Of a DNA stretch of 64,000 nt, positions 1 through 64,000 are shown one piece after another. The notes below the pieces were generated by a model. That model saw only the letters and a list, made by a program, of their open reading frames with translations. It searched no databases and was not told the DNA's origin. The position numbers and the translations under genes were made by a program. The DNA lies in the NCBI RefSeq assembly GCF_003712105.1, contig NZ_RHLG01000001.1, positions 920,889-984,888 on the forward strand, in the 5' to 3' direction. Every line of letters begins with the position of its first letter. Position 1 is the stretch's first letter. This stretch comes from Winogradskyella sp. GTDB taxonomy: Bacteria; Bacteroidota; Bacteroidia; Flavobacteriales; Flavobacteriaceae.

Positions 1-3000
1 ACAGACAATATTTTAGTGGTTTACCAGTCTAACGGTGAGATTTTATTATCTGTCTATGAAGATGTTCTCAACAATATACAAATTGATGACCCTGATCCAC
101 CACTTTCATTTTGTTCAAGTCAAACATTCGATTTAACATTTACACTAACAGGTAATTTTAATTCAGACTCAACGTTTACGGCATCATTGAGTGATGAATT
201 CGGTGATTTTACTAATGACATAACCATTGGAACCATTACTACAAATACAAGCGGCATTATAAGTTGTACTATACCAGGAAATTTACCAACGAGCTCTCTA
301 TATAGAATTAAGGTTGAATCATTTAATAACTGCATACAAAGTAATGCGATTAACTTATCTATAGGAGAAGCAGAACTTAATGGTCCTTCCGAATTATGTC
401 TAGGTGATATGGTGCAACTTGTAAGCTCAGGAGTACCTAATACATTAACCCCTTGGGCGTCTTCAAATAATTCGGTTGCTACTGTCAATGATTCGGGTGA
501 GGTCACTGCGCTTTCAATAGGTACAACAGATATTACATACTCAACAAGTTCAGATTGTGTTGCAACATTATCAATAGAGGTCTTTCCTAGTCCAACGGTT
601 ACTCCAGTGGTGAGTTTAAGGCAATGCGATGATGATACAGATGGGTTTTCATCATTCAATTTAACTGAAGTTTATGAAGAGTTATCTCCTAATTACATGA
701 ATGAGACTATTACTTTTCATGAGAGTCCTTTAGATGCCGATAACGGCAATGCCCCAATACCTAATGAGACCACTTATACAAACCAAAACGTAAGTGCTGA
801 TGTTGTTTGGGCAAGAGTAGAAAGTTCGGAAGAATGTTTTGCAACGGCAGAAGTAAACTTGATAGTCTCGACAACTCAAATTCCAAGTACATTTTTAAGA
901 ACGTTTTATGCTTGTGATGATCCTATAAATGGAACAAATACTGATGGTATTTCGGCATTTGATTTTAGTTCGGCGGATGCCGATATAAGAGCTTTGTTTC
1001 CTTTAGGCCAACAAATTTCCGTAAGTTATTACCAAAATGAGATGGACGCATTAGCCGAGACTAATCCTATAGTTGATATTTCGAACTATAGAAATGTTGG
1101 TTCTCCAAATACACAAGATATATATGTTAGAGTAGATAGCGAATTGGATAATGATTGTCTGGGGCTAGGGCATCATATTACCCTTAATGTAGAACCCAAT
1201 CCAATCGCCAATCCGGTGCTCATAGCAGAACAATGTGATGCTGATGGTGATGGTTTATACCCATTCGATACAACATCTATTGAAGCAGAGGTGCTGCAAG
1301 GACAGACTAATGTGACTGTGACTTATACAGATGCGTTAGGGAACCCGCTACCGAGCCCATTACCAAATCCGTTTTTATCGGGCACGCAAGATATAATAGT
1401 AAGAGTCACAAGTGATTCTTCTCAAGATCCTAACGGTGCATGTTTTGGAGAAACCACATTGAACTTTATAGTTCAAGCAGCTGCAGTTGCTAATATAGTG
1501 CCGGACCAGCGTGTATGCGATGATGATACAGATGGGTTTTTTAATTTCGATACTAGTACCATTGAAGCCACATTACTAAATGGGCAAACAGGAATGCTAA
1601 TTTTTTATACCGATACTAATGGCAATCCATTACCTAGCCCATTACCAAATCCATTTTTTAGTGATACACAAACAATAACCGCAAGAGTCGAAAATATATT
1701 GAGCAGCACCTGTTTTGATGAAACCACTATAAATTTTATTGTTGATGAGTTACCGGTTGCAAATACAATTTTAAATGATTTTATATGCGATGATGCATCA
1801 AATGATGGTGAAGAACTGTTTACATTGTCTGATTACAATAATCAAATATTAGGAAGTCAGTCAGGTGCAATATTTGAGGTGTTCTATTTTGATAACCCAA
1901 TAGATGCAGAAGATATTAATGCAATTCCCTTACCTAATACATATCTAATAAATAGTTTATCGACATCGCTATTTGCTAGAATCCAAAACCGAAATAACCC
2001 AAACTGTTTTGCCACGACTAGTTTTCAATTAGGCGTTAATGTATTTCCTATAGCAACTGCTCCTACAAACTTCGATGTTTGTGACGATGACACTAATGAT
2101 GGTGAGGAGAGTTTTATGCTCAGTGATAAAGACAATGAGATCTTAAACGGTCTAAATCCAAACGACTTTAATGTAAAATATTATCTAAGTCTTTTAAATG
2201 CTGAACAAGACGACAACCAATTGCCAGATAACTTTACTAATATTCAAAATCCTCAGACTATTTATGTGCGTTTAGAAAATAGGATTTCACCAGATTGCTA
2301 TACAACGACGCAGTTTGATATTTATGTGCGTGAGCAACCTGTATTATTAATGGATGACATATGGCCAATATGTGAAGGGAGTTCTATAGATATTGAAGCA
2401 GACGCTGGGTATGATCATTATTTATGGTCTAATGGAGAAACGACACGAATTATTACTGTAGATGCACCACAAAATCTAACAATAAGAGCTTGGAATGATT
2501 ATGGCGGTTTCATCTGTGAAACAGAAAAAACCATTACCGTAACACAATCTAATATTGCAACTATAACGGCGATTGAAACAGAAGATTGGACACAAACAGA
2601 TAATAGCATTACTGTAAGTGTTACAGGTAATGGAGACTATGAATACTCGATTGATGGGTTTGTATATCAAGATTCTAATATATTCACAAACTTATTATTA
2701 GATGAATACACGGTTTATGTAAGAGATAAATTAGGTTGTGGTATCGTAGAGGAAACGGTTTATTTATTAGGCTACCCTAGATTCTTTACACCTAATGGTG
2801 ACGGTTATAATGATAGTTGGCAAATTATCAATGGTTTTACTGAACCTGCTAATGTGATAAGAATATTTGACCGTTATGGTAAGCTTTTAAAACAGATAAG
2901 TCCTACAGCTTCAGGTTGGGATGGTACTTATAATGGCAAATTAATGCCAACTAGCGATTATTGGTTTGTCGTAGACCGACAAGATGGTAGACAATTTACA

Positions 3001-3024
3001 GGTCACTTTACATTAAAGCGATAA
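1..3024 (+). CDS. T9SS type B sorting domain / gliding-motility C-terminal domain secreted protein (5' truncated by window)
   Basis: Frame is open from base 1 (TDNILVVYQ...), so the true start lies upstream. C-terminus FFTPNGDGYNDSWQI...NVIRIFDRYGKLLKQ...GWDGTYNGKLMPTSDYWFVV...GHFTLKR is typical of type B T9SS sorting domains. Ig-like region and repeated CDDDTDG modules. Confidence 0.9.
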   Translation, partial: TDNILVVYQSNGEILLSVYEDVLNNIQIDDPDPPLSFCSSQTFDLTFTLTGNFNSDSTFTASLSDEFGDFTNDITIGTITTNTSGIISCTIPGNLPTSSLYRIKVESFNNCIQSNAINLSIGEAELNGPSELCLGDMVQLVSSGVPNTLTPWASSNNSVATVNDSGEVTALSIGTTDITYSTSSDCVATLSIEVFPSPTVTPVVSLRQCDDDTDGFSSFNLTEVYEELSPNYMNETITFHESPLDADNGNAPIPNETTYTNQNVSADVVWARVESSEECFATAEVNLIVSTTQIPSTFLRTFYACDDPINGTNTDGISAFDFSSADADIRALFPLGQQISVSYYQNEMDALAETNPIVDISNYRNVGSPNTQDIYVRVDSELDNDCLGLGHHITLNVEPNPIANPVLIAEQCDADGDGLYPFDTTSIEAEVLQGQTNVTVTYTDALGNPLPSPLPNPFLSGTQDIIVRVTSDSSQDPNGACFGETTLNFIVQAAAVANIVPDQRVCDDDTDGFFNFDTSTIEATLLNGQTGMLIFYTDTNGNPLPSPLPNPFFSDTQTITARVENILSSTCFDETTINFIVDELPVANTILNDFICDDASNDGEELFTLSDYNNQILGSQSGAIFEVFYFDNPIDAEDINAIPLPNTYLINSLSTSLFARIQNRNNPNCFATTSFQLGVNVFPIATAPTNFDVCDDDTNDGEESFMLSDKDNEILNGLNPNDFNVKYYLSLLNAEQDDNQLPDNFTNIQNPQTIYVRLENRISPDCYTTTQFDIYVREQPVLLMDDIWPICEGSSIDIEADAGYDHYLWSNGETTRIITVDAPQNLTIRAWNDYGGFICETEKTITVTQSNIATITAIETEDWTQTDNSITVSVTGNGDYEYSIDGFVYQDSNIFTNLLLDEYTVYVRDKLGCGIVEETVYLLGYPRFFTPNGDGYNDSWQIINGFTEPANVIRIFDRYGKLLKQISPTASGWDGTYNGKLMPTSDYWFVVDRQDGRQFTGHFTLKR
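625..2330 (+). repeat. about six tandem Cys/Asp-rich protein modules (CDDDTDG...F ... C[FY]xxTxxxF)
   Basis: RQCDDDTDGF, YACDDPINGTNTDG, EQCDADGDGL, RVCDDDTDGF, FICDDASNDGEE and FDVCDDDTNDGEE each open a block that closes with a second Cys (EECFATAEV, NDCLGLG, GACFGETTL, STCFDETTI, PNCFATTSF, PDCYTTTQF). Confidence 0.75.
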
Positions 3025-3575
3025 TTCTTCCTGGGAGTCACACAATAATCTAGTTTAATATCATCAGTGGAAGTTTTGAAGTTATGAGTATCAGCTTCAA
3101 AAAATGATAACCCTATCTTAACGGTGTTGGGTTTACAATTAGATAAAAACCGGTCATAAAACCCCTTACCATAACCAATACGATTACCTAATTTATCAAA
3201 GGCTAATAGAGGAACAAAAACAACATCAAGTTGTGTTGTTTTGATAGGAATGCCATTAACGGGTTCGGGAATATTATATGTGTTTTTTTTGAGTTTGGTA
3301 TTGTCAGTCAGAAGGTAATGTGACATTGAATAGTCTTCAAAATTACTTTTTGAGATTACGATATTTTTATCCTTTCCGGCAAGTATATTCAGGATATATT
3401 CGGTATTAACCTCTTTTTGCTCTTCAATTGTTAAGAATATATGGTAAAAGTCAAAGTTCCAAATATCTAATTTTAGAAGATTGTTTGCTATCGCTAAGCT
3501 TTGATCTTCTATTGTCTCAGAACTTAAATTTTGACGTAGAGCTTTATATTTTTTTCGAAATTTAGACTTGGTCAT
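3003..3575 (-). CDS. 5-formyltetrahydrofolate cyclo-ligase
   Basis: Motifs DVVFVPLLAFDKLGNRIGYGKGFYDRFL; N-terminal MTKSKFRKKYKALRQNLS. Confidence 0.9.
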   Translation of the reverse strand: MTKSKFRKKYKALRQNLSSETIEDQSLAIANNLLKLDIWNFDFYHIFLTIEEQKEVNTEYILNILAGKDKNIVISKSNFEDYSMSHYLLTDNTKLKKNTYNIPEPVNGIPIKTTQLDVVFVPLLAFDKLGNRIGYGKGFYDRFLSNCKPNTVKIGLSFFEADTHNFKTSTDDIKLDYCVTPRKNYRFNVK

Positions 3576-4543
3576 TAATCGCTATACTTTGTAGAAATAT
3601 GAAAAATAGCATCACCCTGATATATAATTGGAGATTGATTAACGTTAAAAATATAACCACTATTTGGCGCTTTTACAAAGTGATTAAAACTACCATATGG
3701 GTCAGTAATATTACCAATAACATCACCCTTTTCTACTTTCGTATTTATACTAACTGTTGCCTTAAACATTCCCGAGTATTTTGCCCGCAACCACTTACTT
3801 TCGCTAATTTTCACGCAATGTTTTTTAGGTTTTGAAACCTTGAATTTTCGACCCAACATTTCAAGATGACCTAATACACGTTTCACACCATTTACACCAG
3901 TATTAGTAATTGTATTATCTATATGGAATGATTTACCGCCTTCAAAAAGAAGCATTGGTATACCTAATTTATAACAAGAATTTCTAAACGATTTATTCAA
4001 ATTTTTAGAGTAAAATACAAAAGGTGCACCAAATACATATGCAAGTTCATCGAGGACCACTTCGTCTTTAACAATACGTATTTGAGCAGCATTGAAGCGA
4101 TCTGCACCACCAGTATGAAAATCTAAAATTAAATCAGCATGGGGTACAATTTCGGTCATTAGTTTATGAGCAACACGACTCGCCAAAGATCCAGTTTTGG
4201 TGCCTGGAAATACACGGTTTAAATCACGTCCATCAGGAAACATACGTTCCATTTGAATAAATCCAAAAACATTAATTAGTGGTATACAAATAATGGTACC
4301 ACGTTTAGGTTTATTAATGCCTTTAGCAATAACTTGACGCACAATTTCTACACCATTTACCTCATCTCCATGAATACCTGCAGTAATTAAAATTGTAGGT
4401 CCAGGTACTTTAGAACGCTCTATAATTACAGGAACATCAATTCGGTTTTGTGTATGCAATTTAGCAACGTTAAAGCTTACCTTCGCACTTTCACCAAGAG
4501 CAACTTTTTTGCCTAAAATGTGTAATACTTCCTTTTCACTCAT
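3575..4543 (-). CDS. succinylglutamate desuccinylase/aspartoacylase (M14-like) family protein
   Basis: GIHGDEVNGVEIVRQ, LNRVFPG, DFHTGG motifs of the AstE/AspA zinc hydrolase fold. Confidence 0.88.
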   Translation of the reverse strand: MSEKEVLHILGKKVALGESAKVSFNVAKLHTQNRIDVPVIIERSKVPGPTILITAGIHGDEVNGVEIVRQVIAKGINKPKRGTIICIPLINVFGFIQMERMFPDGRDLNRVFPGTKTGSLASRVAHKLMTEIVPHADLILDFHTGGADRFNAAQIRIVKDEVVLDELAYVFGAPFVFYSKNLNKSFRNSCYKLGIPMLLFEGGKSFHIDNTITNTGVNGVKRVLGHLEMLGRKFKVSKPKKHCVKISESKWLRAKYSGMFKATVSINTKVEKGDVIGNITDPYGSFNHFVKAPNSGYIFNVNQSPIIYQGDAIFHISTKYSD

Positions 4544-4584
4544 AGTTATTTCTCGTCAATTAGAGAACTCTATTCTATCAATTA

Positions 4585-5460
4585 TTATTTTCTATTTCTT
4601 TCAATAAATGTAATTATTGCTCTAGCAATATTCTTTTGTGTAGCACGCTCTATACCTTCTAAACCCGGTGTAGAATTTACTTCCATAAGTAAAGGTCCGC
4701 GATTGGATTGTAACATATCCACACCGCAAACAGGTAATTTAAGTGCTCGTGCAGCTTTAATGGCTAATTTAAGTTCATCTTCAGATAGCCTAATATAATC
4801 AGCTTTTCCACCACGATGTAAATTGGATCTAAATTCGCCCTCTTTGCCTTGGCGTTTCATTGCACCAACGACTTGTCCATCAACAATTAATGCTCTTAAG
4901 TCGGCACCTTTTGCTTCTTCAATATATTCTTGAACAAGAGCTCTTGCTTGTAGTCCATTGAATGCTTCTAGTACAGATTCGGCGGCATTTTTAGACTCAG
5001 CCAATACCACACCAAGTCCTTGAGTACCTTCTAAAAGCTTTATAATTACTGGTGGACCACCAACATGATTTAAGACTTCTTCCACATCACGAGAATAATT
5101 AGTAAATACCGTTTTTGGCATGCCGACACCAGCTTTTGACAAGCGTTGAAAACTACGAAGTTTGTCACGAGACCTAATTATAGCATCAGATGTAACGGTT
5201 GTAAAGACGTTCATCATTTCAAACTGTCGCACAACAGCACATCCAAAAAATGTTACTGATGCTCCAATTCTAGGGATAATTGCGTCTACATAGTCTAAGT
5301 ATCGGTCTTTGTAAAAAAGTGTTGGTTTTTCTTTTTCAATGATAATATCACACTTCAATGGGTCGATAATTTCTATTTCATGTCCACGATTTTCACCTTC
5401 TTCTATCAGTCGTCTAGTAGAATATAAGTTTTCATTTCTAGAAAGTATAACAATATTCAT
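4585..5460 (-). CDS. rimK: RimK-family ATP-grasp ligase (ribosomal protein S6-L-glutamate ligase type)
   Basis: [18 protein letters not shown]...; ATP-grasp [34 protein letters not shown]. Confidence 0.92.
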
Positions 5461-5536
5461 TGTTGAAGTGCTTTAATTGCTAAAGTTAAAAAGTATTTGG
5501 TCTTCGTCAAATTTAATATAAATCTATACTTTTATA

Positions 5537-5544
5537 TACCTTTG
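5537..5544 (+). promoter_or_regulatory. candidate -7 element TACCTTTG upstream of uvrC
   Basis: Matches Bacteroidetes TAnnTTTG; ends 5 nt before the ATG. No convincing -33 box seen. Confidence 0.45.
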
Positions 5545-5549
5545 AGTCG

Positions 5550-7343
5550 ATGTCAGAAACTACATTAGATATTCAGATAAAAACACTGCCAAATCAACCT
5601 GGTGTTTACCAGTATTTTGATAAGGATAATAATTTAATTTATGTTGGTAAGGCAAAACAGTTAAAAAAGCGTGTAAGCTCCTATTTTACTAAGCATCATG
5701 ATTATGGAAAAACACGTGTTTTGGTTAAGAATATTGCTTCAGTAAAGCATATTGTAGTCGAGACCGAAAGTGATGCGTTGCTGTTAGAGAATAATCTCAT
5801 AAAAAAGTATCAGCCAAAGTATAACGTTATGCTTAAGGATGATAAATCTTATCCTTGGATATGTGTCAAAAATGAACGTTTCCCAAGAGTATTTTCTACA
5901 CGCAGAGTATTTAAGGATGGTTCAGAGTATTTTGGGCCATATACTAGTATGAAAACTGTAAAAACACTTTTGGATTTAATTAAAGGGCTTTACCAGTTAC
6001 GTACATGTAATTACCATTTATCTAAAGAGAAAATTGAAGCCGGAAAATACAAACGTTGTTTAGAGTTTCATTTGGGCAATTGTAAAGGCGCATGCGAAGG
6101 ACTTGAAGAAGAAGAAGAATATCACTCGAATGTTACAGCTATTAGGGAAATTCTAAAAGGAAACTTTAAGGATTCATTAAATCAGTTTAGAGAGCAAATG
6201 AAATATTTTGCTCAGAATATGCAGTTTGAAGAAGCACAAAGAGTGAAAGAAAAACTCGATATACTTGAAAATTATCAGTCCAAATCTACCGTAGTTAACC
6301 CAAAGATTAGCAACGTCGATGTGTTCACAATAGTAAGTGATGGAAGTTATGCCTATGTTAATTTTTTACAATTGTCTTATGGCTCAATTATTCGATCACA
6401 TACGTTAGAGATTAAGAAAAAACTGCAAGAAGAAGACAAATCCTTGTTGGAAATAGCTATTACCGAAATTCGTCAACGCTTTCATTCGCTTTCCAAGGAA
6501 GTGTATGTGCCATTTGATGTAGATTTAGGAAACGAATTAAAAGTGACTGTACCTAAATTAGGTGATAAACGAAAGATCTTAGATTTATCACTTCGTAATG
6601 CAAAATATTATCGATTAGATAAGCTGAAACAAATAAAGATTACTGACCCTGATAGACATGCTAACCGAATCATGGCTCAGATGAAAGCTGATTTACGATT
6701 ATCTGAAGAACCAAGGCATATCGAGTGTTTTGATAATTCTAATATTCAAGGTACAAATCCTGTTGCAGCATGCGTAGTGTTTAAAGATGGAAAGCCGAGC
6801 AAAAAAGACTACCGACATTTTAATATCAAAACAGTTGAAGGTCCTGATGATTTTGCATCTATGGAAGAAGTCGTTTATAGGCGTTATAAGCGTTTACTGG
6901 ATGAGGAACAATCGTTGCCTCAACTCATAATTATTGATGGAGGTAAAGGACAATTGTCTTCTGCACTAAAGAGCTTGGATGAATTAAATTTGAGAGGAAA
7001 AATTGCTATTATCGGAATTGCTAAACGTTTGGAAGAATTATTTTATCCCGATGACCCAATTCCTTTATATTTAGATAAAAAAAGCGAGACACTAAAAATT
7101 ATTCAGCAGCTAAGAAATGAGGCACATCGTTTTGGTATAGAACACCATAGAAATAGACGAAGTAAAGGTGCTCTAAAAACAGAGTTAGAAAATATACCTG
7201 GCGTAGGAGAACAAACAATAATTGATTTGATGAAACATTTTAAGACAGTGAAGCGCATTGCCAATGCAAAATTAGATGAATTAGAAGCTGTTGTTGGAGT
7301 ATCTAGAGCAAATAAAGTTTATAACTATTATCATAAAGAGTAA
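5550..7343 (+). CDS. uvrC: excinuclease ABC subunit UvrC
   Basis: GIY-YIG domain (LPNQPGVYQYFDKDNNLIYVGKAKQLKKRV), Cys cluster CNYHL...CLEFHLGNCKGAC, UvrC RNase H-like domain (ECFDNSNIQG), C-terminal HhH. Confidence 0.98.
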   Translation: MSETTLDIQIKTLPNQPGVYQYFDKDNNLIYVGKAKQLKKRVSSYFTKHHDYGKTRVLVKNIASVKHIVVETESDALLLENNLIKKYQPKYNVMLKDDKSYPWICVKNERFPRVFSTRRVFKDGSEYFGPYTSMKTVKTLLDLIKGLYQLRTCNYHLSKEKIEAGKYKRCLEFHLGNCKGACEGLEEEEEYHSNVTAIREILKGNFKDSLNQFREQMKYFAQNMQFEEAQRVKEKLDILENYQSKSTVVNPKISNVDVFTIVSDGSYAYVNFLQLSYGSIIRSHTLEIKKKLQEEDKSLLEIAITEIRQRFHSLSKEVYVPFDVDLGNELKVTVPKLGDKRKILDLSLRNAKYYRLDKLKQIKITDPDRHANRIMAQMKADLRLSEEPRHIECFDNSNIQGTNPVAACVVFKDGKPSKKDYRHFNIKTVEGPDDFASMEEVVYRRYKRLLDEEQSLPQLIIIDGGKGQLSSALKSLDELNLRGKIAIIGIAKRLEELFYPDDPIPLYLDKKSETLKIIQQLRNEAHRFGIEHHRNRRSKGALKTELENIPGVGEQTIIDLMKHFKTVKRIANAKLDELEAVVGVSRANKVYNYYHKE

Positions 7344-9584
7344 TTGAGAAGAAAATTAAAATATTGTTTTACTTTTTTAGTGGCTTTTCTTCTGCTTGGT
7401 TCAGCTAGCTTAAATGCGCAATCTAACCAAGAACCTAAAGTTGGTTTAGTATTAAGTGGTGGTGGAGCAAAAGGATTTGCACATATAGGTACGCTTAAAG
7501 TTATAGATAGTTTAGGTATTAAAATAGACTATATTGCGGGTACAAGTATGGGCGCCATAATAGGCTCATTATATGCTTCCGGTTACTCCGGAAAACAGCT
7601 AGACTCCATATTTAAATCAATTGATTTTGATGCTTTAATTAATGATAAGTTTTCTAGGAATTCAAAATCATTAGTAGAGCGTAATAATTCTGAGCGTTAC
7701 GCACTTAGTTTACCTTTTCAAAAGTTTAAAGTAAAATTACCTTCTGGATTATCTCGTGGACAAAACGTTTACAATTTACTTTATAAATTAATGTTGCCAG
7801 TTAATGAGATTTCAGATTTCGAATCTTTACCAATTCCATTTTTTTGTATAGCTACCAATATCGAAACAGGCGAACCTGAAATGATGAATAAAGGAAATTT
7901 AGCTGAGGCTGTTTTAGCTAGTGGCGCTTTTCCATCTTTATTTCAACCAGTAGAAATCAATAATAGTATTTATATAGATGGTGGTGTTACCAATAATTAT
8001 CCTATTGAGGAGCTTAGGGCAAAAGGAATGGACATTATTATCGGTGTAGATGTTCAGGATGGTTTAAAGGATAGAGAGGCATTACAGTCGGCACCAGAAA
8101 TATTGGTTCAGATTAATAATTTCAGGACCATAAACGACATGAAAGTTAAACGAAAACTTACAGATATCTATATTAAGCCAGACATCACCAACTTTTCTGT
8201 TATTTCTTTTAGTGAAGGAAGAGATATTGTAAAAACGGGTGAAGTAGCAGCAAAAGAAAGGTTAAAAGAACTTGTTCAATTAAAGGAAAAGCAAAGTGCT
8301 TCAATAGAAAGATCTGTTCCTAAAATAAAAGATAGTTTAAAGATTAGGCAAATTAATTTATCGGGTAATGAGCGTTACACAAGGTCATATATATTAGGTA
8401 AATTGAAGCTTAAAGGCGATGATAATATTGCCTATAGTAAGCTAGATAAAGGGGTAAACAATTTAGTAGCTACCAATAACTTTGACACGTTTAGGTATAA
8501 GTTGAAACCTGTTCCTAATACAGATGAATACGATTTAGAAGCAAAAATTAGAGAAACAAACACAAGTACCTATCTTAAACTAGGAGTGCATTACGATGGG
8601 CTTTATAAAAGTGCAGCTTTGGTAAATCTCACACAAAAAAGATTAATCTCTAAAAATGATATTGCATCATTAGATATTGGTCTTGGGGATAACATCCGAT
8701 ACGATTTTAATTACTTCATTGATAAGGGGTTTTATGTAAGTATTGGCCTAAGTTCTAGGTATAATCAGTTTGATAGACGCGTAAATGCCAATTTGGTTTT
8801 ACAACCCAATAACCCGCTTTTAACTAGTTTAAATAAGGTTGATGTAGAACTTCAAGATCAAACAAACCGAATTTATTTTCAGACATTATTAGCGAAAGAA
8901 TTTGAAATTAAATCTGGGTTTGAACATAAGCGACTAAAAATAACAACGGAAAATCTTAATAGTACAAATCAAAGTGATTTTACATTCGAAAACACAGATT
9001 ATTTTAGTCTATATGGCGGATTAAAAATTGACACTTACGACAATAGATTTTTTCCTAATAATGGTGTTTGGTTTAATGGTGATATTCATTGGTATATTGG
9101 TGCAAGTGGTTTTAATACTGACTTTGAACCGTTCTCTATTGCAAAAGCAGATATTGGTTATGCAGTTAGTCCGCTTGATAAACTGTCCTTACATTTTCAA
9201 ACATCAGGAGGATTCCAGCTAGGAGATCGTTCTACCAACTTTCTCAACTTTGCTTTTGGCGGTTATGGTTATAATTTCATCAATAATTTCAATTCATTTT
9301 ATGGCTATGATTATTTGTCAATAGTTGGCAACAGTTTTGTTAAGGCTGATGTTACAATAGATTACGAGATATTCAAAAAGCATCATATTATGTTATCAGG
9401 TAATTTTGCTAATATTCAGGATAATATTTTCGACGATGGTGAGTGGTTCTCTAGTCCGGATTTTACTGGTTATGCGCTTGGATATTCATTAGAAACATTT
9501 TTAGGCCCAATAGAAGCTAAGTATACATACTCACCAGAAGAGAAAGAAAGTTACTGGTTTTTTAACCTAGGGTTTTGGTTTTAG
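7344..9584 (+). CDS. patatin-like phospholipase with POTRA and Omp85-type beta-barrel
   Basis: GGGAKGFAHIG, GTSMG, DGG patatin motifs after a signal peptide; POTRA-like IRQINLSGNERYTRSYILGKL; beta-rich C-terminus ending in aromatic WFFNLGFWF. TTG start abuts the uvrC stop. Confidence 0.88.
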   Translation: MRRKLKYCFTFLVAFLLLGSASLNAQSNQEPKVGLVLSGGGAKGFAHIGTLKVIDSLGIKIDYIAGTSMGAIIGSLYASGYSGKQLDSIFKSIDFDALINDKFSRNSKSLVERNNSERYALSLPFQKFKVKLPSGLSRGQNVYNLLYKLMLPVNEISDFESLPIPFFCIATNIETGEPEMMNKGNLAEAVLASGAFPSLFQPVEINNSIYIDGGVTNNYPIEELRAKGMDIIIGVDVQDGLKDREALQSAPEILVQINNFRTINDMKVKRKLTDIYIKPDITNFSVISFSEGRDIVKTGEVAAKERLKELVQLKEKQSASIERSVPKIKDSLKIRQINLSGNERYTRSYILGKLKLKGDDNIAYSKLDKGVNNLVATNNFDTFRYKLKPVPNTDEYDLEAKIRETNTSTYLKLGVHYDGLYKSAALVNLTQKRLISKNDIASLDIGLGDNIRYDFNYFIDKGFYVSIGLSSRYNQFDRRVNANLVLQPNNPLLTSLNKVDVELQDQTNRIYFQTLLAKEFEIKSGFEHKRLKITTENLNSTNQSDFTFENTDYFSLYGGLKIDTYDNRFFPNNGVWFNGDIHWYIGASGFNTDFEPFSIAKADIGYAVSPLDKLSLHFQTSGGFQLGDRSTNFLNFAFGGYGYNFINNFNSFYGYDYLSIVGNSFVKADVTIDYEIFKKHHIMLSGNFANIQDNIFDDGEWFSSPDFTGYALGYSLETFLGPIEAKYTYSPEEKESYWFFNLGFWF

Positions 9585-9689
9585 GCTTCGTTTTTGTTTC
9601 AATTTTTTTACGATATTTGTGTCGATATGAAACCATTCTGGGAAAACATAAAACTTCATTTACATTTCCTTATCAAAAGGAATCCAGAA

Positions 9690-9698
9690 TAACTTTGC
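9690..9698 (+). promoter_or_regulatory. candidate -7 element TAACTTTGC upstream of hmgA
   Basis: Matches TAnnTTTGC in the 9585-9776 intergenic region. Confidence 0.55.
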
Positions 9699-9723
9699 AT
9701 TTTTTGTACCTTTAAATCATAAC

Positions 9724-9754
9724 ATTTGTTTTACAATTTCTTGTAGAAACAAAT
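9724..9754 (+). promoter_or_regulatory. hairpin in hmgA 5' leader
   Basis: ATTTGTTTTACAA-TTTC-TTGTA(G)AAACAAAT: 13 pairs, one bulged G, 4-nt loop, 22 nt before ATG 9777. Confidence 0.6.
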
Positions 9755-9776
9755 CAACTTTTTAAACACTTAAGAA

Positions 9777-10934
9777 ATGCCTTTTTATCATAAATTAGGG
9801 AAAATCCCACCAAAACGACATACACAATTTAAAAAGCCTGATGGTAGTTTTTACTATGAGCAACTATTTGGCACCATAGGATTTGATGGTATGTCTACCA
9901 ACTGCTATCACGAGCAGAGACCAACTCAAGTAAAAGAGATAAAAAAACAATACAGCGTTGCACCAAAGGTGGCTAAGGCAAATAATATGCAATCGTATCG
10001 TTTTCATGGCTTTAAAGTTGCACCAGAAAGCGATTATTTAGAAAGCAGAAAAGTAGTGCTAACCAATAGCGATTGTAATATTATTTTATCGGCACCAAAG
10101 GAATCAACCAAAGACTACTTCTATAAAAATACTGACGCAGATGAGTTAATCTTTATTCACAAAGGCTCAGGAAAATTAAGAACTCATCTGGGGAATTTAG
10201 ATTTTAAATACGGAGATTACTTATTAGTACCAAGAGGAATTATTTATAAAATAGATTTTGATACGGATGATAATCGACTGTTTATTGTAGAATCTTACAG
10301 ACCAATTTATACACCTAAGCGCTATCGCAATTGGTTTGGTCAATTGTTAGAGCATTCACCATTTTGTGAGCGCGATTTACGACAACCTAACGAACTAGAG
10401 ACTTATAATGAAAGCGGAGACTTTTTAATTAAGATTAAAAAACAAGATGAAATTTTTGATATGGTTTATGCATCTCATCCTTTTGATGTTGTAGGTTATG
10501 ACGGTTACAATTACCCGTATGCATTTTCTATTCATGATTTCGAACCAATTACGGGTCGTGTGCATCAACCACCACCAGTGCATCAAACGTTCGAAACAGA
10601 TGCCTTTGTAGTTTGTAGTTTTGTGCCAAGACTATACGATTATCATCCTTTAGCTGTTCCTGCGCCATACAATCATAGTAATATAGATAGCGATGAGGTA
10701 TTATATTATGTAGATGGTGATTTTATGAGTAGAAATGATATTGCTGCAGGACATATTTCGTTGCATCCAGCAGGCATTCCACATGGACCACATCCTGGAG
10801 CTATGGAACGCAGTATAGGTAAAGTTAAAACCGATGAATTAGCAGTAATGGTAGATACGTTTAAACCACTAAAAGTAACTGAAGAAGCACTTAAAATTGC
10901 TGACGAAGATTATTACAAATCGTGGATAGAATAG
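9777..10934 (+). CDS. hmgA: homogentisate 1,2-dioxygenase
   Basis: MPFYHKLGKIPPKRHTQFKKPDGS...ELFGTIGFDGMSTNCYH; cupin region FVPRLYDYHPLAVPAPYNHSN...HPAGIPHGPHPG. Confidence 0.95.
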   Translation: MPFYHKLGKIPPKRHTQFKKPDGSFYYEQLFGTIGFDGMSTNCYHEQRPTQVKEIKKQYSVAPKVAKANNMQSYRFHGFKVAPESDYLESRKVVLTNSDCNIILSAPKESTKDYFYKNTDADELIFIHKGSGKLRTHLGNLDFKYGDYLLVPRGIIYKIDFDTDDNRLFIVESYRPIYTPKRYRNWFGQLLEHSPFCERDLRQPNELETYNESGDFLIKIKKQDEIFDMVYASHPFDVVGYDGYNYPYAFSIHDFEPITGRVHQPPPVHQTFETDAFVVCSFVPRLYDYHPLAVPAPYNHSNIDSDEVLYYVDGDFMSRNDIAAGHISLHPAGIPHGPHPGAMERSIGKVKTDELAVMVDTFKPLKVTEEALKIADEDYYKSWIE

Positions 10935-10971
10935 TGAGTTTCTAAGATTAAAAATAGAGTAATACAAACAC

Positions 10972-11445
10972 ATGTTTAGAAGTAAATTACCTGCTGACCC
11001 AACATCATTAGTTTTAGGAATAATAGCTATAGTATTAGGTATTGCTGGTTGCTGTTGTTATGGTATTTCTGCAATTATTCCTTTGGGATTAAGTATTGCA
11101 GGATTAGTAATGGCAAATAAGAGTTTAAGAGTATATAGAGAAAATCCCGAAGTGTATGATAGATCAAGTTATACTAATGTTAATACGGCCAGAGTCATAA
11201 ATATTATTGCAGTGGTACTAAACTCGTTGACCTTTCTGGTTTTTATCGTAGTGTTTGCAATATACGGAACCTTCATTTCAACCGCTGTCTTAGAAGGCAT
11301 AAGACAAGATCAGCTAAATGATGATTATGAGTATTATGAGGATTACGAATGGGAAACAGATTCTCTCAAAGTAGATGAAGATGTCTATGAAATCGAAAAA
11401 GAAATAGATTCAATAAATATAGATTCAATTTTAAATAAAAATTAA
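10972..11445 (+). CDS. small membrane protein of CCC-motif / DUF4190-like type
   Basis: Hydrophobic IAGCCCYGISAIIPLGLSIAGLVMANKSLRVY plus a second TM; acidic cytoplasmic or soluble tail. Confidence 0.7.
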   Translation: MFRSKLPADPTSLVLGIIAIVLGIAGCCCYGISAIIPLGLSIAGLVMANKSLRVYRENPEVYDRSSYTNVNTARVINIIAVVLNSLTFLVFIVVFAIYGTFISTAVLEGIRQDQLNDDYEYYEDYEWETDSLKVDEDVYEIEKEIDSINIDSILNKN

Positions 11446-11448
11446 ATC

Positions 11449-12609
11449 ATGGCAAAAGAAGTTAAATCCGTTAATTACGGACTAGAAAAAATATTTGAAG
11501 GCGCTCAAGATTTCTTGCCGCTTTTAGGAACAGATTATGTGGAGTTTTATGTTGGCAATGCAAAACAAGCTGCTCACTTTTATAAAACAGCTTTTGGATT
11601 TCAATCGCATGCATATAGAGGTTTAGAAACCGGTGCAAAAGACGCTGTAAGTTATGTCTTAACCCAGGACAAAATAAAATTAATGTTAACTACACCGCTT
11701 AACAGTAAATCTCCAATTAATGACCATATTGTTAAGCATGGTGATGGCGTAAAAATCATTGCCCTTTGGGTCGATGATGCACGACAAGCATACAAGGAAA
11801 CTACATCTCGTGGCGCTAAATCGTATATGGAACCTGCTGTAGAAAAAGATGAGTTTGGAGAAGTAGTCAGAGCAGGAATATACACTTATGGCGAAACCGT
11901 ACATATGTTTGTTGAGCGTAAAAACTACAACGGTGCATTTTTACCAGGTTTTCAAAAATGGGAATCAGATTACAATCCGCCATCAGCAGGATTAAAGTAT
12001 ATAGACCATATGGTCGGGAATGTTGGGTGGAACCAAATGAATGTTTGGGTAAAATGGTATGAAGATGTTATGGGTTTTGAAAACTTTTTGTCTTTTGACG
12101 ACAAACAAATACATACCGAATATTCAGCATTAATGAGTAAAGTAATGTCTAATGGTAATGGCCGAATTAAATTCCCTATTAATGAACCTGCAGAAGGGAA
12201 AAAACGCTCACAGATTGAAGAGTATTTAGATTTCTATGAAGGCGCAGGTGTTCAACACATTGCCGTAGCCACAGATGATATTATAAAAACCGTATCACAG
12301 CTTCGCTCAAATGGTGTGGAGTTTTTGTCAACACCGCCAGAAGAATATTACAAAGCAGTACCAGGACGTTTAGACGTTTTTGATCATGAATTACGTGAAG
12401 ATATTGAAAAATTAAAGTCACTTGGTATTATGATAGATGCTGATGAAGAAGGATATCTTTTACAGATTTTTACGAAACCAGTAGAAGATAGACCAACACT
12501 CTTTTTCGAAATTATTCAGCGTATGGGAGCAAAAGGTTTTGGAGCAGGTAATTTTAAAGCATTATTTGAATCCATTGAACGCGAACAAGCTAAAAGAGGA
12601 ACATTATAA
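11449..12609 (+). CDS. hppD: 4-hydroxyphenylpyruvate dioxygenase
   Basis: DYVEFYVGNAKQAAHFYKTAFGF; YIDHMVGNV; GVQHIAVATDDI; LLQIFTKPVEDRPTLFFEIIQRMGAKGFGAGNFKALFESIE. Confidence 0.97.
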   Translation: MAKEVKSVNYGLEKIFEGAQDFLPLLGTDYVEFYVGNAKQAAHFYKTAFGFQSHAYRGLETGAKDAVSYVLTQDKIKLMLTTPLNSKSPINDHIVKHGDGVKIIALWVDDARQAYKETTSRGAKSYMEPAVEKDEFGEVVRAGIYTYGETVHMFVERKNYNGAFLPGFQKWESDYNPPSAGLKYIDHMVGNVGWNQMNVWVKWYEDVMGFENFLSFDDKQIHTEYSALMSKVMSNGNGRIKFPINEPAEGKKRSQIEEYLDFYEGAGVQHIAVATDDIIKTVSQLRSNGVEFLSTPPEEYYKAVPGRLDVFDHELREDIEKLKSLGIMIDADEEGYLLQIFTKPVEDRPTLFFEIIQRMGAKGFGAGNFKALFESIEREQAKRGTL

Positions 12610-12631
12610 TATTTAATGTTGTATTTACGTT

Positions 12632-12662
12632 AAAACGCCATCTGCTATTGATGGTGTTTTTT
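12632..12662 (+). terminator. Rho-independent terminator after hppD
   Basis: AAACGCCATC-tgctatt-GATGGTGTTT followed by T-run. Confidence 0.75.
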
Positions 12663-12731
12663 AGTTTTAATACTTTTGGAATAGTAATTGTAAATGTTAG
12701 TGTAATACTAATAAAATGTAGATTTTAAAGT

Positions 12732-12740
12732 TACATTTGC
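12732..12740 (+). promoter_or_regulatory. candidate -7 element TACATTTGC
   Basis: Matches TAnnTTTGC just upstream of ATG 12755; overlaps the ORF-track start. Confidence 0.6.
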
Positions 12741-12754
12741 AATACAAATTTGAT

Positions 12755-13546
12755 ATGAAAAGATATTTACTAATTTTTATAGCTGTAATGGGGCTTCAAT
12801 TTAGTTTTACCCAAACACAATCTGCTTTTAAAGATGGTGAATGGTTCAAATTTCGTATTAGCTACAGTGGTTGGCTTAAAGCTGGTAATGCAACTCTAGA
12901 TATAAAACAAAAAAAGCTCAATGGGAAGGATGTTTATCACGTCGTTGGTAAAGGCTGGACAACTGGAGCGATTAAGTGGTTTTTTAAGGTAAAAGACAGA
13001 TATGAGAGTTATTTCGATACGCAATCGGGATTACCGTATAAGTTTATTAGAAAAATTGATGAAGGTGGACATAAAAAAGATATTGAAATTGATTTTGACC
13101 AAATAAATAATAAGGCAAAAGTTAATAATAAAAAGTATAAGACCATTAAGACTTTAGATACTAAAACTAAGGTACAAGACATGGTTTCGGCGTTTTATTA
13201 TTTAAGAAACAACTACGAAACTCAAAATATTAAGAAAGGTGATGTAGTTACCCTCAATATGTTTTTTGACGAAGAAAATTATCCTTTTAGACTTAAATTT
13301 TTAGGGCGCGAAACTATAAAAGTAAACCTTAATGGAAGCAGAGTAAAAGTCAAAACATTAATGTTTAGACCTTATGTTATGGCTGGACGTGTATTTAAAG
13401 AAGAAGAAAGTTTAACCCTTTGGGTGAGTGCTGATAAAAATAAAATTCCGTTAAGGATAAAAGCAGATTTAGCTGTTGGTTCGTTAAGAGCTGACCTCGA
13501 TAAATACAAAGGACTTAAACATTCTTTTGAAGTACAATTTGATTAA
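12755..13546 (+). CDS. DUF3108 domain-containing secreted protein
   Basis: Start moved to ATG 12755 (MKRYLLIFIAVMGLQFSFTQ signal peptide). FKFRISYSGWLKAGNATLDI...VKDRYESYFDT...MVSAFYYLRN typical of DUF3108. Confidence 0.82.
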   Translation: MKRYLLIFIAVMGLQFSFTQTQSAFKDGEWFKFRISYSGWLKAGNATLDIKQKKLNGKDVYHVVGKGWTTGAIKWFFKVKDRYESYFDTQSGLPYKFIRKIDEGGHKKDIEIDFDQINNKAKVNNKKYKTIKTLDTKTKVQDMVSAFYYLRNNYETQNIKKGDVVTLNMFFDEENYPFRLKFLGRETIKVNLNGSRVKVKTLMFRPYVMAGRVFKEEESLTLWVSADKNKIPLRIKADLAVGSLRADLDKYKGLKHSFEVQFD

Positions 13547-13548
13547 CA

Positions 13549-14481
13549 ATGGCCGACCAACCAGATTATTCTCACATAATAAAATCACTTCAGCATAAGT
13601 TTGATGAAATAGATCAAGATACAGACGATCATCTTTTGGGCCTGCTATATAGCAAGCCTATTACATATTGGGATTATATACAAACCGATGCCTTATTAAG
13701 CTTACAAAAACAAAGAACTGTTTTACCAGATGAAATGGTTTTTATTGCATATCATCAAATCAATGAGCTTATCTTTAAGATGATTCTTTGGGAAATCTCA
13801 CAAGTTGCAGAAAAGGAGAGTATCAATGCAGAATTCTTTGAGGGAAAAATTATGCGAATCTCTCGATATTTTAATATGTTAACTACATCCTTTAACATAA
13901 TGCGAGAAGGTATGGAAGTTGAGCAATATATGAAGTTTAGATACACCTTAACTCCAGCGAGTGGATTTCAAAGTGCACAATATCGTTTTATTGAGTTTGC
14001 CTCAACCGAGCTTATTAATCTTATAGATTACAGATTCCGAAAAGATATTGATAGGAAAACACCTTACACGCACGCCTTTGAGCATTTGTATTGGCAAGCT
14101 GCAGGTAAGGATCACAAAACAGGCAAAAAATCAATTTTACTTCTAAATTTTGAAGACCGCTACAAAGATGAGTTTTTAAGATTTATGGAGGCGTACAATA
14201 CTAAGAATTTGTGGACACGCTTTAAAGAGTTACCTAAAAAAGATAGAGAAGATAAAGATTTAGTAAAGGCTATGCGTCATTACGATTATACGGTCAATGT
14301 CACTTGGGTAATGGCTCATTATAATGCAGCCAAACATTATATTGAAAGCGGTATAGGTGATGGCGAAGCTACAGGTGGCAGCGATTGGAAAAAATATATG
14401 CATCCAAAATACCAAAGACGTATATTTTTCCCAGATTTGTGGTCTGAAGATGAATTAAAAAATTGGGGTAATAATATTTAA
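13549..14481 (+). CDS. kynA: tryptophan 2,3-dioxygenase
   Basis: ITYWDYIQTDALLSLQ; DEMVFIAYHQINELIFKMILWE; SGFQSAQYRFIEF. Confidence 0.95.
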   Translation: MADQPDYSHIIKSLQHKFDEIDQDTDDHLLGLLYSKPITYWDYIQTDALLSLQKQRTVLPDEMVFIAYHQINELIFKMILWEISQVAEKESINAEFFEGKIMRISRYFNMLTTSFNIMREGMEVEQYMKFRYTLTPASGFQSAQYRFIEFASTELINLIDYRFRKDIDRKTPYTHAFEHLYWQAAGKDHKTGKKSILLLNFEDRYKDEFLRFMEAYNTKNLWTRFKELPKKDREDKDLVKAMRHYDYTVNVTWVMAHYNAAKHYIESGIGDGEATGGSDWKKYMHPKYQRRIFFPDLWSEDELKNWGNNI

Positions 14482-14494
14482 AAATTAAAACTAA

Positions 14495-15781
14495 ATGCAC
14501 CTAAGAAGATTATTAGGACTTATTATTTGTATAGCATTTTTCAGTTGTAATGACAAAAAAATTGAAGATGCTCCAAAAGAAGAATTAGCAATAGTTAAAA
14601 AGGAACACATAGAGTTTGGTTTCAACCTAGACAACTATATAGTAAAGCGAGATACTATAAAAAAAGGAGATAGTTTTGGCGAAATATTAGAGCGAAATCA
14701 TATAGGATACCCTCAGATTTTTCAGATTGCTGAAAAAGCAAAAGACAGCTTTGATATTCGTAGATTACAAGTAGGTAAGCCCTATACATTACTATGTGCA
14801 AAAGACAGTTTACAAACCCCAAAAAGTTTTATTTACCAGCCAAACATGGAAGACTATGTTGTTATCGATTTTCAAGATAGTATTCAAGCTTACTCTGGAA
14901 GAAAACCAATAAAGTATGTCGAAAGAGAAGCCTCAGGTGTCATTACACCAGGCAATGGTATTTCAACTGTTTTAGAAGAAAAAGGCTTAAGTCAAAGATT
15001 AGCCTATAAAATGGCAGATGAAATTTATGCTTGGACAATAGATTTTAACCGTTTGTTACCTGGTGACCGATTCAAAGTGATTTATACAGATAAGTATATA
15101 GATGATTCTATTTATACAGGTGTAGATAGAGTAAAGGCTGCTTACTTTGAACACAATAAGGAACCGTTTTATGCCTTTGAATTTGAAACAGATAGTACCA
15201 AAGGAATTATAGATTATTTTAGTGAGAAAGCTAAAAATTTAAGACGTGCCTTTCTAAAATCACCGTTAAAGTTTGGTAGATTATCTTCTCGGTATAATCT
15301 TAACAGGAGAATAGCTTATTATAATTATCAAAGACGACCGCATAAGGGTACAGATTTTGCAGCTCCAGTAGGAACACCTATACTAGCAACTGCTAATGGT
15401 ACAGTTACCGAATCTACTCGACGTGGCGGAAATGGTAAATACGTTAAAATAAGACACAACGCAACGTACGAAACCCAATACCTTCATATGAAAGCTCAAA
15501 AAGTGAAGAAAGGCGAATTTGTGAAACAAGGCGATGTTATTGGTTGGATAGGAATGACCGGGAATACTGGTGGACCGCACGTTTGTTATCGTTTTTGGAA
15601 AAACGGTAAGCAAGTAGATCCTTTTAAACAAAAACTACCAGAAGCAAAGCCAATTTCAGATTCTTTAAAATCAAGATACTTAGAATATATAGTCCCAATT
15701 AAGCAACAGCTCGATAATATAATCTTAATAGAAGACTCAATTCAAGACAGCACTGAAGAAACCATCTCAGAGATACAATAG
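14495..15781 (+). CDS. M23 family peptidoglycan DD-metallopeptidase (lipoprotein-like)
   Basis: [27 protein letters not shown]...[49 protein letters not shown]-terminal FFSC lipobox. Confidence 0.92.
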
Positions 15782-15783
15782 TT

Positions 15784-17424
15784 ATGGCATTAAAAGCAAC
15801 CAACCCAACCAATACCAATGCTTGGTCAAGATTACAATCACACTTTTCAGATATAAAAGATATTCATCTTAAAGAACTTTTTAAGAACAACCCTAAAAGA
15901 GCAGAAGAACTTACTGTTCTTTGGGATGATTTTTATGTAGACTATTCTAAAAATAGAATTACTAATAAGACTTTGTCTTTACTTATAGAGTTAGCCAATG
16001 AGTTAAACCTTGATGATGCAATATCTAAGTATTTTGAAGGGGATATTATTAATAAGACTGAAGGAAGAGCAGTTTTGCATACAGCTTTGAGAGCACCTAA
16101 AGATGCAGAGATTTTTGTAGGCTCTGAAGACGTAATTCCAGGGGTTTTTGAAGTAAAAGCCAAAATTAAAACCTTCACAGATTCAGTTGTAAATGGACTG
16201 CATAAAGGATATTCTGGTAAACAAATTACAGATATAGTAAATATAGGTATTGGCGGCTCAGATTTAGGTCCAGCGATGGTTGTAGATTCTCTTCAATATT
16301 ATAAAAATCATCTCGAAACACATTTTGTGAGTAATGTAGATGGTGATCATTATCAAGAGGTCATAAAAAACCTGAACCCAGAGACAACACTTTTTGTTAT
16401 AGTTTCAAAAACCTTTACTACTCAAGAAACATTATCTAACGCCAATTCAATTAGAGATTGGTTTTTACAGACTATGCCAAAACAAGCTGTAGCTAATCAT
16501 TTTGTTGCTGTATCTACAAATATTAATAGTGTAAAAGAATTTGGTATTGATGAGGAGAATATCTTTCCAATGAAAGATTGGGTAGGCGGACGTTTTTCGT
16601 TATGGAGTGCCGTTGGTCTGTCTATTAGTTTAGCACTTGGATATGATAATTTTGAGAAGCTTTTAAGTGGTGCAAACAAAATGGATGAGCATTTTAAAAG
16701 CACAACTTTCGATAAAAATATTCCAGTTATAACTGCACTTTTAACTATATGGTATAATAATTTTTTCAACGCTGAAAGCGAAGCAATTATCCCGTATACC
16801 CAATACCTAAATCAGTTCGCTACCTATTTGCAGCAAGGCATTATGGAGAGTAATGGAAAACGTATTGACAGAAACGGAAATGCTGTTGATTATCAGACCG
16901 GAACTTTAATTTGGGGTGAACCCGGTACTAATTCTCAACATGCTTTTTTTCAATTAATACATCAAGGCACAAAACTTATACCTACTGATTTTATTGGTTT
17001 TGTAGATTCATTGCACGGAAATAAGGACCATCATGATAAGCTAATGTCTAATTATTTTGCCCAGACTGAAGCCTTAATGAATGGAAAAACCGAACGTGAA
17101 GTGTTAGAAGAGTTACATGCTAGCAACCTATCGGATGAGGTAATAAATATGCTTTTACCGTTTAAAATATTTGAAGGCAATAAACCAACAACCTCTATTT
17201 TAATACAAAAATTAACGCCAGAAAGTCTAGGTAAATTAATTGCTATGTACGAGCACAAGATTTTTGTACAAGGTATTATTTGGAATATTTTCAGTTACGA
17301 TCAATTTGGTGTAGAACTAGGCAAAAAACTAGCAAAAACGATCTTAGAGGAGCTAAATTCAGGTTCAAATACGGTCAATCACGATTCCTCAACTCAAAAT
17401 TTAATTGACTTTTATAACAAATAA
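15784..17424 (+). CDS. pgi: glucose-6-phosphate isomerase
   Basis: [50 protein letters not shown]. Confidence 0.98.
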
Positions 17425-17549
17425 TCACTATTCGCAATAGTAATTTAAAAACATCTCATAAATACCTCTAAAAATCAAAGATATTCACATTAGTGAATAA
17501 CTGTTAATATTTCTTAACATTACGTTAATATTCAAGCCTACCGTTGTCG

Positions 17550-17558
17550 TATTTTTGC
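17550..17558 (+). promoter_or_regulatory. candidate -7 element TATTTTTGC upstream of TonB receptor
   Basis: Matches TAnnTTTGC 24 nt before ATG 17582. Confidence 0.6.
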
Positions 17559-17581
17559 ATGGTTAATCAACAAATTAAAAC

Positions 17582-20500
17582 ATGAAAAAAATTACTCAAT
17601 TTTTATTAGTGACTGTTGCGTTCTTATTTACAACAGTTGCTTTTGCTCAGGGTGTTACTACTTCATCATTGGGTGGGCAAGTGACAGATGCTCAAGGTGA
17701 GCCTCTGCCAGGAGCTACAGTAATTGCAGTTCATACTCCTACAGGAAGTAAGTATGGGGCTGCGACAGATTTTGACGGTTATTACCGTATTTCTAACATG
17801 AGAACTGGTGGACCATACACAGTGACTATTAGCTATGTAGGTTTTAAAGAGTTCGTTAGAGAAAATGTTTACTTACAGTTAGGTAATTCTGAAAGAATTA
17901 GTACACAACTTTCTGAAGATGCAAGTGTATTAGACGAGGTTGTTATCACTGCCGATAGAACAGGTATTTTTGACTCTAACAAAACTGGTGCTTCAACGAA
18001 CATTAGCAACAGACAGATCCAAACGTTACCTCAAACTTCGAGATCTATTGCTGACTTCGTAAGAATCACACCTCAAGCTCAGTTAACAGAAGGTAACGAT
18101 GGTTTCTCTATTTCTTTAGCAGGTCAAAATAATAGATATAATGCGATATATGTTGATGGTGCGGTTAATAATGACGTTTTTGGTCTTGCAGGTTCTGGTA
18201 CAAATGGTGGTCAGACAGGAGTTAATCCATTCTCAGTGGATGCAATTGAATCTTTCACAGTACAATTAGCACCATTTGATGTTAAGATTTCAGGTTTTGC
18301 CGGTGGTGCAATTAGTGCAGTAACTAGAAGTGGTTCTAATGTATGGTCTGGTTCTGTTTATGGATTTTTAAGAAATGAGGATTTAGCTGGTAAAACACCA
18401 GTTGATTTAGTAGGTACAGGTGAAACAAGAGAAAAACTGGATGAGTTCACTGCTCAGACATATGGATTTAGAGTTGGTGGTCCAATTATAAAAGATAAGT
18501 TATTCTTCTTCTTAAACTATGAAAGACAAGATGATGAAACTCCTCAACCATTTAATTTTAGTAACTATACAGGTGATTCAAGTTTAGCTGAAATTAATGC
18601 ATTAGCGAGTTCTATTGCTTCTCAATACGGTTATGATGTTGGAGGTTTCGAAAACAACACACGTACATTAGAAAGTGATAAACTTACTTTAAAATTAGAC
18701 TGGAACATTGATGATAAAAACAAATTATCATTCAGTACAAGATATGCTGCTGCTGAAAATTTAGAAGCTAGAGCATCAGGTGATACTCGTATTGCGTTTA
18801 TAAATGGTTCTGAGTTTTTTGATACTAAAACACTTTCTGGATCTTTAGAGTGGAATTACCAAGGAAATAACATAAGTAACAACATGTTGTTAGGTTACAC
18901 ACGTGTTAGAGATGATAGAGATCCATTAGGAAATCCATTCCCATCTGTAGATATCGATGATGGTGCTGGTACAATTACTTTTGGTGCAGAGCCTTTCTCT
19001 ACTGCAAACTTATTAGACCAAGACGTACTTACATTTACAAATAACTTTGAGATATACAAAGGAGCTCATACGATTACCTTAGGTACTCACAACGAATTTG
19101 CTAAGATTAAGAACTTATTCTTCGCATTTAACTTTGGTGATTATACATTCAACAGTGTTAGTGATTTTAATAATGATATCGTTGATTTTTACCAACACGG
19201 ATACTCTTTAGTAGGTAACGGTGTTGTAGGTGATGAGTCTGCAGGTGCATCAGAATTTAATACTACTCAATTAGGGTTCTATGCTCAAGATGAGGTACAA
19301 ATCTCTGATAACTTTAAATTTACTGCTGGTTTAAGATTTGATTTTCCAATTTGGGAAGATGGCACAGTTAATGACGACTTCAACAATAGAACAATACCTC
19401 TTTTAGAAGCAGCTGGTAAAGATTTACAAGGTGCTAGAGTAGGTAAAGGTGTAAGAACTCGTGCGCACGTTTCTCCAAGATTAGGTTTCAACTGGGATGT
19501 TAAAGGAAACAGAACAACTCAAGTAAGAGGTGGTTTAGGTATCTTTACTTCAAGATTACCACTTGTATGGCCTGGTGCTACTTATAATAATAATGGTGTA
19601 ACAGGTGGATTCTCTACTAATTTTGATATTAGTGGTGGTGTAAACTTCAACCCAGATGTAAATAGCCAACCTGTTGATGTTGTTCCAGGTTCTGGTGGAA
19701 CAGGTGGAAACATCGATTTATTTACTCCTGATTTTAAATTACCTCAGCGTTTTAAAGTTAACTTAGCTGTAGATCAAAAATTACCTATCTGGGGATTAAT
19801 TGCGAGTGTAGATGCTTTCTGGATTGATAACATCACGGAGATTTTCTACCAAAACTTAAATGTTGGTGGACCTGTAGGTTTCTTAAATGGAGCTGACGGT
19901 AGACCATTCTACGACAGAAGAGATGAGGTTGACCCAACTTATGGTCGTATCATGTTAGCTTCTAATACAGGAGCAGGTGATTCTTGGAATACAACATTCT
20001 CTTTACGTAAACCATACACTAATGTAACAGATTGGCTTGCCCTAGAAGGTGCTCTTAACTATTCTTATGGTGAAACTACTGCTATTTTTGACGGTACATC
20101 ATCTCAAAATAGTTCTCAATGGAGAAACCTTCAAACTGTAAATGGTAAGAACTCTAACTTACCTGTTACGAGATCAGACTTTAACCAAGGTCACAGAATT
20201 ACGAGTTCATTAGGACTTAACATTAACTGGAACGAGAATGTTCAAACAAAGATTGGTTTATTCTATGAAGGTGCTGAGGCTCAACCTTACTCATTCACTT
20301 ATAGAGATGGCGCAGATTTATTAAATGATGACTCTAGAGATAACGCGCTTATCTATGTGCCAGCTAATGCTTCAGAAATTACTTTAGAGGATTCTAACTC
20401 AAGTGGTTCTACAAATGATGAATGGGCGACTTTAGATGGTATTATCAGTGGTAATTCTTATTTAAATAGTAGAAGAGGTCAGTATGCAGAAAGAAATGGT

Positions 20501-20809
20501 GTACAAGGACCATGGAGTCATGTAATTGACTTAAGATTAGCTCAAAACTTCTCAGTTAATGCATTTGGTAAGAAGCACACATTCGAAGCAACTTTTGATA
20601 TTTTCAACTTTACTAACTTCATAAATAAAGAATGGGGTAATAGAAACTTTGCTTCTCAGAATGTTCAAATTTTACAAACTGTAACTGCTGGACCAGATCC
20701 TGTTTTCAGAGTTCTTGATTCAGGTATCAATAACATCGAAAGAGTTGATGATAGAGGACTTCAGTCTTCAAGATGGCAGATGCAGGTTGGTTTAAGATAT
20801 TCTTTCTAA
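17582..20809 (+). CDS. Oar-like TonB-dependent receptor with carboxypeptidase-regulatory-like N-terminal domain
   Basis: Signal peptide; SLGGQVTDAQGEPLPGATVIAVHTPTGSKYGAATDFDGYYRISNM; VLDEVVITADR; IETFTV-like plug; C-terminal RWQMQVGLRYSF. Confidence 0.88.
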   Translation: MKKITQFLLVTVAFLFTTVAFAQGVTTSSLGGQVTDAQGEPLPGATVIAVHTPTGSKYGAATDFDGYYRISNMRTGGPYTVTISYVGFKEFVRENVYLQLGNSERISTQLSEDASVLDEVVITADRTGIFDSNKTGASTNISNRQIQTLPQTSRSIADFVRITPQAQLTEGNDGFSISLAGQNNRYNAIYVDGAVNNDVFGLAGSGTNGGQTGVNPFSVDAIESFTVQLAPFDVKISGFAGGAISAVTRSGSNVWSGSVYGFLRNEDLAGKTPVDLVGTGETREKLDEFTAQTYGFRVGGPIIKDKLFFFLNYERQDDETPQPFNFSNYTGDSSLAEINALASSIASQYGYDVGGFENNTRTLESDKLTLKLDWNIDDKNKLSFSTRYAAAENLEARASGDTRIAFINGSEFFDTKTLSGSLEWNYQGNNISNNMLLGYTRVRDDRDPLGNPFPSVDIDDGAGTITFGAEPFSTANLLDQDVLTFTNNFEIYKGAHTITLGTHNEFAKIKNLFFAFNFGDYTFNSVSDFNNDIVDFYQHGYSLVGNGVVGDESAGASEFNTTQLGFYAQDEVQISDNFKFTAGLRFDFPIWEDGTVNDDFNNRTIPLLEAAGKDLQGARVGKGVRTRAHVSPRLGFNWDVKGNRTTQVRGGLGIFTSRLPLVWPGATYNNNGVTGGFSTNFDISGGVNFNPDVNSQPVDVVPGSGGTGGNIDLFTPDFKLPQRFKVNLAVDQKLPIWGLIASVDAFWIDNITEIFYQNLNVGGPVGFLNGADGRPFYDRRDEVDPTYGRIMLASNTGAGDSWNTTFSLRKPYTNVTDWLALEGALNYSYGETTAIFDGTSSQNSSQWRNLQTVNGKNSNLPVTRSDFNQGHRITSSLGLNINWNENVQTKIGLFYEGAEAQPYSFTYRDGADLLNDDSRDNALIYVPANASEITLEDSNSSGSTNDEWATLDGIISGNSYLNSRRGQYAERNGVQGPWSHVIDLRLAQNFSVNAFGKKHTFEATFDIFNFTNFINKEWGNRNFASQNVQILQTVTAGPDPVFRVLDSGINNIERVDDRGLQSSRWQMQVGLRYSF

Positions 20810-20837
20810 TACGAAAGTTAAACTTAGCCTATATAAT

Positions 20838-20869
20838 AAAAAAAGCGCGACCCATTGGTTGCGCTTTTT
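20838..20869. terminator. bidirectional terminator between TonB receptor and gldD
   Basis: AAAAAGCGCGACC...GGTTGCGCTTTTT between convergent genes. Confidence 0.75.
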
Positions 20870-20892
20870 ACGTTATAATAAACTTTTGATTG

Positions 20893-21468
20893 TTATAATT
20901 CTTTCCATTCTAAACTTTCCATAACACGTCTAATATCTTGTCGTAAATATATTGCTGCTGGATATATGGAGTCATAGTTGGGTTTGGCATAAAAGTAGAG
21001 CGAACCAGTTAGAAAATGATTAGTGCTATCTGTTGCATAAAATTGTGATTGAGAAGCTGCATTACCTCCAACTTCATAGAACATACCATACACATCTTTA
21101 TCCTTATTTTCAAAAACAGTACTATTAATTTCGTCTGCTTTTTGCGTATGTTTTTGAGTTAAGTTTTGGGCATCTCGTAGTAAATCTCTAAGATTTGACG
21201 TGGTTACCTTTTTATAGGTTAAATAGATTGTTCCTTTAAGTTTAGGATACTCCACATCAATACTAATAGATGTGTTATTGGTATTCTCTATTTTAGAAAT
21301 AGGCTTAGCTAAAGTGTTTTTGTCAAACGAAAAAGGAACAGGAATAGATACACGTTTGTATTCTGGTATAGGATAATCTAACCTTAAAAACGCCTTAGGT
21401 TTAGGTAATGTGTCATCATTGCAACCTATTAGAAATAATGAAAAAATCGGAATTAGAATCTTTTTCAT
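20893..21468 (-). CDS. gldD: gliding motility lipoprotein GldD
   Basis: MKKILIPIFSLFLIGCNDDTLPKPKAFLRLDYPIPEYK; adjacency to gldE-ssb-mutY. Confidence 0.93.
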   Translation of the reverse strand: MKKILIPIFSLFLIGCNDDTLPKPKAFLRLDYPIPEYKRVSIPVPFSFDKNTLAKPISKIENTNNTSISIDVEYPKLKGTIYLTYKKVTTSNLRDLLRDAQNLTQKHTQKADEINSTVFENKDKDVYGMFYEVGGNAASQSQFYATDSTNHFLTGSLYFYAKPNYDSIYPAAIYLRQDIRRVMESLEWKEL

Positions 21469-21484
21469 AATTGTAACTTAGTCC

Positions 21485-22795
21485 TTAAATATCATTAATA
21501 GTAAGTTTAATCTGTTTAATACGTTTCTTTTCGATAGCCTCAATAGTAAAAACGTAATTTTCGAAATTTATTTTACTATTAACTCTTGGAAACCCACCAA
21601 ATAGTTCTAAAATAAAACCAGCAATAGTCTCAGCTTCACCCTTAGATGATTCAAAACTAGAGTTGTCTTCAAGCTCTAATATCTTATAAATATCTTTAAG
21701 CTGTGTTTTACCATCAAACCTATAGTTGTTAGTATCAATTTTGGTAAAATTTAAATCATCAACGTCATATTCGTCACTAATGTCTCCTACAATCTCTTCA
21801 ATAATATCTTCTAAAGAAACTACGCCCGATGTGCCTCCATACTCATCAACAACTATAGCTAAGTGAACTTTTTTAGTCTGAAATTCCTGCATTAAGTCAT
21901 CTAACTTTTTATTCTCAGGTACAAAGAAAGGTTCACGCAAAATACTTGTCCAATCGAAAGATTTTTTTTGAAGATGAGGTAATAAATCTTTTACATAAAG
22001 AATACCTTTTACACTATCGATGCTTTCTTCATAAACAGGAATTCTTGAATACCCATTGTCTATTATATCCGGTATAATTGCATTATAATCTGCATCTATA
22101 TTTAATGCAAAAATATCTAGCCTTGGTCGCATCACCTGTTTAGTATCAGTGTTTCCAAATGTGACAATACTTTCTAGTATTTGTTGTTCTTCTTCAGTGG
22201 TATCCTCAGTATTTGTAAGTTCTAAAGCTTGCGAAAGTTGATCAACGCTAATATTAGATTTTTGCTTTCCAAGTTTATTGTGTATTTGTGTGGTTATATA
22301 TCGTAAAGGCAAACTCACAGGTGCAAATACGGTATCCAATACCTTTAATGGTCTTGCCATTACCAGTGAGAATTTAATACTGTTTCTACTAGCGTAGATT
22401 TTTGGAATAATCTCTCCAAAAAGAAGAATTAAAAAAGTTGCACATACAACTTCTAGAAGAAATCTAACAATTGAATTCTCTATAGTAGAAAAGATAAATT
22501 CTCCCAAATACGCAAAGAGGATTACAATGGCAATATTTATAAAGTTATTAGCTACTAGTATAGTGGCTAATAGCTTTTTTGGTTGCTCCAATAAAGTAGA
22601 AATAATATTTGTCTGCTTTTCATGTTCTGTGCTTGCTGTATCTAAATCTGTTTTTGTCAGTGAAAAGAATGCGACTTCAGCACCTGATATTAAGGCAGAA
22701 CATAATAACAAAATAACTAATACAACAATGCTAATTATTAAGGATGAATTAACAGATATAATTGAAATAAGTAAACTACCGGGTTCTGGGTCCAA
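21485..22795 (-). CDS. gldE: gliding motility-associated CBS/CorC-type transporter GldE
   Basis: DUF21-like TM domain, two CBS regions (VMRPRLDIFALN, VDEYGGTSGVVSLEDIIEEIVGDISDEYD), CorC_HlyC domain. Confidence 0.92.
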   Translation of the reverse strand: MDPEPGSLLISIISVNSSLIISIVVLVILLLCSALISGAEVAFFSLTKTDLDTASTEHEKQTNIISTLLEQPKKLLATILVANNFINIAIVILFAYLGEFIFSTIENSIVRFLLEVVCATFLILLFGEIIPKIYASRNSIKFSLVMARPLKVLDTVFAPVSLPLRYITTQIHNKLGKQKSNISVDQLSQALELTNTEDTTEEEQQILESIVTFGNTDTKQVMRPRLDIFALNIDADYNAIIPDIIDNGYSRIPVYEESIDSVKGILYVKDLLPHLQKKSFDWTSILREPFFVPENKKLDDLMQEFQTKKVHLAIVVDEYGGTSGVVSLEDIIEEIVGDISDEYDVDDLNFTKIDTNNYRFDGKTQLKDIYKILELEDNSSFESSKGEAETIAGFILELFGGFPRVNSKINFENYVFTIEAIEKKRIKQIKLTINDI

Positions 22796-22819
22796 AAGAA
22801 TTAAAAATTTTATACTAAA

Positions 22820-23269
22820 CTAAAATGGTAAATCATCATTATCGTCTGTAAGAGATACATCATTAACTGGTTGTGATGGTGCTGTGCTCGCGGAGTTTGG
22901 CTGACTAGGATTTACACTACCAGGCTGTTCGTTTTTATTAGTTAAAAACGTAAAATCTGTACACTGAATCTCGGTAGAGTAGCGTTCAGTACCTTTATCA
23001 TCGGTCCATTTTCTGGTTTTTATTCGGCCTTCAATATAAACCTTATCACCTTTACTAAGGTATTTTTCGCAAATTTCAGCAGCTTTATTACGTACAACTA
23101 TGTTATGCCACTCAGTATTACTAACACGTTCGTTAGTTTGTTTGTTAGTATATGTTTCATTAGTAGCTAATGGGAATCGTCCAACGCAGTTTCTGTCATC
23201 AAAATAATGCATCTTTACTTCATCTCCTAAATGCCCTATAAGCATAACTTTGTTTAATGTTCCTGACAT
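22820..23269 (-). CDS. ssb: single-stranded DNA-binding protein
   Basis: MSGTLNKVMLIGHLGDEVKMH...VSNTEWHNIVVRNKAAEICEKYLSKGDKVYIEGRIKTRKW; acidic tail NDDLPF. Confidence 0.97.
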   Translation of the reverse strand: MSGTLNKVMLIGHLGDEVKMHYFDDRNCVGRFPLATNETYTNKQTNERVSNTEWHNIVVRNKAAEICEKYLSKGDKVYIEGRIKTRKWTDDKGTERYSTEIQCTDFTFLTNKNEQPGSVNPSQPNSASTAPSQPVNDVSLTDDNDDLPF

Positions 23270-23297
23270 GGGCGTTCTATCTATTTAAATTAAGTGT

Positions 23298-23306
23298 GCA
23301 AAATTA
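23298..23306 (-). promoter_or_regulatory. candidate -7 element (TAATTTTGC on minus strand) upstream of ssb
   Basis: Matches TAnnTTTGC, about 28 nt upstream of the ssb start. Confidence 0.5.
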
Positions 23307-23348
23307 CACGTATTTTCATTAAAAATAATAAAAATTTGGTAGTTGAAT

Positions 23349-24389
23349 TCAGTATTTAAACTCAGAAATAAAGTTGCTAATTAATATGGGAACTGGAAAG
23401 TTGCTAAGTTGAGAAATTATAACATCTGAATCTAACTCAGAACTTACTTCCACTATCCAAAACTTAGTATATAAATGTTGATGCGAAAGTTTATGTACAA
23501 TTGCTTTTTCGTTATATAGGCTAAAATCAAAATCAATACGTTTTAATAGTTCTAGTTTTTGCACTTCTGCTTCAAATTTTGATATGTCAAGAGGCTCATT
23601 TGTTTCTATAAGTGGAAACTGGTATAAGTTTTGCCATATACCTTTATGAATTCGTTTTTCAATAATAGTTCGTTTTCTAGAATCTATGAGTACTAAATAA
23701 TTAAAATACCGTTTTCGGATTTTGACCTTTTTTAGTTTAACAGGTAGTTCTGTGATTTTATTTTTTGCAAGAGCAATACAGCCCGTATTAATTGGGCAAA
23801 TAGTACAGTCAGGACTTTTTGGTTTACATTGTCGAGCACCAAACTCCATAATTGCTTGGTTAAACAAAGCAGGTCTTTTAGTATCTATCAACTTTGTGGC
23901 AAGCGCCTTAAATTCCTTAATTCCTTGGGTAGAGTTAATAGGTGTATTTATTCCAAAAAACCGAGATAAAACACGGTAAACGTTGCCGTCTACAACAGCA
24001 GTAGGTTCGTTAAATGCTATGGAAGCAATTGCACTAGCAGTATAATCACCAACACCCTTAAGCTTTAAAATTTCAGAATACGTATTAGGAAATTTACCGT
24101 CGAGTTCGTCCGCAATATATTTGGCGGTATAATGAAGGTTTCTAGCTCTTGAATAATACCCTAAACCTTGCCATAGTTTTAGAACCTTATCTTCACTGCT
24201 TTTTGCAAGATCAAAAACGTTTGGGAAAGCATCTACAAAGGCCAAGTAATAAGGTAAGCCCTGTTTTACTTGGGTTTGCTGCAAAATTATTTCAGATAAC
24301 CAGATGTAATAAGGGTTTTTGGTTTTGCGCCAAGGCAAATCTCTCTTATTTTCTGAATACCAATTAGTTACGTTTTTTGAAAAATTCAT
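23349..24389 (-). CDS. mutY: A/G-specific adenine glycosylase
   Basis: NKRDLPWRKTKNPYYIWLSEIILQQTQV; LKGVGDYTASAIASIAF; Fe-S Cys pattern CKPKSPDCTICPINTGC. Confidence 0.97.
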   Translation of the reverse strand: MNFSKNVTNWYSENKRDLPWRKTKNPYYIWLSEIILQQTQVKQGLPYYLAFVDAFPNVFDLAKSSEDKVLKLWQGLGYYSRARNLHYTAKYIADELDGKFPNTYSEILKLKGVGDYTASAIASIAFNEPTAVVDGNVYRVLSRFFGINTPINSTQGIKEFKALATKLIDTKRPALFNQAIMEFGARQCKPKSPDCTICPINTGCIALAKNKITELPVKLKKVKIRKRYFNYLVLIDSRKRTIIEKRIHKGIWQNLYQFPLIETNEPLDISKFEAEVQKLELLKRIDFDFSLYNEKAIVHKLSHQHLYTKFWIVEVSSELDSDVIISQLSNFPVPILISNFISEFKY

Positions 24390-24476
24390 TTAAAAATTTA
24401 CTCTGGAACACAAACATAAATCTTTATTAGCTTTAATTTAAATGAATTACGTTTGAAATATTGAAATTAAATTATA

Positions 24477-24485
24477 TATATTTGC
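24477..24485 (+). promoter_or_regulatory. Bacteroidetes-type promoter (-7 TATATTTGC; -33 TTTG at 24452-24455) for HU
   Basis: TTTG-N21-TATATTTGC fits the TTTG/TAnnTTTG consensus. Confidence 0.7.
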
Positions 24486-24524
24486 AACCCCTTATAAATA
24501 GTAATAACACAAATAATTAAACAG

Positions 24525-24815
24525 ATGACAAAAGCAGATTTAGTAGCTAAAATTTCTGACAAGTTAGGAATGGAAAAAGGTGATGTTCAGGCTACAGTTG
24601 AATCATTTATGGATGAAGTTAAAACGTCTTTAGAAAGTGGCGATAACGTATATTTAAGAGGTTTTGGAAGCTTTATAATCAAAACGAGAGCTGAAAAAAC
24701 TGGACGTAACATTTCTAAGAATACTACAATAAAAATTCCAGCTCATAATATCCCAGCATTTAAACCAGCTAAAGTATTTTTAGAAGGTGTAAAGGCAAAG
24801 GTAGAAGTGAACTAA
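24525..24815 (+). CDS. HU/IHF family DNA-binding protein
   Basis: MTKADLVAKISDKLGMEKGDVQATVESFMDEVKTSLESGDNVYLRGFGSFIIKTRAEKTGRNISKNTTIKIPAHNIPAFKPAKVF. Confidence 0.96.
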   Translation: MTKADLVAKISDKLGMEKGDVQATVESFMDEVKTSLESGDNVYLRGFGSFIIKTRAEKTGRNISKNTTIKIPAHNIPAFKPAKVFLEGVKAKVEVN

Positions 24816-24852
24816 TCGTACATAAAACATTAATCTAAAAAAAGTATAATTT

Positions 24853-24942
24853 ATGCCAAGTGGTAAAAAACGTAAAAGACACAAGGTAGCGACGCATAAG
24901 CGTAAAAAACGTAGACGCGCTAATCGTCACAAGAAAAAATAA
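24853..24942 (+). CDS. 29-aa highly basic small protein; ribosomal-type (AURKAIP1/COX24-like or bL38-like)
   Basis: ATG...TAA encodes MPSGKKRKRHKVATHKRKKRRRANRHKKK. Absent from the ORF track because of its length; sits between HU and a terminator. Confidence 0.8.
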   Translation: MPSGKKRKRHKVATHKRKKRRRANRHKKK

Positions 24943-24950
24943 ATTGATAA

Positions 24951-24976
24951 AAGTAGTTGTCGTAACTACTTTTTTC
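24951..24976 (+). terminator. terminator after the 29-aa ORF
   Basis: AAGTAGTT-gtcgt-AACTACTT followed by T-run. Confidence 0.7.
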
Positions 24977-25047
24977 GATTTTAAAAAAACGTTCTTTGAT
25001 ATAAAATCTAATAGTGTATTTAATAGAGTACACATAGATTTGTTGGA

Positions 25048-25133
25048 AATCCCGAACCGATAGCTGTCGGTAATATCGGGAATCCTGTGTCAATTAATTA
25101 AGTGAAATCCATTCCGATAATAATCGGAATTAA
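25048..25133. promoter_or_regulatory. two palindromic hairpins in the rng 5' region
   Basis: CCCGA-ACCGATAGCTGTCGGTAATA-TCGGG (nested) and perfect ATTCCGAT-AATA-ATCGGAAT, ending about 13 nt before ATG 25144. Confidence 0.6.
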
Positions 25134-25143
25134 AATTAACATT

Positions 25144-26685
25144 ATGAACAAAGAGTTAATTGTAAGAACTAGCTCAGATATTGTTGATTTTGCTTTATTA
25201 AAAGATGGAAAACTTATTGAATTACATAAAGATGAAGAGGATAATAATTTTGCGGTAGGCGATATTTTTATTGCCAAAATCCGTAAAGTTGTCCCAGGAC
25301 TTAATGCTGCGTTTGTAAACGTAGGTTATGAAAAAGATGCATTTTTGCACTATCATGATTTAGGTCCACAATTACCTTCACTTTTAAAATTCATTAAACG
25401 TGTAAGCACAGGAAAATTAAAAGATTACTCTTTAAAAAACTTTCCTTTTGAAAAAGATTTAGACAAACATGGCAAAATTGCTGAAGCTATTAAGTCAAAC
25501 CAATCACTTCTAGTTCAAGTTGTAAAAGAGCCAATCTCAACCAAAGGTCCTCGTATAAGTTCAGAACTTTCAATAGCAGGACGATACATTGTTTTAGTGC
25601 CTTTTTCTAATAGAATATCTATTTCTCAAAAAATAGAAACACAAGAAGAAAAAGATAGATTAAAACGATTGGTAAAGAGTATAACTCCTAAAGGATTTGG
25701 GGTTATTATTCGTACGGTTGCAGAAGGTAAAAAAGTAGCTGAAATAGATAGTGACTTACAAAATTTGCTGAATAGATGGACAGCAATGTGTAAGAAGCTT
25801 TATAAAGCGCATTATCCTACAAAAGTTTTAGGAGAAATGAACAAAGCATCCTCAATTTTGAGAGATATTTTTAATGATTCGTTCTCAGGAATTGTAGTTG
25901 ATGATGAAGATTTATATAGCCAAGTAAAAGATTATGTGCATAGTATTGCACCAAAAAAGGAATCCATTGTTAAGTTTTACAAAAACGGTATGCCAATTTT
26001 TGAAAAATATGGCATTGAGCGTCAAATAAAAACATCATTTGGTCGCACCGTTTCTATGGCAAAAGGCGCTTATTTGGTAATTGAACATACCGAAGCACTG
26101 CATGTTATAGATGTTAACAGTGGTAACCGCTCTAACAAAGAGAAAAACCAAGAAGACACCGCTTTAGAGGTTAATTTAATTTCTGCTTCAGAGATAGCAC
26201 GCCAATTACGTTTACGTGATATGGGTGGTATTATTGTTGTCGATTTTATAGACATGGGCAAGGCAGAAAACCGAAAAGCACTCTATAATCATCTTCGTGA
26301 AGAAATGAAAGATGATAAAGCAAAGCATAAAATATTACCGCCGAGTAAGTTTGGTTTAGTGCAAATTACCAGACAACGCGTTAGGCCAGAGCGTAATATA
26401 AAAACTAAAGAAGTAAATCCTAATGCCATTGGTGATGAAATAGAAGCACCAATTAAAGTTGTTGAACGTATGAGTCAAGAATTAGAAAGGATTTACAAAA
26501 AAGACTATAAAAAAGTGACATTGCACGCACATCCTTTTATAGCAGCCTTTTTAACCAAAGGGTTTCCATCAGTACGTTCAAAGTGGTTTTTTGAACATAA
26601 AAAATGGGTAAAAGTTTTACCAAGAGATGCTTACACTTATCTTGAATATCATTTTTTTGATAAAAATGGTAACAAAATCAAATAA
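25144..26685 (+). CDS. rng: ribonuclease E/G family protein
   Basis: Start set at ATG 25144 (MNKELIVRTSSDIVDFALLKDGKLIELHKDE); S1 domain GDIFIAKIRKVVPGLNAAFVNVGYEKDAFLHY; HVIDVNSGN...GGIIVVDFIDM. Confidence 0.95.
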   Translation: MNKELIVRTSSDIVDFALLKDGKLIELHKDEEDNNFAVGDIFIAKIRKVVPGLNAAFVNVGYEKDAFLHYHDLGPQLPSLLKFIKRVSTGKLKDYSLKNFPFEKDLDKHGKIAEAIKSNQSLLVQVVKEPISTKGPRISSELSIAGRYIVLVPFSNRISISQKIETQEEKDRLKRLVKSITPKGFGVIIRTVAEGKKVAEIDSDLQNLLNRWTAMCKKLYKAHYPTKVLGEMNKASSILRDIFNDSFSGIVVDDEDLYSQVKDYVHSIAPKKESIVKFYKNGMPIFEKYGIERQIKTSFGRTVSMAKGAYLVIEHTEALHVIDVNSGNRSNKEKNQEDTALEVNLISASEIARQLRLRDMGGIIVVDFIDMGKAENRKALYNHLREEMKDDKAKHKILPPSKFGLVQITRQRVRPERNIKTKEVNPNAIGDEIEAPIKVVERMSQELERIYKKDYKKVTLHAHPFIAAFLTKGFPSVRSKWFFEHKKWVKVLPRDAYTYLEYHFFDKNGNKIK

Positions 26686-26696
26686 TATCTATTAGC

Positions 26697-26731
26697 AAAA
26701 AGCCCGTTAGAAATTTCTAACGGGCTTTTTT
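26697..26731. terminator. bidirectional terminator between rng and small secreted ORF
   Basis: AAAAAGCCCGTTAGAAATTTCTAACGGGCTTTTTT. Confidence 0.85.
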
Positions 26732-26753
26732 GATTTAAAACTAAATTATGTTC

Positions 26754-27011
26754 TTAGCAAAGTCTACTTTCTCTTCGTACTTTGTCTTTAAGACTTTTTC
26801 TGTAAGCTTTAATACTTATTATATCATTACTCTTCTTGTAATTTACTTTTAAGTATTTAGCTTTTTTTATGGTTCTAACTTTTCTAGTAGCAAGCTCTTC
26901 CACTTTTTTAGTAGATACTAACTCAGTATTAGCAGTCTCAGAACTATTAGTCTGAGCGAATCCTGCTATTGAAAGCGAAAAAAAGGCTACTATTAAAATT
27001 AGTTTTTTCAT
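26754..27011 (-). CDS. small basic secreted protein of unknown function
   Basis: Signal peptide MKKLILIVAFFSLSIAGFAQ, then a Lys/Arg-rich 65-aa tail ending ...RRESRLC. Confidence 0.6.
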   Translation of the reverse strand: MKKLILIVAFFSLSIAGFAQTNSSETANTELVSTKKVEELATRKVRTIKKAKYLKVNYKKSNDIISIKAYRKSLKDKVRRESRLC

Positions 27012-27185
27012 TTATCTGTGCTGTTTGTTATTTTTAACAACAGTACAAATAAACAACAGAGAAGTAGTTCATCACTAAAATTTTAGACCAAACAAGAGTA
27101 CTTTTAGATAAATGGAAGGCTTTTGTTGAAAACATCGACGAAATGCACTATTTCGGCTTGTAGCCCTTTAAATTCAGCTAAAAAG

Positions 27186-28598
27186 ATGATAAAAAACACC
27201 GAAAATCCTTACTACAATTTGTTTTTAAAGCAAAAAAACAATCAATTGAAAGTAGCTAAAGCATCTAGAAATCAAAGAGTTAAAAAATTGAATGCACTTC
27301 AACGAGCAATAGAAATTACCTACAGAAACAATATAAAAGAGGCATTAAAGAAAGATTTAGGGAAACCATCCATTGAGTCTGAAATGACCGAAGTATATCA
27401 GATTATTGGCGAAATCAAGCATGCTAAAGCCAATTTACACAAGTGGAGGAGAGACAAAAAAGTGAAAACACCACTTTCTATGTTAGGTGCTTCGTCGTAC
27501 ATTAAATATGAGCCTAAAGGCGTTTGTTTAATTATATCCCCATGGAATTTTCCTTTTAACCTTACTTTTGGGCCATTAGTATCTGCAATAGCTGCTGGTA
27601 ATACGGCAATTATTAAACCTTCAGAAATGACACCAAATTCTTCTGCATTGATGAAACAGATTGTTGCTTCTGTTTTTGATGAAGATGAAGTTGCACTAGT
27701 TGAAGGAGAAATAGAAACATCTACTCAATTACTAAAACTACCATTTAATCATATATTCTTTACAGGATCTCCTATGGTAGGAAAGATTGTGATGAAGGCT
27801 GCATCTGAACATTTGTCTTCCGTTACGCTAGAACTTGGTGGAAAATCACCAACGATTATTGACGAAACCGCTAATTTAAAAACTGCTGCTAAAAAGATTA
27901 TGTGGGGCAAGTTTATGAACTGTGGGCAAATATGTGTATCACCAGATTATGTTTTAATCGATAAAAGTGTAAAAGAAAAATTTATATCAGAGTGCAAAGG
28001 CTGGTTGGATAAATACTATGATAAAGACCCAAAACAATCAGATGCGTATGGACGGATAGTAACTTCGAAGCATTTTAACCGATTAGCTAATCATTTAGAA
28101 GATGCTAAACTTAAAAATGCAACAATTCATTATGGAGCAGAAACTGATGAAAGCACTAAGTATATTTCGCCAACATTAATTTCTGATTTAAAAGATGATG
28201 CTTCTCTATTACACGAGGAAATTTTTGGTCCTATTTTACCAATAGTATCTTACGATACACTAGAAAATGCTATAGCATATATTAATAGTAAGGAAAGACC
28301 ATTAGCACTTTACGTCTATAGTAAAAGCAGAACAAATACTAATAAAGTTATTTCCAATACGAGAGCTGGTAGTACATGTATCAATAATAATGTCATACAG
28401 TATGCTAATCACCATTTACCATTTGGTGGTATTAATAATAGCGGGATAGGTAAATCTCATGGATATTATGGTTTTAAAGCATTTAGTAACGAACGCTCAG
28501 TTGTTAAGCAAAACACCTATGGAATTACTGAATTGCTTTTTCCTCCATATACAAACCTAAAAGAGAAATTAGCAAAGTTAACCGTAAAATGGTTTTAG
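27186..28598 (+). CDS. aldehyde dehydrogenase family protein
   Basis: Start likely ATG 27186. PKGVCLIISPWNFPFNLTFGPLVSAIAAGNTAIIKPSE; TLELGGKSPTII; NCGQICVSPDY. Confidence 0.95.
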   Translation: MIKNTENPYYNLFLKQKNNQLKVAKASRNQRVKKLNALQRAIEITYRNNIKEALKKDLGKPSIESEMTEVYQIIGEIKHAKANLHKWRRDKKVKTPLSMLGASSYIKYEPKGVCLIISPWNFPFNLTFGPLVSAIAAGNTAIIKPSEMTPNSSALMKQIVASVFDEDEVALVEGEIETSTQLLKLPFNHIFFTGSPMVGKIVMKAASEHLSSVTLELGGKSPTIIDETANLKTAAKKIMWGKFMNCGQICVSPDYVLIDKSVKEKFISECKGWLDKYYDKDPKQSDAYGRIVTSKHFNRLANHLEDAKLKNATIHYGAETDESTKYISPTLISDLKDDASLLHEEIFGPILPIVSYDTLENAIAYINSKERPLALYVYSKSRTNTNKVISNTRAGSTCINNNVIQYANHHLPFGGINNSGIGKSHGYYGFKAFSNERSVVKQNTYGITELLFPPYTNLKEKLAKLTVKWF

Positions 28599-29602
28599 GG
28601 TTTATTGTAAAAATCTGATTTTATATTTTCGTTTTTCCCATTTTGATATTTCATCATTGAAAATCCTTCATGAATACAATAACTTCCTGTTTCTCCATAT
28701 TTGTTTATAGCAATATAGGCAACCTGAAAGTTCTTATACTTGTCATTCTTTGTAGTAATACGATGTATGGCTTCTTCACAAGCTTCTTGCGGCGATTTAC
28801 CTTGGCGCATTAATTCTACGATTAAAAAGCTTCCAACAGTTTTTAAAACTTCTTCACCCATTCCAGTAGCAACAGCCGCACCAATAGCATTGTCAACAAA
28901 TAATCCTGAGCCTATTATTGCCGAATCGCCAATACGGCCTTTCATTTTATATGCTAATCCAGACGTAGAGCAAACACCTGCAATATCTCCATCTTTATCA
29001 ATACAAAGCATACCAATAGTATCATGATTTTCAATATTAATTATGGGTTTGTACTCAGAGGTTTCTTTCCATTTTTCTAAAGCTTCTTTCGAAGCCTCTG
29101 TAAGTAGATTTTCTTTTTTAAACCCTTGACTATAGCCAAACTCTTCAGCACCTTTACCGGCAAGCATAACATGAGGTGTTTCTTTCATAACTTTACAAGC
29201 TAAAGCCGCCACATTGGTTATATTTTCTACAGCTAAGACTGCTCCATAATTTCCATTAGAATCCATTACACAAGCGTCAAGTGTAACATTACCATCTCGA
29301 TCTGGTGCTCCACCTTTACCTACAGTTGTATTCTTAATATTCTCTTCTTCAACAGCAACGCCTTCAATCGCCGCGTCTAAAGCTTTTTTATTTTTAGATA
29401 AAGCTTCACCTGCCGCAGCATTTGCATCTACAAATCCCCAAGTACATATTGCAATTGGAAATTTTGATTTATCAACAGACTTAGGAGTAATAACAACATC
29501 AGGTTTATTTTCACTTGAACTGTTGCATGCAGATATGGCTGCTCCACTTGCAACAGCGATTCCTGTAATCGAAGTGTTTTTGATGAATTTTCTTCTATCC
29601 AT
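28595..29602 (-). CDS. N4-(beta-N-acetylglucosaminyl)-L-asparaginase (Ntn-hydrolase), exported
   Basis: Twin-Arg/lipobox N-terminus MDRRKFIKNTSITG...ISAC; NHDTIGMLCID autoprocessing motif; GRIGDSAIIGSGLFVDNAIGAAVATGMGE. Confidence 0.92.
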   Translation of the reverse strand: MDRRKFIKNTSITGIAVASGAAISACNSSSENKPDVVITPKSVDKSKFPIAICTWGFVDANAAAGEALSKNKKALDAAIEGVAVEEENIKNTTVGKGGAPDRDGNVTLDACVMDSNGNYGAVLAVENITNVAALACKVMKETPHVMLAGKGAEEFGYSQGFKKENLLTEASKEALEKWKETSEYKPIINIENHDTIGMLCIDKDGDIAGVCSTSGLAYKMKGRIGDSAIIGSGLFVDNAIGAAVATGMGEEVLKTVGSFLIVELMRQGKSPQEACEEAIHRITTKNDKYKNFQVAYIAINKYGETGSYCIHEGFSMMKYQNGKNENIKSDFYNKP

Positions 29603-29605
29603 AAC

Positions 29606-31282
29606 TTAATAAGTTACACCTTGTTTATCTAAAACTGTTTTTGTTCTGAATGCATAGAACAATAAATATCCAAAACATGCAACGGCAATCCAATATGAAG
29701 ATTGAATACTAAAGATATCCGCGATTTTTCCTTGTAATGGCGGAATAATAGCACCACCTAAAATCATCATAATTAAAAATGCTGAACCTTGCGATGTGTA
29801 TTTTCCTAAACCGGCAATACTTAATGTAAAAATACATGGCCACATGATTGAGCAAAATAAACCACCTGATAAGAATGCAAATAAGGCTAAGTTACCAGAA
29901 GTAAATAAACCAATTAGCATACCCAAAACACCTAATATGCTGAAAATTTTCAAGGTTCTAACAGGATTGTCTTTAGCCAAAAAGAAACCAATGATTTGCA
30001 CGGCAACACAAATGGCAAAAAACAATATCTCATTAGAAGAGAAGCTTTTTCCACCAGCTCTATTTGCAATTAATATCACTGCCAACGCAACATATGGAAC
30101 ACTAATGAGTAATGCCTTTTTTAATCCTTTACTCGGATTAAAAACTGTAATGGCTCCAACCCAACGGCCAATCATTAAACCACCCCAATACAATGAGATA
30201 AATGGCGCAATACCAGCATCATTTAAAACTGGTAATCCAAGCGGGTTAAGATTAGTCACTTTATCAGCAACAGTTTTTAATAATTCGCCTAAATTACTTT
30301 GTATAGTTACTTCCACGCCTACATAGGTAAATATGGCAAGCATACCTAAAACCAATTGGGGATACTTCATAGCGCCCCAACCTTTTTCGTTTTTTGAGGC
30401 ACTATTATTTGCTATAAATACTGAAACTATGACTGCAGCTAAAGCCACAAATAATAAAATTAGTCGCGTATTTTCTATACCTTCAGTAGCTTCAGTTGTT
30501 CCTGAATACGTACTAAATATGTATCCAAAACATGCAACAATCACCAAGGTTAAAAGCACTAATAGATTTCTTGCCTTATTAGCAGGTTCAAAATCTGTGT
30601 CAGATTTTAATGCAGGTAATTTTTTTGAAAAATGAAATAAAGCGGCAGCAACTAAAAACAATGCACCTACGCCTAGATACAGCAATTGTACAGTGCTTAA
30701 TGTAATTTCATTGTTCTTAATCATTCTTACCAATTCTTCCGGACTTACTGCTGCAGTACCAAACAGTACTAATGCAACTACTATTGGCCCTATGGTAGTA
30801 CCAAAAGAATTAATTCCTCCAGCTAAATTCAAACGATGCGAACCGGTTTCGGGTTTACCTAAAGCAATTGCAAACGGATTAGCACCTGTTTGCTGTAATG
30901 AAAAGCCTAGGCCAACAATAAACAATGCAATCAACACAAAATAAAACACAGCTGTTTGTCCTTGTTCAGCTCCTGCGGTCGCAGGATACATTATAAAAGC
31001 ACCAATGGCAGATAGTAATAAACCGTAAATAATGACTTTTTTATATCCCCAAGTATTTACAATATCCTTTTTGATAGAACTGGAGATGATAAATAGCAAT
31101 AGAGCACCGAGATAATAAGCACCATAAAATGCAAAATCAACCAATTGCGATTGAAATTGATCTATATTAAAATAGGTTTTACAGAAAGGTATAAACACAC
31201 CATTTGATGCAGCGATAAAGCCCCAAAAGAAAAACACGGTGACCAAGGTCGTTAATGCAGATTTGTTGTTTTGGTTACTCAT
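29606..31282 (-). CDS. sugar MFS transporter (FucP/NagP-like)
   Basis: [100 protein letters not shown]. Confidence 0.92.
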
Positions 31283-31302
31283 AATTAGTTATTATTAGTT
31301 TT

Positions 31303-34230
31303 TTATTTTATCGAAATTTCATCTACAAAAATCCAAGTTTTACCATCCATAGGATACCCAATATGCCATTCCGGTAAATCACCAAGCTTCTTCGCAATAA
31401 CTCTAACATATCTCGCATTTTTTCCTTCAAGTTTAGCATGTACTTCCTCAATTGTAATATTGTAATTCTTATCAGAGGTATTTAGCTTGGTTTTGGCAAT
31501 TGATTGGAATTTTATTCCATCTTTTGAAATTAAGTACTCGACTTCAGTAGGATGAAAAATCCAAGCACCTTGATCTCTTAGGAAGTTTGTTGTTATAGAC
31601 TGAATAAATTTTTCTGAACCTAAATCCACAGTAGCTATCAAATCTGTATTCCAATACCCTTGCCAGCTACCTGTTCTATAATTTTTTGTACTTCTAATAC
31701 CATCTATTAAAGCATCATTACCGCCTGCAGAATATTGATTGGCATATTCACTTTCAAGTTTAATACTTAAGTTAGGGTCGATTTTATAAAAAGGTGTTTC
31801 TAGTACAGGACTTTTTAAGTCGCCTTTTTCTGAATAGAGTTTTACTTTAGTGTCTTCAGACAAGGTAAAAGGCTTTTGATAAAGCTTAAACTCTTCTTCG
31901 TTTAAGGCATAGTAAATTTTGGCATTGTCTTCAGATGTGTTTAAAACTACTTCAGTTGAACCTCTAAACGTAATATCGCCTTTTTCAATATAAGGTGATG
32001 GCAGAATAATATGGTCTGTAATTTCCGTTTTTGGTGCATTACGTTCTTCAGAACCCCAAACTGCTGGATTATCTGTCATTGAAAATTCGAGACTTCCGCC
32101 GTTTACAATATCTTCATGCTTTATATAAGTAACATCCAAGCTTTTTCCATTTAACTTAACAGATTCTACATACTTATTTGCATCGCTCAAATTGTTAGCT
32201 GATATAGTAAACCACTCACCATTTTCTAAATTAATGGTTGCTTTGTTCATTAAAGGTGTTCCAATAATATAGTCATTACTTCCTGGTGTTACGGGATAAA
32301 ATCCCATGGCGCTTAACACATACCATGCACTCATCTGCCCACAATCTTCATTTCCAGACACACCATCTGGGTCATTCTTATATAACTGAGTTAATATCTG
32401 ATGAACTTTCTCTTGTGTTTTATGAGGCTTGTTCACAAAATTATAGAGATACGCCATGTGATGGCTTGGTTCATTGCCATGTGCATATTGCCCAATAAGT
32501 CCAGTAATATCTGCTTGATTACGACCCGATGTTTCTGTTTTTGCAGTAAATAATTCATCAAGTTGAGCTTCAAGTTTGTCTTTGCCGCCTAACAAATCTA
32601 TGAAACCAGAAATATCTTGAGGCACATAAAAACTATATTGCCAAGAGTTGGCTTCAGTGTAATTAAAATTTACTTCATAAGGGTCGAACGGTGCAAACCA
32701 TGTGTTTCTAAAGCGTCCGCGCATAAATTTGCTCTCAGGGTCAAAAACATTTTTATAATACTGAGCGCGCTGAATATAAGTTTTATAATCATTTTCCTTA
32801 CCCATGGCTTTTGCCATTTGTGCAATAGTCCAATCATCATAGGCGTATTCAAGAGTTTTTGAAACCGATTCACTTTCTTCATCAACAGGAATAAAGCCAT
32901 ATTTTTTATAAGCCTCTAAACCAAATTTGTCTCTGGTAGCAGAGTGTTTCATGGCTTGCAGAGCTTTTTCAGTATCATAGTCATTAATGCCTTTAAGATA
33001 AGCATCGGCAATTACAGGTACCGCATGATAACCAATCATACAATCCGTATAGTTTGCTGATAAATCCCACATTGGCATAATGCCACCTTCATCGTATTTA
33101 GCTAGAAACGTTTTAATAAAGTCATTGGTTTTTTCTTGCTCAATAATGGTATATAAAGGATGTGCTGCTCTATAGGTATCCCAAAGTGAAAACACTGTGT
33201 AATAATCAAAATCTGCATTATGAATTTCTAAATCCATGCCACGATAGCGTCCATCAACATCTTGATAACGATTAGGTGCAATCATTGTGTGATATAATGC
33301 AGTGTAGAAGTTGGTCTTTTTATCTAAGTCATCACTTTCAATGACAATTTTTTCAAGTTGAGTTTCCCAATAGTCTTGCGCTTCTTTTTTTATGGTTTCA
33401 AAATCTTTAGAACCTATTTCAGCTTCCAAATTTTTCTTAGCGCCTTCAATATCCACAGCCGAGATTCCAACTTTAATATATACTGGATCATTGTTTGGAT
33501 TAATGAACGCATATGCGGCGATAGATTCCCTATTTTTTTGAACCGGTTTTCCAAAACTACCACTTAAAGAGTGCGACGATTTTATGTAGAAAAATAGTTT
33601 TTGATTTTTTGCCCAAGCTTCAGAATGACGATGACCCACAATTTCGGTATCTGAAATCATAGAAATATTTCCACTTAATAATTTATCACGATGATTTAAA
33701 TCGAGAATTAAAACTTGATTTTCTGAAGAAGGAAATTCGTACTTATGAATTCCACTTCGCTTTGAAACAGTTAATTCTACATCTATTTCTGTAGAATCTA
33801 AATGTACTTTGTAATAACCAGGCTTTGCAGTTTCATTATCATGAGAAAAATGCGCACGATAACCAGCTTTGCCATCAGCGCCATTATTAAAAATTTGCCT
33901 ATTAGTTGGCATTAGAAGCACATCCCCATAATCACTAATACCAGTACCGCTTAAATGCGTATGTGAAAATCCATAAATATACTCGTCAGTGTAATGATAA
34001 CCTGAGCAGCCGTCCCAACCTTCAAGTCGTGTGTCTGGGCTTAGTTGCATCATACCATAGGGTAATGTTGCACCAGGATATGTATGGCCATGACCACCAG
34101 TACCAATAAATGTATTGACATAATTAATTAGCGGCTGATCTTTTTTTGCTACTGCGATATCTGCAGAATCCTTACAGCTCGAAAATAAAATTATCAGGAT
34201 TAAAATTGAGGCGAATCTATGGTTCATCAA
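31303..34230 (-). CDS. GH92 family alpha-mannosidase with C-terminal chitobiase-like and F5/8-type modules
   Basis: Lipobox FSSC; VNTFIGTGGHGHTYPGATLPYGMMQLSPDT; GNEDCGQMSAWYVLSAMGFYPVTPGS; GNEPSHHMAYLYN. Confidence 0.95.
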   Translation of the reverse strand: MMNHRFASILILIILFSSCKDSADIAVAKKDQPLINYVNTFIGTGGHGHTYPGATLPYGMMQLSPDTRLEGWDGCSGYHYTDEYIYGFSHTHLSGTGISDYGDVLLMPTNRQIFNNGADGKAGYRAHFSHDNETAKPGYYKVHLDSTEIDVELTVSKRSGIHKYEFPSSENQVLILDLNHRDKLLSGNISMISDTEIVGHRHSEAWAKNQKLFFYIKSSHSLSGSFGKPVQKNRESIAAYAFINPNNDPVYIKVGISAVDIEGAKKNLEAEIGSKDFETIKKEAQDYWETQLEKIVIESDDLDKKTNFYTALYHTMIAPNRYQDVDGRYRGMDLEIHNADFDYYTVFSLWDTYRAAHPLYTIIEQEKTNDFIKTFLAKYDEGGIMPMWDLSANYTDCMIGYHAVPVIADAYLKGINDYDTEKALQAMKHSATRDKFGLEAYKKYGFIPVDEESESVSKTLEYAYDDWTIAQMAKAMGKENDYKTYIQRAQYYKNVFDPESKFMRGRFRNTWFAPFDPYEVNFNYTEANSWQYSFYVPQDISGFIDLLGGKDKLEAQLDELFTAKTETSGRNQADITGLIGQYAHGNEPSHHMAYLYNFVNKPHKTQEKVHQILTQLYKNDPDGVSGNEDCGQMSAWYVLSAMGFYPVTPGSNDYIIGTPLMNKATINLENGEWFTISANNLSDANKYVESVKLNGKSLDVTYIKHEDIVNGGSLEFSMTDNPAVWGSEERNAPKTEITDHIILPSPYIEKGDITFRGSTEVVLNTSEDNAKIYYALNEEEFKLYQKPFTLSEDTKVKLYSEKGDLKSPVLETPFYKIDPNLSIKLESEYANQYSAGGNDALIDGIRSTKNYRTGSWQGYWNTDLIATVDLGSEKFIQSITTNFLRDQGAWIFHPTEVEYLISKDGIKFQSIAKTKLNTSDKNYNITIEEVHAKLEGKNARYVRVIAKKLGDLPEWHIGYPMDGKTWIFVDEISIK

Positions 34231-34267
34231 AAATGATTACTAATTTTAATGCATCTAATATACTAAA

Positions 34268-36550
34268 ATGCGTCACAAGAACTTCGCGGCTTTTTGTCTT
34301 TTTGTTTACTTATGTTTTAATTGTTCTAGTCCAAAACCACTGGACAATCAGATATTAATTATTCCAAAACCTTCGGAACAAACTGTAAAACCCGTCCAAT
34401 TCATTTTAAAAGATATTTATGCGGTGAGTGCAGAGAACGACCTCGCAGATGCCTCAGTTTATTTTATGAACCAAATAGACAATGTAATCGATATTAAATT
34501 AGATCCTCAAAATAAGCGAAAAGTAGAGTTTATTGAGAATCTAGATATTGAAGACGAAGGCTATTACTTAGATGTGTCAAAAAACAGTATCTCTATCGAG
34601 GCAAAAGATTCTAGAGGAGCATTTTATGCCGTTCAAAGTCTACTTCAATTATTTCCTGATAATGCAGGTGAAAATAACGAAATAGTAATTCCTTGTGTTA
34701 GTATAAAAGATTCACCTCAATTCAAATATAGAGGCATGCATCTTGATGTAGGTAGGCATATGTATTCTGTAGATTTTATAAAAAAATACATTGATGCCTT
34801 AGCAATGCTAAAACTAAATACGTTTCATTGGCATTTAACTGAAGACCAAGGTTGGCGAATAGAAATTAAAAAGTACCCAAAGCTCCAAGAGATTGCAGCT
34901 TTTAGAGATGAAACCTTAGTTGGGCATTACAGTGACCAACCTCATCAGTTCGATGGTAAACGTTACGGAGGCTATTATACACAAGAAGAGATTAAAGCTA
35001 TAGTAGCTTATGCTGAAGAGCGATACGTAACCATTATTCCAGAGATTGAAATGCCAGGGCATAGTCAGGCTGCGATAGCAGCTTATCCTGAATTTGGTTG
35101 TAGCGGCGAGCAAGTTGAAGTTGCTAAAAAATGGGGGGTTTTTGAAGAAGTCTATTGCCCAAGTGAAAAGACCTTTAAATTTTTAGAAGATGTCATTGAT
35201 GAGGTGGTTGAATTATTTCCAAGCAAGTATATTCATATTGGTGGCGATGAAGCTCCAAAAACACGATGGAAAAACTGTAGTCATTGTCAAGAGCTAATAA
35301 GACAAAATGAATTAAAAGACGAACACGGTTTGCAAAGCTATTTTATTAGACGCATGGAAAAATATATCAACTCTAAAGGCCGGCAAATTATTGGTTGGGA
35401 TGAAATTCTTGAAGGTGGTTTGGCACCAAATGCTACAGTAATGTCATGGCGAGGCACAAGTGGCGCTGTTGAAGCTGCAAAAGCTGGCCATAATGTGGTT
35501 ATGACACCAACATCACATTGCTATTTTGATTACTACCAATCTGAAAATGAAGACGAACCATTAGCAATTGGTGGATTTTTGCCATTAGAAAAAGTATATA
35601 ATTTTAATCCTATCCCTGAAGAATTAAATGAATCGGAATCTAAATATGTTCTAGGTGCGCAAGGTAATATTTGGACAGAATATATGCCTACAGAAGATCA
35701 GGTTGAGTATATGGCTTTTCCGAGAATGCTGGCCATGAGCGAAGTAGTTTGGACTAATCCTGAACATAAAAATTATGAAGATTTTGTCTCGAGAGTTGAG
35801 CATTTTCATAAACGCTTGGATGCATTAGATATTAACTACGCGAATCATTTGTACGAAATTGAAGGTGCTTCGACAAGCTCAGCAACCGAAACTACGTTTG
35901 AACTAACAACGCCATCCAAAGGCAAGCAAATTAGGTACACTTTAGATGGAACTGTTCCGAATTTAGAGTCTAATATTTATAATAAGAGCATACCAATCAC
36001 AGAAAGTGTCACTATAAAAGCCGCAGTTTTTGATGATGAAAAACAATTGGGTAGTATGTTTTCTCAAGACATTAACTACCATAAAGCGGTAGGTGCAAAA
36101 ATCACAATTGATAAAAACCCTCATAAAGCCTATCAAGGTAGTGGAGCAGAAGGCCTGATTAATGGTATTAACGGAAGCGATAAGCGATTTGGTGATAAAG
36201 AGTGGTTAGGCTTTTGGGGAGAAGATATTTTTGTTGAAATTAATTTTAAAAAACCAGTTGATTTAACTACGATTAAAATGCGTTTTTATAATGGTCAAGG
36301 CCAATGGATTTATGCACCTAAGAGTATTGCTGTGACATGGTACTATTTAGATAGGGCACCAACTATGTATCAATCTATTGAACCAAATGGATTGATAACC
36401 AATGTTAGTGCAGATTTCGGAATGGGTGAGGAAATTAAAGATGTAAAAAAAATCATCATTAGGGTAGAAAACTACGGAATTATTCCTGAAGGCAAACAAG
36501 GAGCAGGCAACAAAGCTTGGACCTTTATTGATGAAATCATTGTGAATTAA
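34268..36550 (+). CDS. GH20 beta-N-acetylhexosaminidase with CHB_HEX_C-like and F5/8-type modules
   Basis: Lipobox LCFNC; YRGMHLDVGRHMYSVDFIKKYIDALAMLKLNTFHWHLTEDQGWRIEIKKYPKL; YIHIGGDEAPKTRW. Confidence 0.96.
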   Translation: MRHKNFAAFCLFVYLCFNCSSPKPLDNQILIIPKPSEQTVKPVQFILKDIYAVSAENDLADASVYFMNQIDNVIDIKLDPQNKRKVEFIENLDIEDEGYYLDVSKNSISIEAKDSRGAFYAVQSLLQLFPDNAGENNEIVIPCVSIKDSPQFKYRGMHLDVGRHMYSVDFIKKYIDALAMLKLNTFHWHLTEDQGWRIEIKKYPKLQEIAAFRDETLVGHYSDQPHQFDGKRYGGYYTQEEIKAIVAYAEERYVTIIPEIEMPGHSQAAIAAYPEFGCSGEQVEVAKKWGVFEEVYCPSEKTFKFLEDVIDEVVELFPSKYIHIGGDEAPKTRWKNCSHCQELIRQNELKDEHGLQSYFIRRMEKYINSKGRQIIGWDEILEGGLAPNATVMSWRGTSGAVEAAKAGHNVVMTPTSHCYFDYYQSENEDEPLAIGGFLPLEKVYNFNPIPEELNESESKYVLGAQGNIWTEYMPTEDQVEYMAFPRMLAMSEVVWTNPEHKNYEDFVSRVEHFHKRLDALDINYANHLYEIEGASTSSATETTFELTTPSKGKQIRYTLDGTVPNLESNIYNKSIPITESVTIKAAVFDDEKQLGSMFSQDINYHKAVGAKITIDKNPHKAYQGSGAEGLINGINGSDKRFGDKEWLGFWGEDIFVEINFKKPVDLTTIKMRFYNGQGQWIYAPKSIAVTWYYLDRAPTMYQSIEPNGLITNVSADFGMGEEIKDVKKIIIRVENYGIIPEGKQGAGNKAWTFIDEIIVN

Positions 36551-36553
36551 TTT

Positions 36554-36602
36554 GTAATGTCACTTCGAGTGAAATTGCTGAAGCAATTTTGTATCGAGAA
36601 GC
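36554..36602. repeat. REP/REPIN-like palindromic intergenic element
   Basis: GTCACTTCGAGTGAAATTGC-TGAA-GCAATTTTGTATCGAGAAG: 7-8 bp inner stem with CTTC/GAAG ends; resembles extragenic palindromes of Flavobacteriaceae. Confidence 0.5.
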
Positions 36603-36613
36603 CATATAGAAAA

Positions 36614-37303
36614 ATGAAACTAGAAGTCTGTACCAATTCATACCAATCCGCAAAAAATGCTCAAGAAGCAGGCGCACACCGTATTGAATTATGCCAAGAG
36701 TTATCAGTTGGTGGCATTACGCCATCTTTTGGTCTCATGCAACACGTTTTAAATATTCTTAACATTGACGTATTTGTATTAGTGCGCCCGCGTAGTGGTA
36801 ATTTTGTGTATTCGGATGAGGAGTTCGAAATCATGAAAACCAATATTCAAAAGTGTAAAGATTTGGGATGTCATGGCATTGTTTCAGGAGTTTTAAAAGC
36901 AGACAGAACTATAGATGTTCAGCGAACAAAAGCGTTGGTTAATTTGTCTAAACCACTACCATTTACTTTTCATCGGGCTTTTGACGAAGTCGTAAACCCT
37001 AAAGAAGCAATAGAACAACTGATTGCATTAGGTGTAGAACGAGTTTTAACCTCAGGACAAGAAAAAACAGCCGAAAATGGTTTAGCCTTATTGAATGCGC
37101 TGAACACAATTGCTAATGATAGAATAGTCATTTTAGCTGGCGGCGGAATCAATGCAGAAAATACATCAAAGTTTAAGTCAATCGGATTAAAAGAAATTCA
37201 TGCTTCGGCGTCACGAGTAATTCATCAAGAAGAATCCTTGTTTTCTATACCGCAAACAGTTTCAGATGTAGATAAAATTAAAGCCATTCTCAATGCGATA
37301 TAG
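36614..37303 (+). CDS. cutC: CutC-family TIM-barrel protein (annotated copper homeostasis)
   Basis: MKLEVCTNSYQSAKNAQEAGAHRIELCQELSVGGITPSFGLM; VLVRPRSGNFVYSDEEFEIM; FHRAFDE; LTSGQE; ILAGGGINAEN. The ORF-track start at 36557 reads through the palindrome. Confidence 0.93.
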   Translation: MKLEVCTNSYQSAKNAQEAGAHRIELCQELSVGGITPSFGLMQHVLNILNIDVFVLVRPRSGNFVYSDEEFEIMKTNIQKCKDLGCHGIVSGVLKADRTIDVQRTKALVNLSKPLPFTFHRAFDEVVNPKEAIEQLIALGVERVLTSGQEKTAENGLALLNALNTIANDRIVILAGGGINAENTSKFKSIGLKEIHASASRVIHQEESLFSIPQTVSDVDKIKAILNAI

Positions 37304-39746
37304 TATACTTTTATTTATCGCTTTGGTATTTAGTTGCCAACCTAAATACGATGTGCCTGTTACAATTGAGTTGAATAGCAATTGGCAATTCAAAAAAGTG
37401 TCGGATACGATGTGGTATTCTGCTTCAGTGCCTGGAAATATCTTTTCAGATGTAGTAAACCATAAACTTATCGAAGATCCATTTATTGGCGATAATGAAA
37501 AAGATGTGCAATGGGTGTCAGAAGAAGATTGGGAATACAAAACCACTTTTTCTGTTGATGAGAAAACACTTGAGCAAAAGCACTTAGAACTTAATTTTGA
37601 AGGCTTAGATACCTATGCTTCAGTTTACTTAAATGATAGTTTAATTTTAAAAGCAAATAATGCCTTTAGACCTTGGGCAGTTGGTGTTAAACCGATTTTG
37701 AAATTGGAAAATGAATTGCGTATAGTATTTGAGCATACCTCAAAATATGAAGAAGCTGAAAAAGCAAAACTACCCTATGAGTTGCCCGAAGGCAATCGTA
37801 TATTTACGCGCAAGGCACAATTTCAATATGGTTGGGATTGGGGACCAAAACTAAATACATTTGGAATTTGGCGACCAATACAATTGATTAGTTGGAATGA
37901 CTATAAGATTGATGACATTGTCATCCAAAATCAAACCATTAGTGATACTATATCCACATTCAAAATTAACATAACTGATGCAAGGGGTGAATTAAAATCT
38001 CTGAAATATGAAACTTATGTAAATGGAAAATTAAATGTTGTTATACCAGAAAAACCTAAAATACCGATATCAATTAAAAACCCCAAATTATGGTGGCCTC
38101 ATAATCTAGGAGATCCGTATTTGTATAACATCAAGGTTATTGTAAAAGATGGAAATAGAATTTTAGATACGGTATCAAAAAAAATAGGCATTAGAAATAT
38201 TGATTTGGTTACTGAAAAAGACAGTCTTGGCGAAAGCTTTTATTTTAAGGTTAATGACATGCCTGTATATACTAAAGGCGCCAATTATATTCCGCAGCAC
38301 AGTTTTCAAAATGAGGTTAATGATGCGTACTACGAGAAACTCCTCAATGATGTGGTTGATGCCAATATGAATATGCTCCGAGTTTGGGGTGGCGGCATTT
38401 ATGAGAATGACATCTTTTACGATTTGTGTGATGAAAAAGGCATCATGGTTTGGCAAGATTTTATGTTTGCTTGCGCGATGTATCCAGGTGATGACAAGTT
38501 TCTTGAGAATGTAAAAAAAGAGGCAGAATACAATGTGAAGCGATTGCGAAATCATCCATCAATTGCCTTATGGTGTGGTAACAACGAAAACTCTGAAGGT
38601 TGGCATCGCTGGGGTTGGCAGGCCAATAGGAGTGAAGCTGAAAAAGAAGAGATTTGGAATAATTACCTTAAGGTATTCGATTCTATTTTACCAAATACAG
38701 TTTCAAGAGATACCGATACAGATTATTGGGAATCCTCACCCAAATATGGTCGTGGCAATCCAAAATATGAGTTTGAAGGCGATGCGCACGATTGGTGGAT
38801 TTGGCATGATGCTTATCCGTTTGAGCATCTCGAAGAGAAAGTGCCTCGATTTATGAGTGAGTTTGGGTTTCAATCCTTTCCGAGTTATGAGGCTATCAGA
38901 TATATCAATCAAAGTGATTCTATCGAAATCAGTTCAGAAGGCTTTAAAAATCATCAAAAGCACTCTCGAGGCTTTCAATTGATTGAAGACTATATGCAAC
39001 GCGATTTTCCTGTTCCTGAGGCAGCTGAAGACTACGTCTACATGAGTCAAGTATTACAGGCTTATGGCATTACAAAAGGTATAGAAGCACAACGACGCGC
39101 CAAACCCTATAATATGGGAACTTTGTATTGGCAGCTCAATGATTGTTGGCCAGCAGTATCTTGGTCTAGCTTGGATTTTATGGGAAATTGGAAAGCCTTG
39201 CACTATAGAGCAAAACATAGTTTTGAAGATGTCTTAGTCTCATCAAAAATTGAAAATAATACACTAATGACATGGGTTGTAAATGATGATAGAATACCTG
39301 CAACTGGAAATCTCAGTTTACAGATTATAGATTTTAGTGGGAACATACTTTGGGAAAGTAAACAAGAGATTACAGCGACACCATTATCAAGTAATGTTAA
39401 ACATTCACTGGATTTAGATGTAATTGATTTTAAGAAAGAAGCTTCAGTTTTGGTTTCAAAATTTAATAATCAAACCTCGTTTTTCTTTTTCACTAAACCA
39501 AAAGATTTAAAACTAAATGATTCAGAAATTAAGAGATCAATTCAAAAAACAGAATCAGGTTTTACTATTGAACTAACTAGCGACACGTTTCAAAAAGACG
39601 TCTTTCTCTATACAGATGCGATAGGACATTTTTCAGATAATTTCTTCAATATGCTGCCGAACAGAACTTATAAAATCGAATTTAATTCTGAAGCAGAAGC
39701 CATTAAGGATTTGAAGCTAAAATCCCTTAACCATTTTTTAAGATAA
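37293..39746 (+). CDS. GH2 family beta-mannosidase
   Basis: Lipobox VFSC; KAQFQYGWDWGPKLNTFGIWRPI; NMLRVWGGGIYENDIFYDLCDEKGIMVWQDFMFACAMYP; LWCGNNEN; FMSEFGFQSFPS. Confidence 0.95.
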   Translation: MRYSILLFIALVFSCQPKYDVPVTIELNSNWQFKKVSDTMWYSASVPGNIFSDVVNHKLIEDPFIGDNEKDVQWVSEEDWEYKTTFSVDEKTLEQKHLELNFEGLDTYASVYLNDSLILKANNAFRPWAVGVKPILKLENELRIVFEHTSKYEEAEKAKLPYELPEGNRIFTRKAQFQYGWDWGPKLNTFGIWRPIQLISWNDYKIDDIVIQNQTISDTISTFKINITDARGELKSLKYETYVNGKLNVVIPEKPKIPISIKNPKLWWPHNLGDPYLYNIKVIVKDGNRILDTVSKKIGIRNIDLVTEKDSLGESFYFKVNDMPVYTKGANYIPQHSFQNEVNDAYYEKLLNDVVDANMNMLRVWGGGIYENDIFYDLCDEKGIMVWQDFMFACAMYPGDDKFLENVKKEAEYNVKRLRNHPSIALWCGNNENSEGWHRWGWQANRSEAEKEEIWNNYLKVFDSILPNTVSRDTDTDYWESSPKYGRGNPKYEFEGDAHDWWIWHDAYPFEHLEEKVPRFMSEFGFQSFPSYEAIRYINQSDSIEISSEGFKNHQKHSRGFQLIEDYMQRDFPVPEAAEDYVYMSQVLQAYGITKGIEAQRRAKPYNMGTLYWQLNDCWPAVSWSSLDFMGNWKALHYRAKHSFEDVLVSSKIENNTLMTWVVNDDRIPATGNLSLQIIDFSGNILWESKQEITATPLSSNVKHSLDLDVIDFKKEASVLVSKFNNQTSFFFFTKPKDLKLNDSEIKRSIQKTESGFTIELTSDTFQKDVFLYTDAIGHFSDNFFNMLPNRTYKIEFNSEAEAIKDLKLKSLNHFLR

Positions 39747-39763
39747 GTCTTAGATCTATTAGG

Positions 39764-39772
39764 TAACTTTGC
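39764..39772 (+). promoter_or_regulatory. candidate -7 element TAACTTTGC upstream of metallophosphoesterase
   Basis: Matches TAnnTTTGC 16 nt before ATG 39789. Confidence 0.5.
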
Positions 39773-39788
39773 AACTTAAAATTATCAG

Positions 39789-41024
39789 ATGCGCTGGATT
39801 ATTTTTTTACTAATTTTTGGAGTCATAGATTTCTATGCCTTTCAATCATTTAGAACCATTACCAAAAATACATATATCCATATCTTATACTGGGTAATAA
39901 GTTTGTTAGTTACGGGTAATTTTATATTAAGACTTTATGGTTTAGATCGTGGCGGATTTGGAAATTCCCAAGCCTATGCTTTTGGATTTTTGATAGCGTT
40001 TTTAGTGCCAAAAATGATTTTGTTAATCATTATGTTTGGTGAAGATGTATTTAGAGTTCCACAAGCCTTGTATCGTTATTTTACAGAAGGTAGTGCGGCC
40101 AAAGGCAACTATTTGCCATCACGAAGAACCTTTATTAGCCAAGTTGCATTGGGTATTGCAGCTATTCCTTTTGCGTCTATTTTATATGGTATGTATAAAG
40201 GTAAATACAATTTTAAAGTCTTAAAGTACACGCTGCATTTTGATGATTTGCCAAATGCGTTCGATGGTTATAAACTAACACAAATTAGCGATATACATTC
40301 TGGTAGTTTTGATAATATAGACAAGGTTAAATATGCCGTTGATTTAATTAATGAGCAAGCTTCTGATGTTATTTTATTCACTGGAGATATTGTTAACAAT
40401 AAAGCCACAGAGCTTGAGCCTTATGTCTCTATTTTTAATAAACTGAAAGCCAAAGACGGATTATTTTCTGTTTTAGGAAATCATGATTATGGTGATTATG
40501 TGAGATGGCCATCAGACGAAGCTAAAACACAAAACTTAGAGGACTTAAAACAACTTCAAAAAGACATTGGATTTGACTTACTACTTAACGACAACCGATT
40601 TATTGAAAAAAATGGTGAACGTATCGCTTTAGTAGGTGTGGAAAATTGGGGTAAAGGTGGCTTTAAAAAAGCAGGTGACCTTAAAAAAGCATCGGAGAAC
40701 GTTGATAAGGACGATTTTAAAATTCTTTTAAGCCATGATCCGAGCCATTGGGATGAGCAAGTGGTTAGTGACGATTACCATTACCATTTAACTTTAAGCG
40801 GCCACACACATGGTATGCAATTTGGTATCGAAATACCAGGTTGGTTTAAGTGGAGTCCAGTAAAATGGCGATACAAACATTGGGCTGGTATTTATGAACA
40901 GCTTGGACAATACATCAATGTTAATAGAGGATTTGGCTATTTGGCCTTTCCTGGACGTGTTGGGATATGGCCAGAAGTCACCGTAATTGAACTTAAAAAA
41001 GGGGCTAAAACTCAAAACGCATAG
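39789..41024 (+). CDS. membrane-anchored metallophosphoesterase
   Basis: N-terminal TMs; LTQISDIHSGSFD, LFTGDIVNN, VLGNHDYGDY, LSGHTHGMQ. Confidence 0.93.
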   Translation: MRWIIFLLIFGVIDFYAFQSFRTITKNTYIHILYWVISLLVTGNFILRLYGLDRGGFGNSQAYAFGFLIAFLVPKMILLIIMFGEDVFRVPQALYRYFTEGSAAKGNYLPSRRTFISQVALGIAAIPFASILYGMYKGKYNFKVLKYTLHFDDLPNAFDGYKLTQISDIHSGSFDNIDKVKYAVDLINEQASDVILFTGDIVNNKATELEPYVSIFNKLKAKDGLFSVLGNHDYGDYVRWPSDEAKTQNLEDLKQLQKDIGFDLLLNDNRFIEKNGERIALVGVENWGKGGFKKAGDLKKASENVDKDDFKILLSHDPSHWDEQVVSDDYHYHLTLSGHTHGMQFGIEIPGWFKWSPVKWRYKHWAGIYEQLGQYINVNRGFGYLAFPGRVGIWPEVTVIELKKGAKTQNA

Positions 41025-41125
41025 TAGCAATAACATCATAATGAATGCGATACGCAGTTTAATTTAAAGTAACATTTAAAAAAAATGCGTAAGTTTGAGT
41101 ATCAGTTTGACTAAAACTTACAATT

Positions 41126-41422
41126 ATGTCAAAATTTGGAGAGCTTATCGATGTAGATCAACCTGTTCTATTAGATTTCTACACTGAAAAAAATGAGCAA
41201 TCTATTGCTATGCATCCTGTGCTAAGAGATGTAGCTGCTGCACTAGGCGATAAAGCCAAAGTGATAAAAATTAATGTTGACAAAAACCAAGAGCTTGCCG
41301 AAGCATTGCGCATCAAAGGATTACCAACACTTATTATCTACAAAAATGGCGAGATGAAATGGCGCCATAGCGGTGAGCAAGATGTAAATACCCTTATTGG
41401 TATTATTGAAGAGTACGTTTAG
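41126..41422 (+). CDS. thioredoxin-fold protein lacking the CxxC active site
   Basis: VLLDFYTEKNEQSIAMHPVLRDVAAALGDKAKVIKINVDKNQELAEALRIKGLPTLIIYKNGEMKWRHSGEQ: Trx fold and cis-Pro present, no Cys in the protein. Confidence 0.88.
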   Translation: MSKFGELIDVDQPVLLDFYTEKNEQSIAMHPVLRDVAAALGDKAKVIKINVDKNQELAEALRIKGLPTLIIYKNGEMKWRHSGEQDVNTLIGIIEEYV

Positions 41423-42045
41423 TATAATGCTTTAAATTCAAAGCCTTTATTAGTATAATATTCTAAGACGCTGGGCAGTACATATTTTAAATTTCCAAAT
41501 GCTTTTTCACTATCATGGAATACTACAATACTTCCTTTTTTTACAGAGCTGGTTACATTTTTAAGACATTGTTGCTGTGTAACATTGGAGTCCCAGTCAA
41601 AAGACAGCACATCCCACATAATTATTTTGTAACCTAATTGCTGAAGTTTCTTAGCTTGTTTACTCTTAAATTTACCATATGGAGGTCTAAACAGCTTTGT
41701 TGATGAATGCATCAATTGTTGGCATTGAGATACATCCGTTAAATAGTGTTTTGTTTTGTATTTCCAACCTTTAAGATGGTTAAACGTATGGTTACCTACA
41801 TTGTGCCCGTCGAATAAAATATCCCTGAAGATGTCAGGATAATTCTCAATGTTTTTTCCAATACAAAAAAACGTAGCCTTAGCATTATAGTGTTTCAACT
41901 GTTCTAAAACCCAACGCGTAATTTTGGGTGTTGGACCATCATCAAAGGTGAGATAGATTTCAGAATTATCGGTATCGATATTCCAAATAAAATTAGGAAA
42001 AAGCGTTTTTACAAAACCAGGCGTTTTTGCAGGAATTAGTGCCAT
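41419..42045 (-). CDS. polysaccharide deacetylase family protein
   Basis: LTFDDGPTPKITRWVLEQLKHYNAKATFFCIG; GHNVGNHTFNH; FRPPYG. Confidence 0.94.
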   Translation of the reverse strand: MALIPAKTPGFVKTLFPNFIWNIDTDNSEIYLTFDDGPTPKITRWVLEQLKHYNAKATFFCIGKNIENYPDIFRDILFDGHNVGNHTFNHLKGWKYKTKHYLTDVSQCQQLMHSSTKLFRPPYGKFKSKQAKKLQQLGYKIIMWDVLSFDWDSNVTQQQCLKNVTSSVKKGSIVVFHDSEKAFGNLKYVLPSVLEYYTNKGFEFKALY

Positions 42046-45000
42046 TAGTTGGTACTATCAGATTCTGCCGGAATCACTTGAGTAGCTGTGTCACTATCAT
42101 TTCCATCTCTCAACAAATCTTCTAACTCTAACTCAGGCTCTTGTTCTTGAGGTGGTTCTTCTCCCATAAGTGCGCCAAACAATCCTAAGTACTCATTAAA
42201 TACCTTAGTTTGTTCTAAGGCAAAATCTCTTTCGTCATAAGCTACTAGAACGTCTACTAAGGAACGGTATTTTTGGATATCCGTAAATATTTCATCAATA
42301 ATATCGGCTTGTTTACTAACATCTTGGTCGCCATAATACATCAAGCTTTCCTGATATTTCTTCGCAACATCCAAAAATAATTGGCGTGCTTTTTCGGTTT
42401 TACCAACTTCGAAATATGTGGTGATATAAGGTTCTAGCAAGGTATAGAATCCAAAAGTATCTACAGGCATTTTTTCCATAGCTAAATCCGCCATTTCTTC
42501 AGCTTTATCTAATTGATTTTCGTCTAAAAGCGATTCTATGAGTCTAGCAATATTACCGCGATAAGTAATACCATTTTTGCGCGTTTCAACATCGTGATAA
42601 ATATCTTCGCCACTGCCGCCCCAATTCCATGATTTCACCAAGTCGTACATCAGTTCTGGGTCAACACGTCCCATATCAAAAGGGTTGGCTTTATCTACCG
42701 GTGTTTTTATTGGTACTAACTTATAGCATAAGCCATCGAGTTGAAGGTAATCTTTCATCCATATGTAATCCTCATCAGCAAAGGCACCACCACTAAAGTA
42801 AATTGGTCGTTCCCAATTGTTATTGGCAATAATATCTAACATCAATAGGCGATTTTTATAAATAGCACTACCAGAAATTCTTATATCAAGATAGTCTAAT
42901 ATTTTATCAGCATCTTTTGACTTTACAATACCGTTTTTAAGAACAGTTTCTTTATTAACAGGAATTTTGATATTACGAGTAGGATAGTAATTAGCATTTA
43001 AAAAGTAAGTAGGATAACCTCTTGGATCATCACCTTCCGCAATGATTCGTTGTTTTAATTTGGTCGAAGGATTATCACTCGATACAAACTCCATAAATTC
43101 TTTAATCTCAAGCGTATCTTTAGAAATAGTCTCATTTATTTCTCTGAAGAAGGTATAATCCCGGGTTCCATCACGATATTGTTTATGGCTTAATTGTGAC
43201 GGAATAGGATCGCTTGTGTATGCTTGTCTTTTCATTTGGTCAATGTACCAAGCTGTTTGGAACAAGCTTGTATTCACTACCCGTACATCTGTTCGGACAC
43301 CTTCAATCTCCTGCAAATACCATAAAGGGAATGAGTCGTTGTCTCCAATGGTGAATAGTATGGCATTTGGTGCACAAGATTCTAAATACTTTCGTGCCAT
43401 GGCATTGGCAGTATACTTACCCGAACGGTCATGATCATCCCAATTATTAGCGGCTAAAACACCAGGTACTGCAACCAAACACGCAATTGTTATCGCAGTA
43501 ATAGGTACCAAACTACTTTTGGCTTGTTTTGAAAGCAAATCGTAAAAGGCATATACGCCAAAACCAATCCAAATGGCAAATACATAGAACGAACCTACAA
43601 CAGAGTAGTCACGTTCTCTAGGTTCAAATGGCCTAATATTGGTATAAAACTGAATGGCCAAACCAGTTAACAAAAAGAAAACTAGTAGTACCCAAAACCA
43701 TTTTTTGTCAGTATTTAATAAGAAAAAGAATCCTATTAGTCCTAAAATGAGAGGTAAGAAGAAATACGTGTTTCGACCTTTATTATTCTTAACATCACTC
43801 GGAAGATTGTCTTGAGACATACCAAGGTGTAATTTATCTATAAAGCCAATTCCTGAAATCCAATTGCCATTAAAATCATCATACTTTCCTTGTATATCGT
43901 TTTGTCTTCCAGTAAAATTCCACATAAAATAACGCCAATACATGTATCCAAATTGATATTGAAACATATATAGCATATTGTCTAAAAATGAAGGTTGTTC
44001 AACTTCAAACCAAGACTGTGCATTTTCTTTTAGGAAATTATGGTAATCTTCATAATCAACTTTACCTTCAGCAACAGCTACTCTAAATTGATTCACCATT
44101 TGATTAATGCCTTGCATTTGGTAACTGGCTCTTGCACTGGCCTCTTCTTCAGGATAACCAGCTCTTAAATAGTTTTCGTAAATGTCTGTGCCAAGAGAAG
44201 GTTTTACCTTAAAATCAATCAAGCCAGTAAACATCATGTAGTTTTCTGCATGTTCTGTGCTCCACATTCGAGGCATTATAGAAGCATGGTCTGAGTTATA
44301 ATTTTGTTTAGCATTTTCCCAATCGTTAATAATTACATACTCACCTTTCTCATAATCTTTTTCATAGTTCTTTTTGTCATCAACAAAAGGTTTGTCTTCA
44401 TCTTGTCCAGAATATAATTCAGTAAACTGTGGTCCATAAAACAGATGAGTTTCCGGGTATTGCTCTAGGTTGTAATAAGCAAGTAACTCGCGCGCATCAG
44501 ATGGGTCATTTTCATTAATGATAACATGGGCATTAGCTCTTATTGGAAGCATCATCCATGATGAAAACCCTACAAAAATAAATAGCAAACACAGTACTAA
44601 AGTATTAGCATGCACAAAGCCTTTTTTACGTGTATATTTAAGTGCAAAATAAAAAGCAGCTATGACAATTAAACCTGCGATTATAGTTCCCGAATGGAAA
44701 GGCAATCCAAAAGAGTTAACTATAAACACTTCCATCCAGCCAAAAAAGCGTAATGCATTTGGTAGTAAAAGTTTAAAAATGAATAACAGTATTGCAGCCG
44801 AAATTACATTGGCCAAAATAAAGTTTTGAACCGTTATGGTCTTGTAATTTTTAAAATAATAAATAAGCCCAATTGCAGGAATAGTCAATAATCCCATAAA
44901 GTGAACACCAAAAGACAACCCAATTACAAATGCAATAAGGATTAACCAGCGATTGCCTCTTGAGGTATGCATATCTGCCTCCCAACGTAAGGCTAAATAA

Positions 45001-45479
45001 AACATTACTGACATAATTAATGTGGCCATGGCATATACTTCTGTTTCTACAGCATTAAACCAAAAAGAATCAGTAAATGTAAAGGCTAAACTCCCAACTA
45101 AAGCACTACTTAATATTGCAAAGCCTTTGCTTTTAGAGTCTTCTTCAGCATTATATTTTACAAGCTTTTGTAATAAAATAGTCACGGTCCAAAACATAAA
45201 TAATATGGTGAATGCACTAGAGACGGCACTCATCATGTTTAGAAGTGCTCCAATCTGAGAGGGCTCAAGGGCAAACATAGAGAAAAATGCTCCAAGCATT
45301 TGAAATAATGGAGCTCCTGGTGGATGACCAACTTGAAGCTTAGAAGACGTTAAAATATACTCTCCAGCATCCCAAAAACTTACTGTAGGTTCAATTGTTA
45401 ATCCGTAGGTAATAGCTGCGATTGTAAACACAAACCATCCTAAAATAGTATTCCACTTTTTAAAGTTGAATTTGGCCAT
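42045..45479 (-). CDS. DUF2723 multi-TM membrane protein (candidate protein O-mannosyltransferase-like)
   Basis: TIEPTVSFWDAGEYILTSSKLQVGHPPGAPLFQMLGAFFS (DUF2723 signature), multiple TMs, long C-terminal soluble region with TPR-like segment. Confidence 0.88.
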   Translation of the reverse strand: MAKFNFKKWNTILGWFVFTIAAITYGLTIEPTVSFWDAGEYILTSSKLQVGHPPGAPLFQMLGAFFSMFALEPSQIGALLNMMSAVSSAFTILFMFWTVTILLQKLVKYNAEEDSKSKGFAILSSALVGSLAFTFTDSFWFNAVETEVYAMATLIMSVMFYLALRWEADMHTSRGNRWLILIAFVIGLSFGVHFMGLLTIPAIGLIYYFKNYKTITVQNFILANVISAAILLFIFKLLLPNALRFFGWMEVFIVNSFGLPFHSGTIIAGLIVIAAFYFALKYTRKKGFVHANTLVLCLLFIFVGFSSWMMLPIRANAHVIINENDPSDARELLAYYNLEQYPETHLFYGPQFTELYSGQDEDKPFVDDKKNYEKDYEKGEYVIINDWENAKQNYNSDHASIMPRMWSTEHAENYMMFTGLIDFKVKPSLGTDIYENYLRAGYPEEEASARASYQMQGINQMVNQFRVAVAEGKVDYEDYHNFLKENAQSWFEVEQPSFLDNMLYMFQYQFGYMYWRYFMWNFTGRQNDIQGKYDDFNGNWISGIGFIDKLHLGMSQDNLPSDVKNNKGRNTYFFLPLILGLIGFFFLLNTDKKWFWVLLVFFLLTGLAIQFYTNIRPFEPRERDYSVVGSFYVFAIWIGFGVYAFYDLLSKQAKSSLVPITAITIACLVAVPGVLAANNWDDHDRSGKYTANAMARKYLESCAPNAILFTIGDNDSFPLWYLQEIEGVRTDVRVVNTSLFQTAWYIDQMKRQAYTSDPIPSQLSHKQYRDGTRDYTFFREINETISKDTLEIKEFMEFVSSDNPSTKLKQRIIAEGDDPRGYPTYFLNANYYPTRNIKIPVNKETVLKNGIVKSKDADKILDYLDIRISGSAIYKNRLLMLDIIANNNWERPIYFSGGAFADEDYIWMKDYLQLDGLCYKLVPIKTPVDKANPFDMGRVDPELMYDLVKSWNWGGSGEDIYHDVETRKNGITYRGNIARLIESLLDENQLDKAEEMADLAMEKMPVDTFGFYTLLEPYITTYFEVGKTEKARQLFLDVAKKYQESLMYYGDQDVSKQADIIDEIFTDIQKYRSLVDVLVAYDERDFALEQTKVFNEYLGLFGALMGEEPPQEQEPELELEDLLRDGNDSDTATQVIPAESDSTN

Positions 45480-45605
45480 AAAAATTTATGCTTTTGATGC
45501 TGGCGAATTTACTAATAAATACAACACCGCCTAATGTTTTTAAGCAAACGTTAAGTAAAAGGAATTATTTTTTCGTCTTTTTTTTGTCTAAGAAAAACTT
45601 TGTTA

Positions 45606-45614
45606 TAAATTTGC
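45606..45614 (+). promoter_or_regulatory. -7 promoter element TAAATTTGC for tRNA-Gln
   Basis: Matches TAnnTTTGC, 18 nt upstream of tRNA position 1. Confidence 0.6.
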
Positions 45615-45632
45615 ATCCTCATTTTGAGAGAT

Positions 45633-45705
45633 TGGCCTATGGTGTAACTGGCAACACGTCTGGTTTTGGTCCAGAAGAGTCTAGGTTCGAGCCCTAGTAG
45701 GCCAA
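45633..45705 (+). tRNA. tRNA-Gln (anticodon TTG)
   Basis: TGGCCTA ... TAGGCCA acceptor stem; anticodon arm TCTGG-TTTTGGT-CCAGA; T-loop GGTTCGAGCC. CCA not encoded. Confidence 0.93.
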
Positions 45706-45714
45706 CAATAATTT

Positions 45715-45754
45715 AAGTTCTGACTACATTCGTAGTTGGAACTTTCTTTTTTTT
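45715..45754 (+). terminator. tRNA-Gln terminator (copy 1)
   Basis: AAGTTCTGACTAC-attc-GTAGTTGGAACTT plus T-rich tail. Confidence 0.75.
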
Positions 45755-45826
45755 AAGATATGCCAAAGGGCGAGAAGTTTATACTGAGCGGAGTCGAAGT
45801 GAGCCCTAGTAGGCCAACAATAATTT

Positions 45827-45866
45827 AAGTTCTGACTGCATTCGTAGTTGGAACTTTCTTTTTTTT
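45827..45866 (+). terminator. duplicated tRNA-Gln terminator (copy 2)
   Basis: Same hairpin with GACTGC variant, offset exactly 112 bp. Confidence 0.7.
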
Positions 45867-45940
45867 AAGATATGCCAAAGGGCGAGAAGTTTATACTGAG
45901 CGGAGTCGAAGTGAGCCATAAGAAGGCCAACAAGAATTAG

Positions 45941-45976
45941 AATCCTAACTGTAATTTTTCAGTTAGGATTTTTTAT
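45941..45976 (+). terminator. third, unrelated terminator
   Basis: AATCCTAACTG-taattttt-CAGTTAGGATT plus T-run. Confidence 0.75.
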
Positions 45977-46034
45977 TTAATAGAATCTGGGCTCAAATAC
46001 AGGGCTTAGCCCTTGCAAAACTCAATATATATCG

Positions 46035-46043
46035 TATATTTGC
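46035..46043 (+). promoter_or_regulatory. -7 promoter element TATATTTGC for rimP-nusA-infB
   Basis: Matches TAnnTTTGC; TTG upstream near the -33 region. Confidence 0.65.
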
Positions 46044-46070
46044 ACCGTTGTTTTAGGAAATGATAAACAT

Positions 46071-46096
46071 GAGGGGACGAAAAGTCCCCTCTTTTT
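46071..46096 (+). terminator. terminator-like hairpin in rimP leader (candidate attenuator)
   Basis: GAGGGGAC-gaaaa-GTCCCCTC followed by TTTTT, between the promoter and ATG 46105. Confidence 0.7.
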
Positions 46097-46104
46097 ATAG
46101 TATT

Positions 46105-46569
46105 ATGTTAAAAAATAAAGTAGAAGAGTTACTTGAAAATGCGCTTAATGAGCGCCAAGATCTGTTTTTAATAGACATGACTTTTGGTACTGATAATGCT
46201 ATAAAGATTGTTGTTGATGGTGATAATGGTGTATTGGTTGATGACTGCATATTTATAAGTCGCGCCATTGAGCATAACTTAGATAGAGATGAAGAAGATT
46301 TTTCTCTTGAAGTTTTGTCGGCAGGAGCTACATCACCAATTCAATTGCCAAGACAATACAAAAAAAATATTGGCAGAAACCTTGAGGTTAAAACCAATGA
46401 CGAACAAAAGCTAGAAGGAACCTTAGTCACTGCTGATGATTCAGTAATTCAACTAACATGGAAAGCTAGAGAACCTAAACCTGTAGGTAAAGGTAAAGTT
46501 ACAGTAACTAAAGAAGCGACAATCGCTTTAGAAGATATTAAAGAAGCAAAAGTTAAAATTAAATTTTAA
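46105..46569 (+). CDS. rimP: ribosome maturation factor RimP
   Basis: Start likely ATG 46105 (MLKNKVEELLENALNERQDLFLIDM); VDGDNGVLVDDCIFISRAIEHNLD; FSLEVLSAGATSPI. Confidence 0.93.
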   Translation: MLKNKVEELLENALNERQDLFLIDMTFGTDNAIKIVVDGDNGVLVDDCIFISRAIEHNLDRDEEDFSLEVLSAGATSPIQLPRQYKKNIGRNLEVKTNDEQKLEGTLVTADDSVIQLTWKAREPKPVGKGKVTVTKEATIALEDIKEAKVKIKF

Positions 46570-46581
46570 GTCCTATCAATT

Positions 46582-47814
46582 ATGGAAAATGTAGCGTTAA
46601 TTGAATCATTTTCAGAATTTAAAGATGATAAATTAATAGACAGAGTTACACTAATGGCAATATTAGAAGATGTATTGCGTAACGCATTGAAGAAAAAATA
46701 TGGTGATGATGATAACTTTGATATCATTATTAATCCAGATAAAGGAGATTTAGAAATTTGGAGAAACAGAATCGTTGTTGCTGATGGAGAAGTGGAAGAT
46801 GAAAATCAAGAAATAGAATTATCCGAAGCGCAAAAAATAGAACCTGATTTTGAAGTAGGCGAGGATGTAGCAGAAGAAGTTAAACTTATCAATTTAGGAA
46901 GACGTTCAATTTTAGCCTTAAGACAAAACTTAATATCTAAAATTCACGAACACGACAATACAAATATTTACAAGCAATTTAAAGAGCTTGAAGGTGAAAT
47001 TTACACAGCAGAGGTACATCACATTCGCCATAGAGCAATTATTTTGTTAGATGATGAAGGCAACGAAATAATTCTTCCAAAGGATAGACAGATTCCTTCG
47101 GATTTTTTCCGTAAAGGTGAAAACGTAAGAGGTGTAATCGAAAGTGTAGAGTTAAAAGGAAGTAAACCAGCAATTATAATGTCTCGAACATCTCCATTGT
47201 TCTTAGAGAAATTATTTGAGCAAGAAATACCTGAAGTTTTTGACGGATTAATTACGGTTAAAAATGTGGTTCGTATTCCAGGTGAAAAGGCAAAAGTTGC
47301 CGTTGATTCTTATGATGATAGAATAGACCCTGTAGGAGCTTGTGTTGGTATGAAAGGTTCTAGAATTCACGGTATAGTTCGTGAGTTAGGAAATGAAAAC
47401 ATTGATGTAATTAACTATACAAATAATATTCAGTTATTTATAACACGAGCATTAAGCCCAGCAAGAGTAACATCTTTAAAATTAGACGAAGAAAATAAAC
47501 GTGCTGAGGTATTATTAAAACCAGAAGAAGTATCAAAAGCTATTGGACGTGGTGGTCACAATATAAGATTAGCAGGTAGACTTACTGGTTACGAAATTGA
47601 TGTATTTAGGGAAGGCGCAGAAGAAGATGTAGAGTTGACTGAATTCTCTGATGAAATCGAAGAATGGATCATTCAAGAGTTTAGCAAGGCAGGTCTAGAT
47701 ACTGCAAAGAGTATATTAGAGCAAGATGTAGATGACCTTGTTAAGCGTACAGATTTAGAAGAAGAAACAATTGTAGAAGTCATTCGAATATTAAAAGAAG
47801 AATTCGAGGACTAA
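46582..47814 (+). CDS. nusA: transcription termination/antitermination factor NusA
   Basis: KEV-type N-terminus, S1, KH domains (DPVGACVGMKGSRIHGIVREL; VSKAIGRGGHNIRLAGRLTGYEIDV). Confidence 0.97.
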   Translation: MENVALIESFSEFKDDKLIDRVTLMAILEDVLRNALKKKYGDDDNFDIIINPDKGDLEIWRNRIVVADGEVEDENQEIELSEAQKIEPDFEVGEDVAEEVKLINLGRRSILALRQNLISKIHEHDNTNIYKQFKELEGEIYTAEVHHIRHRAIILLDDEGNEIILPKDRQIPSDFFRKGENVRGVIESVELKGSKPAIIMSRTSPLFLEKLFEQEIPEVFDGLITVKNVVRIPGEKAKVAVDSYDDRIDPVGACVGMKGSRIHGIVRELGNENIDVINYTNNIQLFITRALSPARVTSLKLDEENKRAEVLLKPEEVSKAIGRGGHNIRLAGRLTGYEIDVFREGAEEDVELTEFSDEIEEWIIQEFSKAGLDTAKSILEQDVDDLVKRTDLEEETIVEVIRILKEEFED

Positions 47815-47876
47815 TAGCATACTATTTTTGCAAATTAATTGGTAAGCTATATATTTAGAATCATATAAAAGCATTT

Positions 47877-50576
47877 ATGGCTCAAACTAGATTAAATAAA
47901 GTACTTAGGGAACTTAACATCTCAATTGACCGTGCTGTGGATTTCTTGGAATCTCAAGGCATTGAAATTGAGAAAAGTCCTAATACAAAAATTTCTCAAG
48001 AGGTTTATGATGCGTTAGCTGATGAATTTCAGACTGACGCTACCAAACGCGAAAAAGCACAGGAGGTAAGTGAGGCGAAGCAAAAAGAAAAGGAAGAGCT
48101 TAGAGAAAAACGTGAACGCGAACTTGAAGAAAAAGCTAAGGAGGAATCTGAAAAAGAAACTGTCTTAAAAGCAAAAGCTGAGCTTTCTGGGCCAAAACAA
48201 GTTGGCAAAATAGACTTAGAAGACAAAAAACCTAAAACTGAAGCAACTAAAGAAGAAAAGCCAAAAGTAGAAGCTAAGTCAAAACCAACTGAAGAAAAAG
48301 TATCTAAGCCAAAGGATGAGCCAAAAGTTAAAGCTAAGGAAGAGAAGAAACCAGTTAAAAAAGAAACTGTAAAAGAAGAGGCAAAAGCGTCTGAAGCTGA
48401 ACCAATCGATGAGAAAATAAAAACACAATACCAAAAACTTAGTGGACCTAAGGACACAGGTAAAAAGATTGATTTATCTCAGTTTAATAAACCGAAGAAG
48501 AAAAAGGAAGACAAGCCACAGCAAGCTTCTAACGATAATACAAACAAACGTAAACGTCGTAGAATAAGCAAACCAGGAGATTCTGGTAAGCCAAATTTCA
48601 ATAACGATAATAGAAGAGGTAACAATAAAGGACGAGGACAAAATAGACCTAAGGTTGTAAAAGAAGAGCCAAGCGAAGAAGAAGTACAAAAGCAAATTCG
48701 TGAAACACTTGAAAAACTTCAAGGAAAAGGTAGCAAAGGAAAAGGTGCTAAGTATCGTAGAGAAAAAAGAGATCAGCATAGAGAGCAAACCGAAAAAGAA
48801 CTTCAAGCAGAAGCAGCAGAAAGTAAAACATTAAAGGTTACTGAGTTTGTCACAGTAAGTGAAGTTGCTACTATGATGGATGTCGGTGTAACTCAAGTGA
48901 TTTCTGCATGTATGTCATTAGGTATGATGGTGACTATGAACCAACGATTAGATGCAGAAACCTTATCAATTGTTGCTGAAGAATTCGGATTCTCAGTTGA
49001 GTTTGTTACTGCTGATATTGAAGAGTCGATAGAAGAATCACCAGACAATCCTGAAGATTTAGTAGAACGTGCACCTATTGTAACTGTAATGGGACACGTT
49101 GATCACGGTAAGACCTCTCTTTTAGATTATATCCGTGAGGAGAATGTAATTGCCGGGGAATCAGGTGGAATTACCCAGCATATTGGAGCTTATGGAGTTA
49201 CATTAGAGAGTGGTCAGAAAATAGCATTTTTAGATACACCAGGTCACGAGGCCTTTACAGCGATGCGTGCTCGTGGTGCTCAAGTAACAGATATTGCTAT
49301 TATTGTAGCGGCAGCTGATGATGATATCATGCCACAAACAAAAGAGGCCATCTCTCACGCTCAAGCAGCTGGAGTGCCAATTGTTTTTGCAATTAACAAA
49401 ATAGATAAACCGGACGCTAACCCTGATAAGATTAAAGAAGGATTAGCAAATATGAATTTACTAGTTGAAGATTGGGGTGGAAAAATTCAGTCTCATGATA
49501 TTTCAGCAAAATTTGGTACTGGTGTAAAAGAGTTACTAGAAAAAGTACTTCTTGAAGCTGAGTTACTCGAACTTAAAGCTAACCCGAAGAAACCAGCCAA
49601 TGGTACTGTGGTTGAAGCATTCTTAGATAAAGGTCGAGGCTATGTTTCTACTATTCTTGTACAAGCAGGTACTTTACGCATAGGAGATTATGTCTTAGCT
49701 GGTAAAAATAGTGGTAAAGTAAAAGCCATGCACGATGAGCGTGGAAATGAAATAAAAGAAGCAGGTCCATCAACACCAGTATCTATATTAGGTTTAGACG
49801 GTGCTCCGCAAGCAGGCGATAAGTTCAATGTCTTTGAAGATGAACGTGAAGCTAAGCAAATTGCAACTAAGCGTACACAATTACAACGTGAGCAATCTGT
49901 TAGAACACAGCGCCATATCACACTTGATGAGATTGGTCGTCGTATTGCACTTGGCGATTTCCAAGAGTTGAATATTATTCTTAAAGGTGATGTTGATGGT
50001 TCGGTAGAAGCATTAACAGATTCATTCCAAAAATTATCTACTGAAGAAATTCAGGTGAACATCATTCATAAAGGTGTAGGTGCAATTACAGAAAGTGATG
50101 TATTATTAGCTACAGCTTCCGATGCAATTATTATTGGATTTAATGTACGCCCAATGGGTAATGCACGTCAGATTGCAGATAAGGAAGAAATAGATATCCG
50201 TACATATTCGATCATTTACGATGCTATCAATGATCTTAAGGATGCAATGGAAGGCATGCTGTCACCAGAACTTAAAGAAGAAATTACTGGTACGGCTGAG
50301 ATCCGCGAAACGTTCAAAATTTCTAAGATTGGAACTATCGCTGGATGTATGGTTACTAATGGTAAGATTTTCAGAAACTCTGGTGTACGATTAATACGTG
50401 ATGGTGTTGTAATTTACACTGGTGAATTGGCATCACTTAAGCGATTTAAAGATGATGTAAAAGAAGTGTCTAAAGGATACGATTGTGGTATGCAGGTTAA
50501 AAACTATAATGATATCAAAGAAGGAGATATTATTGAAGCATTCCAAGAAGTTGAGGTAAAAAAGACACTGAAATAG
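47877..50576 (+). CDS. infB: translation initiation factor IF-2
   Basis: [56 protein letters not shown]-rich N-terminal region. Confidence 0.98.
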
Positions 50577-50599
50577 AGATTTCAATACCTTATATACAG

Positions 50600-50629
50600 A
50601 AACGCCGCAATTAAATTGCGGCGTTTTTT
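50600..50629 (+). terminator. terminator after infB
   Basis: AACGCCGCAAT-taa-ATTGCGGCGTT plus T-run. Confidence 0.85.
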
Positions 50630-50668
50630 GGTTATCTTTATAAGATATCAACTTTCAATCTATCAATT

Positions 50669-51250
50669 ATGAAAAAAACAATTACACTTATTTTAGTGGT
50701 ATTTGCGCTTTGTTCAGTAAATACTTCTAATGCACAAGAACCTTACATAGGCGAAATACGCATGTTTGCAGGTAATTTTGCACCAGCTGGATGGGCAAAA
50801 TGCGAAGGTCAATTATTATCAATAGCTCAAAACCAAGCTTTGTTTTCGATACTTGGAATCACATACGGTGGTGATGGACAAACTACATTTGGTTTACCAG
50901 ACTTGAGAGGTAGAGCTCCAATTCATGCAGGGCAAGGACCAGGATTACCTAATTACCCGTTAGGGCAGCAAGGAGGCGCTGTAGATTTTACGATTACCAC
51001 TGCAAATATGCCATCTCATAGCCACACAGTGACTGCTGTGTCCGAAGATGGTACGAGTTCTTCTCCAACTAATAATTATCCTGCACAAACAAAGATTTTA
51101 GATCCAGAATATGCTACAGGCGGTACAACAACGACTATGAATTCTAACATGGTTGGAAACACAGGTAATGGCCAATCTGTATCATATAGGTCGCCTTACA
51201 AAACGGTAACTTTTATAATTGCCTTAATAGGTCAATTTCCTACAGATTGA
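50669..51250 (+). CDS. secreted phage tail-collar domain protein (microcystin-dependent-protein-like)
   Basis: Signal peptide MKKTITLILVVFALCSVNTSNAQ then EPYIGEIRMFAGNFAPAGWAKCEGQLLSIAQNQALFSILGITYGGDGQTTFGLPDLRGR. Confidence 0.9.
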   Translation: MKKTITLILVVFALCSVNTSNAQEPYIGEIRMFAGNFAPAGWAKCEGQLLSIAQNQALFSILGITYGGDGQTTFGLPDLRGRAPIHAGQGPGLPNYPLGQQGGAVDFTITTANMPSHSHTVTAVSEDGTSSSPTNNYPAQTKILDPEYATGGTTTTMNSNMVGNTGNGQSVSYRSPYKTVTFIIALIGQFPTD

Positions 51251-51257
51251 TTGTGTT

Positions 51258-51929
51258 ATGAAAGCAATTTTAAAACTAATATTCTTTGTGTTTATTTTAT
51301 CGAATATTACATATTCTCAACAGATAAATTTTAATGCCTGTCATAGCCTGTTGGATGGAGATGATTATGTATTCGAGCAAATAAACATTGTCAATGGACG
51401 CGCAGTTTTTCAGACAGTCGCTGATCCAGCAATGGGTTCACGAGATTGTAACGGTATAGGATTTTGCACACTACAAATCCTCTGGAGTGATGGTAATAAT
51501 CGTTGGGAAATTATTGCAGATGATGGCAATGGCGGTTTTTCAAACACATTTGTACTGTATTATAACACGGAGAATTCGCAACCTATTCCACCAGGTTTAA
51601 CTCTCGGAACTTGGGAAGAAGCAACCACGGTTACACAATCATTATGTGGTACAATAAATACTTTAGAAGGTAGTGTTTTGAGCACTAATCAAAATACGAT
51701 TGATAATCAAATCATCATTCATCCAAATCCCGTAAGAGATGAATTGTTTATAGATGGCCTCGAACCAGAATCCAACATTTTGGTTGTAGTATATGATGTA
51801 CTCGGAAAAGAAGTGTTTTATCAAAAAAGTGCTGAGTCAATAGATGTGTCTAATTTTAAAAAAGGCATCTATTTTTTGAAGCTAACATTAGATGAAAAAG
51901 CACTAACAAAAAAAGTGATAATTAAATAA
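51258..51929 (+). CDS. T9SS type A sorting domain-containing secreted protein
   Basis: Signal peptide; C-terminal IIIHPNPVRDELFIDGLEPESNILVVVYDVLGKEVF...FKKGIYFLKLTLDEKALTKKVIIK. Confidence 0.88.
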   Translation: MKAILKLIFFVFILSNITYSQQINFNACHSLLDGDDYVFEQINIVNGRAVFQTVADPAMGSRDCNGIGFCTLQILWSDGNNRWEIIADDGNGGFSNTFVLYYNTENSQPIPPGLTLGTWEEATTVTQSLCGTINTLEGSVLSTNQNTIDNQIIIHPNPVRDELFIDGLEPESNILVVVYDVLGKEVFYQKSAESIDVSNFKKGIYFLKLTLDEKALTKKVIIK

Positions 51930-51933
51930 AATG

Positions 51934-51966
51934 AAAAAGGCGAAATCAATATTTGATTTCGCCTTT
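51934..51966. terminator. bidirectional terminator between convergent genes
   Basis: AAAAAGGCGAAATC-aatattt-GATTTCGCCTTT. Confidence 0.75.
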
Positions 51967-51988
51967 AATTTTTTCAAATGAAGTGTTC

Positions 51989-52366
51989 TTAATCTTTTTT
52001 AGGTGAAAAGATAAAAGCATTCATGTAATTCTTTTTTATACGAAGTAAAGCCCTATCAGCTTCGAGACGATCTCTAAAATTACCAACCCAAATTTTATAG
52101 TTAGGTGTATTAAATACCATTTCTGTTGGCCATTCACTGTATTTTTGCCTAAATTCAGACTTCACACTTTCGGCTGTAAATGAGCTGCTTCCACTATAAA
52201 TCTGAATTTTAAAAGTCTCAACCGTTTTTACATCTTTTTTAAATTCTAGGAGCTTTTTTATGTCTTCTGGCTGATCCACTTTTACAGTTGCTTCTTGAGC
52301 TTTTACAGAAGTACAAATTAGGGTAACTGCAACAAAGACAAGTACTTTGAGATTTAATTTAGTCAT
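51989..52366 (-). CDS. SPOR domain-containing secreted protein
   Basis: Start likely the ATG giving MTKLNLKVLVFVAVTLICTSVKA; TFKIQIYSGSSSFTAESVKSEFRQKYSEWPTEMVFNTPNYKIWVGNFRDRLEADRALLRIKK. Confidence 0.82.
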   Translation of the reverse strand: MTKLNLKVLVFVAVTLICTSVKAQEATVKVDQPEDIKKLLEFKKDVKTVETFKIQIYSGSSSFTAESVKSEFRQKYSEWPTEMVFNTPNYKIWVGNFRDRLEADRALLRIKKNYMNAFIFSPKKD

Positions 52367-52492
52367 CTTCAATTCTGTTTGAGTTGCAAAGTTATATTTT
52401 CTTAACATAATCAAGGGTTTTATTGTTATTTAGAATGTTTATAAATTAATTATTAAGACTTCTCTAACATTTCTAAAATCGACTTTATACAT

Positions 52493-52500
52493 TACTTTTG
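52493..52500 (+). promoter_or_regulatory. candidate -7 element TACTTTTG for act operon
   Basis: Matches TAnnTTTG upstream of actA. Confidence 0.55.
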
Positions 52501-52581
52501 CATGAGTTTATTTAAACGTGATTTTGGATAGTTATATTGAAAAAATCATACCAAATTTTAGAAGATAATTCAACAACACAT

Positions 52582-53877
52582 ATGAAACACGTTATCTACC
52601 GTAATTTAACCTCAAAAATACTTCGATTTGGGTTTATAATATTACTTACGTTTTCAACTTCACTTTTGGCCCAAGATGGTGACCCGAAAAATGGAAAATC
52701 TTTATTTAATGCAAATTGTGCCTCTTGTCATAAGCTAGATAAAAAAATGACAGGTCCTGCATTGCGTAATGTAGAAGCTAGACTTGCAGAAGATGAAGGT
52801 TTAGATCGAGCATGGATAGCCTCTTGGATAAAAAACAGTGCAGCAATGATTGCAGCTGGTGATCCGTATGCTGTAAAAATCTGGGACGAGTACAAACCAA
52901 CAGCAATGACGGCTTTTCCACAGCTATCAGATCAAGATATCTCAGATATTTTGGCTTATACTGCTGAACCTAAACCAGAGCCAATTGTTGTTGATGGTCC
53001 TGACACTTCAGATCAATCAGGTGGTGGTGACTCTGCTTCAAACAAATTAATCTTAGCGGCTTTAGCTCTCTTGTTTGGTTTATTAGCTATGGCGTTAGTT
53101 TTAGTTAATAATACACTGAAGCGTTTTGCTAAAGAAAAAGGTATTGACATACCTGAGGAAGAAAAAAGAACTCCAATCTGGAAAGCATTTGTTCAAAATC
53201 AATTCTTAGTATTAGTAACTTCAATAGTATTGTTATTGGCTAGTGGTTACTTTGTATATGGCTACCTGATGCAGGTAGGTGTAGATCAGGGTTATGAGCC
53301 AGTACAACCAATTCACTATTCGCATAGAATACACGCAGGTGATAACAAAATAGATTGTAAATACTGTCACTCCTCAGCAAGAGTAAGTAAGCATTCAGGT
53401 ATTCCATCACTTAATGTGTGTATGAACTGTCACAAGTCAATTGGAGAAGTTGCTCCAGAAACTTTAGCTGAAGGAAAAGAATACGGTGTAGATTACAATG
53501 CTGAAATTCAAAAACTATACAAAGCAGTAGGTTGGGATGAAGCAACGCAAAAATACACCGGTGAAACTAGTCCCGTAAAATGGATTCGTATTCACAATCT
53601 TCCAGACTTTGCATATTTCAATCACTCACAGCACGTTTCTGTTGCAGGTATTGAGTGCCAAACATGTCACGGACCTGTAGAGGAAATGGAAATTATGTAC
53701 CAGTACTCACCATTAACAATGGGATGGTGTATTAATTGCCATAGAGAAACAAACGTAAAAGTTAAAGACAACGAATACTATACAAAAATACACGAGCAAT
53801 TATCTAAGAAATATGGAGTTGAGCAGTTAACAGCTGCGCAAATGGGTGGATTAGAATGCGGTAAGTGTCACTATTAA
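52582..53877 (+). CDS. actA: alternative complex III multiheme cytochrome c subunit ActA (with N-terminal monoheme-like domain)
   Basis: Six CxxCH: CASCH, CKYCH, CMNCH, CQTCH, CINCH, CGKCH. TM segment; start ATG 52582 preferred over TTG 52537. Confidence 0.9.
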   Translation: MKHVIYRNLTSKILRFGFIILLTFSTSLLAQDGDPKNGKSLFNANCASCHKLDKKMTGPALRNVEARLAEDEGLDRAWIASWIKNSAAMIAAGDPYAVKIWDEYKPTAMTAFPQLSDQDISDILAYTAEPKPEPIVVDGPDTSDQSGGGDSASNKLILAALALLFGLLAMALVLVNNTLKRFAKEKGIDIPEEEKRTPIWKAFVQNQFLVLVTSIVLLLASGYFVYGYLMQVGVDQGYEPVQPIHYSHRIHAGDNKIDCKYCHSSARVSKHSGIPSLNVCMNCHKSIGEVAPETLAEGKEYGVDYNAEIQKLYKAVGWDEATQKYTGETSPVKWIRIHNLPDFAYFNHSQHVSVAGIECQTCHGPVEEMEIMYQYSPLTMGWCINCHRETNVKVKDNEYYTKIHEQLSKKYGVEQLTAAQMGGLECGKCHY

Positions 53878-53897
53878 TTAAGATAACTCACAATTAT

Positions 53898-56800
53898 ATG
53901 TCATCTAACAAGAAATACTGGAAAAGTGTTGAAGAGCTAAACGAGAATAGCTCTATTGTTGAGACGCTAAGACAAAACGAGTTTGTGGAAGAAATTCCTA
54001 CAGATGAGTTTTTAGGAGATAAAGAAACTTTAGAAGCTTCATCTACTACGCGTCGTGATTTCTTAAAATATGTTGGTTTTAGTACAGCAGCAGCTTCTTT
54101 AGCAGCCTGTGAAGGACCAGTTGTAAAATCGATACCTTATGTTGTTCAGCCAAAGGAAATAGTTCCTGGTGTGGCTAACTACTATGCAACGACAATTGCA
54201 GATGGTTACGATTTTGCTAGTGTTTTAGTGAAAACAAGAGAAGGAAGACCAATTAAAATTGAAAACAATAAACTAGCAAAAACAAATGCTAACGCTAATG
54301 CTAGAGTTCATGCTTCGATTTTAGGATTATATGATAGTCTTCGTGTAAAATCACCAATGAAAGGTGATGCAGAAATCTCATGGGATGCATTTATTTCAGA
54401 AACTAAAGATGTATTAAGTAAAGTAGGTGATAAAGAGATTGTGTTATTAACGCAAACTTTTGCAAGTCCATCAACTTCAAAATTAGTTGCTGAATTTTCA
54501 GGAAACTATACTAATGTACGTCATGTAGTATATGATGCTATTTCAGAATCAGCAGCTTTAGATGCCTTCCAAGCAAAATATGGTAAGCGTGCTTTAGCTA
54601 ACTATGATTTTTCTAAGGCAATGACAATAGTGTCTGTTGGTGCTGACTTCTTAGGTGATTGGCAAGGTGGAGGATTTGATGAAGCTTATGCTGCTAAACG
54701 AATCCCTGATCATGGTAAGATGTCACGCCACATTCAGTTTGAGTCTAACATGTCTCTTTCTGGAGCAAATGCAGATAAACGTGTAGCATTAACACCAAGC
54801 CAACAAAAACAAGCATTAGCCAAATTACACAGTTTAGTAGTTGGTGGTTCTGTTTCAGTTGACTTACCAGAAGCTATTAATACGGCAGTTCAGAATGCTG
54901 CGACAGAATTAAAGAAGGCTGGTAGTAATGGTGTTGTTGTTACTGGTATTCAAGATGTAAATGCTCAAACAGTTGCTTTAGAAATTAATGAAGCATTATC
55001 AAGTAAAGCATTTGATACTAAAAATGTTATCCTCACAAGACAAGGAAACGATAAAGCCGTAGCACAACTTGTAGCAGATATGAAAGCTGGAACTGTTGGT
55101 GCTTTAGTAATGTGTGGCGTTAATCCTATGTACACATTACCTAATTCTGCTGATTTTGCTGAAGGTTTAAAGAATACAACATCTATTGCTTTTTCGATGA
55201 AGCAAGATGAGACAGCTACACAATGTAACTACATTGCAGCTGCGCCTCACAGTTTAGAATCTTGGGGTGATTTTGAGATGAAAGCTGGTCATTACAGTTT
55301 AATGCAACCAACGATTCGTCCATTATTCGATACAAAACAATTTCAAGATGTATTATTAGCTTGGTCTGATAACACAACTACATATAATGACTACATCAAA
55401 ACGAATTGGAGAGATTCAATTCTTAATGGTGCATCATTCAACAACGCTTTACATGATGGTGCTTTTGTTGCTGAAGCTTCAGTAGAAGAAGAATCTTCTG
55501 ATACTGCAGATGCAGGTGAAACTCCAAATGGAGATGCAGCCAGAGCATTAGCTGCTTCTGCAAAATCTAATGGAATGGAGTTAGCGTTGTATGCCAAAAC
55601 CGGAATGGGAGATGGACAACAAGCTAATAACCCTTGGTTACAAGAGTTTCCAGATCCAATCTCAAGAGCAACTTGGGATAACTACCTAACAATATCTAAA
55701 TCTGATGCTGATGGTTTAGGATTAGAAAACTGGAACGTAGCCAATGGTGGACTTAACGGTAGCTTGGCGGACGTAACAGTAAATGGTGTTACAATAAATA
55801 ACATACCTGTTTTAATTCAACCAGGTCAAGCAAAAGGATCTGTAGGATTATCATTTGGTTATGGCCGTACAGCTGGTGTTAAAGAAGAAATGCAAACTGG
55901 TGTAAATGCTTATGCATTATACCAAGGCTTTGATACTATACAACAAGTTGCAATCTCTAAAGCTTCAGGTGAGCATGAATTTGCATGTGTACAATTGCAC
56001 AATACTTTAATGGGTCGTGGCGATATTATTAAAGAAACAACTCTTGAAATATTTAACACAAAGGATAAGCACTATTGGAATGCAATTCCTGAAGTATCAT
56101 TAAATCATATTGAAACTCCCGTAACTTCTCCAGATGTTGATTTATGGGATTCGTTTGATCGTTCAATAGGACATCACTTTAACTTATCTATTGATTTAAA
56201 TGCATGTACAGGATGTGGTGCTTGTGTCATCGCTTGTCACACTGAAAATAACGTTCCTGTAGTTGGTAAATCAGAGATGCGTCGTAGCCGTGATATGCAC
56301 TGGTTACGTATTGATAGATATTATTCTTCTGAAGATAGTTTTGATCAAGATATAGATAAAAAAGAGAATATCTCTGGTTTAGGAAGCTCATTAAGTGAGT
56401 TTGGAGAAATGGAAAATCCTGCGGATAATCCACAAGTGGTATTCCAACCAGTAATGTGTCAGCATTGTAATCACGCACCTTGTGAAACTGTATGTCCTGT
56501 TGCGGCAACATCTCACGGGCGTCAAGGTCAAAACCATATGGCATATAACCGTTGTGTAGGTACACGTTACTGCGCAAACAACTGTCCATACAAAGTACGT
56601 CGTTTCAACTGGTTCTTATACAATGAGAATGATGAGTTCGATTACTTCATGAATGATGATCTTGGTCGTATGGTATTAAACCCAGATGTGACTGTAAGAT
56701 CTCGTGGTGTTATGGAAAAATGTACAATGTGTATCCAAAAGACGCAGAAAACAATCCTAGACGCAAAACGTGACGGAAGAGAAATTGAAGATGGAGAATT

Positions 56801-56981
56801 CCAAACAGCATGTTCTGCTGCTTGTGGAAGTGGTGCAATGGTATTTGGTGATGTAAATGATAAAGAAAGTAAAGTTGCAAAACTTAAAGAAGATGACCGT
56901 ATGTATCATTTATTAGAGTATGTAGGTACAAAACCTAATGTATTCTACCATACGAAGATTAGAAATACGAAAGAAGCTTAA
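53898..56981 (+). CDS. actB: alternative complex III molybdopterin/iron-sulfur subunit ActB (Tat-variant)
   Basis: Start likely ATG 53898 (MSSNKKYWKSVEELN); TRRDFLKYVGFSTAAASLAAC; 4Fe-4S motifs CTGCGACVIAC, CQHCNHAPCETVCP, CANNCPYKV, CTMCIQKT. Confidence 0.93.
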   Translation: MSSNKKYWKSVEELNENSSIVETLRQNEFVEEIPTDEFLGDKETLEASSTTRRDFLKYVGFSTAAASLAACEGPVVKSIPYVVQPKEIVPGVANYYATTIADGYDFASVLVKTREGRPIKIENNKLAKTNANANARVHASILGLYDSLRVKSPMKGDAEISWDAFISETKDVLSKVGDKEIVLLTQTFASPSTSKLVAEFSGNYTNVRHVVYDAISESAALDAFQAKYGKRALANYDFSKAMTIVSVGADFLGDWQGGGFDEAYAAKRIPDHGKMSRHIQFESNMSLSGANADKRVALTPSQQKQALAKLHSLVVGGSVSVDLPEAINTAVQNAATELKKAGSNGVVVTGIQDVNAQTVALEINEALSSKAFDTKNVILTRQGNDKAVAQLVADMKAGTVGALVMCGVNPMYTLPNSADFAEGLKNTTSIAFSMKQDETATQCNYIAAAPHSLESWGDFEMKAGHYSLMQPTIRPLFDTKQFQDVLLAWSDNTTTYNDYIKTNWRDSILNGASFNNALHDGAFVAEASVEEESSDTADAGETPNGDAARALAASAKSNGMELALYAKTGMGDGQQANNPWLQEFPDPISRATWDNYLTISKSDADGLGLENWNVANGGLNGSLADVTVNGVTINNIPVLIQPGQAKGSVGLSFGYGRTAGVKEEMQTGVNAYALYQGFDTIQQVAISKASGEHEFACVQLHNTLMGRGDIIKETTLEIFNTKDKHYWNAIPEVSLNHIETPVTSPDVDLWDSFDRSIGHHFNLSIDLNACTGCGACVIACHTENNVPVVGKSEMRRSRDMHWLRIDRYYSSEDSFDQDIDKKENISGLGSSLSEFGEMENPADNPQVVFQPVMCQHCNHAPCETVCPVAATSHGRQGQNHMAYNRCVGTRYCANNCPYKVRRFNWFLYNENDEFDYFMNDDLGRMVLNPDVTVRSRGVMEKCTMCIQKTQKTILDAKRDGREIEDGEFQTACSAACGSGAMVFGDVNDKESKVAKLKEDDRMYHLLEYVGTKPNVFYHTKIRNTKEA

Positions 56982-57008
56982 AATTAATAAAGAAATCAAT
57001 ATATAATT

Positions 57009-58736
57009 ATGGCGTCTCATTACGAAGCACCTATTAGAAGACCTTTAGTAACAGGAGAAAAATCCTATCACGACGTAACTGTCGAAGTTGCTAGACCTGT
57101 CGAAGGTAAAGCCAATAAATCATGGTGGATTGTATTTTCAATCGCTTTGGTTGCTTTTCTTTGGGGTATAGGTTGTATTATTTATACGATATCTACAGGT
57201 ATTGGAGTTTGGGGTCTTAATAAGACTGTTAACTGGGCTTGGGATATTACAAACTTTGTTTGGTGGGTTGGTATTGGTCACGCAGGAACACTTATTTCCG
57301 CGGTACTTTTATTATTCCGTCAAAAATGGCGTATGGCTATTAACCGTTCGGCAGAGGCAATGACAATTTTCTCTGTTGTACAAGCAGGTTTATTCCCAAT
57401 TATCCACATGGGTCGTCCTTGGTTAGCTTACTGGGTATTACCTATACCAAACCAGTTTGGATCTCTATGGGTTAACTTTAACTCACCATTACTTTGGGAT
57501 GTATTCGCAATCTCTACATACTTATCGGTGTCATTAGTATTCTGGTGGACAGGTTTATTACCGGATTTTGCAATGATTAGAGATAGAGCCGTTAAGCCAT
57601 TCCAAAAGAAAATATATTCATTAATAAGTTTTGGTTGGTCTGGTAGAGCAAAAGACTGGCAACGTTTTGAAGAAGTATCATTAGTATTAGCAGGTTTAGC
57701 TACACCACTTGTACTTTCTGTACACACCATTGTATCTTTTGACTTCGCCACTTCAGTGATTCCTGGTTGGCATACTACCATTTTCCCACCATACTTTGTC
57801 GCGGGTGCGATTTTCTCAGGGTTTGCCATGGTAAACACCTTACTTATTATCATGAGAAAAGTGTGTAGCCTAGAAGATTATATTACAGTACAACATATTG
57901 AGTTGATGAATATCGTCATCATGATAACGGGTTCAATCGTAGGTGTGGCTTATATTACAGAGTTATTTATTGCATGGTATTCCGGTGTTGAGTACGAGCA
58001 GTATGCCTTCTTAAACAGAGCTACTGGACCTTACTGGTGGGCGTATTGGGCAATGATGTCTTGTAACGTATTCTCTCCACAATTCATGTGGTTTAAGAAA
58101 TTAAGAACTAGTATCATGTTCTCTTTCTTTATCTCTATTGTAGTAAATATAGGAATGTGGTTTGAGCGTTTTGTAATTATCGTAACGTCGTTACACAGAG
58201 ATTACTTACCATCGTCTTGGACAATGTTCTCACCAACGTTTGTAGATATAGGAATATTTATCGGTACAATCGGATTCTTCTTTGTACTCTTCTTATTATA
58301 CTCACGTACATTCCCAGTAATTGCGCAAGCTGAGGTAAAAACAATTCTTAAATCTTCAGGTGAACGCTATAAAAGAATTAGAGAAAGCGGACAAAGTTTA
58401 GTGGGAACTGGCGCTGATGAAAAGACATCCAGTGTAGCCCCAGTCGCTGAGACTTCAGAGAGTTCAACTGGTGATAATACAGAAAAATTAAACAGCCTAT
58501 TTGGAACCATCGGAACATTTGATGCTGCTACTGAAACTGCAGATGATTTAAAGAAAATAAATGGTGTTGGTCCTAAGATGGAAGAAGTGTTAAACAGCAT
58601 TGGTATTTATACATTCTTACAAGTAAGTAAGATGACTAAAACAGAATACGACTTGTTAGATTCAATCACAGGTTCTTTCCCAGGAAGAGCAGAACGTGAT
58701 GATTGGGCAGGGCAAGCTAAAAATTTATTAAACTAA
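57009..58736 (+). CDS. actC: alternative complex III NrfD-like membrane subunit ActC with C-terminal HhH extension
   Basis: NrfD/PsrC-type multi-TM core; C-terminal DDLKKINGVGPKMEEVLNSIGIYTFLQVSKMTKTEYDLL. Confidence 0.92.
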   Translation: MASHYEAPIRRPLVTGEKSYHDVTVEVARPVEGKANKSWWIVFSIALVAFLWGIGCIIYTISTGIGVWGLNKTVNWAWDITNFVWWVGIGHAGTLISAVLLLFRQKWRMAINRSAEAMTIFSVVQAGLFPIIHMGRPWLAYWVLPIPNQFGSLWVNFNSPLLWDVFAISTYLSVSLVFWWTGLLPDFAMIRDRAVKPFQKKIYSLISFGWSGRAKDWQRFEEVSLVLAGLATPLVLSVHTIVSFDFATSVIPGWHTTIFPPYFVAGAIFSGFAMVNTLLIIMRKVCSLEDYITVQHIELMNIVIMITGSIVGVAYITELFIAWYSGVEYEQYAFLNRATGPYWWAYWAMMSCNVFSPQFMWFKKLRTSIMFSFFISIVVNIGMWFERFVIIVTSLHRDYLPSSWTMFSPTFVDIGIFIGTIGFFFVLFLLYSRTFPVIAQAEVKTILKSSGERYKRIRESGQSLVGTGADEKTSSVAPVAETSESSTGDNTEKLNSLFGTIGTFDAATETADDLKKINGVGPKMEEVLNSIGIYTFLQVSKMTKTEYDLLDSITGSFPGRAERDDWAGQAKNLLN

Positions 58737-58744
58737 TATAGTAT

Positions 58745-59284
58745 ATGGAAGCTTCAAAAGTAATTCATGCTATCTATAATGATGATGATATTTTAATGTC
58801 AGCCGTTAAAAAGGTTAAGGCAGAAAAGCATCATATCGAAGAAATATATACACCGTTTCCAGTTCACGGACTAGACAAAGCAATGGGATTAGCACCAACT
58901 CGTATTGCCATTACATCATTTATGTATGGTTGTGTTGGACTAACAGTTGCAATTGTAATGATGAATTATATCATGATTAAAGATTGGCCACAAGATATAG
59001 GTGGTAAGCCGAGCTTTAGTTATATAGAAAATATGCCTGCATTTGTACCTATTATGTTTGAGCTTACGGTATTCTTTGCAGCACACTTAATGGTCATTAC
59101 ATTTTATTTACGCAGTAGAATGTGGCCATTTAAAAAAGCTGAAAACCCAGATCCTAGAACAACGGACGATCATTTCCTTATGGAAATCGCTGTACATGGT
59201 AATGAGGAAGAACTTATTAGCCTTCTTCAAGAAACTGGAGCTGTTGAAATTAATAGTATTGATAAAGACGAAGACCCACATTAG
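58745..59284 (+). CDS. actD: alternative complex III subunit ActD (DUF3341)
   Basis: YTPFPVHGLDKAMGL; two TMs; operon position. Confidence 0.92.
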   Translation: MEASKVIHAIYNDDDILMSAVKKVKAEKHHIEEIYTPFPVHGLDKAMGLAPTRIAITSFMYGCVGLTVAIVMMNYIMIKDWPQDIGGKPSFSYIENMPAFVPIMFELTVFFAAHLMVITFYLRSRMWPFKKAENPDPRTTDDHFLMEIAVHGNEEELISLLQETGAVEINSIDKDEDPH

Positions 59285-59285
59285 T

Positions 59286-59840
59286 ATGAAGACAACTTTA
59301 AAAATAACAGTAGTATTAGTAATGCTATTAAGTATAGTGTCTTGTAATAAAAAGTCGAGACGTAACTATCAATATATGCCTAATATGTATCAATCTGTTG
59401 GTTACGAAGCTTACCAAGAGTCAGATGCTTTTAAAAACGGTAAAGAAGGACAGTTACCAGTTGAAGGTACAATTCCTAGAGGCTATACGCTATACGAAAT
59501 CGAAGATACCAATGATGGCTATGAGTATGCTAAAGCTAACCTTGAAAGCCCATTAGACACAACAACAGTAGATTACGATAGAGGTAAAGAACTATACGAT
59601 ATTTATTGCACCATATGTCATGGTAATAAAGGAGCTGGTAACGGTTATTTAGGCGAGGGTAATAGAGAACTTATCTTACCAGGAAGTTATGCAGTAAAGG
59701 AATTAACCGCCGGTAGCATATATCATGTTATTTACTATGGTAAAAATAGTATGGGTTCTTACGCCAACTTTATGAGTGAAGAAGAACGCTGGCAAGTTGT
59801 TGCTTATGTTGAAAAACTAAAAGCAGAATTAGAAAAATAA
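59286..59840 (+). CDS. actE: alternative complex III monoheme cytochrome c ActE
   Basis: Start ATG 59286, lipobox IVSC; YMPNMYQSVGYEAY; CTICHGNKGAGNG. Confidence 0.92.
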   Translation: MKTTLKITVVLVMLLSIVSCNKKSRRNYQYMPNMYQSVGYEAYQESDAFKNGKEGQLPVEGTIPRGYTLYEIEDTNDGYEYAKANLESPLDTTTVDYDRGKELYDIYCTICHGNKGAGNGYLGEGNRELILPGSYAVKELTAGSIYHVIYYGKNSMGSYANFMSEEERWQVVAYVEKLKAELEK

Positions 59841-59862
59841 GATTTAGATAAAGAGTATATAA

Positions 59863-61257
59863 ATGGAATATAAATTCTCAAATCGATTAAAGATAGCGTC
59901 AATTGTCCTGATAGTAATTGGTCTTTTAGGAGTTGGTTATGGTTTTTGGGATTCACATAATTATAAGACTGTTGAAGACGTTGAAAAATTATTAGCTTCA
60001 GAAGCACATCATGGTGGACATGCAGCTGAAGGTCATGGTGATGCCCATGCCGAAGAATCTCATGGAGAATCTCACAGCGACCATGCAGAAGCAGCTGAAG
60101 GTCATGGTGAGGCTCACGCCGATGAAGCTCACAGTGGTGATCATGCAGAAGAAGGACATATGAGTCATGAAGCGCATGTACTTCATCAAATACATAACAG
60201 ACCATATGCAGCATTATATGTAGCAGCATTTTTCTTTTTTATGATTGCATTAGGTGTTTTAGCGTTTTATGCAATACAATATGCAGCGCAAGCAGGTTGG
60301 TCTCCTGTACTCTTTAGGGTTATGGAAGGTATTACCTATTATGTATTACCAGGAGGTATTTTAGTATTACTTATAGCATATTTTGGAGGGTCTCATTTAT
60401 TTATTTGGATGGATCAAGATGTAGTTGCTCATGACGAAATTATTCAAGGTAAAATAGGATGGCTCAACAAGCCTTGGTTCTTTATCAGAGGAATTATTTT
60501 CTTAGGTGGTTGGTCTTTGTATCGTTACTTCTCACGTAAGTTCTCTTTAGCTCAAGACAATGCTGAAGGTAACAGTAACTTCAAGAAAAACTTCAGAATA
60601 TCTGCAGCATTCTTAGTATTCTATATTTATACAGAATCGATGATGTCTTGGGATTGGATAATGTCTGTTGATCCTCACTGGTTTAGTACATTATTTGGAT
60701 GGTATGTATTTGCAAGTATGTTTGTAAGTGGTATTACCGTAATAGCATTAATCTCTATATACTTAAAATCTAAAGGATTGCTTGAGTTTGTAAACGATAG
60801 TCATCTACATGACCTTGCTAAGTTTATGTTTGGTATAAGTATTTTCTGGACATATTTATGGTTCTCACAATTTATGCTAATCTGGTACTCAAACATACCT
60901 GAAGAAGTAGTGTACTTTGTTGCTAGAATTGAAGACTATAAAATTACATTTTTCGGAATGGTAGCTATGAACTTTATTTTCCCATTATTACTATTAATGA
61001 ATAGTGATTATAAGCGAATTCCTTGGTTTGTAGTTATGGCTGGTATTGTAATATTATGTGGTCACTATTTAGATGTGTTCAACATGATTATGCCTGCAAC
61101 AGTAAGTGACAGATGGTTTATAGGAGCACCAGAACTTGGAGCGGTATGCTTATTTGCTGGTTTATTTCTGTTAATCGTATTCTATGCGCTTAGTAAAGCA
61201 CCTTTATTGGCAAAAGGAAACCCATTTATGAAAGAAAGTGAACACTTTCATTATTAA
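59863..61257 (+). CDS. actF: alternative complex III membrane subunit ActF (quinol:cytochrome c oxidoreductase)
   Basis: Multi-TM; ESMMSWDWIMSVDPHWFSTLFGWYVFASMFVSG; operon position. Confidence 0.92.
   Translation: MEYKFSNRLKIASIVLIVIGLLGVGYGFWDSHNYKTVEDVEKLLASEAHHGGHAAEGHGDAHAEESHGESHSDHAEAAEGHGEAHADEAHSGDHAEEGHMSHEAHVLHQIHNRPYAALYVAAFFFFMIALGVLAFYAIQYAAQAGWSPVLFRVMEGITYYVLPGGILVLLIAYFGGSHLFIWMDQDVVAHDEIIQGKIGWLNKPWFFIRGIIFLGGWSLYRYFSRKFSLAQDNAEGNSNFKKNFRISAAFLVFYIYTESMMSWDWIMSVDPHWFSTLFGWYVFASMFVSGITVIALISIYLKSKGLLEFVNDSHLHDLAKFMFGISIFWTYLWFSQFMLIWYSNIPEEVVYFVARIEDYKITFFGMVAMNFIFPLLLLMNSDYKRIPWFVVMAGIVILCGHYLDVFNMIMPATVSDRWFIGAPELGAVCLFAGLFLLIVFYALSKAPLLAKGNPFMKESEHFHY
60001..60195 (+). 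repeat. His/Glu/Ala-rich low-complexity insertion in ActF
   Basis: EAHHGGHAAEGHGDAHAEESHGESHSDHAEAAEGHGEAHADEAHSGDHAEEGHMSHEAHVLHQIH; DNA repeat GCAGCTGAAGGTCATGGTGA occurs twice. Confidence 0.9.
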
Positions 61258-61282
61258 TTAAAAATTAAGAACTGAAACGATA

Positions 61283-62344
61283 ATGACAACTTTGTTAATT
61301 TTCATAATAGTATTATTTGTAGCCATTGCAATTTGGCAAATGGTTAAGATATTTGATTTGGCTCAAGTCGGTGCCGCATCTAGTAATCAAGTAGCAACAG
61401 ATAAGGACAATCGCTTTAATGGTTACATGATGATAGGTTTCTTAATCTTCATTTATGTGATTACAATATTATGTTTTGTGTACTTGGGCGACTTACCATT
61501 AATGTCTAATTCAGCATCAGAACATGGTCCAGGTTTGGATAGCTTAATGGTTATCTCAATGGTTATCATATTCATTGTACAAACAGTAACCCAATTTTTA
61601 CTACACTACTTTGCCTATAAGTATAAAGGTGAAAAAGGCCGTAAAGCTTTGTTTTATGCAGATAATAATACTTTAGAATTCATCTGGACAATAATCCCAG
61701 TGATTGTTTTAGCAGGACTTATTATCTACGGTCTATTTACTTGGAATGACATCATGAATGTAGACGAAAGCGATGATCCAATGGTAGTAGAATTGTATGC
61801 ACAACAATTTAACTGGAAAGCAAGATATGGTGGCGAGGACAACGTATTAGGTAAAGCTAATGTAAGATTAATAGATATTGATAGAAACAATACACTTGGT
61901 GTAGATGAAGATGATCCAAATGCTCAAGATGATGTAATAGTAACAGAATTACATTTGCCAGTTGGAAGACCAATACTCTTTAAAATGCGTTCGCAAGATG
62001 TTTTACACTCTGCATATATGCCTCACTTTAGAGCACAAATGAATTGCGTTCCTGGTATGGTTACTCAGTTTGCTTTTACGCCAACAGTGACTACTGCTGA
62101 GATGAGAGCAAATCCTGACATGCAGGATAAAGTTGCAAATATCAACGCGCTTCGTGCGCAGCGTAAAGCTGAAATTGAAGAAGCAGGTCAAGATTTAGTT
62201 TATGAGTTCGATTACTTATTATTATGTAATAAAATCTGCGGAAAATCTCATTACAATATGCAAATGAAGATTATAGTAGAGACTCAAGAAGAATATGACG
62301 CATGGATGAAAGAACAGAAAACGTTCGAGAATTCATTGAATTAA
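61283..62344 (+). CDS. coxB: cytochrome c oxidase subunit II
   Basis: ADNNTLEFIWTIIPVIVLAGLIIYGLFTW; AQQFNWKARYGG; CNKICGKSHYNMQMKIIV CuA motif. Confidence 0.96.
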   Translation: MTTLLIFIIVLFVAIAIWQMVKIFDLAQVGAASSNQVATDKDNRFNGYMMIGFLIFIYVITILCFVYLGDLPLMSNSASEHGPGLDSLMVISMVIIFIVQTVTQFLLHYFAYKYKGEKGRKALFYADNNTLEFIWTIIPVIVLAGLIIYGLFTWNDIMNVDESDDPMVVELYAQQFNWKARYGGEDNVLGKANVRLIDIDRNNTLGVDEDDPNAQDDVIVTELHLPVGRPILFKMRSQDVLHSAYMPHFRAQMNCVPGMVTQFAFTPTVTTAEMRANPDMQDKVANINALRAQRKAEIEEAGQDLVYEFDYLLLCNKICGKSHYNMQMKIIVETQEEYDAWMKEQKTFENSLN

Positions 62345-62377
62345 TATAAAATTGTTTTAAGAAAAAGATAAAAGATT

Positions 62378-64000
62378 ATGTCAGCAACAGTAGATACAAA
62401 CGTACACGACGACCACGACGTACATCACCACAAAGAAACTTTTGTGACTAAATATATCTTTAGTCAGGATCATAAGATGATTGCAAAACAGTATTTAATT
62501 ACTGGAGTGTTAATCATGGGAATCTTAGGTATTATGATGTCTCTTATGATTCGTATGCAAATTGCATGGCCAGAACAACCTAATGTGATTTTTGACGCGT
62601 TGTTAGGGAAATGGGCACCAGAAGGAGTTATGGATGCAGATATTTATCTAGCCTTAGTTACAATTCACGGTACTCTAATGGTATTCTTTGTACTAACAGC
62701 TGGGTTAAGTGGTACATTTAGTAACCTCCTAATTCCATTACAAATTGGTGCAAGAGATATGGCCTCAGGATTTCTTAATATGATTTCTTACTGGTTATTC
62801 TTTGTGTCATGTGTTGTAATGATAGTATCATTCTTTGTTGAAGCTGGACCAGCTGCTGCAGGGTGGACAATTTATCCACCGCTTTCAGCCTTACCTATGG
62901 CTCAACCAGGTTCTGGCGCGGGTATGACACTATGGTTAGTTTCTATGGCAATATTTATTGCGTCATCCTTATTAGGTTCTCTTAATTACATCGTAACTGT
63001 AATCAACTTACGTACAAAAGGAATGTCAATGACAAGATTACCATTAACAATTTGGGCATTTTTTGTAACTGCCGTAATTGGTGTAATATCATTCCCAGTA
63101 TTATTATCTGCTGCTTTACTTCTTATAATGGACAGAAGTTTTGGTACGTCATTCTTCTTGTCTGATATATTTATTCAAGGTGAAGTATTACATTACCAAG
63201 GTGGTTCTCCAGTATTGTTCGAGCATTTATTCTGGTTCTTAGGACACCCAGAAGTATATATCGTATTATTACCAGCACTGGGTATTACTTCAGAAATTAT
63301 AGCAACGAACTCACGTAAACCAATCTTCGGATATCGTGCAATGGTTGCTTCAATTTTAGCAATTGCATTTTTATCTACAATCGTTTGGGGTCACCATATG
63401 TTTATCTCTGGTATGAATCCATTCTTAGGTTCTGTATTTACATTTACAACCTTATTAATTGCAATACCTTCAGCAGTAAAAGCATTTAACTATATAACCA
63501 CATTGTGGAAAGGTAACTTACAGTTAAATCCCGCCATGCTATTCTCAATAGGATTAGTTTCAACATTTATTACAGGTGGTTTAACAGGTATTATTCTTGG
63601 TGATAGTGCATTAGATATAAACGTGCATGATACTTACTTTGTAGTTGCGCATTTCCACTTAGTAATGGGTATATCTGCGTTATATGGTGTATTTGCCGGA
63701 ATTTATCATTGGTTCCCAAGAATGTACGGTCGTATGATGAATAAGAATTTAGGATATCTACATTTCTGGGTAACTGCGGTTTGTGCTTACGGTGTGTTTT
63801 TCCCAATGCACTTTATAGGAATGGCTGGTTTACCAAGACGTTATTATACAAACTCTAACTTCCCATTATTTGATGATACTACGAATACGCAAACTGTAAT
63901 TACTGTGTTTGCATTAATAGCAGGAGCAGTGCAGTTAGTGTTCTTATACAACTTTATTAGTAGCATCTTCTATGGTAAGAAAGCTGAGCAAAACCCTTGG
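62378..64000 (+). CDS. ctaD: cytochrome c oxidase subunit I (3' truncated by window)
   Basis: ATG 62378 (MSATVDTNVHDDHDVHHHKETFVTKYIFSQDHKMIAKQYL); WFLGHPEVYIVLLPALGI; VWGHHMF; HDTYFVVAHFHLVMG. Open to the window end, so absent from the ORF track. Confidence 0.97.
   Translation, partial: MSATVDTNVHDDHDVHHHKETFVTKYIFSQDHKMIAKQYLITGVLIMGILGIMMSLMIRMQIAWPEQPNVIFDALLGKWAPEGVMDADIYLALVTIHGTLMVFFVLTAGLSGTFSNLLIPLQIGARDMASGFLNMISYWLFFVSCVVMIVSFFVEAGPAAAGWTIYPPLSALPMAQPGSGAGMTLWLVSMAIFIASSLLGSLNYIVTVINLRTKGMSMTRLPLTIWAFFVTAVIGVISFPVLLSAALLLIMDRSFGTSFFLSDIFIQGEVLHYQGGSPVLFEHLFWFLGHPEVYIVLLPALGITSEIIATNSRKPIFGYRAMVASILAIAFLSTIVWGHHMFISGMNPFLGSVFTFTTLLIAIPSAVKAFNYITTLWKGNLQLNPAMLFSIGLVSTFITGGLTGIILGDSALDINVHDTYFVVAHFHLVMGISALYGVFAGIYHWFPRMYGRMMNKNLGYLHFWVTAVCAYGVFFPMHFIGMAGLPRRYYTNSNFPLFDDTTNTQTVITVFALIAGAVQLVFLYNFISSIFYGKKAEQNPW

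Follow-up and report, generated by a model that had tools for sequence, protein, structure and literature searches.

The tRNA-Gln locus

The window analyzed here, a 64-kb stretch of Winogradskyella sp. DNA, carries an intact tRNA-Gln (TTG) gene on the plus strand (45633-45706 by ARAGORN, 45633-45705 by Rfam), with the T-loop residue A58 at position 45690. A 112-bp duplication, on the plus strand like all of the array features below, starts within this T loop and continues downstream of the gene; by direct reading, unit 1 spans 45689-45800 and unit 2 spans 45801-45912, followed by a degenerate third tRNA-Gln tail, GAGCCATAAGAAGGCCAACAA, at 45913-45933. The original prediction had placed a tandem duplication at 45689 and 45801, with one difference and a third tail from 45913, and this is confirmed by direct reading, by Tandem Repeats Finder (45689-45938, period 112, 96% matches), and by a repeat search (112 nt at 99% identity, spacing 112). 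The sole substitution between the two units is A45726 versus G45838.

Each unit comprises the tRNA tail, the trailer, an intrinsic terminator, and a segment ending in ACTGAGCGGAGTCGAAGT. In unit 1, the terminator hairpin lies at 45715-45744 and its T-run ends at about 45754. It is followed by a leader, AAGATATGCCAAA (45755-45767), recognized as locus specific from direct reading and the comparison of proximal and distal copies, and by a short guide, GGGC (45768-45771), which is the complement of GCCC from tail position 59 onward. Next comes most of a 31-nt element that we call E, the first copy of which, GAGAAGTTTATACTGAGCGGAGTCGAAGTGA, spans 45772-45802 and contains a REP core at 45784-45799. 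Unit 2 repeats this plan, with its terminator hairpin at 45827-45856, its guide GGGC at 45880-45883, and the second E copy at 45884-45914. The window contains two CTGAGCGGAGTCGAAG segments. A distal terminator at 45939-45972 differs from those of both units and resembles the single terminator found at same-genus loci lacking the repeat. Six terminator-like sites were found, versus 0.4 expected in shuffled sequences. An Rfam scan of the window returned the tRNA alone at gathering score; a subthreshold match to sar (E value, 0.19) was put down to chance.

The open reading frames downstream of the array read as a rimP-nusA-infB-like gene order. The original prediction had raised the possibility that duplicated terminators set the read-through into rimP. 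Since a promoter-like motif, TATATTTGC, separates the array from rimP (from 46033), such read-through is probably minor. A hairpin, GAGGGGACGAAAAGTCCCCTC, followed by TTTTTATA, lies directly before rimP at 46071-46091 and is also present at four same-genus loci (L242, L243, L258, and L262); it is a possible attenuator in the rimP leader.

Boundary, guide, and folding of element E

Between duplicated tails, E reads GAGAAGTTTAYN-CTGAGCGNNGTCGAAG-N'RA, and the consensus of the whole unit is guide-GAGAAGTTTAYN-CTGAGCG N A GTCGAAG-N' R A-tail. The junction with the tail is precise. In an alignment of 133 loci, sequence identity to the tRNA upstream of E is about zero at the four positions preceding R57, 0.62 at R57, and 0.98 at A58, from where it is held to the tRNA end. 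The original prediction of a tRNA 3'-end duplication is borne out, and the T loop is its start point. The tail of the cognate tRNA is matched at 13 or more of 14 positions by 164 of 189 E copies, while tails swapped in from other tRNAs peak at 6 to 7 matches.

The guide preceding GAGAAG is complementary to the tail from position 59 onward and covaries with it. The contiguous guide-tail stem has a mean of 4.64 bp, versus 2.72 bp upon permutation (permutation maximum, 3.13), and pairing at positions 59, 60, 62, and 63 exceeds every permutation. The guide varies in length from <4 to 11 bp across E copies.

The N and N' positions also covary (C-G, 119; G-T, 36; A-T, 25; G-C, 4), T-G being almost absent, and the hairpin loop is GNA in 177 of 189 copies. 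Since G-T is in excess over T-G, the tRNA-sense strand would be the one that folds, which suggests folding as RNA or as single-stranded DNA. The predicted folding as single-stranded DNA is good for copies with long guides (z of about -2.6) and weak for the two window copies (z of 0.1 and 1.1).

Empty and filled sites

Same-genus tRNA-Gln loci come in two states. Empty loci (e.g., L244, L245, L247, and L251) have one tail and one terminator, whereas filled loci (e.g., L249, L252, L246, and the window) carry an additional tail, a new terminator, a guide, and E, all ahead of an ancestral-type terminator. The original prediction had proposed, as one option, recombination in a former tRNA-Gln array, which an intact second tRNA-Gln gene in relatives would have indicated. 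No such gene was found at any same-genus repeat-free locus, where there is a single tRNA with a single terminator. In addition, the sequence separating the copies is conserved even among tRNAs with no tail sequence in common. A decayed multicopy array, or an assembly artifact, would account for tail copies that derive from a tRNA, but other tRNAs show the same architecture, as do independently assembled genomes such as Gelidibacter gilvus with its 112-bp spacing, and this explanation is hardly credible.

We compared the proximal and distal tail, trailer, and terminator, which at 33 loci are at least 80% identical as far as the T-run. In about 20 of these loci the match breaks off at the terminator T-run, with a locus-specific leader of 5 to 37 nt (61 nt in one case) before E; in 11, which correspond to tandem arrays, it runs on into E. 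The proximal segment derives from the trailer and terminator of the host itself and has diverged from them. In the clean cases identity stops at the T-run, and the duplicated tract is therefore A58 to the end of the terminator; the empty same-genus sites show that E came in together with a duplication that starts at A58 and, in the majority of recent cases, extends to the T-run. This tract is the 3' part of the primary transcript, and its limits may reflect an RNA template or the mere survival of duplications that kept a terminator.

Two Patescibacteria carry E at the 3' end of a gene resembling those for tyrosine recombinases (L407, about 1460-1560; L408, about 1580-1470 on the minus strand). 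The last ~28 nt of the gene are duplicated, and the guide matches accordingly (CTTTTTCC/GGAAAAAG). Because a protein-gene 3' end was duplicated in these two cases, a tRNA is preferred but not required. Likewise, m1A58 acting as a stop for reverse transcription would fit the A58 start, but the protein-gene duplications indicate that it is not required.

Distribution of element E

In its own genome (10 contigs, 3.15 Mb), E also occurs after tRNA-Thr(TGT), in two copies, and after tRNA-Asn, in one, each followed by the tail of its own tRNA. Within this genome, the long form, which includes the GAGAAGTTTAT leader, is confined to the five tRNA positions (≤3 mismatches) and occurs at every one of them. 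The core CTGAGCGNAGTCGAAG, in contrast, is present at 62 places at ≤2 mismatches, with one hit in the reversed control. The GAGCGGAGTCGAAGT piece is a dispersed repeat of this genome, and the original prediction was right to liken the segment to a Bacteroidetes repeat. These dispersed cores have different leaders, and no duplication was found around them.

We collected 235 distinct E copies in Flavobacteriaceae and Patescibacteria. Of these, 202 lie downstream of a tRNA gene (same strand, at most 1.2 kb upstream), representing 21 isoacceptor classes, and are each succeeded by the tail of the tRNA in question; most of the others sit at the end of a contig or next to a tRNA tail or remnant. E is present in 25 of 201 Flavobacteriaceae genomes sampled at one per genus (≤3 mismatches; reversed control, zero), 21 of 61 Winogradskyella species, 9 of 396 Bacteroidota (≤2 mismatches), all nine being Flavobacteriaceae, and 10 of 380 Patescibacteria. 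An exact scan of GTDB genomes yielded at least 119 stretches with E, the matches listed including Woese-, Roizman-, Shapiro-, and Blackburnbacteria and one Chlorobiota bin. Loci contain 1 to 8 copies, in units of ~64 to 120 bp without genes. One genome (G170) has six copies 109 bp apart, and the array of W. algicola matches that of another genome of the genus (G269). In G. gilvus (G208), eight copies with ~118-bp spacing lie at C39:288201-289061, out of 15 genome-wide.

Two loci depart from this compact layout. At L133, a 99-nt unit (spacer, guide, E, and partial tRNA-Glu tail) at 802-900 is identical to 2119-2217, 1,317 bp from the tRNA copy, with a 211-amino-acid open reading frame in between. 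Larger, cargo-bearing E elements were considered and rejected as a general feature, this 1.3-kb interval between exact copies being the single case. In genome G024, two arrays sharing a tRNA-Leu tail (L403 and L404) are 57 kb apart, and by our own reading the second is preceded by a manA-like start sequence resembling the guide plus GAGAAG. With this sequence at one edge, we took the interval as a rearrangement, which the sequence suggests to be microhomology driven, rather than as a transposition.

Relation to tRNA-linked repeats, REPs, and mobile elements

The tRNA-linked repeats (TLRs) of E. coli have been known since 1978, and no function is known for them except for the copies linked to 5S rRNA (PMC8144298). 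Strain K-12 has 22 copies at ten loci, with 18 to 19 bp identical to the gene end (PMC8144298). At tyrT, where the RtT model (Rfam RF00391) matches four times, 178-bp repeats consist of a guide, GGGGAAGGAT, complementary to ATCCTTCCCC, then GAGAAG, hairpins, GAGTA, and a tail copy from position 58. proK follows the same plan with GAGGAT-GAGAA and its own tail. Several K-12 Lys and Arg loci have tail copies from position 58 or 59 after CGAGT or a similar end, mostly with an AGGAT-type guide followed by AACGTTGC in place of GAGAA. The number of RtT places per E. coli genome ranges from 1 to 14.

E arrays share this build. Both kinds of repeat lie directly downstream of a tRNA gene, occur as one to several copies per locus, in tandem, and contain hairpins; in both, the unit ends in a copy of the gene 3' end from position 58 or 59, identical to that end, and a complementary guide stands upstream of the hairpins, followed by GAGAA in the Tyr and Pro TLR copies as in E. 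However, E measures ~31 nt versus ~90 nt, its core is CTGAGCGNAGTCGAAG where TLRs have enterobacterial hairpins, its arrays lie mostly behind intrinsic terminators, and the RtT model had no match in nine E-carrying genomes at an E value of ≤0.1. We thus consider E TLR-like by its build and claim no membership by sequence. The common guide-GAGAA motif could reflect common descent or convergence. In the open-access literature, we came across TLR and REP papers but none that describes such repeats in Bacteroidota or Patescibacteria. A second, independent-looking family with the TLR plan in these phyla makes the origin of TLRs a testable question, and the E family offers a one-nucleotide boundary, a guide covarying with the tRNA, and empty and filled sites in one genus.

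Enterobacterial rtT-like elements have also been reported as BIMEs (PMC2965389). Like REPs and BIMEs, E has a small palindromic core of which its genome harbors dozens of dispersed copies; unlike REP/RAYT systems, it has no GTAG or CGTC tag, and E is tied to tRNA 3' ends while the dispersed cores are not. A 2018 survey described atypical REPs beside Bacteroidetes-type TnpA (PMC6006769). We rejected a Y1/RAYT transposase as the mover of E: the own genome has no Y1 transposase (PF01797), E and Y1_Tnp are not associated among the 201 Flavobacteriaceae genomes (Y1_Tnp carriers, 10 of 25 E-positive genera versus 58 of 176 others), no core flanks any of 47 Y1_Tnp loci, and the Y1 loci examined lack the E core.

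Proposed origin of the array

We favor, with a probability of about 0.6, the interpretation of the array as a two-unit TLR-like repeat, in which a structured element was joined at A58 via a single-strand intermediate and then expanded in tandem. This interpretation builds on what was observed: the architecture, the precise boundary, a guide that covaries with the tail, sites both empty and filled, and occurrence in different phyla. The E unit, with its tail-complementary guide, GAGAAG, REP-type hairpin core, and RA, would exist in a structured single-strand form, either single-stranded DNA or RNA, and its 3' end (NRA) would be joined to tRNA position 58/59. Repair synthesis would then recopy the tail, trailer, and terminator, leaving the tRNA gene intact and E between two copies, and the direct repeats would gain later units through unequal exchange. 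The intermediate, the joining at A58, and the repair synthesis are what we infer from these patterns. Against this mechanism, no enzyme was found for it and no transposition event observed, the window copies have weak predicted DNA folding, and the T-run breakpoints could mirror selection for a working terminator. Moreover, dispersed REP cores occur without duplication, so that the core alone is insufficient. More speculatively, and with the odds rather against it, the TLR/RtT repeats of E. coli might belong, together with the E arrays of Flavobacteriaceae and Patescibacteria, to a single trans-phylum class of genome parasites, namely hairpin elements characterized by a self-matching guide, recombination at the T-loop A58, and a recopied A58-to-T-run tract, possibly from RNA or a single strand.

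An origin without any mobile step, by template switching during replication, is unlikely. In such a scenario, the downstream REP-like hairpin and the T arm stall the polymerase, jumps duplicate the tail and terminator, and quasi-palindrome correction matches the guide. Arrays that grow and shrink, as in the RtT range and in the six and eight copies cited above, the variable guide lengths that correction predicts, and the failure to find an enzyme would all fit. The recurrence of a 31-nt element with a single-nucleotide boundary across 21 tRNA classes and distantly related phyla would not, nor would the dispersed REPs that are free of duplication in the same genome.

For the E. coli TLRs that follow 5S rRNA, processing and binding to Hfq and CsrA are documented (PMC8144298), and E with its tail copy could similarly be kept as a small RNA, a sponge, or a backup terminator. 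At tRNA-Thr, E and the tail are indeed conserved while orthologous spacers diverge. We regard such selection as improbable, given that most E copies lie behind an intrinsic terminator and that presence within the genus is patchy (21 of 61 species).

The T loop is the crossover site for many integrases, which produce a T-loop start and a restored tail. The original prediction of a scar of integration and excision stands in one respect, a site-specific join at the T loop being part of our preferred model; as in T-loop integrase att sites, E arrays contain a direct repeat of the tRNA 3' end from the T loop, and a tyrosine-recombinase-like open reading frame lies beside one tRNA-Leu array. In the usual form of this explanation, elements with a tyrosine recombinase entered at the T loop; after the loss of their cargo, the attL and attR tails stayed behind, and E would represent the right end of the element. 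That form is very improbable. The units have neither cargo nor integrase, the guide is inverted, the same 31 nt recur at 21 tRNA classes, no elements of intermediate size were found, the spacing is nearly constant (~112 bp), and the proximal segment is derived from the host trailer and terminator. A phage or plasmid origin of E was rejected, there being no phage, plasmid, or IMG/VR match. The E family cautions against taking every tRNA-tail repeat for an integration scar.

Other repeats at tRNA 3' ends

A second type of REP (GCGATGTGCTGAGC..GTCGAAGTA) lies inside the tail copies of three tRNA-Gln loci (L246, L252, and L212) and one tRNA-Met locus (L108), and at L265 a REP is found inside the loop of an E variant. 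In the own genome, 6 of ~32 tRNA genes have a tail copy within 500 bp downstream and none has one upstream (≤3/16 mismatches), for an estimated chance expectation of ~0.06. Tail copies without E are found at +88 to +160 of tRNAs Arg-TCT (L274), Met-CAT (L284), and Arg-ACG (L297), with a different hairpin-like sequence ahead of each, and possibly represent further families of tail repeats.
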